Of a stretch of 64,000 nt of DNA, positions 1 to 64,000 are shown one piece after another. Numbering within the stretch: the stretch's first letter is position 1; every line of letters begins with the position of its first letter. The translations under genes and the position numbers were made by a program. This stretch comes from Polytrichum commune. Its lineage: Eukaryota > Streptophyta > Polytrichopsida > Polytrichales > Polytrichaceae. The stretch lies in NCBI GenBank assembly GCA_950295325.1, contig OX485804.1, forward strand, positions 9,982,001 through 10,046,000, read 5' to 3'. The notes under the pieces were generated by a model. It ran no database searches. It had not been told where the DNA came from and saw only the letters and a list, made by a program, of their open reading frames with translations.

Positions 1-128
1 TTTGAGTGGTATGTGGTTTGCCTATCCTAAAAGCTACTTAAGTTGACAAACCAATTCGTTTGTAAAGTGCTCGTTAAATCCCCTCATAAACCCCTCCTAT
101 TATCCTTGTTAGTTGTAGGTTGCATTTA

Positions 129-240
129 GGGCCACTTCACACACAAGCCAAGAGCCGTGACCATGAAATTGTGACAGCCCAAAAAAAGTGTACAAAGACC
201 GACCAGAGACACCTCCAAAATCAATGTAATGGGCTAATGG
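129..240 (+). mobile_element. Truncated end of a TTA-flanked inverted-repeat element
   Basis: After a TTA the sequence begins GGGCCACTTCACACAC and continues with a CAAGCCAAGAGCCGTGACC-type terminus. The same terminus opens the complete element at 48500-48998 and, in reverse, closes the one at 22020-22521. Similarity runs on through a CACCTCCAAAATCA stretch to about 240. I could not find the opposite end within the next 500 bases, so this is probably a broken copy. Confidence 0.6.
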
Positions 241-679
241 GTGAATGCAATATTGAGGAGGATGGAGATTGCAGGGATGGTTGTCCAAGGCTAAAGAGCG
301 TGGATGAACACATGTCAGTGGATGAGAAGTGAGATAAATACTGTGTATATAGAAGGGAGAGGATCATACGGTGAAACGATCTATGTGGATAGATAAGGAA
401 GCTCAATCGACAACTGGCAAGACTTGAGACTTCTAAATGTATTTCCTAGATACTATGGAAAGGATAAGGCTCAGGATTGGAGGGAAGGATAACATATTAT
501 TACGTTTTGTGTGTGTCTCCAATTGGGAGGTGAGCCTCTAGATTGGAAATTGTCAACAGTTTAACGTGCTTGAATATAAAGGTAGATTACAATTTTCGTA
601 TCCAAGCGTTGTGTTTTGTCGATTTGCATTGTGTTGTGTTGTGTTGTGCTCATGATATTTTTACAAGTATTGTTGTGAT

Positions 680-3275
680 TTGCTTTAGCATCATGCTTCC
701 TTGGGTGGGTTCCACCAAAAAAAATCAAAGAGATGGGGTTCCCAACCGTGAGCCGTTGCCTAAGCCAATTATTGATGCAATCTCCCGAGCCGTTGTCATG
801 GCTATGGAGAAGCATGCATACCGCCATGAAATTTTTTTGAAAGAAACTGAAAACTAAATTCCTTCATCTCCTACTTCTTCCTAAACGTCATTTACGCACT
901 CATCACTTCCTTCTAAGGTAGGCAAAAGTCATTCTAGTCAGGAAAAAGACGTAGGGATGAAAGCACAAAGAGAAAAAGAGAAAGAGAGTTCTTGCACGAC
1001 ATCCTTAAGAGCGTGCAACCACCGAATTTCTCTAGTGGAATTATCCTTAAGCCTAAGACAGTTTTATCATTTTTAGAAATGGTGGAAAGTTTGTTTGATG
1101 GAGAGCTTTCAGCGAAAGAAATGTGAGGGCATTTTCTTTCTTGTTGAGAGAGCAAGCACATCTTTGGTGGACTCATATTACGACCGACAAAAGTCATGTA
1201 GAAACGTGGTTTAAGTCCAAGGAGTTGTTCTTAGAGTAAAATTTGCCACGTAACTACATTTAGAACATGAAAGAATGCCTAAAAGACTTCAAAGATGATG
1301 CATTGTCATTTTAAAAGTACGAAGATAGGTTCAACGAGTTGGTCAAATATTTCCTAGATTTGTCTAACAAAGACAAACAAATCTTCTTTGTTATGAGTCT
1401 TCAAATATGATGTCAAGGCTTTGAAGCCTTATGCTTGGCAAACTCTGTAGCATGGCCTTCACATTTGAGGCTAGGAATGTTGAGTTAACTAGAGAGACGG
1501 ATTTATTGTTTTGATGTCTTTCGTAGACATCACAACAATTGCAATAAACTTGGAAACGGGAAGAGGTCCCAAAGATTTCCAAGTCCAGAAGGAAAAAATA
1601 CCGAGAAACCGATCGAATGACTTAGCTACAAAGACCAAGCAAAACATCACAGAAAGGTTTGTGTCATAATTGTCATGAGTTGGAGCATCTCACTAAGGAT
1701 TTTTCACGGGGAGGTCACTTCAATGTAAAGTTGAACAACCACTTGCGAACACTTCACATGTAAAAAATCCTACATTTTACACTAAGCATCACCAAAGTGA
1801 GTCAAACTTTTATCAATTTTATTTCATGAGTAGATATACATGGTACCTATTACATAGTAAAAAATTGTAACTAAATTTGATGATTTTATTTTATTTGTAA
1901 AACATAACGTTTCTAACTCGAATGGCGCAAGATTGAATTGAAAATTTTACTAACAAAATGAAGATGACTAAAAAAAATTAAAAAAAATTAAAAAAATACT
2001 ATCAATGGTTATGTATATGTAGGAAAAATATCATAAATTTTAAAATTATCTATGGCATGTAATATAGGGGTAGCAAACTTTGTTTGCATGTGGTGTTCAA
2101 CTTGACAATGGAGTGACCTCCCCGTGGGGTTTTTTTGCAACATGATAGCAAACATCATAAACAATTAACAATATTGGTGGTGGAGGCAAAAACACCTATT
2201 ATGTTCAAGGGCAAAGAGGCGATTCGTTTATCTACTACAGTTTGTGCGGAGCGGTTAGCAAATGAGTGTACAATGCTTCAAGTTTAAGGTACCATTGGTA
2301 ATCGATCAACTTCTAGGTTGATTTATTCAAGTCAATCCATAACTTGATATCATCAAAGTTTGCATCAAAGTTTGCGTTATTCTCCAACCCAATCGAATGT
2401 TGATTATTTGAAGTCCCTATGGTATTGCACAAAACACGTACTATTGCATATTTTGAAGTTTAAACAGAGAGTCAATATATACAACGTCATATTGGGTATG
2501 TTGTGGCTCAATATTGTGGACATACAAATTGCTTACAAATATGCAGAGGTTCACGGTAGACTTTCCAACAACAAACCATTCAAGTTCAAAGACAAGAAAG
2601 TTCAACCTAAGGAACCTATGATTTTTATGACACATATGAAAACATGCTCAAGAACAAATAAGAAGTCTTTGCAATTGATATTCGTAAAATCTCAAATGAA
2701 TCTGAACCAAGTTGCAAAGAACTAATATTTGTTGAAGACTTTCTTGCAAATCATAGGGATATTTTCTCCAAAGAGTTCCCAAGGATGCCACCTAAAAAAG
2801 AGGTAGATCACGCTATTGAACTATTGCCTAGTGTGACACCGATAGCTAAGGCACCCTATAAACATAATTTTGAGGATAATGTTGAATTGAAAACTTAGCT
2901 AAAGATTTGCTACATAATGGGTATATTAGACCTAGCAAATCCCCGTGAGGTGCTCTTGTGTTATTTAAAAAGAAATATGATGGTAGTGGGGGTCTATGTG
3001 TGGATTATACAGGTTCAAATAAGTCTACCTTCAAGAGCTTGTATTCATCGCCTATTTTTGATGATTTGGTTGATTGATTGAATGGGACTGAGAAATGTTT
3101 AAAATTTGATTTCAGGATTGAATACACAATTAGAATCAAAGAGCGTGACATTGTGAAAATGGCCTTTCATAGTCATTTTGGTCATTATAAATATTTTGTA
3201 TTGCTTTTTGGACTTACCAACAAATTTGTCACATTTACGAATCTCCACACATCAACCAAGCTTATCAACCAAGAA
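680..3275 (+). pseudogene. Decayed Ty3/gypsy-like retrotransposon (gag-pol relic)
   Basis: Reading all three forward frames gives retrotransposon order with many stops and frameshifts. Gag-like residues lie at about 980-1400: a QPPNFS segment, a QAHLWW segment, then YEDRFNELVKY. A degenerate zinc knuckle (CHNCHELEHLTKDF, last Cys replaced) lies near 1655-1702. A pre-RT segment DIFSKEFPRMPPKKEVDHAI follows near 2757-2818. Reverse-transcriptase pieces are GYIRPSKSP, LFKKKYDGSGGLCVDY and, after a shift, FDFRIEYTIRIKERDIVKMA and LLFGLTNKFVTF, ending near 3235. The YxDD region, RNase H and integrase are missing, and no LTRs were seen. The copy is cut by the element at 1705-2126 and ends at another at 3276. 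It is clearly dead. Confidence 0.85.
1705..2126. mobile_element. hAT-like non-autonomous inverted-repeat element, copy 1
   Basis: Left end CACGGGGAGGTCACTTC, right end the inverted GAGTGACCTCCCCGTG. The flanking 8-mers are GGATTTTT (1697-1704) and GGGTTTTT (2127-2134), a target duplication with one mismatch. It lies inside the gypsy-like relic, so it arrived later. The interior is AT-rich with no coding capacity and resembles the reverse complement of 32740-33145. An 8-bp duplication with CA-start termini fits hAT; assignment to that superfamily is inferred. Confidence 0.8.
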
Positions 3276-3633
3276 CTACACTAAATATGATATTTATTGT
3301 CATGTGATATTTTATGTCACTATGGTAACCTTCCAGATGGCACTTCTTATGAAGGAGTGAACAAATATTGTCATGAATGATGATGAGTTCATCCATTGTC
3401 CAAAACCCTACCTTCTCTTGTCAACAACTTGTGATGAAATATTGTCATGGATGATTGAAATTTGGATGAAAATTCACTTGGTAAGTGACAATTATTGCAA
3501 CACTGACAATCTAAAATCCCTCAAAAAATTTACAAGGAATGACAAATAATGTTGGGTTAACATATAGTGTTGGTGACTCTACACCATGGTTTACAATTGG
3601 GATTGATGACACTAAATACTATATTTAGTATAG
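3276..3633. mobile_element. Inverted-repeat element with CTACACTAAATA ends
   Basis: The left end CTACACTAAATATGATATTT matches the inverse of the right end TATATTTAGTATAG, with a TTTAGTGTCA motif inside each end. Similar ends occur at 5685-6545 and, more distantly, at 35437-35900 and 50925-51420. It ends the readable part of the gypsy-like relic. No ORF and no clear target duplication. Confidence 0.55.
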
Positions 3634-4403
3634 CTTTTAGAAGTGCAAGCAGCACGTCACTAGTTTGACAAGGACTTTAGAACTACTAGAAGAAGGGGTA
3701 AAACTAGTTTAGCACTACTTAGAACTATCACTTGGAAGAGCTATATATCTGTAAGGTTGGGAAGATCATCGCCATTGTTGTTTTATGTTTTGCTTGTTGG
3801 TACGTTGTTGTTAGAGAACTTGTTGATAGATTGTTACGGGCGGCCAACGTTTTCCGGTCGGGTGCATAAAAAAATTCCTCATGTTCCTCAACCCTTGTGG
3901 GTCACAAGCCCAACCCTTAACCTAATAGGAACCCCTCCCCCAAAAGCTTGTTAGGGATAGGTTAGCATCCCCACTAATGATGGCCGCCTCAAATATCATT
4001 AGCACAAACTTCTAGAGATTTTGGGTGCATGTGCAACTTTGCAATATACGAAACCTCCAATGCTATAGTGCTTTATTGTGAACAATTTGTGAGGAAGTAT
4101 GCTAGACACAACATGGATACAACTTGCCGAAATTTCCATCCTTGTTTGTTACAAATCATGTAGTACGTGACTATTTGAAACAAACCTAAAGCTACACATT
4201 ATCTCGGGGTGACAACTTTCATATTATACGCAGGGATCCTCAATATTAACCACACGTTTGGGGTTGTTTTTAACATAAAGGTAGCCGATCCTTATTCAAT
4301 AATTTTTTTATAATAAAAGACTTATACTTGAGTAATATGTGATTTGGTGTGGCCTCAAGAATGGATACCAAAAAGATATTTGTTTAAAATAGATCAGATT
4401 GTA
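3634..4403. other. No gene seen; left part of a dispersed repeat
   Basis: No coding sequence is supported here. The last ~100 bases (from about 4320) match a repeat also seen at 54760-54960: both contain an AGAATGGA(T/C)ACC(A/G)AAAAGAT-like stretch. That repeat resumes at 5389, beyond the pogo-like element. Confidence 0.5.
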
Positions 4404-5388
4404 CAGTCCACCCTCTATAAGTGTTAACAATTGGGAGTGGTAATATTGTTAACACTTATAGATTGTTAACACTTATAGAAATATAGAGTTTAACAAATCA
4501 AAACATAACACGTATAAATGTAACACAAGTAAAATATTGTTAGAATACCAAATGAAGTTCCAAAATACAATTGAGGAGTCTCACTCCTCCATTTCCACTC
4601 CTCTAGGATGGAAGAAGGCATCTATAGAGGTCTGCTGGAGCTGATTCACATGTAGGTGATCAATCTCTTTCTCAAACTTTTCTAATTTCTTGACCAAATG
4701 CATAACATCAGTAGACCTCTGTTGAGCCAAATTGAACTCTGAAGCCTTCCCCATCTCTACTGTCCTAGATTAAATTGAAAGACAGATGCAAACTGACTCT
4801 AAACCACAAGGACACAAACCCTATCCACAAAAAATAATACAGCACCCTCAAAATTAATCAGACAAAACTCGCCGCCGCTGCCGCAGGAGACTTGGAAGGC
4901 AGATTTCGGCCAACCATAACTCACTCGTTAGAAGTCGGAATTCGACAAAACTACTACCATTGGAATCGTCTCCTCAATAGCTTTCTAACGGTATGTGATT
5001 CGCCCTACAAGTCTGAAATTCGAAAACAACATTCTCATAAATTCGAACGTTGGTAGATTGGCTCAACCTGCTAGGGTAAACTGAGTTGACGAGGGAGGGA
5101 CTTGCAGTCAATATCCTAAACCCTAATAATTTATAAATGGGGGGTATGTTACAGTATGTTACATTATATTACATGTGCTATATTACAATATATTGTATTG
5201 TATGGTATTATATAGTATAATAATAAGTTAACAGATATAGAGGGCAAAATTACAAAGAGGGGAGTAGCCAATCAGTTAACACTTAACACTTAACGTTATT
5301 GTAGTCTCCCCAAGTAGGGAGTAGAAAAAATGTTAACACTTATGGAATTTTAACACTTATAGAGGTAACACTTATAGAGGGTGGACTG
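4404..5388 (-). mobile_element. pogo-like (Tc1/mariner superfamily) element, 985 bp, TA-flanked
   Basis: Left end CAGTCCACCCTCTATAAGTG and right end its inverse (CACTTATAGAGGGTGGACTG), flanked on both sides by TA (4402-4403 and 5389-5390). The CAGT...CCTCTATAA pattern resembles the ends of plant pogo-like/Emigrant elements. Extra copies of the AACACTTATA end motif lie just inside both ends. The only coding trace is the minus-strand ORF at 4581-4754. The sequence around 4865-5100 is different in composition (GC-richer) and is not recognised. The paralogous repeat at about 54840-54870 lacks the insertion, which supports these boundaries. The element is too short to be autonomous. Confidence 0.8.
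4581..4754 (-). pseudogene. C-terminal remnant of a pogo-like transposase with PIP-box-like tail (57 aa)
   Basis: A 57-residue minus-strand ORF lies inside the pogo-like element, from ATG at 4754 to TGA at 4581. It is strongly charged in the middle (VKKLEKFEKEIDHL), then ends with QTSIDAFFHPRG. QTSIDAFF fits the PCNA-interacting pattern Qxx(I/L/M)xx(F/Y)(F/Y). C-terminal PCNA-binding motifs are known from pogo-family transposases, and position inside a pogo-like element agrees. No DNA-binding or DDE catalytic region is present, so it would be only the tail, either a truncated gene or a last exon. Function today is unlikely. The call is inferred from motif and context. Confidence 0.55.
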
Positions 5389-5684
5389 TATGTTCAAAGC
5401 ATGATAACAATTGTAAACTAAAAAGCAACATAAGTGGGTGAACCTATGTGACCCATTACTGAGCACACAAGAATGTTCGCTTTGATAATGACTAAGATGT
5501 TCATATGAGCTCCGAAACGTATGAACAAATGGCTACAGACACAATTTGGACCCGCTAATCATCTCCCACTAATTGCATGTTTCAAATCCTATGAGAAGTG
5601 GGCGAAGAGAGGAAAGCACTTAAACAACACACGTCTCCACCTTATGCTCCACTTGTAAAGTCATTCTGGCATGGGAGAGGAGTG
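5389..5684. other. Right half of the dispersed repeat interrupted by the pogo-like element
   Basis: The stretch TGTTCAAAGCATG just after the element, and GAATGTTCGCTTTGATAATG near 5470, match 54868-54955 (TGTTCAAACCATG and GAATGTTCACTTTGATAATG). No gene seen. Confidence 0.55.
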
Positions 5685-6545
5685 CACTAAATATTGTATT
5701 TAGTGTCACGTGAAATTTTATGTCTATGATCGGGGAGAACCGGCAGTTAGTTACAGATGAACCAGTTGAGTTTGAGAAATAACCGATTGAAGTTCAAGAC
5801 TTCAAGAAAATTGCCGATCATTTTAGAGGAATCTATAGAATAAACCTCGATTTAATGAAGGAAAACCGAAGGATGTCAACATGGAACCGGTTGGACTTGC
5901 AAACACTAGGATCTCAACCGATTATGCCCAAAAATCTCCCTGATCACTATTTTATGTCACCGTGGTAACTTTTCTAGTGACACTTTATATGGATAATTTC
6001 GTAAGTGTTGTCATCCCAACTGATTTTGAGTTCATCCAAGTGTCACGTAGTGAATCAAAGCTTGGTATATTCTACATCCCAACATTCTTGTAATGAAATA
6101 TTGTCATGGATGAATGAAAATTGGATGAGAAATCACTTAGTAAGTGACGGAAAATTGTACTCATAAAGCGTTAATGCCCATAATCCTTTCACGAGGAATG
6201 ACAAATAACATCCGGTGAACATTTGGTGACGGTGACACTACACGCGCGGTTTACAACTACACTAAATACAAACGCATACATTAAATATCACTAACCCTAT
6301 GAAAGTAAGCAACATCAAATGTAAACTCAAACATTAAATTTCAACTATGGTAATATGTGAAAGTTACATGCACGAATGTAGTGTTCGTAAGGATAGTAAA
6401 AAACATTAACAATGATACAAGGAGAAAGGAGGTGGCAGTAGGGAAAGTGGTAGCGCATTCATGTCTAACACTAGTTATCAAAGAATTGGAAATTAGTGTT
6501 GAGCAGGATAGGGTGGTAACAACACTAAATAATATTTAGTGTAGT
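5685..6545. mobile_element. Inverted-repeat element with CACTAAATATT ends, carrying a nested insertion
   Basis: The left end CACTAAATATTGTATTTAGT mirrors a right end at about 6522-6545 (AACACTAAATAATATTTAGTG). Internal pieces such as TTTTATGTCACCGTGGTAAC match 3300-3330 (TTTTATGTCACTATGGTAAC), so this is a relative of the element at 3276-3633. Positions 5725-5948 are a later insertion. No transposase is recognisable. Confidence 0.5.
5725..5948. mobile_element. Nested 224-bp insertion with 10-bp target duplication (Mutator-like?)
   Basis: The insertion is flanked by ATTTTATGTC at 5715-5724 and 5949-5958. The ends TATGATCGGGGAG and, inverted, AGTGATCAGGGAG match at 10 of 13 positions. Removing the insert and one repeat copy restores the sequence of the related element at 3276-3633. 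A 9-10-bp duplication suggests Mutator-like transposition. The interior is not coding. Confidence 0.65.
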
Positions 6546-6714
6546 ATTGAGCAAGACAAAGAGAATTGGTGACACCCTATACAAGATTTTAGTGTAGTGT
6601 GGTGATTGATGAAGTGGTGATAGGGGGTGAGACTAAAATGAGTTTGATAGAAGGTTATCCCACATGGGACTCCGGTGTTGAGCTTGAAAACAAGCTCAGG
6701 AATGGATGAGGGTA

Positions 6715-6760
6715 ACCAATGAGAGGGGGAGAAGCTAACAAGCTCGTATTGGACCTTATC
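6715..6760 (+). promoter_or_regulatory. CCAAT and I-box-like motifs upstream of LIL3
   Basis: ACCAAT lies at 6715-6720, ATTGG (inverted CCAAT) near 6748-6752 and CTTATC (inverted I-box core GATAAG) at 6755-6760, about 140-185 bases before the chosen LIL3 start. I-boxes are known in light-regulated plant promoters. The transcription start cannot be seen, so promoter function is inferred. Confidence 0.3.
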
Positions 6761-6898
6761 CAAAGCCATTTGGCTTCCTCCCCAACGCCCCTCCTCGCTT
6801 TGAAAAATCGCTCCATCTTCGCCTTCCAGTTGCGCTTCGCTTCCCTCCCCCATCTCCCTGCTTCGCTGCGGATCGCCAAGCTCGCCACGAGCTTCGAG

Positions 6899-9286
6899 AT
6901 GGCGGCCATGGCGACGCTCGCACAGCCTCTGGCCGGCACCGCAACAACAGTATGCAGCAGCCACAGCTTCAACAACCACGCTGGCAACAAGCAGGTGACC
7001 GTGAAGGGATCGTTTGCTGCGGGGCGGATGCAAAGTGTGCAGCAACAACAACAACAGAGTGTCAGCAAGGCGGCGAGGTTTGTGGTGAGGGCAGCGGAGG
7101 AGGACGGCACGTTCCCCGCAGAGGGAGCTGAGGGGAACAGCGTGGTGGCTGAGGTCGCTATGTTGGCCGAGGAGCCCGAGACAGACGGTGTGGGGAATGC
7201 TGCTGCCGCAGGCTCAGCCTCCGCTTCCACCAGCAACAAGGTGAGGAAAGCTTCTCCGTTGCAGAAGGGAGGTACTTTGGACGGCAAGGAGGCGGAAGGG
7301 AAGGACCCCGCTGCCGCAACGTTGGGGAAGACATCGCCTTTGGCGGCAATGGCTGAGGGCAAGTTCAACGACCCAAGGTGGCGAGCTGGTACCTGGGACA
7401 TCTCCCAGTTCACCAAGGATGGGAAGACCAACTGGGATGCCGTCATTGACGCCGGTATGCACATCAATGTGAACAACCCCTTGCTACTCCTCTTGGGTTT
7501 TGAGACATTGCTGGAATTGACGGTTGGCTTAAGGATATAGCCTCAAAATGGTGGTGGGTTTATGAGCATTTCGGTGTGCCTGCCAATTTGTACAATGTTT
7601 TGCTTGTCTTTTGTGGGTTTTGAGATACTGTGTGAATTGACGGATGGGGTTGTGATATGGCCTCGAAATGGTGATGGGTTCGCGAGGAATTAGACCAATG
7701 TGCACAATTCCTTGCTTTACCCTTTTGGGTTTTGGTACATTGTTGGATTTTGATGGACGGGGTAGTGATATTACATCGAGATGCTGATGGGTTTGTGAGG
7801 ATTTAGCAAGTGGAGTCATTGATGCCGGTATGTCCACCAATGTGGCCAATTCTTCGGATTAAGTATCTCTCTTGATTCTTATTATATGGTAAACTTGCTA
7901 ACTGGTTGCCTTTATCTGTAAGTGTTGTTTGAACATCCACACTTACAGCTGGTGGATGAAGTCAAATACTCAGGTCTTACTTTTTTGGGGGGGAATTTAG
8001 TGGGTGTCTGACGTAGTTGGATAATGGTGCAGAGTAGTGTTGTGCTATGTTGAGCTTCTGATACCAATGTAACTTTTTCCTCAGGGCTTAGTAACTGAGG
8101 TTTTGGTACCATGTCAGAGTGATGTTTAGTGAGTTTTGCGGTTAATTTGACTCCACATTCGCAATAACTGTATAGAGGTGATTCATAAAGCATTTTACCC
8201 TCTTGAATCTGACTCTCAAAACTGGTTATTAGGTAGGGTTGCTAAGTAAAACCTTGGCCATTTGTCTCAATTGGAGTTTTTAAGAGGGCTAAAGTACATA
8301 TAGATGCACCTATATCCTAAACCCTTTTCATCTCTGGGTTTAAGAAAAAAAATGCTTACCTGTTACTCAAGAGATAATAATTTGTCGACATTCCTGATTA
8401 CTTATTCCATGTCATACAGCCTCAATGATGTCAATCTGATGTGCAACTTGAATGATGGTGTTGTTCTGCATGTACCAGAGGTGGTGAGGAGGAAGTGGCT
8501 TGAAGATAACCCCGAAGCCTCCAGCAACGAAGAACCTGTTGTTTTTGAAACATCTACCGTTCCATGGTGGGCTTGGGTGAAACGCTTCCATTTGCCAGAG
8601 GCTGAGCTCTTGAACGGTTAGTTGCAGTGATCAACCTATTTTCTTGTTGTCTATAAAAAGAGCCTCTCCTATAGTCTACCTGATTGTCATGGTAATGACT
8701 TTGAGAGACAAAGCTGATTGCTTACATGACAAATGACGAGAACTTTGCACATGCAGTGATCATCCTACTTTCTTGCTGTCAATCTTAGCAGTCTTCCTTA
8801 TTTCCTACTTGATTGGCATGGTGATAGAATTGAGAGACAAAGCGGATTGCCTATATGACACTGTAGTATGGTATAAATAAAGTGGTTATGGTTTCTTGTT
8901 GAGTTGTGGACAGAGCAGAGCAGGTTTCTTAAACCGACAGATTAAATCGTTGCAGTAAAATAGTGGACAATGAGATCTTTTCAAAATTTTATTTATTCAG
9001 TTTCTAACTTGGGAGGGTTGATGTTGGGCCAGGCCGGGCAGCAATGCTGGGTTATGCCGCAGGCTACTTGGTTGATGGTGCAACTGGCATCGGCTTGGTC
9101 GATCAACAAAACAGTTTCTTTGGCAAGTTGCTGCTCTTCATCACTGTTGTGGGAGTGCTTGCCATCAGGAAAAATAGTGACGTGGATAATCTGAGGAACC
9201 TTGCTCAAGAGTCCACATACTATGACAAGCAATGGCAAGCAACATGGAAGGATGTTGAAGACAGGAACAAAACAGATAGCCTTTGA
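6899..9286 (+). CDS. LIL3: Light-harvesting-like protein LIL3, chloroplast
   Basis: Exons 6899-7454, 8479-8616 and 9033-9286 join in frame to 315 residues. Donors are GTATGC and GTTAGT; acceptors are ACCAG and GCCAG. LIL3 is a thylakoid protein that binds chlorophyll and geranylgeranyl reductase/POR in chlorophyll synthesis. Residues 1 to about 60 are Ser/Ala/Gln-rich, transit-peptide-like, with a QQQQQQ run. A variable acidic and Ala-rich linker follows. The conserved core starts at [13 protein letters not shown] (about 155) and continues through [16 protein letters not shown] and [10 protein letters not shown]. The LHC motif [12 protein letters not shown] (about 228-239) opens the first membrane helix, and [15 protein letters not shown] forms the second. 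The tail [14 protein letters not shown] is typical of LIL3. The start is ATG 6899 because coding-like composition and the MAAMATLAQ signal begin there. The frame stays open upstream to ATG 6719, which would add 60 residues. The protein is longer than the usual ~260 residues because of the linker. Confidence 0.93.
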
Positions 9287-10782
9287 GGGTGACAGCTTTT
9301 TCTCACAGTTTTGCACATATCTATCATGTAGAACATCTAATCTTTATTTGTGACAAACACGCACTGTCAATTTTAGAAGACAGCAATTTTGGAATGAGCT
9401 AAAAGGGTTGGCATTCCAGTCACAATGTCCTTATTCCACTTAGCTATTGTTTTGGACACAGACTGGAAAGTGTACTCCATCATATCTTTCATCCTTGTTG
9501 TGGGAGGTTGCAAGCATCAGCTAATGAGCTTTCAAAAAATAATTATAACATTAGTTGTCGGAAGGTGCAAGTTTTACTTGGGGTATTGATGCTGCCATTA
9601 CATACAACTATAGGTGTATTAGTATAAATACTTTTCTCAAATCTAATTACGTCTTACATCCCTAGCTGCAAGTGTGGCTGGTCCATTCGACCAAGAAAAA
9701 CTTTGAATCTCATGTTCATAGCAGCAGTCAGGCCTAGGAGGAGTCAATGGAATTCAATTTTGCTGAAGTTTTCTGAAGTGAAATAGCTGCTAAATTAGTA
9801 GTGAAGTCACAGGATATACAAACACTATGAAGGAGCTGAATGTTTCTCAATTGCTCTCTTGATGGTTGCAAGTCCCTGTTTAACTTGTACCATGTGTTCC
9901 TCATATATTTTGTGTCCATAGAATGCCTCTTTCTCCCTACATATTCTTGCCGTAGATTTCATTCCAAACGTGTAGTGGTCGTAGTTAGACCTCCAGACAA
10001 TTGCCTACTTCTTGTTACCTCTCAAGAATTCCCCATTTTGGTCATCATGTGATAGACACTGAAATCAATCATTTAATCATCAACTGCACTTCTTACTTAG
10101 TTATTTACCTCGATGTTTTCCTTTGATGTAATCAGGTCCATGCAATATCCCACGTTATGATAAGTATACCACTTCAGTCAATTGTCGAATTATTTGTGAA
10201 AGGAAGAAATGGCTATTATGCCTGCCTTGCTTAAGTTTCACAAACCTACCCCATGTGTTGTCCACAAGCACTATTTGACTCAATATACCAGACAGGTACA
10301 ACTATCCCTGTTCGTCCTAAACATCTTATATTTTTCCCCAACTCAGTATCTTTTGAGATAGATGACATCATCACATGAATTCCATATCAAGCATGTTCTG
10401 AGGTTCTCTACCTTCACTGAGGTTTGCATAATGGAATCTGCGTTTGGATATGATACCTACTAGACATCTCTCACATTTAACCCAAGCACTTCGAAGCAGA
10501 ACTTTCAGATTTCTATACTCAGACTGGACTTAGATTACCTATTACTTACAGTAAGGTGCACAAAAGTCTGCTTGATATCTAGTTCTAATGTTGTTTTCAA
10601 AACATCTGCACACATTTGTCAAAACAGCCCACACAACCGCGAACATGTTGGCTTGTGGGTCAGAAACTGGATATAATAAAGAGAAACACGCTTAGGAGAC
10701 ATCTTCCACATTGGTTGCTTCCGATGTTACTGAGAGCTGATGACGCTGGAGTTCCTCAGCAACACGTGTCAGTAGCCGATTG
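9287..10782. other. LIL3 3' flank; no gene seen
   Basis: AT-rich sequence after the LIL3 stop. It must contain the 3' UTR, but no sure end signal is visible. Short ORFs here (for example 9840-10052) have no recognisable domain and irregular composition. I see no repeats with partners elsewhere in the window. Confidence 0.5.
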
Positions 10783-10864
10783 GCACCGGTGGTCTAGTGG
10801 TAGAATAGTACCCTGCCACGTCAGCAGAACGGTACAGACCCGGGTTCGATTCCCGGCCGGTGCA
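10783..10864 (+). tRNA. tRNA-Gly-GCC: tRNA-Gly(GCC) with an 11-nt intron-like insertion
   Basis: The acceptor GCACCGG pairs perfectly with CCGGTGC, and discriminator A is at 10864. The T arm CCGGG/CCCGG and anticodon stem GTACC/GGTAC are also perfect. The A box TGGTCTAGTGG (10790-10800) and B box GGTTCGATTCC (10843-10853) are intact, and a TTTT terminator lies at 10869-10872. The anticodon loop reads C-T-GCC-A, then 11 extra bases, then C. Removing CGTCAGCAGAA (10819-10829) leaves a normal 71-nt tRNA-Gly with a 7-nt loop. The insertion sits at 37/38, the standard nuclear tRNA intron site. The third-last inserted base is G, able to pair with C32 as in the anticodon-intron pair. A one-base shift of the insertion gives the same product. 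Known plant tRNA introns are mainly in Tyr and elongator Met genes. A pseudogene remains possible, but everything else is intact. Confidence 0.88.
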
Positions 10865-11281
10865 ACTCTTTTGTGGACAAGTCAAGTTTGATATTTGGTG
10901 GCTTCCCTTTATACCTCGTTATTGTATATAATTTCCTACTTTACTATCCAGGAATTTGAGCAGTGTTCCAATACTGCAGCAGTCAAACCCCCTGAATTGT
11001 CCAATTTGCTTTTCGTTGGTATCTCCAAAAGGCAGGGGTACTAAAACCAACACCCCACCCTCAAGTAGATATACATGGGGCTAAGGATCAGTCGAAGGTT
11101 GGAATTTGAATATTCATTAAACTTTCAATTGAGGCAAAAATTCTTGTCCACCAATGCTGATACGAATATGTTAGTTTATTATTTCATTTTTCTATATCAA
11201 CCACATAGCCATGTGCATATGCAATAGTGCACCCTATACCCTAGTGTCAACTCTTTCCAAGTGCATCAAACACAACTTCTT
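10865..11281. other. Spacer between the tRNA and the minisatellite
   Basis: Only the tRNA terminator (TTTT at 10869-10872) is recognised here. Confidence 0.5.
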
Positions 11282-11730
11282 TTGTGGAGATTCATATTGT
11301 GGAGATACAACTTCATGTTGTGGAGATACAACTTCATGTTGTGGAGATAAAACTTCATATTGTGGAGATTCATATTGTGGAGATACAACTTCATGTTGTG
11401 GAGATAAAACTTCATATTGTGGAGATTCATATTGTGGAGATACAACTTCATGTTGTGGAGATACAACTTCATGTTGTGGAGATACAACTTCATGTTGTGG
11501 AGATACAACTTCATGTTGTGGAGATACAACTTCATGTTGTGGAGATACAACTTCATGTTGTGGAGATAAAACTTCATATTGTGGAGATACAACTTCATAT
11601 TGAGGAGATACAACCTCAAATTGTGGAAATACAATCTCAGATTGTTGACATACAACTTCTGTTTCTTTCAGATACAATATCTGTTTGTTCAGCTACAACC
11701 TCCGTTTGTTCAGATACAACCTTTGTCTTT
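11282..11730 (+). repeat. Minisatellite of 21-bp and 15-bp units
   Basis: The basic unit is TTGTGGAGATACAACTTCAT plus G (21 bp). It is mixed with a 15-bp form, TTGTGGAGATTCATA, and a TAAAAC variant. The clean array runs to about 11605, then decays to about 11730 with units such as TTGTTCAGATACAACCT. Both unit lengths are multiples of three and lack stops, so long ORFs stay open in several frames on both strands (CGDTTS-type forward, SPQHEVV-type reverse). None is a convincing gene: no start context, no domain, and equal openness on the opposite strand. Confidence 0.9.
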
Positions 11731-12149
11731 TGAGCTTAGAAGACTATCATTTCCAATTTAGGGCGTCTGTTACTGCGAAGCTGGTAAGAGAGGCTGAGAG
11801 TGTGTCGTCAATTATCTTGAGGAAAAGGTGGAGGAAAGGTCCGACTGCCAAGTGCTACCATTATCTGGAAATTCCTTCGAGCAGGTCAATGTTCGATTCA
11901 ATGACAGAAATTATTACCCTCACAGCTCTAATTTATATGTGAAAGAGGTGCTACAACTGTCAACTGCGCCTAACAAGGAGGACCTCACAATGCAAATGCT
12001 CAATGCAATAGTTTGGGATGGTATATCCTTACAACTTGAACTAACTGTTGTTGGCACTCCCAACTACAAAAGTCTTTGCACTGGCCATACAATCAGAATA
12101 ACACCACCATGCGCAACCAGTATATGTACAGTAAGAAACGACCTGAAAG
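11731..12149 (+). other. Unassigned sequence with a modest forward ORF
   Basis: A forward ORF from 11828 to 12241 (137 residues) overlaps the 30-bp repeat at its end. Its residues show no motif I know. It could be a fragment of a gene or transposon, but chance is as likely. Confidence 0.3.
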
Positions 12150-12250
12150 AATTTGTTGCCACTTGGGTGATCATCAAAGAATTTGTTTGCCACTTGAGTG
12201 ATCATCAAAGGCTTATATCATTTTGTTTGCCACTTGAGTGATCATCAAAG
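12150..12250 (+). repeat. Short tandem repeat, about 30 bp, three copies
   Basis: Three copies of TTTGYCACTTGRGTGATCAT followed by CAAAG, the third separated by a GCTTATATCAT spacer. It lies in the 3' flank of the CAX gene and no function is apparent. Confidence 0.75.
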
Positions 12251-12536
12251 ACTATGGTACAGATGCCAGAAAGGTGCAAAAAATGGTTGCAGTAAAACTG
12301 GCACATGGACAGTTTCGAGGAAGCCAGCTAGGACTTACAGTGCATCTTCTTCTGGAGAAAGCGTGTTTTGACATTCAGTCAAGTAACAGAATGGCATTGC
12401 ATAGGAAATGCCTTCTAGCTTCCAGCTGCACAAAAACCAGTTGAAATAGTTAATTATCTTATGAAAACACCAAGTATTAAATGACATGGGCGTCACAATG
12501 TATCATCAACATCAATAGTAGGTGAAAATAGACAAT

Positions 12537-15500
12537 TTACTCACGATGTGTTGGAAGATCAATATGAACAAAGAAGCTCGCCCCAACTATCAAGTAGCAG
12601 AGCACCAGCATAAGCCCCTTGAAATAATTGGCTGTCCCTTCCTGAAAATTTAATTTCAAACACTCAGTTTAAGAAAAACAGCTGAGAAGGTAATAGAATG
12701 AAGATCAAGATATATTCACTAACACAAAGATAAACTCACATTCTCTGCATGACCTGATTATGAAACAGAAATAAAGCACTAAGTGACTACACAAAAATAT
12801 TAACAAGATTGATGCAGCTGTGGAGATCATAGGACAAGTCATAAAACACAAGTAGGCTTTCTATAAGTATCTAAGCACTGACCTGAACCATGAAAGCCAC
12901 AACAAGAACAGTTATGAAAAGAGATGCTGTCTCAAAGAGTTCAAAGTTGAGGTCCATGTTTGTTCCCATGGGCCACCCAATGACAACACAAAAAGGAATC
13001 TGCATAGCCATATATTTCGATGTCAGAAATGTGTTCCTCATTATTGAAGACCTTGAATCATTGCCTTCCACTTCACAGAAGCAACTGTGGTAACATGATG
13101 TATCATGATGGCTGCTTACCACAAACATTGAGATCTGAGTGGAAGATCCAATTGCAACACCCAAAGATATATCCTGCAAGACAATGATGTTCCACATTAA
13201 AACATAACCTGAGATGAAACCCATCAACAAAAACATACAACTGTCATGCCAAAGCACTGTCCACATAAAACTTACCAGTTTGTCTTTGAGAGCAAACATA
13301 ATAGCACTGGCATGCTCTGCTGCATTTCCAACAATCGGCAAAATAATTACACTTATAAATGAAATGGGCACGTCCCATGAGGATGAAGCCCCCTGTAAAT
13401 CACACAGCAAGCCAGATGTAAAAATTGATGGAACAAAAAGTATGGCACCATAGAGCTGCCAATTGATAATTCAAAACAACTGTACCTTGCATATGTTCAA
13501 TGGGATTCAGAGGTAAAGGCCCTATACAAATGCCTCTAAATGAGAATACAGAACTGCCAAAAAGACATTCCAAGGGCCTAAGACATACCTCAATGGCATC
13601 AACCAAATATTCTGACAGAACTGAAATGAAAAGTGTTAAAACGCCCAGCCAACCGATCCACATCCAAAAACTTGGATGCTCTCCATTTGGGGGCTCCTCA
13701 TCTTCCTCCCCCTGAAAACACCATGAAAGTATATTGTGAGAATTGAAACTAATACACACTTTTGATTACTTTTTTTAAGACATGCAAGATGGAGAATTTA
13801 ATTTACCTCTTGATCATATAAAGTTCGGTGGCTCTTCAGCTGGAAATACAGATAGGCTGTATAAGCTACCAACATAACTATGCTGCTGAATCTCGACAAA
13901 GCCAACTCCGATTTTCCCATTTGCAACTCTGTGCCAGTAGCATGAAGAGCTGCTGGAAAAAGAAGACCCATGACCGCCATTAACAGCAGGCTTGAGCTCA
14001 CCTGAGCCGTTGCCTGTATTGATAAACACCAACAAACAAACTCAGAAATGATTCCAACAAAAAATTCTATACTACAAATCTTATGCTGATAAGAGCAACT
14101 CCTATGGTGACTGTAAGATGATTATCTCAATAATCAGATTCTGAAGTTTTTTGGCCCAATGCAGCATGCTCATCTTACCCATAAAGTCCATATATACCAT
14201 AATTCTTCAATACCCACCAATTAATGAGAAAGTGACAACCCTCTACAGTCCTTCAAAATTCATGACGGTGGGGAGGGGTTAAGCCTCTCAATAATCAGTG
14301 GGTAAAAAGGATTTGGGAAACATATGGGCCTTGTGGGAGGAATAAGCATGGGGTCTTGCCACAAAAAAACCAAGAAAGCCGATTATTGAAATGTCATCTT
14401 TCAGTGGTTTAGTGACAACCTCTACTACAGGTGAACTAGAGGAGGCTACTGTAGACGGCTCCTCTTGTGACATATTTGATATATATTTTCCTCAACAGAA
14501 TATGCCATATATGGCATTCCTATATTGGCTCATACCCACTTGAATACCACTTGAAAACTACACTCCAGTACTAGTAAAGATAAAATACAGTGCCCTCTAC
14601 AGGAGCCAAAAATGACTCTCAACGGCCTGTCAAGTAACTAGACCCCCAACTACCGGTTGATAGCCAGGCAACCCACCTTGTTGAATTTCTGATCTTCTCC
14701 CGGGTAAGCTATCCCTCCAAAGAAAAAGGCACATCCTAGGACCAGGAGCATGTTGGACAAGATTGAACCCAGAAGGGACAGCTGAACAACTCGAATCATG
14801 TTCTTGCGTAGCGCCATAATGCAGATAATCATCTCAGTTGCATTGCCAAAGGTTGCATTCAAGAGGCCCCCAACTGCATACAAAGGTGAGGAAGAAAGTC
14901 TATCAGGAAGAAAACTACAAAAATTCATAGTCCTAAAAGGCTCAGCCTCCTACATCCAGAAGGAAAAGATTGACAATCATTAAATGAGTGTGAGAAGCAG
15001 ATTAAGCTCCATTATGTCATACCTGTGGATCCTGTGAAAAATGATAATTGCCTGTACAAAGCCAGTAATGGAGCATCAGAGTACAGTTTCACATCATACA
15101 ACAATTTCATCGCTCAGTAACTTACGATTCACAGCATTTCAGCATTATTTTTTGAGTAAACGTGAACTCAATACATTGAAACGAAAACCCAGCCTGGTCA
15201 AAAACGTTTGAAGTTAAAGGGTGGTGCCTCACTCTGTAACAAAGCCAAGTCGCTCAGCAAGTGGCGCCATACCTAGTAAACTGAACAGGAAAATCCAACC
15301 CTGATAAAGAGGACAATGACATTTCTGTCAGTAGAGATTTGACAGAACTACTACAGACTACTCACCTAAACCCCAAATCTTCTGCATACATGCCTACATT
15401 GAGAAGCTTTGAAACTATACCAAACTGTCTTAAAAATTCTACAATCCAACTGGAGTTCTGAAGCTTGGTATGACATAGAGTAGGAGCTAGGTATGCATGG

Positions 15501-16785
15501 AGCACATAAAAGCTAATATGAGTTCACCACAAAGTTACAAAACAGTGACTGCATAATTAGCTTTCACAACAGAAGAAATTCTAGAAATTCAAGGAGAGCT
15601 CGACTCAAATGAAAATGCCTCTACATCTTTCAACCATAAGGGACTTATAATGAGTGTGTATAATACAAGCTAGTCAAAAAGGAGGGTCTGAGAACTGGAA
15701 GAGCAGTTGTAGGAAAAGATGAGGCATAAAATAATGCTTACATGGCGCCATTTGAAGATGACAGCAACTATTGCAAGTGGGATACACAGCAGCAAAATGT
15801 TTAGTTTTGTACTGCAAATCACCATTTTTGTGCTCTCTTTGATATTTTCTCTAAGAGTCAAACTCTTCCTTCTACAACAGGGGGACATTGGAGATGGATG
15901 TGAAAACACATCCTTTGAAAAGCTTTCATGACTTTGCAAACCCCCACCTGGCACTTCAAATAGCGGAGTCCCTTCGGCAAATGCCCTCAGCTGCATAAAA
16001 ATAATCAATACTAAGCAGCAGCAATAAACTGAATCATTCACTTTGGTGTCAAGAAAACCTGAAAACCCACTGACAGGCCAATGCATGATCTCTTGCAATA
16101 AACAGGTCATCAATCTGACCCAGCTGATGTGGATTAACATGAAGCCGGATAATATGAGGAGATCAATTCTAGTTAAGAGAATGTAGCACCACTCCCCACA
16201 CAAAAGTTCTCCATTGCAAATCCTCACAAAAATCCCACTCCAATAGGGTTATCCTCTAACTCAGCATAACCTTTGCTTGGGAGTTGGTTGTTTACCATAC
16301 AGCAACCCTCCACATTCGGTTGGTTTTCCATGTGTGTTTGGAGGTAGTGTGGAGGTTTGAACAAAGAAGAACATTCTATATTGGTTCATGGAGGCTCAAA
16401 CTCATTTTGGCATGCCAGAAGGTGCTAGAATGAGTTTGGCCCTCAATGAACCGGAATAGATTGCTCTTTCCTCAAATTCAAACACTACCTCCGAGGATGC
16501 ACCACAAGTAGAAAGAAAGAAAAGTTCATTTTGTAAGAAAATCAACCAATGGACAATCGTAAGGTACCGACTCCCAAGCAAAGCCCCGTTAAGTTAAAGG
16601 ATAACTTTCATGACCTATTCTACTAAATTAGGCGCTCAACACTCTAATAGGTGTTGATTTTCCATCACAATTGAAAGATGAGGAGACTGATCAAATGAGT
16701 TCGGTGCAGAATCAATCACCTCGACATCTTTACCATCAGTCGGATGGTACATGCTCTTTGGTTCGCCCTGTTGATGACACGCCAT
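12537..16785 (-). CDS. CAX: Vacuolar cation/proton exchanger (CAX family)
   Basis: Exons in gene order: 16720-16785 (tentative), 15742-15990, 15233-15300, 15023-15051, 14677-14873, 13807-14013, 13589-13711, 13276-13392, 13120-13173, 12883-12999, 12537-12641. They give 443 residues in frame to TAA. CAX proteins exchange cytosolic Ca2+ or Mn2+ for vacuolar H+ across the tonoplast. Both signature repeats are present: GNATEMII (about 147-154) in the first half and GNAAEHASAI (about 335-344) in the second. Eleven hydrophobic segments are expected, split by an acidic loop GEEDEEPPNGEH (about 273-284). The hydrophilic N terminus (about 1-80) would be the autoinhibitory region. The fourth exon is only 29 nt (QLSFFTGST), with good flanking sites. 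The first exon is the weak point: MACHQQGEPK... with donor GTGATT was chosen because it keeps phase, but another leader exon is possible. All later exons are firm. Confidence 0.93.
16248..16605. mobile_element. Foldback inverted-repeat element in CAX intron 1
   Basis: Ends GTTATCCTCTAACTCA and, inverted, GTTATCCTTTAACTTA. Just inside, CTTTGCTTGGGAGT occurs at both ends in opposite orientation. The inversion continues inward: GGAGGTAGTGTGGAGGTTTG pairs imperfectly with CAAACACTACCTCC, and GGTTCATGGAGGCTCAAACT with AGTTTGGCCCTCAATGAACC. Nearly the whole 358 bp can fold into one hairpin. No target duplication was found. Confidence 0.75.
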
Positions 16786-18400
16786 TACTGAATCTCCACA
16801 AAATCCGGTATCCTCAAAGCCTTAATCCACGAATCCAGGCCAGAGGCAAATGTGCAAATGCACACAGGCGAAACTGTGGACAACTGAGGTACCTGAAGTA
16901 GCAATAAAAAAAAAGGGCTAAAGCAAGTTGAATTGCTGTGAAGAACGGTCCATTCCTAGCTGCCCTTCATGCACATTATCACCAAAAAAATTGTCCCTCC
17001 CGATGCAGCATCTGTAGCAATCTCTTTGTACTCAATCATCAAACTTGACCCATGTGATAAAACCCTCGACATTCTTTCACGAGGTGATCATTTTGTTGAA
17101 ACTTCCTCCTCAGATGCATTGGAAGCAATACAAAATCTGTGCCCTAAGGCCCGAATCTTCGATTGCACCCCGCCATTGCTCAAACTTTGAAGATGTAGTT
17201 CCCAGAACAGCAAGCTCCCTGATACAAATTCAGGGCTTGAAAAATCAGTCTCGCAAAAAAAGAAAATGATCACGTCACATAAACCATAACCCCAGTACAC
17301 TCTCAACATCACACACCAAATGTTACCCAGTCAGAATCACACATGCCAAAATCTCACCACACATAGAACAGGCCAAAAACGAAGGTAGGATAGTAAGACA
17401 CGAACCCCAAAACAAAAAATGGGTTGCATCATCCCTCCATATTCCAATCCAATCAACCCAAAAGCCTACCGACAAAACTTATTTATCCACCAAACCCATC
17501 TCAAAACAAGTGCTCTCCGAACCACTTAACCCCGAGGTTCGTTGCATCCCATACACAGTGCCTCTCATTCTGAATCAAATGAGCTGCCTTCGTAATCCTA
17601 TAAATCCTTAACGATAATCCGCATGCAAGTAAGGGATTTTTCATCTAAGCTCTCTCACTCTCTCTCACTCTCTCTCCCTCTATACATATATAGATATATA
17701 TATATATATATGCCATCACATAAAACATAACCCATGGCACCAAAACAACAAAAAGCACAACATAACCAGATTAGGATAGGTTAACATAACCCAATCATCA
17801 AAAAAAAAATTCAAAATATGAAACTGCGAAAAATGATGGCAACCTCGGCAGAAAACCCCGGTGCTGCAAAAACCGGTTGCTCAGATCCAAGAATACCGCA
17901 GCAATCAACACTGTTAGTGGAGCTCCCACATCAATCAACTCGTACTGAGATCATTCCCTTCGAGTCCTCCGCCATCAGTCCCCAAAGTGCACCAAAAGCA
18001 AAACTGCGTTCGAAGCGCCCAAACTTGGACAAGTGCTTGGAAAACGGGAACTCGCTCAGTTTCCCACCAAAATGGGTGACCAAAAATTTGCAAAAAATGG
18101 CATCCGCGATCCGAACGTGATGAGCAGCTGGGCGGGTGCGCATCTGGCACACGAAGCGGGAGAAGTGAGAGATTGGCAGTGATCAGAGTCGCCGATCCCC
18201 AGATTCCGTGAAATTTGCGTGCGAGGAAAGACAGTCTGCCCACGACCGATCGAAGCTGCCGCGAAGGCTCAAGCAGACACCGGGATATCAAGTCTCTCAC
18301 CGGTCGTCCCGGTCACTTCGTATCGAAGCTTCCTAGCGCCTCCCGCTTCTCCTTACAGCCCTCTTGCTCTCCTTACTCACAGTCGGCAACTCCATTCCAT
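16786..18400 (-). other. Upstream flank and probable 5' UTR/promoter of CAX
   Basis: Going away from the gene, this holds a CTCTCACTCTC/TA microsatellite (about 17648-17712). From about 17820 to 18400 it becomes distinctly GC-rich, unlike the neighbouring DNA. Such composition shifts mark the 5' ends of the other genes here (6.8, 53.5 and 63.5 kb). Overlapping ORFs on both strands at 17818-18484 have no recognisable domain and probably reflect the composition. A non-coding leader exon for CAX may lie here. Confidence 0.4.
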
Positions 18401-19814
18401 GGAAGAGAGGGGATTTATCGTACATTGAGCGTACCTCTCATTCATCCAACCTACAAACTTCATCCATCCAACCTAAAACCTTGAACCCCCTAGAGGTTTG
18501 TTGCCGCTTCATCTCAAATGACCTTGACTAGATTAATTCCGGGTCTTTAAAGCTGCATCCAGTGTCAAACCCATCTTTTTTTAAGGTAACTTCCATGTTG
18601 CATGTTAGTTTAGGGTTTGTATGTTGGATGAATGAGAATGGTACATCCGTATATGATAATTCCCTCTTGCCGACTAGGGATGGAGAAATTTGTCACATAC
18701 GACCATATATATCTTTCATCCATCCAAGATTGAAACTTAGACTTGTCTCTCAACCACACATTATAGGTTTGTGCTTGATCTCATCTCAAGATTCAAATGG
18801 CTTGGATTAGGCAAATTGGGGGCCTTTGAAATTAATGCTGGTGTCAAATTTGACTAAAAAAAGGAAACTTATGGTCACATATCTTTTCAGTTATGGTTTT
18901 TATGTTGGATGGACATGAGATAAATTCTCTCTCCTCATCCTTTACTATTGGATATATGTATGTATGTATATATATATATATATATATATAACTATCGCAT
19001 GTGAGGCGTCGAACATGGAAACTTGACCCCCTATAGGTTTGTGGCCAAGTTGTCTCTAATGACCTAGACTACACTAAATTGAAATCTTTATATATCATTT
19101 CAATGTCAAATCAACTTAAATATGGTTACTTATAGTTTGCATTCTATTTTAGAGCTTTTTTATTTGAGATGGATGAGAGGTATGCTCGTATGTGATCATT
19201 TCCTTGTGATGCCCTTTGCTACTGGCTAGTGGGAAGTATCACATAGTATTGTACCTCTCTTCAAACCAACATAAAACCTTGACCCCCTACATGTTTGTAT
19301 CCAATTCGTCTCAATTGACTTGGACTAGTTTACATCATGATTCTTTTAACTATTTTCAACGTCAATTCAACTGTAGAAAAGTAGCCTCTTGGTTGCACAC
19401 TATTCCATAGCTTTTATGTTGGATGGATGCGAGGTACGTTCACATGCGATAATTCCCTCTCACCTTTATCCCCGGTGTAGCTTTGACTTGGCTCGAGTGA
19501 GAATAATGTTGTCCATTCAAAGTGTGCCACTTGGCACTACAAGTGCATAATTTATACCATGATGGTGTGCAAGAAGGAAATTGTTGCATACAAGTGTACC
19601 TCCTATTCATCCAGCATCTAATCCTTGAACTAGTATATAGTTTGGAGGTTGTCTTGTTTTTCTTAACTTGAAACTACAATTAACTTCAAAGACTTTGAAC
19701 TTGTCTAGTCGAAGTCATAAGTTGAGATGAGTCATTCATAAAAGGGTATGAGGGGGACAAGTTTTGATGTTAGGTGGATGAGAGGTACACTCATATGTGA
19801 CAAACTTCCTCTCA
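18401..19814. mobile_element. Cluster of about five related short inverted-repeat elements
   Basis: Approximate copies: 18401-18671, 18677-18936, 18985-19206, 19228-19471, 19571-19814. Each begins with a GGAAGAGAGG-like start, a CATATG-like tract and GTACCTCTCATTCATCCAAC, and ends with the inverse (GTTGGATGAATGAGAGGTAC, then a TCCCTCT tract). Between them is a shared core with ACCCCCTAnAGGTTTGTnGCC and TCTTTAAAGCT-type blocks. All lie in the same orientation and are diverged from one another. A related copy is at 21226-21455 and an expanded one at 47241-48191. A TA microsatellite lies at about 18957-18990. No coding sequence. Confidence 0.7.
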
Positions 19815-22019
19815 ACATGAGTGAGGTGGTGTATGTACATTTTGATATTAAATGTGGCCATAACTAGCTCCGTCCGTGGCACTATTTATTGTGGAACTTG
19901 AGATTGCAATCTATGGAGCTTAGGTGCAAGTGCCAAAGTTAGCCCATGATATTCTTAACCCGTAAATGTTCATGCAACTAAAGGTTTGTCCGTTGTTAAC
20001 TTGTCAAAGCATTAGCTTGAGTAGATTGAAACACAATTTGAACCACATCTTTAGTCTCCTACAAATTGTTGATTGGTTGGTGTTAGTGTTAGTTAGTTTT
20101 ATATATATAGAGAGAGAAAGATGTTTCTTTGTTTAAGTTTGTAGTAAATGTGGAGACTTTTATTGGAGAACTTCCTTTGTTTGACAACGTATAGGTTTGT
20201 GACAACTATTTTGGAGCCTCAACTATACTATGTGATTACTTTGTGAATTGCTTGAGTCAAATTATTGTAGATTGAATTTACGAAGCTTGTGAGAAAGATG
20301 AGCATTACAACCATGGCCTCAAAAACCTATATTTACAACTTTGTGGAAATATGACATGGCTTTTGAAATTGTAGGTCAAAAAAGCCAATGGCTTCAACAT
20401 TTAAGGGCTAAGAGAACATTCCAATGTCACTTTCGCACAACAAGCCAAATGACACGGTTGCCTCCAACCTATGCCATGCAATGTCATGCAAATTTTTAGT
20501 TCCAAGGATGAATATAAGCAGAACAAGTGGATGAAATAATCATAATCACATCTGGCTTCCTCAATCTTAACGTGAAGAAACCTAACAGCTTCACATTTTG
20601 GGGCCCTATATTCGCATAGGTGGCACTCGTATGTCCTCCCCCAAAGGGTTGGGTCTTTAATTAATTTCTCTCCAAAAGAATAAGGGCTATTAGAACTCAT
20701 CACAACTTGTCATGAAATGTCATCCACTATAAACATATATCATCCATAATTCACAAATTATGTTCACGAGCTTATCAATTATGACAGCTAACCAATTCAA
20801 GTAGGTGGATGATGAGATGCGGGAGCGGCGAGTCATCCACCTATTTCATTTGGTTGTCTAGTCCATAACTTACACTCTTCATAATTATATAGCCACAACT
20901 AAACATTTTGCGCTTCTAGTTGGACCCCGCCAATTCTACATATGATAAAGATGCAATCAATTGTATTTTCTAACTATAATACGTAATTTCTTTAGCTAAT
21001 TCAACCAAACCTCACATCAACTATCTTGTATTATAATTCTAATGAGACATGGTTGAGATGAACTAACCACAAACCTATGGGAGGCAAGTTTTTGCTAAAC
21101 CACGTTTACCTTGGTAAGACCTATAAATGTCAAGAATACGACACTAGTGGAAAACCAACATTTGAAGTTTTGACCTTGTTATTTTGGAATCAAAATTGGT
21201 ATTGAGGTGCCAAATTGAAGACAATAGGGACTTCTTGCATATGAGCATACCTCTCATTCATCCGCCATAAAAGCCCCAAAATAATATGCAGTATGGAGTT
21301 ATTCTTAAGCTCGAGTTGACATTGACATTAGCTTCAAAGACCCTAAATTAGTTTAGTCCAAGTCATATGGATGAATCAACGCACAAACATATAGGGAGTC
21401 AAGTTTCTATGTTGGGTGGATGAGAGTTACACTCGTGTCCAACAATTACCTCTATCGCAAATTGCATAAGAGGTTGTAGTACCTACATGGTCAAGCTTTG
21501 AGCTTAAATTTCTCAATGCACACAAGCCAAATGTTTTCTACCTTTCTGATGGTATTTCACCCCCACCTCCTTCATAAGGAACACATGTCTTCTTTGTGTT
21601 TGTTCCTAGCTTACCATATGCCACTCAAATACGGGCAGCCGATTAAGGGTGAGTTTCCATGTAGCTTGCTTGCCCACTAGATTCTAGATAATAATGGGTG
21701 AGAGGGGTTCTCATGTAGATAAGCAAGAGCAACCAACCAACTATTGATATTATGTTATTCAACCCACAATATTTCTTGTTCATGTCAAAACACATTGATT
21801 TCATATTCTTAGTTTTGAACCTACAATGTTTTAGGCTCACAAATAATGTGGGTTGAGAAAAACTACATTAACCAAAATTATTGTGGTATGACAAAATGTG
21901 GGCCACAATACTAGGTGTAGAAGGTGTAGATGTACATGTTGACTTCCTAGATCATCATGATAAGTACAATAAGCAATATATTTAAGGTCACCAATTCTAT
22001 TTGTCTTACCCGATACTAA
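19815..22019. other. Repeat-rich intergenic DNA; one more inverted-repeat element
   Basis: No gene is supported. An element of the 18.4-kb family lies at about 21226-21455 (left end CATACCTCTCATTCATCC; right end GGTGGATGAGAGTTACAC). Around 21650-21700, GAGTTTCCATGTAGCTTGC resembles the end of the foldback at 28726-28847. Confidence 0.5.
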
Positions 22020-22521
22020 AGGCCACTTCACACATGTGACTGAGAGCCCATGACCATTTCGCTTCAAGCACTATCATTGGTGGAAAAGGTGGAGCCGGTC
22101 CAAGTTTGCTTCACAATACGCTTGAGGGACCGACGGAATAAGTGAATGCAAAATGGAGGTAAGGTCTACATGGATTCCTACATGACATCGAATGGATCAT
22201 GTTTCATGGTCATTTGAACTATTTTCAAAAACCACCTCTTGGAGATAGGCCTAACACAAAATCAGGAGACTATGGCACTTCGAATGTTCACAACTGTTGA
22301 TTTATTCTATTTTATCATATGTGAGGACTAACATGAATAGAAATTCATCGAAATAGCAATTGGTTGAGGGCCCGTCACATGGGACTTCACACCACACTTG
22401 AGGGTCCATAACCACACTACATGAATTTAGAGGTTTGTTGGGACGGCCTTTGGACACTTTCTTTTGGGCTCTCACAATTTCTTTCATGGTCACGGTTCTT
22501 GGCTCGTGTGTGAAGTGGCCC
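22020..22521 (-). mobile_element. TAA-flanked inverted-repeat element (PIF/Harbinger-like), 502 bp
   Basis: Flanked by TAA at 22017-22019 and 22522-22524. The right end reads GTGTGTGAAGTGGCCC, the inverse of GGGCCACTTCACACAC. The left end AGGCCACTTCACACATGTGA is slightly decayed. The interior matches the element at 48500-48998 in reverse orientation. TWA duplications and GGGCC-type ends suggest a Tourist/PIF-Harbinger derivative. No transposase. Confidence 0.8.
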
Positions 22522-23697
22522 TAATAGTAAACCACTCGAGTGGTGTCACTAACACTACATTATTCTTCATTCCTTGTGAAATTGTTTGGGCATTATAGAT
22601 TTACAATGTTGCAGTTACCGTCACTTGCTTATTGTTTTTTTTATCCAAAATTTCAATCACCCGTGAAAACATTTCATTACTAACATGTTAGGATACACAT
22701 TTTGCCAAACCTTGTTCAACAATTGACATTTGAATAAACTACAGTAAATTGGAATGACAATACTCGTAAACTTATTCACAAGAAGTGTCATTAGAAATGT
22801 TATCACATTGACATAAAATATCATACGACATTGACTACAATATCCGTAACATTACTCAACACTTACAATCTGTTCAATGGACCCTCGGTATATATAGCAA
22901 TTGGATGCTCAAAGAGTATAGTTGTGTGTCCTACTCAGCTTTTCTATAACATCCAACTATATATTCCAAGGGCCCACATAACAAACAACAAGTGTTAAGT
23001 CATTCTATGTCCATCGAGATAGGTAGATGTTGAGGTCTTGCATTAAGTTTTCACTTCGAAACTCAATCGTGCAAAGCACCACATCTATGTCAATATCGTG
23101 GATGGAGCTTGCATATACTAGAGCACCGTTGCTTGTAAAATTTGTTACGAGCTTAATATGCCCAAAAAGATAATTGTATTAAGTCAAATGACTTTCACAA
23201 CACAAATGACCAAGAGAGCCAACCATTTTTTAATTTAATAATGTTCAACATTATTATCATGTGTATATTAGAGTTATTTGTAAAGTCTTTTAAAGAGGGG
23301 CAAAACCATGGGTTTGATCCTTCTTAATATATATCGTCGTGTTTCGGAGTCTACTTTGAAAGTTGAGTGAAATATTGGGGCATTCTCACTCCACCTCTTG
23401 AACTTTGAGAGGATTTTAAGGATCTAAGATAGGGTATATGCATGGGACCCAATGTCATGAATCCCGGATCCGCCTAAGCAAGGCTAGCTTGGCCCGCCCA
23501 TCCTAGTAGGACAAGTTAGGAAGTCGTTTTTAATAGCCTGACACACTCTTTGTGTATGATAATTTACGCATTGATTTAAGGGTTGGTATTGTGTTAATTC
23601 TCATAAAGTTGTGGTTTGGGACTAAACCCATGGTTTCATGCGCTTTACTTTACGCATAAGTCTATTGTTTGAGCATAAGGTGGGACATTGGACATAA

Positions 23698-23812
23698 AGG
23701 ATTAGTTTCAATGTAGGTTGCTCACCCACCAGATGCTAGAGTCCACCGTGTGGAATCTACAGTTACACTAGAATACGGTGGGCGAGCAGCCTACATGGAA
23801 ACCAACATGGGT
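23698..23812. mobile_element. Small foldback element
   Basis: AGTTTCAATGTAGGTTGCTC at the left mirrors GAGCAGCCTACATGGAAACC at the right, with ACCCACCAGATGCTAG and CTAGAATACGGTGGGC pairing inside. It is a diverged relative of the foldback at 28726-28847. Confidence 0.6.
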
Positions 23813-26800
23813 AGGGTAGTAGTGTATGGATGACATGTGTTCCTCTTAGATGCATGTAAGATTTATACTAATACACACAAGGGGCCCACTTGTTTTAGTA
23901 TCCTATAAATTTGGTCATCCCATAACATTATTCAACTGGCTTTGTGTGCTAGGTGGGACCGGGAATAACCATATTTTATTTGGAATTACACCATGTTTAT
24001 TATGTCAATAGAGCACTGCATTGGCGAAATGAAGGTGAAAAACTCGGGTGAAGCAATGTATTGATATTCTCAAAATGTAATGGCTGACAACAACTAAACA
24101 ATGTTATGTTGTTTGTCTTCTTTGACATGCAACCCCCTTGATAGGTGTGCAATACGATTTTGGCCATGGAAGCGTCTATCGCATTGTACAAGGACGTACA
24201 CCTACTAAGTTATGGTTCCGATGTTTAGAATGTTGCAATGTACCTAAGTATATAAATGGTATTGTTCAAGGTAGAAGATGGGCCTTAAATGGTTACTTTC
24301 TCCAACTAGCCCACTTCTCCTAGGATATGAAACATGTGATTAGTATAAGATGACTCGTAAGTCCAAATCAACTTGAAGGTCGTTGTCACTTTCCTCATCA
24401 TTTTTGGATCTCATATGAATATCATATTCTTTAGCGAAGTGAAGAATTTGTGCTTACTGGTGGCCATATAATCCCCCCCCCTTCTCCTTGCTTATCTAAA
24501 TTATTAGGTCTAAAATGGTCACTATACTTTCAGCTCGAGATCCAATCTCTTTTAAATACACGTCTTTTTGGTATGTGTTCTTGGAGCAACACACATCCAA
24601 ATACCACTCAAACATAGGTGTTCACTTAAGATAAGTAATTGAACTAGACACGTCTACCTTTTCACAAGTTGAAATATACAATCACCTCAAAATTTTGATA
24701 CTTCTGGGATAGGGTTTGGGTTTCGTCCGTACATGTTACAAAGAACCTTCCCTATTTTATTAATCCACATGCTAGAGTTTTGCATCCTCCTCTCCTATTA
24801 TAGTGGAAAGGGGGGTATCTCATGCATCGTAGTTGTCGAAAGTAAAGCATATTTGGTGTATGTTGAATATCCTCGAAATTGAGCATATCAAAGAAACAAT
24901 CCATTCATGCTTTTATATTCACTTTAAGACTCAACACATCATGTGTTTATAAGTCGATGTAGCATCAAGGTGAGATGCATTGACCCAACATATCAAAGAC
25001 CTAACACCAAATTCTTATGACACGGCTCTCCACATTCAATGTATGTATTATGCATCTTACTTGTGTTTTTAATTGTTGAACATAGCCATGCAATGTGCAG
25101 GCATCTACATTGTTTAAACCCTTAACTTTTTGAGAGGCCCGTTTTTGGCTTATGAATGATTATCAAAGGCTAGTTCATCCAAAAAGAAGGTGCTCAGAAG
25201 GTCACAATAGGCATCATTATGTTCCACTTGAATTTCCTCGTCAATGGCGATGATCTCATTCCAATACGAACATGAAGGTTGTTCACAAAATAAGAACAAA
25301 AAAATGAACAAAAAAATGAACTAAGTTAACCCTTTATTGATGCACTGCTATATATATATATATATAGTATTCTTATTGTTACTATTTTTTAATTACAATT
25401 TTCTATGGATTTTTTCCTTACTTCAAAGTGTATATCTATTCTTGATATATTTTAAAAATCATGCACTATAATATTATTGGATATATTTATCAAAATTCCT
25501 TGAAGTTTGATGTTTATGATTTTTTATTAAATATTTATGAAAATTATTAAATATTCCTAATTTGTTGATGTGATCTTAAAATAACCATCAACAACTTCTC
25601 TTTTAGGTACAATATAAAGCGAGCTCTAGAAAACCTACTTTCTAGATGACCTAATATATTTCAAGTTTCTTGATATTGGCTATCATTTGGGACATATGCA
25701 CTTTCCATGCTCAAAACAAATGCTAGAAATAAGTAAACATGAGTTGACCTTTAACTTCTTGGAGCATGTCGTTGTTCAATTAGGTATGTCTGTCCAAAAT
25801 TACTTAAAAGGAATATAGAGTACAAAAAATTACAGTGACTTGGACAATATAAGTAATGGAAGGGTGCAAACAAATGGGTCATTTTTGAAATTCAAGTAAT
25901 TATAGGGAGGCTTTAATTCAACCCTTGAAGGTAAATAGCCCCAAAACAAAAAAAAAACCCAGCCGCACGTGGTGCACAAAAATGCCTTAGAGTGATCTAC
26001 CCGTGTTTGCATAAGAACCATGTTTGGTCACCATGGTCACATTGATTATCTTGTTGCTTGATTCATGTGACACAATTTGCATTGTATAGTCTTTACCCAA
26101 TAACTATTATGTGCATTTGAATAAAACTACCTGACATGTTGTTAAGATATGGCCTTTCATATATATTATACTCCACATTTGATACTTATGACATATTCAA
26201 ACGACTCATTGTTCCCAAGTTGTAGCTCACAAAGGAGTCCTTCCTCAACTCTTATCAATGTTGTCAATGTTTAAGTTTGTAAAATTGCAACATTAGATGT
26301 CTATAGGACTCGAGATCCAAAAATATTCCTCACATTGAATGTATGAATGCAATTTCCGACCATGTAGATGTTATCCTTAAGTCGTTCCTAAGCATTTGAA
26401 TGTTTGAAGAACCCTTGAAGAAATGACCTCACATTTTAACGAGTATATTTGTATTGTTGCACTTAACTTTGTGAAATGACATGTTGGTCTTTGAGTGGTT
26501 CAAAACCCATTAGTTAGACTCAATTCTAGTTGCATGATAGTGTCCTTCAATGCGCACATGAAAGGGGCTTCATCCAAGGGCCTAACCTCAAAGTGTGCAA
26601 CTAAAAGTTAGGTGACCAATGACTTTTTGTTATTATTATTATTATGCCCATCGTCAACTCAATCCATCAAAAAGCATGAAGAAACACTTTGCATACGCTT
26701 TGCCACCTTGAATGGACCACCCGTATATCCACACTTCCATGATTGAAAGAGGAGACGACTTCCTCTATCCACCTAACACTCATGACTCCATTGTCCCTCC

Positions 26801-27107
26801 AAGAACTCTCGGGGTTCTACCTTATATATGCAAACACAAACATTCTAGAACATTGTTTCCTTGTTGTTGGGGCATAGGACAAATTTAGAGAGTTGGGCTT
26901 TTTCTTGCTTAAAGCCATGCTTACTGTCAAGCTTAGTCTTTGTGCAATACATCCTCTTATCAAGAGGCCATACCATTCCTTTGCATATCCATGTACCTTT
27001 CAAAACCTGGGTGGGTGGGTGGGATCATTTCCCATGGCCATTTGAACCTTGTGCATCCGAGGTTAGAGTTGAGTTACATACACCTCCCAAAACACCTAGA
27101 TTGCACC

Positions 27108-27312
27108 ACTTACGCTAAACTCAAAAGTTACTTAGGGTAAACAACCACCGCGGTTTAGCCTTTGAAAGGAGGTCCTTGTGATCTCACTCTCTTAATATAG
27201 AATTAGGTAGTCCTTCGTGGCCATAGATGCAGATGCCCTGATCTATGGTGGACATCCGTTAGTTGAGACTACCCTAACCCTAAAGTAACTTTACCCTGGG
27301 TTTAGCATAAGT
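27108..27312. mobile_element. Small inverted-repeat element, about 205 bp
   Basis: ACTTACGCTAAACTCAAAAG at the left resembles the inverse of the right end (GGGTTTAGCATAAGT). Next inside, GTTACTTAGGGT faces CCCTAAAGTAAC. No target duplication was recognised. Confidence 0.45.
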
Positions 27313-28725
27313 TACTAGTTTGGTTCACTATGGTTAAGACAATACATAGTATATATATAGAGAGAGAGACAAAGATCATATGTGAACACAGAGCGGGCTT
27401 ATTGAGCAAGGCTATACTCCCACTTAACCGTCAATCAACCATTAATTTAAACATAATTATCACTACAATTACGATTATTAGATATTGTGCTCATATTACA
27501 ACATAATTAAAAGATTTAAAAATAGTACTACAACATGATTTGTTGTAAATGTATTTGAAGACAATAACATAAGATTATTTAAATTCCTGTACGTGAACTC
27601 TCTCTAATGAAAGAATCTTCTTCCTAACATTGTGGTCATCTTTTTGGACATTGATGATACAAACGAGTTTATGCCCCAAGAGGGCTTCGTGCTTGGTCAA
27701 AATGAAATGGCCCTCATGGAAATGAGGTTTTTTTTCATAACATCGGAGCGTGTTGTTTAATGAAGTCGTGTATGACGGCTTGAAACTAACATATGTAACC
27801 ACATAGTTTGAAAGACGGAGAAAAAATGACTCACATGTAGAAATGGTGACTTAAACATATTAAATATGTATCTATAGAATTGTACGTTGAACTCCCCTTG
27901 TGTACTTGTATTTGCACCTTAACTTAAATCTATAACTTTAAGAGGAGAAGCTCATCAAAAGAATAATCTCTCTCTCTCTCCATCCACATGCTAGGTTCAT
28001 ATGTAATTTCAAAGTAGGTTTATGAATTCAAGTGATGAACAAGGAAATGTACATTCCTCCTTCCCGATGTAAGTCTCGTTCGTTATGAAGGCCCTAGATT
28101 GAGGGCATGTTTACACCAAAGGCAATAAGGTCGAGGCATCTACAACTAATAAAATAAGAGTTTGTCTATGTTTAAGAGGAGTAATAGTATGGAATTGTTT
28201 TTTCTTGTAAATACAAACATATTATAAGGACAATGAAATTATTATTAAAAAATCATCAATATGAAAATTGCTACAAATTTCAAAGCGTAACATTTAGGGT
28301 TTTACGTAGTTGATTTTTTTGTTAAATCCATAATCACTAATCTCAGTGCTATTCCTTGGCTACGGAAATCGTCAAAGCTCTTATGAGGGTTATCAATGAT
28401 AAGCCGTCACTACATTAACTTTTACTTTGTTTGCCTAAATATATAGATTTCATCTATATCGGCGCTATGTGACCCTAGTAAGTGGTTAAATGGACTTGGT
28501 CGACTTGGATGCCTTAACCTTAGGGCGTGGCTCTTAAATGACAAGGGCATCCCACTTTTTGGCTGAGACCAAAGAGAAGTGCATGGACTAGAGTAGAACC
28601 ACCATTTATGATCATGACCCCATCGGGCATCCATAGGGTGCCATAATTTCGATCAAGGTGGGATTGATTTCAATAATTTATTTTCATGGGTGGTTAAATA
28701 AGCTTCCACATTTCACAGTTTCTAA

Positions 28726-28847
28726 GGGTTAGTTTCCATGTAAGCTACTCACCCACCATATTCTAGTGGAAATGTAGATGCCGTGAGGTGAAATCCACAG
28801 TTCTACTAGAATGTGGTGGGTGAAGCAACCTACATGGAAACTAGCCC
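28726..28847. mobile_element. TAA-flanked foldback element, 122 bp
   Basis: Flanked by TAA at 28723-28725 and 28848-28850. Left end GGGTTAGTTTCCATGTAAGC, right end the inverse of GGGCTAGTTTCCATGTAGGT. Pairing continues through ACCCACCATATTCTAGT / ACTAGAATGTGGTGGGT, so almost the entire element is one hairpin. Confidence 0.82.
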
Positions 28848-31800
28848 TAAGTCTCCAACTCTGGGGTCATGGTATAACCATGGAACCGATAGTGCCATGA
28901 CACATGTCCCTGGTTTTGAGTGCTAAAATGAGGAGGAATTTTGTCTCAAAATTAATTGTTATGGCATACTCTAGACATTGGTAATATATTCGGGCCAACT
29001 TTTGGCTTCCAAACTTCACAATAATTTCAATTTAAGGAACTAAACTACCAACAAAATTGTAGTCCTCGTTTTTATCTTCCTACACGCAAAAAATTTGCAC
29101 CACCTTATACTTCTCCATATTTGGCGTAGAATCTATGAAGTGATCAATTATGGATGCTCTACTCTCTAGCCCAACCCTTAGTGTAAATCCAAATCTATGC
29201 CACAAATTCCACTATGCCTACCTTCAAGAGTTGTCCCAATAAATTTCCTTGCAATCCCATCCAACATTATCCATATGTACTTGCCATGTGGGAATCCATG
29301 TAGGATTTTCATCCACTAAAGATGTTTACGAGTTCTGGTCCATAATCGCACTTGCGTTAACCTAAAGTGAAGGCCTATGACACTTTCAACCAATGAGAAA
29401 TCAAGAATTCTCAAGAGCCATGACCTACATGTTCTTGTATAAATATGCCTCGACAAACTATGACATGGAGAATACAAAGCATTAAAAAAAATAGCACCAA
29501 AATTCTACCACCATTGGTCTTATGTAAACTCCAGAACTTGGATAATATGAAATGTGGTAGCACCTCCTATTTATATCATGTATTAACACCACGTTCATCG
29601 GTGAATATGTTGCATGTCATAAGGGGTTGATTACACCATGGACCATGAAGTCTTCCCAAGGCCATGTAAAATTTGTGATTGGTTGTTGAAATCGTCATGG
29701 GACCACTTCGGTTTACACCAAGGAATATTGTCATAGTGATCATGGAGTTCAAGGTCCCCAAAAGACATATTTTAAAGCATACATCATCCGCTAGCATGGT
29801 CCAAAGGTTTTTGCGATGAGAGAGGCAAAATAAGTGATGTGGTAGAAAAAATGCAGGGCCCGTGATAGGAAAATGGTTGTTATAATAAAATTTGGATTTT
29901 TTTTGGGGGGGGGGTGTAAGGGGGGGCTATAGATACAGTGGCAACTCCATTTTATTACATACTAAATTTATACTTGAAGACCACGATAAAAAGAAGAAGC
30001 CTTTGTTTAAACAGTCTCTCATTTTTCTTGCATCCTTGTTTTGGCATAGTTTAGGTAGTAGTGTGTCATCTCTTTTTCAAAACATAGAAGAATATACTGC
30101 TCATGAGGAGTCACATAGAGAGTCACAAGGAGATTAGTCACAAAATTCACCGTTGGATGTGGGGAATATATGGAAATATTTTGTAGAATATTGTCAGTCC
30201 CATAAAACATTGTTATGAATATGAATAATGTTATGGTTCTTAGCATGCCTCCAATACTTGTTGCCTAGTGAGCTCCCAACTAAAAAATGTATATAAAATA
30301 CATTGCCTTGCACTTTCTATTTTTAAAAACCCATAGATTTAGTACCCAAATAACCATATGTGAGTAGGGTCCATTTATGTAGCTTGGGCACTTTCAAAAT
30401 AACATGGTTTGTGCCTACCACTACCTCAATACATGTATAGTTTTCAAAATGTTATCATTATGTTACGCAGTTGTAGGCTAATGTATAGTGGGATAGAAAA
30501 GTTGTTGGGCATTATGCCCCTCTTTTATGGGTATACTAACAAAATGAATAATACTCAAAGTAAGTATTGTTCACAACATGCCATTGATTACTACCATCTA
30601 CTCAGAGGGAAGGTTACCAAAATTGATGATAAATTCATATAATATTTAAATACATGTCTTTTAAGTGTCCATTCTTAGATACACGCATGACCATCCACCA
30701 CTCAATTATAGGTATCCAATTAAAAGTGATCGATTTAATTAGGCACACTTACATTAATTGCCATAGGTAGGCTCAAAACTCATCATCATAGTAAGGGTGT
30801 TCTTCCATAGCATTAGGGCAAATGTGACATTCGTTATGTGAAAGAACATGTGGGTTAATAGAGCACTTTCACATAGAACAAGCTCGTGGCACAAATACAT
30901 CGCGGTTTTTAAAAAAAAGGTGCTTGGAAAAAAAAACGTTTGATGCCTCTTGTCCCCTTCGTAATAAAGGGTTTGTAGGGAACAAATTCTTATCATAGAC
31001 TATGGCTTAGTGAAAAACGTGGAAAAAGAAGATTCATTCCCTCCCTTCCTCAAAAATTTGTGCCTTCACACACAATACAATATTGACATCAAGGTAGGTG
31101 TGTGTTAATTGAATGTTTTTCTTGTATGCACCCAATTAGTGCGCGATGATTAGTATATTCAGATTGTGTATGTAGCCATTTTGCATTGTAATTTCTAGAG
31201 CTCGTATGGATATCTTGTTCATTGTTGAAGTGTCGAAGTGAAGATATCTGTGCTTATTAAGTAGTCAAACATGTCCCCCCCTCCGATCATGTTGACTGTT
31301 AAACCTGGAAAGGTTATCAAATTATGAGCATGTAGTCTGATCTCTTTGGGAAAACATGCCTTTGTTGGTGTCTGTTCTTGGATCCCACGCAACCACACAA
31401 CACTCAAATACATGCAACCGGATTTTCATTGTGTTGGAATTAGGCACGTCTAGAGATCACCACAGTGTAGAAAGATGCGACTACTATATAAATAGGGTTT
31501 TTTCCTCAACATCTAAAAAAAAAAAATATTGTTTACAATATTAAAGACATTCAGCTTGTAGGACACCCTGTGCCAGCTTAAAGTTGTAGGACAACCCACA
31601 AAAAGTAAGCTAAAATACGGGGAAGTCAAAAGGTCATGTTGCTTATAAGTTGCTACTTCCGAGTGGTTATTACCATGAGGCCAAAAGTGGTTATATTACA
31701 AGGTGTTGTTTTTTGGTGTAAATTCATTTTTATCTTGAATTCAAACTATCCATAAAATATTTAAAACCAAGATCTCCTTTTAAATTTCACTTCAAACATA

Positions 31801-32739
31801 ACTATGTATGGCCACATTGCTCGGAAACAAAACTGTCTACTTACAAATCTAAAGTGATGGAGATTGCTAAGAACTTCCACTAAAGTATTTAATTAGTGTG
31901 GGTTACGATTCAAAGTTACATGTTGCTAAAACTTTTTAACCAACATCCTTTTTTATACCATCTAAGTTACATCATATTCTACAGTGTGCGTACTAACTGC
32001 TTGTGTTATTTGGGTAAAAATGATACTCTTAGTAAAATGTTAAGCTATGTGTAACTCCAAATGGTGACCCACACTAATTAGATCAAGTGGTACAACTGTA
32101 GTCCTAGGGGTGGTTTCTATGGATTTTTGTAGAGTAGTCTATTAATGTGCGTAATTTCCATTTTTGCAAATAGAATGCTATAGAATGTTATAATATTTTA
32201 TTTCTAAAGATTAAAATTTTGACAAAAATAATTCAAAAAATGCCAAAACCAACTACAATATTGGGGAGCATTTTCATGAGACATTGAGCTCTCATGGTAT
32301 CTTATGCCAAAGCCATGCCATTCATATCTCATATAGGACCCATCCCCCCCCCCTTTCCAACAAGTTCCGTGCGCAACTAATGAGGGTGTTCTTGGGTCCT
32401 AGTTTTTTAGGGTTATTTTTATTGGGTATCTCGATTCCCATGGGATCGACCTTGCAAAGTGAGCATTTTAAAAGACTTTGTTGTCAAGTCATAACATTAC
32501 ACAACTCCTTGGTTGCATTCCATGGGACCAAGTATCACATGAGCATAATTTTCTTTAAATATCGGGATCTCATGTTTATGGGAAGCACTTAGGCTTTGTA
32601 TTGTGAACTTCTTAACTAGCAGTTGTAAATAATCATAATATGTTAATCACAATGTGAAAGAGACCATTATGTAGATGCTTAGCAATGTTATGTTGGGCCC
32701 TTCCTCTCACTCTCAAGACGGTGGTTGGTGCATTGTGGT
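28848..32739. other. Gene-free stretch
   Basis: No coding region is supported. A G tract (about 29899-29913) is present. The sequence around 31340-31410 (GTGTCTGTTCTTGGATCC, CCACACAACACTCAAATAC) is an inverted, diverged copy of the repeat at 54760-54960. Confidence 0.45.
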
Positions 32740-33145
32740 CACGGGGAGGTCACTTCATTGTCAAGTTGACATCACGTGCGGACAAAGTTTGCTACCCCTA
32801 TATTACATGCCATATATAATTTTAAAATTTATGTTATTTTTTCTACATATACATAACCATTGATAGTATCTTTTGTACACTTTTTTGAATTTTTTAGTCA
32901 TCTTTATTTTTTAGTAATTTTTTTTAGTTCAATTTTGTGTCATTCTAGTTAGAAATGGTATGTTTTATGAAAAAAAAATCATCAAATTTAGTTACCACTT
33001 TTGACTATGTCATAGGTACTGTGTATATCTACTCCTGAAAAAAATTTGATAAAATTTTGACCCATTTTGGTGGTGCAACTTACCAAAAGAAATTTTTTTT
33101 GGTCGCACGTGGTGTTCAACTTGACAATGGAGTGATCTACCCGTG
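32740..33145. mobile_element. hAT-like non-autonomous element, copy 2, 406 bp
   Basis: A perfect 8-bp duplication ATTGTGGT lies at 32732-32739 and 33146-33153. Left end CACGGGGAGGTCACTTCATT, right end GGAGTGATCTACCCGTG, with CAAGTTGA / TCAACTTG pairing further in. The AT-rich interior matches 1705-2126 in reverse. No ORF. Confidence 0.88.
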
Positions 33146-34974
33146 ATTGTGGTGGTTGCTTCTGACTGTGTTTGTTTAATACTACTATAATTATATCCAA
33201 TTAGTGTGTCTGTTACTGTTTGGAGTTACGTGGTACACTACCGATTTAAGAAGGAGTTCAAGTTTTACTAATGGAAGTTCAATATATTGTTTGGCCATCA
33301 TAGAACGTGTATATAGTTGCTTGGTAAGTATGACATTCTCATTAAATAGTATTAGCACCGTGGAACTCCACATTGTAGTAACAAGCACTAATCGGATAAT
33401 TGGTGTAGTAGGTTGTCACATGCTTTGGCACAATTTATTTGTCCATGTTTGTGTCTTTCTTGGGGTCGGCCTTGAGTGCATAGCTCTTGGCTTGCTTGTT
33501 GGGCGTATCTTGCCTCCCTTCATTTAAGAAGGTGTATATTGAGCATAACATTATTCAACCATGTGGGTTGATCCATGACCATGAAATATGTCAATTATAT
33601 TTTGTGGGTCCCCAAACAAAGTAAGAACATACGTTTATTATTCATACATTCAAAATGACATTTATAAAATTTGGGTGGAGTTATACTATCGACACTATCC
33701 ATAGGAATCATTGTTCATCATGAGACTATTCACATAAAATATTGTTCATCCATGTATTATTCACTGAAAATACCAACACTATCATTGAAATACCAACATC
33801 GTTCACAATATTCTTACTATTCATACCGACACTCTTCATTGTTTGTATCAATGTCGTTTTCTTCCTCATATTTAAGTTTCTTCCCATGAAGGTAAGATAG
33901 TACCGGCCCATACCATGTGCTAAATATAGAGATAGAACACGACCATGTAGTTGAGTAATGTTATGTGATTAACATTCATAATTTTCAACGTTTGTGAGAA
34001 TTTCACTATGTGGAGAACTTAGTAGTGATGTTCCAAAAACATATGATTTTGTCCTAATTGGGTTGAAACTCGGGGTGTGATGGCTCTAATGCGAGGTTGA
34101 GAGTGTGATTGTGAAGTCATCCAAGTTTTCTCAAGGCTTAGTTAAAATACTCAAAGAGTGGTGTTTGGTTATTAGGAACTAGCTTGCTAAGTTGTATACT
34201 AGGATGTGTCAGCTAAGCTAGTCTGGTATAGGTCAATTTGGGCTTTAGGCTAGTTAGTCTCATGGACAAACCCTATTGTAAAACCTAAACTCCTCTCAAA
34301 GTTTCATAATATTAGTCAACCATATGGTTTGATCTTATATTTAGCATATGTCAATGGCCTCCACCAACTTACCTTTATGGGAAGAAGTTGACGTTGGTTT
34401 GAACAGTGGTATGAATATTGTGAATAAAGTATATTGCCACATACGAGCAATGTTTCCAATGAATAATGACGGGATGAACAATGCTTCTTCCTAAGAATAT
34501 AACTTCACCCCAATAGTAAATGTCAACTTGTGCGTATGAACAAACATGAAATATTACCACTTTACTCGTGAGGGACATAGAATGAATCACTTTTATTCTA
34601 AAGTCTAGTGAATTGGACCGAAATGGTCAATTCTTGGAGTTTGGTCCATCTTTGAGGGACTTCACGAAACACTTTGTTGAAGTTTTGCGTAAAGTAAAAA
34701 AGGGACGAACTTTGGAGCCTCGGTATTTGCTTATGCTTGTGTCGTGCTCCACATGGCTTCCCAAACCGCAATCTCCTTGCCAAGCATAGGCTAATAACAA
34801 AACCATGACACAATTTTAAATAAAAAAACATGAGCCAATTAAGTTTGGAGTTCTCTTGAATGTGCTTTGAAACTTCACCAACCGACACATGATCTGAGGT
34901 CATGGTTCTAACTAATGACGTTGCACAAAGCGGGATCAAACTACGTACGACTTCGTCCCTCTTCGAACTACTAT
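33146..34974. other. Gene-free stretch
   Basis: No coding region is supported. Around 33720-33850 there is a loose run of TATTCAT/TTCACTA-type short repeats. Nothing else is recognised. Confidence 0.4.
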
Positions 34975-35325
34975 AAGGTAGGGGTGGCTATTTCCGTCCA
35001 AATTTCAGATGTGCCTAGTTGGGATGCTGAAACTATTTTTTACAAATTTTGAGCACTCCCCAAAGTTGGTGCAATAGCAACTATGAAAAAAATCAAAATT
35101 TTCCAGCATGTTTATGATTTCCTACAAATTTTTAAAGGAAACCTTGTAGAGTGACCAACACTCGCACATAGGGTACGTGGTATATCCACAGGGTGGATTT
35201 CTAAAACCGACCGCTGGCAGCCAATGAAATGATGGCAACGTTGTGAACGGTAAAAGCACCTAGATAGGTGCTTCCGACGTAGGGGTCGACTTTAGGACCC
35301 GCACGGAAATTGCCACCCCTACCTT
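34975..35325. mobile_element. Inverted-repeat element with AAGGTAGGGGTGGC ends, 351 bp
   Basis: The left end AAGGTAGGGGTGGCTATTTC matches the inverse of the right end GAAATTGCCACCCCTACCTT at nearly every position. No convincing target duplication or coding sequence. It seems to be the only copy in this window. Confidence 0.75.
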
Positions 35326-35436
35326 ATGCATAACTCTATTGTTGAATTAGGTTTTCCTAACCTCCACCATGTTCACATGCAACTCATGTTTTCAGACTTA
35401 TGTTACTATGTTACTTGACTTATAGATCGGTGATAA

Positions 35437-35900
35437 TACTACACCGTTTATGGTTTTGAGTGTCACGTACCCTATTTTGATGCATGTGCTAGGTTCCATT
35501 GATGATTAACAACTTCATTGTTAATCTCACCTCACGACACTTGGCATTTGAGTGCGCTTACTGATATCTTGGCATAAGTACTTTCACACAATGTAGTGTT
35601 ATGAGATGTATGCATGTATCACACAATGGTCTACAGGTTGACCAAAGTGTACACATATGGCACTTGCCAATCGAATGTTGAAGGATATCTTCCTCTTGCA
35701 TGCTAAGATGCAAAACTACCACCTCTAGTATCTCATAATGTCATAATGTAGATATTTTTTCAATTAGGAAATTTACTTATGTTGACAAATAGTATCCATA
35801 TTAGCAAGTTGCAGGCATGACAATTTGAGACCTCTAGGCATCTAGTTTAGGCCCTTCGCAAAATATTGTATGTGACACTAAATACCATAAACAACGTACT
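35437..35900. mobile_element. Inverted-repeat element with GTGTCAC ends, 464 bp
   Basis: The left end has ACACCGTTTATGGTTTTGAG then TGTCAC; the right end has GTGACACTAAATACCATAAA. An internal block CTAGGCATCTAGTTTAGGCC matches the inverted copy at 50925-51420. No ORF. Confidence 0.65.
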
Positions 35901-36299
35901 TGTTCCAACCATGCGGATGCAATGTTCATGCCCAGTGTCCAGAGAGGTTTGTGGGCATAATCAGTCAAAATCCTAGTGTTCCCAAGTCCAATTGGTTACA
36001 TGTTGTGATATTTCGGATTTTATTTATTAAATTGAAGCATATTATATAGATTCCTCGTAAACGATTGGTAATTCTCACAAAGTTTTGAATTTCAACCGGT
36101 TATCCTCAAACTCGACTTGCTCACTTGTAACTAGTGGTCGGTCCCCCCCCCCCCCCCCAATCTGGTTCATTGTGCATGACAACTCTACATTGTTCTTGAA
36201 TCGTATTAGTTTATGAGAAGGCTTTGATTTTAGGTATTAACTTTGGCCCCACACGCCTTTAGCTTAGGGGCTACTAAAAGAGTATCGAAGCGTAAGTTA

Positions 36300-36997
36300 G
36301 GGCCGCTTCACACTATAGCCGAATGTTGAAAGGCTGTTGATTTCCATCAATCATATTGCAAGAAACCAAGAATTCGGCCTCTCGACCCTTCACACTATAG
36401 TCAAAGTCCAAAGGCTGTAGTTTTTCAAAATGCCTACATGACAATATTTTTTTATGAAGGCGGCGGACTCTCAAAGGAAGTTTGGGTCGGACAGGAATGG
36501 AAACCCAAACTATGGTGGCGAGGCCATCGATTTTTACTTTCATAAAAAAAAAAAAAAATCAAAAACTGACAAGATCTTGGATAGAAGCCAAACAAATGGT
36601 ATGGGTTTGGATTTTGGGCTTGGCCTATGTCCAGAGTCTAAAGGCCGTCATTTTCCAAAACGCCTACATGACAATATTTTTCGATCAAGGTGACTGACTC
36701 TCAAAGGAAGTTGGGGTTGGACATGAATGGAAATCCAAACTATGGTCGAGAGATTGTCGATTTTCATTTCATTAAAAAAAAAAAACTGACCATATCTTGG
36801 ATAGAAGCCGGACAAATGGTATGAGTTTGGATTTTGGGCTTGGCATTTGGAAGCTTCACACTATGCCCAGCTAAAGGCTCCAAATCTTGTATTTTATTGG
36901 CTATGTATTTTCAGCTCATGTCTTTGGACTCTCAACAAAGTTTGGCCACTCAATCCCACGGCCTCTCGACTTAAACGGTCATAGTGTGAAACGGCCT
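36300..36997. mobile_element. TTA-flanked inverted-repeat element (PIF/Harbinger-like), 698 bp
   Basis: Flanked by TTA at 36297-36299 and 36998-37000. The left end GGGCCGCTTCACACTATAGC faces the right end CATAGTGTGAAACGGCC. Subterminal blocks (GAAGTTTGGGTCGGACA, AATGGAAACCCAAACTATGG) recur in the interior and in the elements at 38552-39254 and 41529-42025. A ~35-bp flank (GCTTAGGGGCTACTAAAAGA and onward) occurs on both sides. Confidence 0.8.
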
Positions 36998-37000
36998 TTA

Positions 37001-37328
37001 GCTTAGGGGGCTAGTAAAAGAGTATCGGAGCATAGAATGCATGTTGCATTGTCGGGATACATCATACAATCATCCTCCAACTTCCATTCTTAGAATATGC
37101 CTGCCAGTAAGGAGTTCAAGCTACATATTAAATTACTTGAAATGGGTTGTTTAACACGAAGTTGGGAGGGGAGTCGGCCTGAATCTTTCAAATTAGTTTT
37201 TGTATGTATATTAATCAGGAGGGCAGTATGTATACTGTATATAGAGCGAAATCTCAGTTCTAATATTATAAGTTTGGGGTATTGTGACGTCCTCATGTAT
37301 GAATAATTTGAATGTAAGTAAGCGGTAA
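37001..37328. other. Spacer between two inverted-repeat elements
   Basis: It starts with the second copy of the GCTTAGGGGGCTAGTAAAAG flank. No gene recognised. Confidence 0.45.
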
Positions 37329-37667
37329 GGGCCGGTTTACACTACGGTGGAGAAGTCCACCGGTCATGAAAAAAAGGGCGTTTCTCAATTGTGATTGGTC
37401 GAAAATGCAACTCTTGACTGGTGGGTGTTTACACTAGGTGAACAAAACAATGGTGGTGAACTTTTCTCATGGATGATAAAATGACATGGCCGCCTACATG
37501 GCCGCACTTTTTGGAGTTGGGCTTCTCCGGAGGAGCCGGAGGAGGAGTTTCTTGTCCGGCCTCAAGAGGCCGGAGAAGCCCAACTCAATAAAAATTTAAT
37601 TTTCAAAACCAGATATGGACCGTAGATTTCAGATCTAGTTTTTTTCAAAACCTAAGGTGTTGGCAAG

Positions 37668-37708
<41 letters not shown>

Positions 37709-38478
37709 TGTAGTAGCTCCTTAGCGATTTTTTTTTATGCAATTTTTTTTCGCAATGACTGGTTACTCACAATTTCGGTTTGGTAGTAGCCAAGATGAGG
37801 ATGACCTCATTGGTAGTGAGAATTATGCCATCATCATAATTGAAGCATTATGGTGATACATGATGGTTTTTTGTATCGCCATAGTTGAAACGATAAAATA
37901 CTTCAAAACCATAAAGATCATAAGAGAGCACAAAATCTCTCTTCTTCGATTATCCATGATTGAAGATCAAAGATAAGAAGAGAGAAATCGATGAGGATGA
38001 TTAAGAGGAGAGCATGTCTTAAATAATACCAAAGAGTAGTGCTTTGTCCAATGTGTATGGGTTTTCCCCTCTTCATTCTTAAACACCCAAGGAGACATTT
38101 ATTTCCTACATGGGCCAAACTTGACAATTGGCAATTTGGCAATTTTCATTATCTTTTGAATAAAATTGAACATTATATTACACAATTCTTATGAACACAA
38201 TTCTTGTTGAAATCTTTTGATACAATGTGAATGTAGAGAATTATGGTTTTTTATCACAAAAAATCTTCACCATTAGGTGAACTTCTCTTCACCGGTGGAC
38301 TTCTCCGCTAAACTTCTCCTCTAGGTGTTTAGACTTCAACCGGTCAAGACTCCTTAAGAAATATTTTATTGCCTTTAATTCTTCTCCGGCACATCCACCA
38401 TTTGCCTCATATAACCATGTCTTGGCCAAGCATTCTTGACCGACCGGAGGCCTTCTCCACCGTAGTGTAAACCGGCCC
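37329..38478. mobile_element. TAA-flanked inverted-repeat element, 1150 bp
   Basis: TAA lies on both sides (37326-37328, 38479-38481). The terminal repeat is at least 27 bp and perfect, beginning GGGCCGGTTTACACTACGG at the left with its inverse at the right. Decayed repeats continue inward (CCACCGGTC / GACCGGAGG). It contains a CT microsatellite at about 37671-37704 and inner inverted blocks near 37500-37590 (CTTCTCCGGAGGAGCC). No transposase domain. Same TWA class as its neighbours but a different end sequence. Confidence 0.85.
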
Positions 38479-38551
38479 TAACTTAACTTTTCAAGTTGTA
38501 CATAGGATTTCACGACCAAGGGTGCATAGTTGACACCATGTTTCCAAGTTT

Positions 38552-39090
38552 GGGCCGCTTCACACTATGACCGTCCAAGTCAAAAGGCCGTGGGATTGAA
38601 TGGCCAAACTTTGTTGAGAGTCCAAAGACATGGGCTGAAAATACATAGCCAATACAATATAGGAATTGGAGCCTTGGGCCAGGCATAGTATGAAGTTTCC
38701 AAAGGCCAAGCCCAAAGTCCATACCTTTGGCCATGAACTCCCCTGGCCTCTTGACCTGGACAACCATACTATGAAGCTTCCAAAGGCCAAGCCCAAAGTC
38801 CATACCTTTGGCCATGAACTCCCCTGGCCTCTTGACTTGGACAACCATACTATGAAGCTTCCAAAGGCCAAGGCCAAAGTCCAAACCCACGGAGTAGCAT
38901 CCCATTTTATTCCCTGCCCAAAACAACCCCTCCAATCTAACAACAAATATATTGTCAAATATATTTATTTATTTAATGAAAAACAAATCGATGTCCTCTC
39001 GACCATAGTTTGGGTTTCCATTCTTGTCTGACCCAAACTTCCTTCAAGAGTTCGTTGCCTTAGTCAAAAAATACTTCCATGTAGGCATTT

Positions 39091-39140
<50 letters not shown>

Positions 39141-39254
39141 CTTTGGATCGTGGCCTCTAGTGCGAAGGGTTGAGAGGCTGAGTTTTTGGTTTCTTGCAAT
39201 CTAATTGGTGGAAATCGACGGCCTCCTGACCTTCAGCCATAGCCTGAAGTGGCC
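38552..39254. mobile_element. Inverted-repeat element with internal 81-bp triplication
   Basis: Left end GGGCCGCTTCACACTATGAC, right end CATAGCCTGAAGTGGCC. The flanks are TTT and TTA, so the duplication is not intact. Three 81-bp units (TGAAG anchors at 38691, 38772, 38853) contain CCAAAGGCCAAGCCCAAAGT and CCTTTGGCCATGAACTCCCC. Because 81 is a multiple of three, long spurious ORFs run through on both strands. A GA tract lies at about 39093-39138. Confidence 0.75.
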
Positions 39255-41528
39255 TTAGTTAAGAGAAATCCACTCGAGATGAATTAACTACAAACATGTG
39301 GGGGTGAAGTTTTATGAGATCCCCTTTACTTTGGTAATAGTGGTGGTGATAGTGGGAGGGGAAACTCAAAAAAGGAGGCCATCTAGCTATGGCCGAATTT
39401 CATAGGCCACGAAACCATGAACATGTATCATAAATTTAAAATGATGTATATTGGATTTGTTTACCAATGTGAATGGGTGTCCATTCCCCCTATTGTTTTG
39501 GGGGGGGGGGGGGAGCGCTCTACATGGTCTAATCTAATTCAGGTAAACATTGTGGGCTACACTAATAAAGATTAATCAATACGAAAACATTGGGGATAAT
39601 ATGATGAGGATAAATCCTTGCGTACAAATTTGGGCATGTGGGCCTTATGTGATCGTTTTTTTAATCTTGAATTGTCCAAGGTGGGTAAGCCTCCACAACA
39701 ACACAATTCATAGCACCTTGTGTCTCAACATTTTCAATCGCTTCCTCTCCATTTATTATTTCATGAAACCACTTGGACCACATAGCCGGTTCCGTAATGT
39801 GTCCACTTGACCAAATTTCAAGGCATTTGAAGTAGACATGAGAGTGGGAGAGCCCCTTTGTTAACATGTTGGTAAACTTGGAAGGTTGTATGAGAGCTTT
39901 AGTAGGCAACTATAGCAAAAGGCTCTCATTGCACGTTGGATCATTAAATAAGGTTTAGGCTTAGGTACTTGCGGGAGGTTTAGGATGAGTGAGCATCACT
40001 TCCAATGGCACAACTCCTCTAAACATTAAGTTTCATGTTTGGAGTAAAGAGTAGCGGCGATAGACTTGTTTGCTAAGTAGTCCACAATGCATGCAATCAC
40101 AATGTGTGTGTGTGTGGGGTCCCACCAAATATTGTTTTGTGCAAGTGTATATTCCACTAACATTATTTCGGAGACGTCAGTACTCTATCAACGTAGCAAC
40201 CTTTAACCCCAAGATTAGTTAACACCCTCAAAGTCAAAGTTTTCAAGTCATGGCAACATTAAAAAAACACATATCCATTATTGTTGGATGCTGGGATGAA
40301 TCAACAATTGTTCCTTCACTCATCATTCATGATAATATGTCTTAAAAATCTTAAGTTTGGACTTTGTAGTGTGTTTCTACAAGTGCTCAAAAGACCATTC
40401 ACTTAAGAGAGCGGGGCTTAATGTAAACAAACAACTACCTAATTGTTCACCCCAATTTTGCATGCATTGCACGGTCCTTTGGGCAAGTGCAAATAACATG
40501 TTGCATGGATGATTTGAAGGTGATGTTGGCAAGCAAATGCAATTCCATTGCAAACTGTAGACAATGATATGAGAACCTTGAAGCGAGACTTTACTTTTCT
40601 CTTCTTGAAGTCACAACCTCGAGTGCTTTCAACATAGCATTTTTATTCAAGTCGTGAAGTGGTCCCACCTGTGTTCAACAGGAGGAGTTGTTTACAAAAG
40701 GTGACTGCTTGGGCCACCTTGGAAATCAAGGCCAATCATACTCATGTATTTGAGTGATATATGGCACAACTTATAACTACAATGGGATGTCAAAAAGACG
40801 TGTATCATGATGAGATTGGATTGAGTGCTCAAAACATACCATAGAAATCATCATTGTGTTTTCACCTTCTCGATCAATGAGTTCATGAAGACATCACAAA
40901 GCTCTACCGTTTGTTTTAACCTTATTTTTTAGTCATAACTTTGAATAATTGTTGAAGGGGGGAACACATATTACTCCAAGACGGGATATGAGTTGAATAA
41001 AAGCAGCCTTCACAGTTGAATCTAATCTATTCAAGTGGTATAAGATTGAAGGCTAAACAAATGCTTGGAAATATAATAAAATGGGGACACATAATTTGGA
41101 CAATATGAGTGCCTTGAGAGGCCATCTTCAACCAATTCTTGACTTTGAAGTCGATTCAAACAATATTTAGACCGTCTTTGGAGAAGGACTTGTCTAATCA
41201 ACCACAGTATTTATCTTTAAGAAATGTAATGCTTGCTATGTATGCTTATTTTGAGTTAGTTGGGTATGTATCTTTGCTAAATTTCTCATCAAAAGTGACC
41301 ATTTTTTGGTGATAAGTTGTTCTTGTGATTAGTTTTGTTTGAAGATCCTCCATTGCTTTGACAAAATGTGGACCCTCAGTTACATTAAATCGTTACATTA
41401 CAAAATCTCAAGATCAATTTCTTATAAACTATGTTTATGACGCTCAAGAAGATATTTGAACATTACAACCATATGTAAGCGTGATTTAATTATAACTTTG
41501 AGGAAAGATATAAACATCTGTAACATTA
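39255..41528. other. Gene-free stretch
   Basis: No coding region is supported. A run of about 15 G lies near 39499-39514. No paired inverted repeats were recognised. Confidence 0.45.
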
Positions 41529-42025
41529 GGGTTGTTTCGCACTATGGCTGAAGGTCGAGAGACCATTGATTTTCACCAATCAGATTGCAAGAAACCAAAA
41601 ATTTAGCCTCTTGGTCCTTCACACTAGAGGCTAAAGTGCAAAGGCCGCCGCTCTCCAAAGTGCCTACATGGCAATATATTTCTATCAAGGCGACAAACTC
41701 TCGAAGGAAGTTTGGGTTGGACATGAATGGAAACCCAACTATGGTTGAGAGGCCGTCGTTTCTTTGTCATAAAAAGAACAAAAATTAACAAGATCTTGGC
41801 TGTTAGATTGAAGGGGTTGTTTTGGACAAGGAATAAAGTGGGATGCTCACTCTTCCTATGAACTTTGGACTTGGCCTTTGGAGGCTTCACACTCTGCCTG
41901 GCTTAAAGGCTCCACTTCCTATATGTTATTGACTATTTTCAGCCCCTTTCTTTGGACTCTCAACAAAGTTTGGCCATTCAATCCCACAACCTCTCGACTT
42001 GGACGGCCATAGTGTGAAGCGGCCC
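41529..42025. mobile_element. TTA-flanked inverted-repeat element (PIF/Harbinger-like), 497 bp
   Basis: TTA at 41526-41528 and 42026-42028. Left end GGGTTGTTTCGCACTATGGC, right end GGCCATAGTGTGAAGCGGCC. The interior shares blocks with 36300-36997, such as TTTGGGTTGGACATGAATGG, and with 38552-39254. No coding sequence. Confidence 0.82.
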
Positions 42026-43476
42026 TTACTAAGCATGGCTAGGGCTTTCCATTTCTCTTTAGGCCGACACTATAGCAATGACTTCAAAAACCGGAAGATG
42101 CTTTGACTATCCACTTCCGATTCTATGACCCACCGAACTACATGTACCTGATGACTAATGTTATGCTTTTGAAAGAAAGAAAATTTTCAAACTTTTCAGT
42201 CCATCTAATTTTTGTTTCTTTAAATAAATAAAAAAGTGGTTTGGAGGGGTCAAATTAGTGTGATGAGACTGAAGGCTAGACATAGGCTTTGAAATATGAG
42301 AAAGAGGGAGCACAAAATTAGGACAAATGTAACTCGAACAATCCTTTCTTGGGTCACCTCGTTAATTGTGCATAGAAAGCTGTCGTGGGGTGCAAATGAA
42401 GAGCCTTGACTTCTCTACAACTTAAATATAGAGTTCTTACTTCCATTCTACTAAGGTACGAATACGAAAAACGGCGAGAATAATTTCCTTTGAGGAATGC
42501 AAGTAGTTTCATGATTTTTATTCTATCGTAAATACTGTAGTTCCAAAATTTCAAAAAGTCAAGTAAGTTAAACCCCCTATTCGTATAGTAGAGTTTCTCT
42601 AATCTAAGCATCAAAATATCCTACTAATGCATATGAATGCACGTAAAACGGTTAACTCAAAGGCACTCAAAAGTGATCACACGTGGTTTGAAACAATACA
42701 TTATTAACCAATCATTGCCTCCCAACTATCACTGCATCTATTTCAGGCCACCACTTTTGCAATTAGCCATTTTGGGTTCATGCAAGAATCATTCTAACCC
42801 TAGTCTAGTGCACTAGTAGCGGTTGTTCACTGTTTTCAAAATTTGTTGTCTTATTAGAAGCTCAACTTTAACTTAGTGCACCTTTTTTTATTTTGCAAGT
42901 ACATCCACTTTTGCAACTTAGGTACAATAAGATTACAATATATATTGCTACATAGTACAAATGTGTTACCAAGGAGCGTCCATCAAGAAGGCTTGAATGG
43001 AGGTTCCCTCTGGGCGAATGCCCCCGAGTTGGCATGCAGGTCCCCCTAGTCATCTCTTAGCTATTTTGTTTTACTTATCACGAGGTAAATAGAAACGAGG
43101 CGGCAAGGGGCCAAGATATGCATTTGGATGTTCTAGGCCTATATTCTAACCTTCAAGGCTATTATGTGGTCTTGGATTCCATGTAGTTAATTTGATAAAT
43201 GACCCAACTAGTCCACATGTGGCAAGTGGCAAGTGGCTATAACGTGCCATCATAGTCAATTTTGGTTTTTGTAATTTGTAATCCAATTTTGTATGGGTGG
43301 AATTCTAGCATGGTAGTTATATGCTGAATTGAAAAAGAAGAAGAAGATCGTGTTAATATAGTTAATGTCAAGTTCAAATTTATCATAGTAATATCTTAAC
43401 AACTTGAAGGAAAGAAGCAGTAGTGGAAGTCACATGTTGGGAAGATGAATTCCATCTATTTAAGGCTTTGGTGCTT
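42026..43476. other. Gene-free stretch
   Basis: No coding region or paired repeat is recognised. Confidence 0.4.
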
Positions 43477-44131
43477 CACGGGGAGGTCAATAATGAAGTT
43501 TGATTAAGCCATGTGAGAAAAAATAAGGTATTTTGATTCAAGAGAAAAAAATCATACGAATTTTGGATATATTATAGCTTGGATGAAATGACCCATACAA
43601 TATTATATCTTAAATACCGTAGTTGAAAAATTTAGGTAGGATTGATTTTTATTAATAAAGTAGGGTCTATCATATCATGTGGAGAAACAAAAAAAATTAT
43701 GTGAGGATCAAAGGATATTTTTGAATTGGATGGAGAAGTTGCCTCAATTGACTAAAAGTCATCAAATTTTGATGTGGGCAAGCTTGGGGTGGTCAGTAAG
43801 AGTTTCAAGATAGTGTTGCAACCATGTACCATTCAATTTTAGTTGCATGTACCATTAATTTATTGTTGTCATTTGGTTATGGATTAACATCAATTTAAGT
43901 CAAAATTCCAATGCTTTGATAAACGGTGCAATTTATGTAAAAAATAGAGTCTATAAAATGATTCATGGTGTGAATTATTTTTATCTATAGGGTCTTGGAA
44001 AATACCTCAAAGTACCAATTTGCTACTAATATGGTGCCAATTATTCAAGAATTTTAGATAAATATCCCATCTTTAATCAACCCCCAACCGCACATGGTTT
44101 ACCAAAGTATACAACTTGTGATCCCCCTGGG
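43477..44131. mobile_element. hAT-like non-autonomous element, copy 3, 655 bp
   Basis: A perfect 8-bp duplication TGGTGCTT lies at 43469-43476 and 44132-44139. The left end CACGGGGAGGTCAATAATGA is of the same family as 1705 and 32740. The right end is more diverged (ATCCCCCTGGG). Interior AT-rich, no ORF. Confidence 0.72.
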
Positions 44132-44787
44132 TGGTGCTTCCAACTTTCACATATAGCAATGAGGTTTTGGGAGGCAATTTGGAGAACATCATTCGAAGGT
44201 TTTTGAGAAGGGCATGAAGATGTATATGATGTCTCACATAAAAGTGTGTTCTTTGACGACCTAGCATATTATGTTGCCCGATTTGGAGAATTTCTCAAGG
44301 AATTACATCCTCTTAAGCTGAGTTTAGGTTTTCAACAATGGCTTGCCTACCTACTGTACCTTCCTCTTGCTTAGCAGTCCAACAACCTTACTTTCCCAAC
44401 ACCATCAAAAACCACATTTAATGATCTCAAGAAGGGTTTTCTTACTAAAGAGTGAAACTCTTTCCATCTCTCGGGAAGAAACTAGATTACATCCACCTCA
44501 AGGATTTTCTCAAATACGAATGTGAATTGTACTTTACATCAACCATTGACACCGCCACAAGGCAAGATCATTGTTGCTTACCGCACCTCAAATAACAACT
44601 AGACGATAGTTGACAATCCCTATCACTAGAGATAATAGTTTTTTTCACTTTTGCTATTATAATGTAGTTGAAAATGAGGCACATTTGTGTGTTGGAGTGT
44701 TCCCTGTATAATTCCATTATAGTTAAGTTCCAATCACTATTTGAGGATGTAGTTTGAGGGAGTCTCAAGTCTTTCTTTCATTCAATT

Positions 44788-45090
44788 AGACCATCATGTC
44801 CATATTAGCCTCTATCTCATGGAGACTACTGCACTTCGCCACTCTAGGGATTTAGCTGGTTTGACACCATCTTGTTTTACTTTTAGTCCCATGCGCAATT
44901 TCGCTTCATGGGCTTTCATTTCATTAGAGATAAGTGCCCTTCACTATTTTAGAATGTTGTACTTGGTAAGTCTTACGCCAATGTTGGACCATCAAGTTGA
45001 TATGTGCCTCTATCTTAGAGAGGCCACCTCACTCTACTACTCTAGGAAATCAACTTGTTTGACACCATCTTGATATACTTTTAATCCCAC
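44788..45090 (+). repeat. Diverged tandem duplication, period about 200 bp
   Basis: GACCATCATGTCCATATTAG...GTTTGACACCATCTTGTTTT (from 44788) is repeated from 44988 as GACCATCAAGTTGATATGTG...GTTTGACACCATCTTGATAT. The second copy runs to about 45090. Confidence 0.7.
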
Positions 45091-46131
45091 AAGCCTTCTG
45101 ACTTTCTGGACTATAAAATCAACTTCATTTCAATGCATTTCTTGTTTTGAGGAGGAAAATGTGACAATTTTCCTTTAAGGAAAGGCAAGCCCAGTTTTTT
45201 TGTTAGGGTGAAAGTTTGAGCAGTGAATTTATCTTCAAAGCTTGCTTACATCTGACTTGATTTGTCCTCTCTTCAAAGGCTAAAAGCTCATTGGAAAATC
45301 TGTTTTTCTCTTTCTTATTTTCATAATTGGCCTTTTCGTGGCCAACATCAGGTCGCTTCATCAACGATCTTCATTTTCCGTGTGGTGGTGAGTTATACAC
45401 TCATTCAGCTAAGTATTGTGATCTGGGTGGAACATAATTTCCTTGACTGGTGATTGAATGATGATTGGGTTGTGATTCTTCATCCGCAATTCCTGGTGCT
45501 CATTGTTGTGATCACGATCTTGCCGACAGTAATTAAACTTCACGTTGTGACAAGTTTTCAGATTCGAGTCTTACTAAACGAAATTATCTTTCACCGTGTG
45601 AGTGTTAATTGACATTGTTGATCGTTTTTAAGCGACAGTGTTTAATGTGGTTGTGATGATTTGCCTGTGATCCTTTGTTTGGAGGCTTATGTGAAATCTT
45701 GAGATGTGGAAGACTTGTAGCTTTTTCGACTATGATGCTCTCCTTTATAAATCTCAATATGAGCGTCAAAGCCTCTGATGAAAGCCTAAGTGAGTGGATA
45801 CCACCGTTTCAAGATTGATCCATCCTTCGTTGTAATAACAGTAGATTATCGTAGAGGGCTCCCTATTCCGACACAACTGAATTATTTTCCCCTCAAAATC
45901 TGCTCACATTCGCCATGAGCACTTGCATCCGACGTGGAAACTACATTCCGGCACATGTAAAGATGAAATAGGGAGCTCTCTATGGTAGCAACAAAGCTCA
46001 CAAAGCTCACAAAAACAAAAAAAAACCAACAAGGATTTCAAATCTGTTTGCACAAGCCTTCGCATTAATATTCATAGCCCAACAGGTACAAGTCGAGCAA
46101 ATCCAAGATCCCTCAACTTCAAGAGTCACCG

Positions 46132-46575
46132 AAGCTCATATCTTAACCACAACCTCCTCAGAACAAAATCAAACCATTCCGAAGGGGCTGCGAGAGAACC
46201 TGGAGGGAATCTCTACGAAGGTGACAATGTCACGAAGAACCTCGCAATGCTCGATAGATGCTCTACCTTTTGTTCATCGATCTGGACACTAAAATACCGG
46301 TTCTTGGATAACACCATTAAAACATCGTGTTGCCGATTGCGAGCCATGAATCACCAACACCAGGAACATGTGTGGGAGTCCCGAAGCCCATATTTTAACC
46401 ACAACCTCCTAAGAGCAAAATCAAACCACTCAGAAGGGGCTGCGAGAGAACCTGGATGAAATCTCTACGAAGCAAGGTAACAATGTCACGAAGAACCACG
46501 CAATGCTCGATAGGTGCTCTACCTTTTGTTCATCGATCTGGACACTGTAATACCGTTTCTTGGATAACATCACCA
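46132..46575 (+). repeat. Tandem duplication, period about 245 bp
   Basis: CTTAACCACAACCTCCTCAG (near 46142) recurs as TTTAACCACAACCTCCTAAG (near 46393). GGGGCTGCGAGAGAACCTGG and ACCTTTTGTTCATCGATCTG are also present in both. Copies are over 85% alike by eye. Confidence 0.8.
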
Positions 46576-47240
46576 ACACCAGGAACAGGTGTGGGAGTGG
46601 GTTGATCGCGAGAGCTATGGTGAAGATTTGAGGGCCAACAATAGGAGAGGCTGGCTATGGCGGGGAGGAAGTTTGTAAATGATGCAGATCAAGGCCTCTC
46701 TGAATACTACGACGTTCACGTTCACAAAAATCTCCTCACTCAGGCCCTTTTATACTTGGGGCTGGATTGAGGGCCGGCCTGAACTCTAAAAATTTGGTCC
46801 AATAGGATCGTTCAGTGTCATCAAATCTGGTCCAAGAGTTTTATATTAGGGTTGGATCTGAACACTCACTCATCCCATGTGGCGTCCTAGGTGGCACAAT
46901 TTTGGAGCCAAACCTTCGGGCCAGCTTGATGAAATCGAGACAAGTTTTTTCTTGGCCTGAGCTCTCAACATGGTTGGATTGGGCTCATTTGTTGGATAAT
47001 GAACATCTCTACTTTTGGTCCATAAAAGGTTCATTCTCTTCACTATATTCTCCCTCAAGAACATCGGGACATGAAATCAAGCCTCATCACTTTACATGTG
47101 AGAAGGTTGTGCTTGCAAAAGTTGATAAAGTTGGGCCAGATTGAGGGCACAATTGCACATGAATAGGGTTGATGCTTGGGCGGGCCCCAAGCCGTGGAAC
47201 CACTTGCCTCCCTCCGATCCTCTCGCAACACAATAATGTA

Positions 47241-48191
47241 GGGAGAGAGGGAATTATCATATGTGAGTGTACCTCTCATCCATCCACAAAAAAACTCGAC
47301 CCCCTATAAGTTTGTTGCCAGTTCATCTGAAATGATTTTGAGTCGACAAATTCGTGGTCTTTAAAGCTAGTTCTGATGTCAAATCAACTTTTAAAAAAGA
47401 CCTCCCGACTGCATACTTATTCATGGCTTCTATGTTGGATGAATGAGAGGTTGATTTTGAGTCGACGAATTCGTGGTCTTTAAAGCTAGTTCCAATGTCA
47501 AATCAACTTAAAAAAAACCTCCCGACTGCATACTTATTCATGGCTTCTATGTTGGATGAATGAGAGGTTGATTTTGAGTCGACGAATCCGTGGTCTTTAA
47601 AGCTAGTTCCGATGTCAAATCAACTTTTAAAAAAAACCTCCCGACTGCATACTTATTCATGGCTTCTATGTTGGATGAATGAGAGGTTGATTTTGAGTCG
47701 ACGAATCCGTGGTCTTTAAAGCTAGTTCCGATGTCAAATCAACTTTTAAAAAAAACCTCCCGACTGCATACTTATTCATGGCTTCTATGTTGGATGAATG
47801 AGAGGTTGATTTTGAGTCGACGAATTCGTGGTCTTTAAAGCTAGTTCCGATGTCAAATCAACTTAAAAAAAAAACCTCCCGACTGCATACTTATTCATGG
47901 CTTCTATGTTGGATGAATGAGAGGTTGATTTTGAGTCGACGAATTCGTGGTCTTTAAAGCTAGTTCCGATGTCAAATCAACTTTAAAAAAAAACCTCCCG
48001 ATTGCATACTTATTCATGGCTTCTATGTTGGATGAATGAGAGGTTGATTTTGAGTCGACAATTCGTGGTCTTTAAAGCTAGTTCCGATGTCAAATCAACT
48101 TAAAAAAAAAACCTCCCGACTGCATACTTATTCATGGCTTCTATGTTGGACGAATGAGAGGTACGCTCGTATATGATAGATCCCTCTCTCC
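47241..48191. mobile_element. Inverted-repeat element expanded by internal tandem repeats
   Basis: The left end (GGGAGAGAGGGAATTATCAT then GAGTGTACCTCTCATCCATC) mirrors the right end (GACGAATGAGAGGTACGCTC then TATGATAGATCCCTCTCTCC) over about 46 bp. This is the family clustered at 18401-19814, where copies are 220-270 bp; here the interior has grown to 950 bp. No target duplication recognised. Confidence 0.8.
47334..48165 (+). repeat. Seven tandem units of about 119 bp
   Basis: Anchors TTTTGAGTCGAC lie near 47337, 47455, 47574, 47693, 47812, 47931 and 48050. Each unit holds GTGGTCTTTAAAGCTAGTTC, an A run, CCTCCCGACTGCATACTTAT and TTCTATGTTGGATGAATGAG. Units are nearly identical, so the expansion is recent. 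The A-run length varies between units. Confidence 0.93.
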
Positions 48192-48499
48192 ACAATGAAG
48201 GCTTGAGGCTAGGAGTGGATGGGTAAATGAGACGAGCATGGTAGTGAGGTCCAATGGGCATAGTCTAATGAGCATATTCTAATCCAACCATCTCTTTGTT
48301 TCGGGATGAAACCAAATGGATGAGCTCTCACAAATGAAATGAAAGTACTTGAGTGTCACAAATCCTTGGCTGACCCCCCCCCCCTTTCCATAATATTGGG
48401 TATACCTAAGTTGGTGTCATAATTTAATAAAATTTTGTCTTGCTTCCACGTTCGGGTACCAACATCTGGATGATAATGAGCAAACTTTGAAACCAGTTA

Positions 48500-48998
48500 G
48501 GGCCACACAACACATGAGCCAAGAGCTGTGACCATGAAATTGTGAGAGCCCAAAAGAAAGTGTCCAAAGGCCATCCCAAGACACCTCCAAAATCATGTAG
48601 TATGGTCATGTACCCTCAAGTGTAGTGTGAAGTCATTATGTAACCGGGCCCTCAACCAAATGCTATTTCAACAAATTTCTATTCAAGAGGGTCTTCACAC
48701 ATGATAAAATAGAATAAATCAACGGTTGTAGCCATTTGGAGTGTCATGGTCTCCCGGTTTTGTGTTAGGCCTACCTCAAAGAGATGGTTTTAGAAAATAG
48801 TCCAAGTGACCATGACACATGATCCATTCAATGCCATGTAGGAATCCATGTAGACTTTACATCCATCTTGCATTCACATACTCTGTGGTCCCTCAAGCAT
48901 AGTGTGAAGTGAACTTGGACCGGCTCCGCCTTTTCCACCACCGAGAGTGCTTGAAGTGTAACGGTCACGGGCTCTCAGTCTCGTGTGTGAAGTGGCCC
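48500..48998 (+). mobile_element. TTA-flanked inverted-repeat element (PIF/Harbinger-like), 499 bp
   Basis: TTA at 48497-48499 and 48999-49001. The left end GGGCCACACAACACATGAGC faces the right end GTGTGTGAAGTGGCCC. The interior matches 22020-22521 inverted. A CATGACCATAC-type and TCAAGTGTAGTGTGAAGT internal stretch is shared. No ORF. Confidence 0.82.
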
Positions 48999-50632
48999 TT
49001 ATTATGCAAGGGAGTCACACCTGGTAAATTATGTGCATCTCTTATCAATTATTCTCTATCACCTTCTGAATGTACATGAGTTCTGTTTCGTTTACAATTA
49101 AACAATCATTTAGACATTATGTTCTAGTTATGACGTTGTTAAAAGTATTGAAATAAGAAGTTGAGACATAAGGGTTTTGTCATGTATTATATCTGCATGA
49201 GTGCATAAGGCAGATTAGTCTTCAAAAGCCAGTTTTCAGATCGAAAAGATGTGTAAGGTATGCAGGTGGTATTTGGTTTGTCTTTATTGTTCTCCATCTT
49301 CTATTGATCATATTTATGTTCAAATTTGTGTTCCATTATCAAATCTATGATGAAACATTCACAGTTTTCATCTATGATGAAAATTGGACTTACCCTAATT
49401 TATTTATGGTTATTGGAAGTGCATGTTTGTTGATTCTTCATAAGTCCTAAATCCATAGGTCCTCCCAAATATGTTCACTATTGAGTATGGAGTAGGTAAT
49501 GAAAATTTGAAAATGTAATCCAATCTCTTTTGAACGTGTGTCTTTATGGCATTTGATCTTTGAGCCTCACCTAACCACACACCAATGAAGTACACAAAGA
49601 AGGTATATAGGGACCCAACTTAAGAAGAGTAACTAAATAACACCCACATACTGGAGGCTTCAAATGAAGGGTTGAGATGATGGTCTTGTTTGTGATGGGA
49701 CACAACTTGCACATAAAAGTTAGGGAATTGTTAAATCAACCATGTAGTCTATTAAAACAATAACAAAGATGCATCATACGGTCACATGATTTGTCAAAAT
49801 TTGATTTTTCATCACACACATGAAGTAGAGCAAGGTATCATCTTAGTATTAGAGTTGGCCAACTTGGATGACAAATCAAAGTCTAGTCAACACCCTACAT
49901 ATTGACTATGGTTGTTTTAACCAGTGTATGGTCAATTTAATAATCCCCTCAAGTTATCCTTTAATTCAATTAGAGTTTTGGTCAAGAGTTGGTTGCTTTA
50001 CATATAAAAAATTCCATGTTTGATATGTTTTTGTTGCATATTTGGAGTCAATGTAGAGGTTTGAGCAAATAAAGTTCTGTATCAGTTTGTTACGGGAAAA
50101 ACTGATTTTAGCACCTCCACTTTTTGGTTGTAACTCTTTCCTTCTGCTAATCAAAACATACAATAACCCTTCTAACTGAGTTAAATTGCTCCTCTGCACA
50201 TCACCTGAACAAAGAGCAAGAAGGATATCCTTCATCTTGTCTTTGACAAAATATGTCAAAGACAAAAGAACAAGAATCAAGCAGTGAATTCAACATATCT
50301 GAAGACTATAGGCTCCTTGCCCTTTTTCTCTATACCCATATTCATGTCATTAACAAACATCTGGCTCCAGAGTGAAATCAAGAACCAGAACTCCACAACT
50401 GACAAAATTTTACACTTCTTCCGGGTATGCTATGCTCTCAGGGAGCTGCCTTGCTCTGCTCTTTTAGGAGAACAATACAATTGCCCCAAGTTTTCCAGCG
50501 GAGGATGAATCGGGGGGTTGGACCTACCTTGAAACTATTGTGCGACCCCTGAAAGATTTTATAATCGGAATTAGGTTGTTTACAGGATAGGCCCATTTTG
50601 CATGGCAAACCCCCTAAGCTGACACATAAAAA
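48999..50632. other. 3' flank of the small membrane-protein gene
   Basis: No other gene supported. The sequence near 49540-49600 resembles the dispersed repeat at 54760-54960 in reverse. The part near 50200-50632 likely includes the 3' UTR of the gene on the minus strand. Confidence 0.4.
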
Positions 50633-53586
50633 TCAATTTGATGTAGGAGAAGTGACTGCAGCTGGAGACCTAGATAGTCGTGCCCGACGAGCTTCCTCTG
50701 CTCTGTCCATGTAGTCAGCATGTGAGTCGTGCTTTACACCTGTGACCACAAAGCAACATGAATCCACTTGTTAAATCGAGTGCTAGGAAGGGTCATGAGG
50801 ACATCACTTTAAACAAAACATAAAATCTGCTCATTTAAGGGCGTGTAAAACCAGAGCTTCCCAGTACTACTTGCTGAATGGAAACGTGGTGCTCTTAAAT
50901 CCCCAATGGAAACACGATTCATTAGCACTACACTGTTAACGTACACTATTTGCAAAGGGCCTAAACTAGATGCCTAGAGATTTCAAAGTGTCACGCCTGC
51001 TAATTGCCAATAGGATTCCATTCATCAACATAAGTAACTTCTTCAAGTGAAAAAATATCTACATTTAGAGTACCACATTGAGATATGTTAGATGATAGTC
51101 TTGTGTTTTAGTATGCAAGGGTGAGATATTTTTGAGCATACTAATGACAAGTGTCATGTGTTTGCATTTTAATATGCAAGAGGAAGATATTCTTGAGCAC
51201 CCTAATAGCAAGTGTCATTTGTGTACACTTTAGTCAACTTGTAGACCATTGTGTAACATAGGCATGCACTTCATGACACTATTAAACATACTCATTCTGA
51301 GGTATTAGTAAGCACTTATAGGGAAGTTGTTAATCATCAATGAAACCTAGCATACGCCTCAAAATAGGGTAAATGACACTATTACTCATGTGACACTAAA
51401 TACCATGGACGGTGTAGTACCCCTATCTCCTGCTGTAGACAATTAGCAAAAGAAAAAAGAAAAAAACTACAGATCCAGGACAAGACTAAATTTAAAGCAT
51501 TCCCGACCACATAGTGCAAATTGTGATGATTGCGCCAGTGCAAAGAAGACCTCTTGACGAAGGTTGCTCCTTTCTGTGTGCACACAACTGCTTACCATTC
51601 ACATGTCGTGGTGACTAACCTGACTTTCCTACTCACTACAGGCATCTATGGACACATGTCGGTTCAAGTTCACGTGGGAAGTAGTTCTTTCTTCCCATGG
51701 TTCACATAGTTAAATGAACTAATGACTAGTATGAGATTGTTTTTTCCTATGCTTCTAGTGTCACCATTTGAAAAAAACCGTATATTTAGGTTTTAGGGTC
51801 GTAGAATAACAGCATGCCCAGAGACCTAATTAGTGAGGATATGTTTTCTCACTGTTTTTGAAGTCTTGAGGGTTGCACTTGTGTAATATATTCTCCGATG
51901 TTTAAAAAGAAACATTTGAGCGTGTTTACAGATGTGGCAATGTTAGAGTTTCGCACACCAATTGCCACACTGTGACAATTACACAATTGAGGATGGCTAT
52001 ACACTGCAGAAAACGTAGGGTTTCAAGGTCAGAGTGGCATGACTACCCTAACGAGGCACTTCGAGAAGGCGAGAAGAATAACATACTCAACAGATGAAAT
52101 TCTGGGACCACTGCCATTGCTCTGGCGGGAATATCAACAACTTCAGAATACGTAGAGTCATAATTACCCACATCAGAGACCTAATTAGTGAAAAATGAAA
52201 TTTTAAGTCTGGAGGGCCGCACTTCTGAAAGCTGATCAGCTACGATGTTTATAAGAAAATGTGTGAGACTGTTCAGACATGTAACGATGACAGAGTTTCA
52301 CACACCGATTGCCACAATGGGGCAAATTACATGATCGAGGATTGCAATGGTGGCACACTGCAGAAACCCTAGGGTTTCAAAGTGACAGTGACATGATTAC
52401 CCAAGAGGTGCTCCATAATGGCAAGAAGAAAGAAAGTAATCAAGCAATCAAGAAGCAGAAAAAAAATCAAGAAAGAAGAATGAAATTCTTTAGAAATCTA
52501 CCAAACCATTGCTTCCAACAGCTTCGAAGTGTTTAATGACCCAATTCGTGAAGGGGGCTGCACTCGTGTAATCTAATCAGCTTACATGTTCAGTAGAAAT
52601 TGTCTGAGCCTGTTCAGGCAGGCAGCCATGCCACATTGTCGCACACAGATTGCCCCAATGGGGCAATTACACCATTCAGGGTTGCTATGGTGGAGCACTG
52701 CAGAAACCCTGGGGTTTCAAGGTGACGGTGGCATGATTACAGTAGGAGGTACTCCGTGAATTCGAGAAGGACTCACATACTCGACAGATGAAATTTTGGA
52801 ACCAGATTTGACACCACTGCCGAATTCTGGCGAACGATTGCTCCAGCAACTCCAACAATTTCAGAATGTGTAGAGTCATAATTATCCGCACCGGAGACCT
52901 AATTAATGACGAAATGAAAATTAAGGCGCGAGGGCTGCACTTCTGAAATCTCATAAGCTACAATGTCAGAGTCTCGCACTCGGATTGCCGCCACAATTAC
53001 ACGATTGGGAATTGCAATGGTGGTGCATTGCATAAACCCTAGGATTCCAAGCTGACGGTGCCAGTGACATTATTGCTCTAGTAGGTGTTCCGGGAAGGTG
53101 AGAAGAGGGAATCGGATCCTCAACAGATAGAATTCCGGAACCAGATTTTTCGCTACTGTCGAAGAAGAGATGACTCCGATGTTGCCACTGGCGTGAATTC
53201 TAGTGTTGCTTCACCTTCGAGTTGGTCTAAGTCTATGTGTCATCCCAAAACGGGTATTACGAGGATTAGAAATCCCCCCAAAGACTACTGGCTACCACTG
53301 TCGAATTCTACCAAACCATTGCTCCGGATGCAATTCAAAGAACTTCAGAATGTATTGAGAGTTAGAATTTACCTGACGTAAGAAGTAGCCAAGGGATGGT
53401 GGCAAGAACACTGATGCCGAGCATGCCTACGAAGACATGGCGCTTGCTCCCACTCCACAGCATCAACTGCATGCGCGAAGGTGGGTTTTTCCAACCCGCC
53501 GCAGCCTCTGCCGCTGACGCAACCTCGGGAACAAATGGCGCCTCTACTTGTGCCGCTGCTCTGGCCGCTTCCTTCCCCTCCGACAT
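50633..53586 (-). CDS. Small single-pass membrane protein of unknown function (106 aa)
   Basis: Two exons, 53373-53586 and 50633-50739, join in phase 1 across a 2.6-kb intron (donor CAG|GTAAAT, acceptor CACAG). Residues 1-35 are Ala/Glu-rich (MSEGKEAARAAAQVEAPF). A basic stretch (LWSGSKRH) precedes one membrane helix of about residues 51-71 (VFVGMLGISVLATIPWLLLT). The C-terminal part is charged, HADYMDRAEEARRARLSRSP, then ends in Ser/Thr. I recall short plant proteins with this order (basic residues, PW-containing helix, then D/Y-x-x-KA-x-x-AR), but no name or function. The frame stays open upstream to ATG 53733, so an N-terminal extension is possible. ATG 53586 is chosen because GC-rich coding-like sequence begins there. 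Organelle-membrane location would be a guess. The intron carries a transposon and a tandem array. Confidence 0.8.
50925..51420. mobile_element. Inverted-repeat element in the intron of the small membrane-protein gene
   Basis: The left end GCACTACACTGTTAACGTAC mirrors the right end ACCATGGACGGTGTAGTAC. The GTGTCAC and GTGACACTAAATACC motifs and the GGGCCTAAACTAGATGCCTA block match 35437-35900 in reverse. No ORF. Confidence 0.6.
51800..53350. repeat. Four diverged tandem units of about 350 bp next to an exon
   Basis: Anchor GGnnGCACTTnTGnAAnnT occurs near 51871, 52223, 52555 and 52931. Other shared blocks are CACTGCAGAAACCCTAGGGT, GAGACCTAATTAGTGA and TTCAGAATGTGTAGAGTCAT. The last unit reaches the donor of exon 1 of the small membrane-protein gene: TTCAGAATGTATTGAGAG lies at 53344-53361, just before the donor at 53371-53372. 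Confidence 0.75.
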
Positions 53587-55912
53587 CGTCTCCGAATCCT
53601 CAAACCCTAAAACCCTTGCCCTAAGTTGAAATTTCAACAAATTTGCACACCAGTTGTTCAACTCTTCCTCTGTTTCGCAACACACCAATTTTTGTGCACT
53701 TTGCAACGATCGAGGACTCCTCCAGAGCGGCAAATGGTTCTTGAATCCTCTCCACGAAACTCCAAAACCCTCAACCCTTGCGTTTGGCTTTGAGCAGATT
53801 TTGACACCAGTTTTGCAATTCTTCTAATAGGCTTCCTGTACAGCAATCTGTCTAGTGTGAAATTGCAACCATCTATAAGTTTGGATCCTTTCCTTCGTGT
53901 GGTGGATTTTTGTGCAGCGTAGAAGCAGCATTCGGAAGAGACAAGGGGCTTTGCAACTCCACTAGCCACTCGAAGTGGCCCTTCGCACACTATATTGGAT
54001 GAAATTTCCATCATATGTACATTGGCTTGGGGTTAGGGCTTATGGTTCGTAAACTCATCCATCATGGATGAATGGTCTCTAGTCAAAGCAAGTCCCCTAC
54101 AAGGTTGATGGCCGATTCATTCTAATTGGAGTTCACTACAATAATTTAGGATCTTTGATGTCATTTTCAGAGTCAAACAGTCTTACAATAAATTTTTTTG
54201 GAATGTAAATTACTTTGCTAGATTTTCACCTTGCTAATGGACAAGTTTATGTAGACACCATGAATCCCTAGCCTTGGGGTTAGTGACGTCTATGGTAGAC
54301 GTCATTTATTCCAACATAACAATAATTTGGAAACCTAAGGTAGCCAACCCATTCCCAACCACCACTTCATATTCGTAGGTTAGGCTTAACCTATTTCCAT
54401 GCAGCAAAATAAACCTTTGATCAATGCTAACATGTCATGGTTGACATCCAACTTAGCTAAATGTCGGTGGCTAAGTTGACAACTAGGGTTAGATTGCAAG
54501 TGTATTTGGGTGCCACAATTATCGATTATAGGAATCCATCATTCTTGGTTTTGTAACTGATTAGTGATTGGAGATAGGGTACATGTGTCACAAGTATAGG
54601 TTGAAGAGAACGTCCACCTAGAAAATTCATAGTAATTTGGTGATTGCAAAAAATCATTATGAAAAAAACATGAATTGCTTCTTATTTATGTTCCTCTACA
54701 CGAAGAATTTTATCCTTAATCATACCTAAACTGCAAATATGCTAAATTGCTTAAAAGATAGAAAAATGTGTCTATACCTTATATTTGAGTGGTATGTGGT
54801 TAGGTGTGGATCTAAGAATGGACACCGAAAAGATTTGTGTTCAAAAGAGATTGGACTACATGTTCAAACCATGCTAGTCATTCTCAGCTCAATAATCAAC
54901 ATATTATTTGGGGGAGCGTATATGAGCATGAGAATGTTCACTTTGATAATGAGTTAAGATAATCACATAACTCTCCATAAATTATGAGGCAAATGACTTT
55001 AAGCACAGTTTGGATCTACACTAGGTTGGGGCAACCCATGGTTATATTCTCAAGGCCCACATGAATGAATGCAAGCTGCTTAATAATGTTATGTGTATAT
55101 TTGTATCACCTTATGTGTAGAAAGAAGTTGCCTAAGGCTTATGTTTCATAGAGTCTAAGGAAGCTTATCCATTCTGGATGAAGGGGCCCCATTAATTCCA
55201 ATTGAACCTTGCTAGATTAATTCCAAGCCTTTGATAACATTTATGGAGTTAAGTTATTTAGAAGTATAAAATTCAGGTTATATGTAGAATAGGTTGGTTC
55301 ATTTCCACCTTCCCAATAGATAGAGCTTATGTAGACACCTAGAAGCTCTAACCAATTGCATGATTCACAGAATTCGCACCTCTTGTGGAATAAGCTTAAT
55401 TATTCTTAGAATGTGCCCATGTTCCATTTAGGGTCATTTATCTGGAAAGACTCGTGTATATCTAGGAATAAAGAGAGCAGGGGAAAATGATGGGTATGGG
55501 ATAAAATGGAAAATCTAAGTGTTGGCATGAGCACAATCTGGAAGGAGTTTTTGTATTGAAATCATGTGGTAAAAAGAAATCACTCTACAATGAGATTTCA
55601 GACCATGATGCATTCAATGCATGCCAGAACTATAGAAAACAAAGCATCAAGGGCAATAACATTCCGTCAAAGATGTTCTAGCATCTTATATGTATAATCT
55701 TTTAGTGTCAACCAAGTGGATATTGTTGATCAAAACAGTCATCTGTTTGACATGATTTCCAGGATATCTAGAAATCCTTAACAGTAATTCACAACACTGC
55801 TCAATAAAGAGTCATACCAACCTTATTATTTTACGGAGCAAGATCACCAGAGCTGACTTCCAAGGGAAAAGTAAATCAACACATTTTTACTCAAATAATA
55901 AGTCCTAACTCC
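53587..55912. other. Spacer between two minus-strand genes, with repeat remnants
   Basis: 53587 to about 54000 is the probable 5' UTR and promoter of the small membrane-protein gene. 54025-54330 and about 55150-55340 share blocks (ATGGATGAATG or TGGATGAAGGGGC, then a TTCATTCTAATTGGAGTT-like run) with each other and with 59450-59600. 54760-55080 is the intact copy of the repeat broken at 4404-5388. The rest lies downstream of the DCD-Kelch stop, where the 3' UTR should be. Confidence 0.5.
54760..55080 (+). repeat. Intact copy of a dispersed repeat (empty-site paralogue)
   Basis: It contains TTGAGTGGTATGTGGTTAGG (also at position 2 of the window, diverged), AAGAATGGACACCGAAAAGA, GACTACATGTTCAAACCATG and GAATGTTCACTTTGATAATG. 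The same order occurs at 4320-4403 plus 5389-5560, interrupted there by the pogo-like element. Confidence 0.65.
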
Positions 55913-58900
55913 TCAGAGGACTGCAGCTGCTACAAAATTTCGGTTTATCAAATTATCCATTGCAACAGGTTGCCACCCTCCTGGATCGGTGCACCGCTCC
56001 ACCTGCCAGTAATATCCATGAACAAGAACTTAGCTGATAAAGATGAAATGGCGGCTGAATTCATGATGTAAGTTACTGACAAACTCTTAGTGGCAATTTA
56101 CGCTATATAACCTCAACCGCATCTATGCTGGTCATTTCAATTGGTTCATAAGTTCTGACCCATACAGATGCTACGTTGGCCATTTCTATGTGGAACTATT
56201 TCCTTAACAATACTTAGTTGTAGGTATAATTGAAGAAAACCATCTGGTTCAGTTTGATTGATGTAAATGTGAACAGAGATAACAAGGTTTGACTGGGACT
56301 GGAAATAGGTACATCTGCATCCAGTGCCTTCAGGTTCATGACCAATTTCTCCAGAATCATGGCTAAAGAGCCTGAATGTAGGCTCATCATACAAGTTGGG
56401 AAGAAGACAAGGCAGATATTCAGACACAAATACATGTCAAACGACCTACCTTCATGGTACTTGTTTCGAAGGATTGGTTCATTGACTCCATTCCACCCAC
56501 CATATATAAAGCATTATCCAGAACAGCAGCTGCTCCATAAGCACGTCCACTGCTCATAGAAGGCCCCTGCATAAATAAATAAAGCAGCCCCTTCAATCTT
56601 ATACTATTTTCAATTGATCAATTCCATATACCTTGCAATATTTCTAAACATAGCATAAGAAACAACAATCCTGTGCTTCCCCCTTGTACAATATGACAAA
56701 TGCGTCAATCATGACGCTGTATTCCACTGCATCGATTGCAATCTATGAATGTGATTCATATACAGAGTCTCAAACAAGCACACCATCTCACCTGCATCCA
56801 GGCATTTGCACGTGGCTCGTATATTTCTACAGTTTTCAAAAACTCCTGGCCATCAAAACCTCCCAGAGCATATCTGCATTGACAACTTAATATTAGAGCA
56901 TTTTTCAAAAAACGACACTAAGATCAATACACTTGCATTTCAAATGTATTGATAAAATAGGCTTTGACAGGATAGATAAACATAGAAGAGGTGACTTCAC
57001 TTACAACTTCTGGTTCAAAACAGCTGCTGACAGACTCCCTCTCTGTGTGCTCATTGGAGCAATTGAAGACCAAAGGCCCTCTCTAGGATCAAACCGCTCT
57101 GCACTCCTGTGGTAGATATAAAAATCCTCATTAAAAGTGTTGACATTCCAACATCCGTGGGAATTTGATCTACAGATTAACAAAATTCAGGCGTCTGTGC
57201 ATCCTTTCAGCAACAAACCCATAGCAAGAGTGCCAATGGAAGAAAGAAGGAAATCTGAGTTGATGTGGTCATACGCACATGAGATAATTCACTCCATTAA
57301 AGCCACCCAAAGCATAGATTACTCCATTCAGCTCTGCTGCTGCAACACAAAAACGCTGAGTAGCCGGGCAACAGGTCAGATGCTGTCACATTTGCAGAGC
57401 TCCTACAATGTAAACTGCAAATACTTCCCACAAGTTTCAAAAATACTCTGGTAACTTTGCAAAGAAGAACATTAATAGTCCAGCACATTGCCACCTTTTA
57501 ATTCAATATGGTCAGAACTTGCACTCTATAATGCATTACTACAGATCTCTAGTGCTCTGGATATGCTTGCACAAACTAGTCCAAGGGTAGGATTAGTAGA
57601 GGAAATGTAATTTTTTGAACCCTCAATAATCATCCAAGATGTAGTTGCTTATTGTTGAAACGGCAAACGTCTTACCCCCAAGAGAAACACATTTCCTTAT
57701 CACAATGTCTGGAAGCAGAATTGTTCATGGGTTCAAAATTTAGAAAGTAAACACTTTTCAGGCAACTTCAAGTACTCTTGCACTCCAAAGGGGCACCCTG
57801 TAAGACAGGTCTTACTCTTTCAAGCATCTTGGTAGAGGGAATCCAACGGCCAACATTTGGATCAAAACACTCTATATCATCATATGACAGAGCACCATTT
57901 CCTCCACCCACAGCATAAAGTTTATCGTGAACCGTTACTCCTCCATGACTCCCACGCTTTATTCTCATTGGAGGACATGCCTCCCACCTATTTGTTTCCT
58001 TGCTATAGCACTCAACTGCACAAGACAGGGTTTTGAACGAGTTTGTACAAATTAGAAAAGCAGGTAGTCCATAAATGTATTTGCAATGAAAGAATTTGTT
58101 TACATGTAGATGAGGTGCACTACAAGATGCACACAAATATAAGTTAAGAGAACCCAGCCAGTGTAACAATCAAAAAAAATTAAGTGGCATGTACACATCC
58201 ACATCCATTTGCTAGTTCAAAACAAAAAAATATTGAAAATTAAACAAGTGCAGCAGGATAGACTTACCAGTATCATGCCATGACCCACCATCTCCACCTC
58301 CGTATAAAAAGATGTGATTATTCAAAATGCTTGAGGCGGCATAGGACCGAGGAGCAAGCAAGGGTGTGGCTGGTCTGCATTTATTGGTATACGGTGAAAA
58401 AGATACTACAGATTCAAGCCAGGTTTCAGCCAAGCCACCCAAAATATATAGTTCCTGCTGGGGCTGACCAAATAGTTGTCCCTGAGAACTCATGTGTGAT
58501 TTGAGGTAGCCAATCTCCAATTTAATAGCAGCAAGTTCTCCAGACATATTCGCCTGGTAGAAAACCCCTTCTGAATTTTAGTCAGCAATACCAACCTGGG
58601 TCCACCAATCTCGTAAGGAGAAGTGCTCATTGGGAGCACTGGAATTACTCCATGTTTGCCATCTCAAGAGAACAGTGGTCAAATACATGTATAACATGGA
58701 TGACCTAGCAATGCTTTCTTGTCTGTCAAACAATTGACTTATATATGATATAGCCTGCCCTACAACTAACTAAGAACAAGTTAACAGGAGGGCCAAGCTC
58801 CTATGCAAGGGAGAAGATTAGAATATTTGAGTACACAAGTTGAATACCAAAGGCCAATTTGAATTATATAGTAGAAGTTTTGACTGTGAACTCACATTTG

Positions 58901-61900
58901 CTTTTTGCATAAGTGTATTGGCAGTTACTAGCCTCTCTAATGTCTTCTGCTGTTCAAGCTGCTGTTCTGCTCGTGCCCACACCTCAATCATGATGCGATG
59001 TAACTCAATTGATTCTTGCCGCATCTATTCACAAACCCCAGCCAAAAGTTCCCCACAAAAGTCAGGTGACTTCACAGAATATAAGAGTTAGAATGTCATT
59101 CTGCATACCATTTCAAATGTGATCTTATGTTATTACAGCTGAGAAATCGAAGAGCACCAAGGTGAAATTCATTGTTTGGAAGCAGAAGCTTTATTGAGAC
59201 TAAAACCATTGGCTTGACGACAGGGTGCAAGAGTTCTGATTAACACTTAAAATTGTTGACTTCTGTCCCACAACAGGCCACCAGCCATTCCAACAATCTA
59301 GGAGAAATACACCATTGCAATGCCATCAAACTTCCACTTATGAACCATGTAACTTTTGGGACAAATTTCTTGCTAATTTGAAGGAGCCTTTCAAACTATT
59401 CTCCAAAACGGCGTTTTGACACTACTGATACAGCCGTTGGTCCCCCCAGACCATGGTAACTCCTCCACTGTGGATGAAGGGGCTCTAGTAAATCCTGCCC
59501 CTATATGTTCATAATAAAATTCATTTCAATTGAGCCCCAGTAGACTAATGTAGGGTCTGGAGTGCGAACTTCAGAATCTTATAGGTGGTGACTATTTGAA
59601 TGTTCTTTATAGTCACCACCATGTCAAATATCTAGCATACCAATTCCAAATTTGTACCTGTGCAATGGTCGCAGCAGAAACATCTAAACACCTCTTGAAA
59701 GCTGTGGCTACATTCATGTCAAAAGCACTGGCTGTCACCCACAGCCTATCACAATCTTCTTTTAGCTGAGCTTGCTCTTTCATAGCCTTCTCTCTGGCCA
59801 GCCACTCCCAGTCAGGACTTGTTTTCATTGGAGTGACAGCAACAACTGAACCACTACTGGTATCAAGGCCACCTTGTTGACCAGTCTGTAATGGTCTGTT
59901 TAGATTTGATTGATGAGCCTGAAGAGGATCTGCATTAGAGACATCAAGCCCCTGAAATCTTTCTTGTAAAACCCCTACTGGAGGTTCTTGAAAATCAGCC
60001 CGAGAGGGATCTAATTTCTGCAGCTTCTCTAGAACCCGCTGACGTGCAGCTTTATCCAATTCTTTTCTTGACGTATCTTCACTTAAGTTGATACTGCTTT
60101 CTCCATACCTCACATCGAATGCTTGGGTTTGTGTGCCAATATTTGGTTTATACCCTGGATGCTCTGCTTCCTGCTTGTCCTTCTCTGCTTGTGAAGAGCA
60201 ATGGATATCTTTAGCTGGTGTGTTGATAGTTGAGCCAGTATCATCTGAGCCTGCATTGTCAGTATCATTTGAAAGCTCATTGCTGCTATCAGAGGCTTCC
60301 TCCTCCTGAAAACCAGACTGGTGCAAATTGTATGATCTCACATCATCTGCAATAGCTGCTTTTCCTGAATCAGAAGGCCCAACTTGTCCCCATGCATTAC
60401 CTAGAACCACATTTACAGAATTTTTGGGCTTTGCCCAGGCATCCTCCACTTTATTTGCTTCCTTCCATACCTTCGCTGGACCTCCAGTTTTGAATGGTTG
60501 GACAGCACCCTTGCTTGCAAGAGATTTTGTAGGGCCTTCCATGTTCTTTGTGAAGAGGTGTACCAAATGATCTTTTTGGGAGGAGGTTAACTCGAAAGTG
60601 AATTTGATTTCAGAGTAATAATTTTCACTAATAGCTTCTCTAAAGATTGCTTCTGGTAATGGACTGCATGTTTGTTTTATCCGGAATTTGACCTGCAAAG
60701 ATACAAAGGAACACCCTGTTGACAGCTTGCCTTTAAAAAGATATCTGAGAAGCCATCCAACCCCATTCTTGTATTGAGCATAAATACATGGACATGCACA
60801 AGCTTCACTAGTAACTATATTCAGTAAACAACAATTGTCCAGCAGATAGCTACAGTAGGATACTGTAAGCAATCAGTGAACGGAGCAACCAGTTTGCCAT
60901 CAGGGCATATGCCACCAGGCAATCCCAGGGTGAAACAGAAAGACCCAATATGAAGGTTGCGCAAATCACTCAAAGTGATATGCACAACAACATGGTGCTC
61001 CAGCATTTACAAGACAGTCAGGTTGATTGATTACAGATTGTAGCGTAGGGACAGGTTCACAAAACACAGTACTTCCAGTTTAGCATAGGATGTAGAAGTA
61101 GGTTGTCATCTCCAAAATCATGGACAACATGACAATCTGAGACTGTTTGTAGATTGAGAGAATCACCTGTGCTGGAAATAGAGTTCTGCCTTTACCATCA
61201 GTCCAGGCACTGGGTTCTATGTTCAGAGCACCTTCCCCCACAGCCTCATAAATTCCATGAAGCATGCGTCCAGTGTAATTGAAGAGGAAGAGGCACATCC
61301 CTGGGCGTATATGTTGCACATACTTTATGTGATGTTGTGGTAATCCTGCAGAAACCAAAAGTACTAAAGCTTACGGATTGGGCAAAATATGCTTATCTTA
61401 GTTTAAATTATCTGCTTCTTGGACAAGTTTCAATAGACGAATTTTTGGACACACTTGATGGAAGCAAATAACAGGTTCGGATATGGTCACAGCCTTACTA
61501 CTTCTACTGCCTTATAAAAGACACCATCTTATATATGAAGGACAGTCTCATTCAAGCCACAAGTCCATATGGATGAGGAACTAAACATGTGAAAGAGAAT
61601 ACTATGAGGTTCAAATGAGTATCAAATCTCAGCTGCTGTAGCATTACTCAAGCTGGCCTGTCCATATTTCAAACCTAGAGTTCCATTGTACTGATTACTG
61701 TACGTAGATAATTATTCCTGTGAAAATGTCAAAAGCACCAGTTTGTTAATAGTACATGCAGACTTCTCTGCCTTACTAGGATCTGATATGCGTAACATAG
61801 ACATTTCAGGAATAACAAGAAGAGCAAACTCCTATCAAGAAAGATAAACCTTCTCATGGTTTAACACAGCTGCGTGTATGATGGTATTGGCTAAACTACA

Positions 61901-62429
61901 GCATACATTCCATTTACATGCTTAATGCAACTCTTCCTGATGCAAAGCTGATAACAACAGTTGTTCTTGAATGGTAGCCATCAGTCTGGCTTACTGGAAC
62001 ATAGGTTAGGCTTAGCAAATGCTCATATAGATAGTATTGCTATTCAAAAAAAGGAAAAAAAGAAGAAGAACCACGAGCATGTAATGACTATCTACATCAC
62101 CTATCCGTGTTGCTACCTCAAGCTAAGAAGATGTTATGCTTTGTAGAATTAGGTCAGGGGAGATGAGATGCGTCAGGGCAACTATCATGTCTAACCTTCA
62201 CAGGGTTGAGGAAATAAAAAAATACACAAAACATGGCAAGTGAAAGTAAGTGTTTACCAAATAGATTATGATTCATGCATTCGGCAATTGTACTATTGGT
62301 GCACCCGAAAATTACACCACCCAGTTCACTCTTGCTCAGGCCCCGCTGTGGTGGGGGGCCAGTACCGCCCCCACTAGGTCCAGCGCTAGCAGGAGTGAGG
62401 AAAGTCTGGGTTTTCCTCCCCGCCCCCAT
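55913..62429 (-). CDS. DCD-domain and Kelch-repeat protein (822 aa)
   Basis: Exons in gene order: 62258-62429, 61167-61345, 59658-60692, 58896-59024, 58268-58553, 57816-58015, 57279-57355, 57005-57106, 56792-56873, 56450-56566, 55913-56002. They join in frame to 2469 nt. The start MGAGRKTQTF matches what I recall of this plant family. The DCD (development and cell death) domain spans about 34-165: LGGVIFGCTNSTIAECM, IRPGMCLFLFNYTGRMLHGI, then the RTLFPAQV block and the KFRIKQTC block. A long acidic, disordered linker follows (about 170-440). About 463-525 is likely coiled coil (RAEQQLEQQKTLERLV). Kelch repeats run from about 530 to the end, with ILGG, LYGGGDGG, YAVGGGNG, YALGGFNG, YALGGFDG and YMVGGMES. 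The order resembles Arabidopsis NS1-binding-like DCD-Kelch proteins. A propeller scaffold in stress or cell-death signalling, perhaps as a ubiquitin-ligase adaptor, is inferred. The gene appears complete. Confidence 0.94.
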
Positions 62430-62529
62430 TGCATGCGAGTCCTACTTAATGCCCGATCAACTTCTGTCTTCGATCTAATCACATGATCTGTGACTTGATG
62501 AGTGGAAAACCCACCAGCTGTTTGTGACT

Positions 62530-62915
62530 GCAAATGGGCAAGGTAACTGGTTACAAACGAGTCATCCAATTACACTTTGTGACACTGCACTCCATGACAC
62601 GATGCAGCACATGTGTCATGCAAAGTAACAAACTCCCTGGGATACAGACATGAGTAGGCAAGCACTATCGAATGATAAGATACATGGATATTCATCCAAA
62701 GAGAACATGATGATAATGAGGCAAACGGGCAAGGTAAGAGGTTACAAATGCAGCGCCTAATTACACTCTGTGACAGTGCACGCTAGTGGCGATGCAGAAC
62801 TGTCATGCAAAATAACAGAATCCCTATGATACAGGCATGAGAAAGCAAGCGAGCACTATCGAATGATGAGATACGTGGATCCTCATCCAAAGAGGACATC
62901 ATGATCATGATGAAG
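62530..62915. repeat. Tandem duplication upstream of the DCD-Kelch gene, period about 192 bp
   Basis: GGGCAAGGTAACTGGTTACA near 62535 recurs as GGGCAAGGTAAGAGGTTACA near 62727. The copies also share AATTACACTnTGTGACAnTG, GAGCACTATCGAATGAT-like and CATCCAAAGAGnACAT blocks. Confidence 0.8.
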
Positions 62916-64000
62916 AAAAGGCTTAAAGCAAGCTCTGAGACCACAAAATGAGAGCTCCACGTAATAAAATTTCAACATAGATCTGGAGAGAATCATCGCA
63001 AAAGCCCGCCACATCAGGAACGAACTACGAAACGCTACAGATTCTTGACCACTGCAAAAACAAGTTAGATGCTCTCCCCTCGCAAAATTCTCCCTCCCAC
63101 ATGCACTTAACAACAATCTAACTGCAAATTCGCAAACCACTGGTGCCGCTCCTCCCAAACACCAACTCCAGAAAACACACTCTTCCAAAAAATAATGAAC
63201 ACAACACAGAACACATCTAATTTCCTTGAAAATCTCGTCACAGAAACGGCTCCTGACGGAAATTAAAAACCAACTCCCACTCGTCATGTTACCACGCGGA
63301 TTTATAGAAGAAAGAAAAAACTAGTCTCCTATTTCCAAACCCTCACATCATGGTCCGACTGATCAGGGACCATCGACTCCACCAATTCTTGAAAAGCAAA
63401 ACTTCGGGTTACAATAACAAAACCTTGACGCTATAAGTGCACCGGAAACAGGAATCTTAAAAGGGAAGGGGAGCAATAAGAACCTGTACGAAGTTTCCAG
63501 TTGGAAGGTGAGCGATGGCAATTGCGTCCCGCGGAGAAAGACGAAGCGGGCAATGCTGGAGCTGCGAATACAGAGCAATTAGGTTACGAGGAAGCCTTGC
63601 TTGTTGGGTATGGCTATGGCGAACTCTGTCACTTGTGGCCATGGCCAACTTAGTAACCCGAGGGCTCACACTACATAGAGGTGAGTCCACAAATCTACCT
63701 AATCGCCTCGATTTCACGCACACCAAATAGAGAACTACACTAAATAGGCCTATTAGTGTAGGTGGGAAATTAGAATGGAAACAATTGGCATGGGCCACAC
63801 TACCTTTCTAGTCGGAGGTGGAATTAACGAGGGTCCAAGACCCCGGGTCTTCTCCTAAGTCTCATGAAGATTTCCGACCAACACATTAAATATTATTTGT
63901 AAGACAAAAGTAGCACAGAATAAAATAATCACCCACATTACCTTTCTGTTTACTAGAGATTTAACGTGGGTTGAGAATTAATGTGGCATACATTAGTTCT
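62916..64000 (-). other. Upstream flank of the DCD-Kelch gene, GC-rich at 63.4-63.7 kb
   Basis: The GC-rich patch at about 63450-63660 resembles the 5' ends of the other genes. On the minus strand it can encode MATSDRVRHSHTQQARLPRN... from about 63641, ending near a weak donor GTTCTT after about 63485. It could be a leader exon of the DCD-Kelch gene, the first exon of another gene, or chance. I see no matching second exon. A short palindrome ACACTAAATAGGCCTATTAG lies near 63733. Confidence 0.3.

Follow-up and report, generated by a model that had tools for sequence, protein, structure and literature searches.

Introns in plant nuclear tRNA genes are, in the textbook view, restricted to the genes for tRNA-Tyr and elongator tRNA-Met (eMet). 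In a survey of 69 genomes of the flowering-plant lineage (PMC11700998), all were reported to carry eMet and Tyr introns, with other isotypes being rare; the table of that paper includes one intron-containing Gly gene, from Musa balbisiana, and the angiosperm introns it describes have a CAG motif in Tyr genes and a conserved GCT start in eMet genes. According to a study of 50 plant species (PMC12652284), Met or Tyr account for 86.87% of intron-bearing tRNA genes, and all 20 amino acids occur among them. For rice, 34 intron-bearing tRNA genes are listed, mostly Met and Tyr, with glycine at zero (PMC5492330). Another source (PMC9126412) gives numbers that are not broken down by isotype: 23 of 510 predicted tRNA genes with introns in Physcomitrella, 35 of 790 in Marchantia and, in its table, 160 of 312 in Chlamydomonas. 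The review PMC4090602 mentions two intron-bearing tRNA-Gly(UCC) genes in Kluyveromyces lactis, as well as introns in 132 of 143 genes of Cryptococcus (isotypes not given).

In the literature searched, we came across no land plant for which Gly introns had been described in most genes of an isoacceptor. None of the listed titles and abstract openings concerned Gly introns in a land-plant nucleus, and the one exact-phrase match dealt with chloroplast tRNAs (PMC7863635); predictions of this kind may already exist in databases such as PlantRNA or GtRNAdb.

Here we describe a tRNA-Gly(GCC) gene with 11 additional bases in its anticodon loop, located in a 64,000-nt stretch of DNA (hereafter the window). 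Judging from sequence comparisons, these bases very probably (probability about 0.92) represent a genuine canonical nuclear tRNA intron, which would be removed by a splicing endonuclease and a ligase. The initial annotation had considered an intron in a Gly gene unusual by the plant rule. This holds as far as flowering-plant surveys are concerned, where isotypes other than Tyr and eMet are rare; however, since the host is probably a moss, the angiosperm rule need not apply and is the wrong background, and the gene is one of a set rather than a singleton.

The tRNA-Gly(GCC) gene of the window

The gene and its immediate surroundings contain the following features (window coordinates):

10763..10768, +, CACGTG at -20 of the gene (equal spacing in 8 of 18 Gly(GCC) genes)
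10783..10864, +, pre-tRNA-Gly(GCC) gene, 82 nt (Rfam RF00005, 52.9 bits; 100% copies elsewhere in the genome)
10783..10818, +, 5' exon, through base 37 (same as in L017 and L018, which are naturally without an intron)
10813..10816, +, 5' strand of the anticodon-intron helix (C32 U33 G34 C35)
10815..10817, +, anticodon GCC (from its place in the Rfam alignment and from intronless copies)
10819..10829, +, putative 11-nt intron CGTCAGCAGAA (given here in one of its four possible placements)
10824..10827, +, intron bases GCAG, 3' strand of the helix (four pairs in 8 of 8 distinct Gly(GCC) introns, one with G-U)
10827, +, G, third intron base from the 3' end, forming the A-I pair with C32 (10813)
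10828..10830, +, 3-nt bulge AA/C with the predicted 3' splice site (from the fold)
10830..10864, +, 3' exon, from base 38 to the discriminator
10843..10853, +, B box GGTTCGATTCC, by inspection of the sequence against the consensus
10869..10872, +, T4 run, probable Pol III terminator

The Rfam tRNA match runs end to end over the gene, leaving 13 anticodon-loop bases unaligned, and the sole oddity is the presence of 11 additional bases between A37 (10818) and C38 (10830), i.e. one base 3' of the anticodon. The stems, promoter boxes and T run are intact, as stated in the initial annotation, the T4 run starting 5 nt downstream of the gene; the decay in stems and boxes typical of a tRNA pseudogene is absent from the window copy. 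The prediction that removal of the insert restores a perfect tRNA-Gly has a natural counterpart in three intronless genes of this genome with the same 71-nt body. The window copy alone allows four equivalent placements of the insert, and the border was therefore set by comparison among the Gly(GCC) introns described below: for six of the eight distinct ones, 37/38, the position originally proposed, is the only possible site. The length of the insert (11 nt here, 11-14 nt across the Gly(GCC) set) is in line with the range of 6-133 nt reported for tRNA introns (PMC4090602).

ARAGORN called the window gene tRNA-Thr(CGT), which would imply an enlarged anticodon loop instead of an intron. This call is the argument for such an identity, but CGT are simply the first bases of the insert, other copies start with GCT, ACT, TAA or AAA at the same place, and the body matches the one found in intronless Gly(GCC) genes; we therefore give the Thr assignment practically no credence. 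The same program called one Gly(CCC) gene tRNA-Phe and missed another (L031 and L036). Since Gly genes are misread or missed in this way, such introns may be hidden in existing gene lists.

Two other observations were made in the window. An upstream stretch, ACACGTGTCAG, resembles the insert, which suggested that the insert might have been copied from it, but this is a resemblance only. At 59613-60872 on the minus strand, a reading frame of 419 aa includes a Dev_Cell_Death domain (PF10539, 48.7 bits).

Glycine tRNA genes with and without introns

The searched assembly comprises 407.8 Mb in 64 contigs, with 406.1 Mb contained in seven large contigs (42-78 Mb). The plant is probably a moss and perhaps belongs to the Polytrichales, for which seven chromosomes would agree with the seven large contigs. 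On the plastid contig (C8, 146,561 bases), trnR-CCG is situated between rbcL and a putative accD frame. The plastid psaB had its best matches in the PDB chains 8htu, 6l35 and 7ksq (1700-1705 bits), from the moss Physcomitrium, followed by 9lut (1667 bits) and by others scoring at most 1630; a comparison of rbcL with solved structures (best match, 9chz) did not place the plant clearly. All genome-wide pattern and search counts given here are lower bounds, and the Rfam tRNA search of the genome scored 63 of 24,132 candidates. Fragments matching rbcL were seen on large (nuclear) contigs (C3:14137891-14138196 and C2:70106055-70106189) and are probably plastid DNA moved to the nucleus.

A split pattern with 19 fixed bases matched exactly at 19 places in the genome, compared with none for the reversed-pattern control, which argues that the insert-bearing form is not due to chance; viral contigs gave no match to this pattern. 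The whole-gene DNA search returned 36 matches, 18 of full length and 18 partial. The count of Gly(GCC) genes with and without the insert, suggested in the initial annotation as a check, gave 15 and 3, respectively, among the 18 full-length genes found. The inserts are 11, 12 or 14 nt long and occupy the same place. Nine have 11 nt and belong to the CGTCAG type (CGTCAGCAGAA in eight genes and CGTCAGTAGAA in one), two inserts have 14 nt (GCTCAGCAGCAGAT and GCTCAGCAGCAGTT), and the remaining ones occur once each (GCTCAGCAGTT, ACTCAGCAGTT, TAAATAGCAGAT and AAAACATCGCAGAT). Two of the intronless genes are neighbours on C3 near 50.0 Mb, and the third lies at C3:37.83 Mb.

Sorted by similarity of their flanks (grouping by inspection), the 18 genes fall into 11 groups, nine of them intron-bearing: L001/L002; L003/L005 (window)/L006; L004/L007/L008; L009; the L010 pair; L012; L013; L014; and L019. 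The intronless groups are the L017 pair and L018. Because nine flank groups carry Gly(GCC) introns, these cannot be ascribed to one duplicated accident; copies are nevertheless related by descent, so the copy counts do not represent independent events.

It might be argued that the 15 inserts stay unspliced in a decaying family of pseudogenes, with the three intronless genes making all the tRNA-Gly(GCC). That these three genes exist, with an identical 71-nt body, fits such a scheme, and so does a C-to-T change in the T-loop/B box of one intron gene, L008, which may be dead. The 71-nt body is, however, the same in all 18 genes, intronless ones included, except L008, L012, L013 and L019, and in the last three the acceptor-stem changes are paired, so that 14 of the 15 intron genes have a body that is either unchanged or altered by paired changes, while L008 differs at one base. 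The acceptor stems GCATCGG and GCATCAG of L012, L013 and L019 occur in none of the three intronless genes, and GCATCGG is confined, among the 18 full-length genes, to the intron-bearing L012 and L013. A run of at least four T begins within 9 nt of the gene in all 18 cases.

The upstream sequences also speak against decay. CACGTG begins at exactly -20 in eight intron genes belonging to five flank groups (the window gene, at 10763-10768; L001; L002; L003; L006; L010, gene at 1156; L012; and L013) and at -13 in a ninth of the 18 genes, but upstream of none of the three intronless ones. By way of background, 64 of 9135 overlapping 60-mers of the window contain this sequence; it was absent from 20 of 20 stretches upstream of other tRNA genes and present at one of 14 Tyr/eMet loci, farther upstream than -20. 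CATGTG was seen close to some other tRNA genes, and a broader motif is therefore possible.

A further alternative is that a SINE-like or other mobile repeat derived from tRNA-Gly has spread the copies, with the insert as a passenger. The CGTCAG-type intron in nine of the 15 genes, the flanks common to some copies and the existence of partial copies would be compatible with this, but each copy has its own T run, and in at least seven of the partial copies only the 3' half is present, truncated where a LINE ends (see below). Moreover, the shared non-tRNA 3' body of a tRNA-derived SINE was not seen: the downstream flanks, compared over up to 380 nt, can be aligned inside a group but not between groups, and there is consequently no 3' body common to the copies. 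A mobile repeat thus seems highly improbable as the source of the set.

The second glycine isoacceptor is organized in a similar way. The whole-gene search for Gly(CCC) gave 14 matches; four are full-length Gly(CCC) genes and the others are partial copies, or cross-matches to Gly(GCC) genes and halves. Three of the four carry an insert (AAAAAATCGGAGAT, AAAAAACGGAGAT and AAAATCCGGAGAT) and one, at C3:2297674, is intronless; a candidate for another intronless gene, C1:4750758, was rejected as a chance match lacking a tRNA body. For Gly(TCC), the anticodon-arm pattern (which would miss genes with a different arm) produced 26 matches, 24 uninterrupted and 2 interrupted. Both interrupted matches were dismissed as chance, there being, by eye, no tRNA around either of them. 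The bodies of the interrupted genes are thus those of Gly(GCC) and Gly(CCC), which places them outside the classical plant set of Tyr and elongator Met hosts.

For these classical hosts, the Tyr pattern, which required 8-17 inserted bases and so could not match intronless genes, gave 12 matches with 11 distinct introns of 10-11 nt. The eMet pattern is short (about 14 chance matches are expected by estimate, and the reversed control gave 2); of its 15 matches, ten were used, with six distinct introns of 10-12 nt. These ten were selected by the form GCT...GAG, which contains the tested letters, and the other five were dropped.

Pairing between intron and anticodon loop

The A-I pair joins base 32 to the third intron base from the 3' end, and it is C-G in all eight distinct Gly(GCC) introns and all three distinct Gly(CCC) introns. 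In the window gene it is formed by G10827 and C32 (10813), just as had been noted in the initial annotation. The pairing extends further: intron bases -3, -4, -5 and -6 pair with 32, 33, 34 and 35 in each of the eight Gly(GCC) introns (32 of 32 pairs, one G-U), and the Gly(CCC) introns form the same four pairs, 32:-3 to 35:-6, without exception (12 of 12). All 11 distinct Gly inserts therefore pair with 32-35 and have G as the third base from the 3' end. In 20,000 letter shuffles, neither the Gly(GCC) nor the Gly(CCC) pairing count was reached. None of the other offsets from -1 to -6 pairs fully, the counts being 5, 8, 0, 9 and 25 of 32 for Gly(GCC), where offset -6 (25/32) is a near rival, and 6, 6, 6, 6 and 3 of 12 for Gly(CCC).

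The Gly(GCC) introns pair through the word GCAG (GTAG in one case), those of Gly(CCC) through GGAG. Both sides of the pair 34:-5 change between the two sets, from G-C (once G-U) to C-G, which indicates that the intron word follows the anticodon; when the introns of one set were combined with the loop of the other, four Watson-Crick pairs were formed in 0 of 8 and 0 of 3 cases. The two isoacceptors thus constitute a natural covariation test. The Tyr (11 distinct) and eMet (6 distinct) introns all have C32-G(-3) and U33-A(-4) and are all paired at 34:-5, but 35:-6 pairs in 10 of 11 Tyr introns and in none of the six eMet introns, where it is A-A. With the fourth pair missing from eMet, the sets have no more than three pairs in common.

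Neither the length nor the 5' part of the Gly inserts is constant, the latter having no common sequence, and yet the pairing rule is kept; the decay of unspliced pseudogenes would have lost it. A single decayed copy among many intronless ones was the case that the initial annotation had set against its own interpretation, and the opposite was found: 15 of the 18 genes contain the intron, and the helix is maintained while the intron sequence changes. Taking into account also the intact bodies and the upstream element, we regard a pseudogene family as improbable.

Arms with ten of the 11 distinct Gly introns were folded, and each of them gave the same structure, with the stem lengthened by four pairs and a 3-nt bulge. 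Shuffle z-scores of the arms ranged from -0.97 (L009) to -3.73. The value for the window arm, -2.02, is modest, with 7 of 200 shuffles folding equally well, and an excerpt of 25 nt from this arm scored -1.11. Folded freely, the 82-mer does not adopt a cloverleaf; the anticodon-intron arm is present in its MFE structure and absent from the centroid. The helix is best viewed as supportive rather than as proof, because extracts of yeast and Xenopus are reported not to require pairing between loop and intron for splicing (review PMC4090602).

A canonical intron would be processed as follows, the steps being modelled on eukaryotic tRNA splicing as outlined in PMC4090602. RNA polymerase III, to judge from the internal boxes and the T run, would make the precursor, in which GCAG of the intron would pair with C32-U33-G34-C35 and lengthen the anticodon stem. 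The paired arm would leave a 7-nt loop containing the 5' splice site (between A37 and C) and a 3-nt bulge containing the 3' splice site (between A and C38). The splicing endonuclease (TSEN/Sen) would then cut at both borders, 37/intron and intron/38, and the plant tRNA ligase would join the halves into the 71-nt body that the three intronless genes encode directly. For tRNA_int_endo, one exon match was found in the genome (46.7 bits, profile positions 3-54 of 85); the stretch includes one TGA, perhaps an exon border.

Gly(GCC) reads the codons GGC and GGU, and Gly(CCC) reads GGG. Since most of the genes found for these two tRNAs bear introns, their supply would, by gene counts, depend largely on splicing.

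LINE junctions and comparison with known systems

Many of the partial Gly genes are halves. Seven Gly(GCC) 3' halves begin at gene base 26, where the anticodon stem starts (GTACCCTGCCA...; base 25, A, is shared), and directly 5' of them lies AACCTCGGTGAGGTCTTCACA (with one mismatch in one copy). At C2:40646317-40653140, two halves surround about 6.7 kb with Exo_endo_phos endonuclease, reverse transcriptase and zf-RVT frames, and the 21-nt sequence is therefore taken as the 3' end of a LINE. It occurs 59 times in the genome within 2 mismatches (control, 0). A B box lies within 70 nt downstream in 20 of the 59 distinct junctions (60 rows, one duplicate), whereas among random 70-mers from the window the frequency was 36 of 5000; by this 70-nt test, the remaining 39 junctions have no B box. 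Among the 20 there are seven clear Gly(GCC) halves and two that look like decayed ones. Judged by eye against known tRNA sequences, three others are presumably Lys(CTT) and one Glu(CTC). The 3' end of this LINE thus recurs inside tRNA genes, mostly Gly, at the start of the anticodon stem. The loci concerned are L035 (C2:40646200-40653300), L004:1098-1287, L016, L020, L022, L025-L027, L040-L056, L059 and L065-L098.

Seven 5' halves, five of Gly(GCC) and two of Gly(CCC) (L021, L023, L024, L029, L032, L062 and L064), run into mutually related sequence of about 70-86% identity. We considered this to be the 5' end of the LINE, but it has no match to the LINE copy at L035. At L021 and L023, a second short tRNA-Gly piece (ACCCTGCCA...) precedes the related sequence.

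At C2:13229342-13229531, a 90-nt remnant is bracketed by a 5' half that runs as far as the intron (CGTCAG) and by a 3' half of this type. The locus has a 17-bp duplication, GTACCCTGCCACGTCAG. The idea that the LINE made the intron is not supported by this duplication, because it covers the anticodon stem and a portion of the intron, and an insert of 11 nt would not result from it. The elements tabulated in PMC5911963 insert upstream or downstream of tRNA genes; Dada DNA transposons are described as inserting inside tRNA genes (PMC3706591).

A wider scenario, which we advance tentatively and consider rather unlikely as a whole, is that the intron has become the normal state of Gly(GCC) and Gly(CCC) in this lineage, though not of Gly(UCC), so that the decoding of glycine would require tRNA splicing; many of the Gly(GCC) genes with introns would have their own CACGTG element at -20, and the intron-bearing form would have spread through turnover by the tRNA-gene-inserting LINE together with gene conversion.

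As regards a canonical intron itself, its kind is already known, and what appears new for a land plant, as far as the literature searched goes, is the Gly host gene family. The textbook restriction to Tyr and eMet would thereby be broken across most of an isoacceptor and not by one stray gene. The covariation between intron and anticodon points to the substrates accepted by this lineage's splicing endonuclease, and intron gain and loss become datable in related species.

The closest known counterparts are the nuclear Tyr and eMet introns of plants. Those of Tyr(GUA), like the Gly introns, are located at 37/38; in this genome they have 10-11 nt and present C/UAG at -5 to -3 facing CUG of 32-34, but they belong to another isotype. 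The eMet introns share the position and a similar length (10-12 nt) and have GAG at -5 to -3 facing CUC; they differ in their GCT start (here part of the selection) and in the missing fourth pair. The Gly intron of K. lactis resides in Gly(UCC), whereas here Gly(UCC) gave only uninterrupted genuine matches. Fungi and algae likewise have canonical-position introns beyond Tyr and eMet, although they represent distant lineages.
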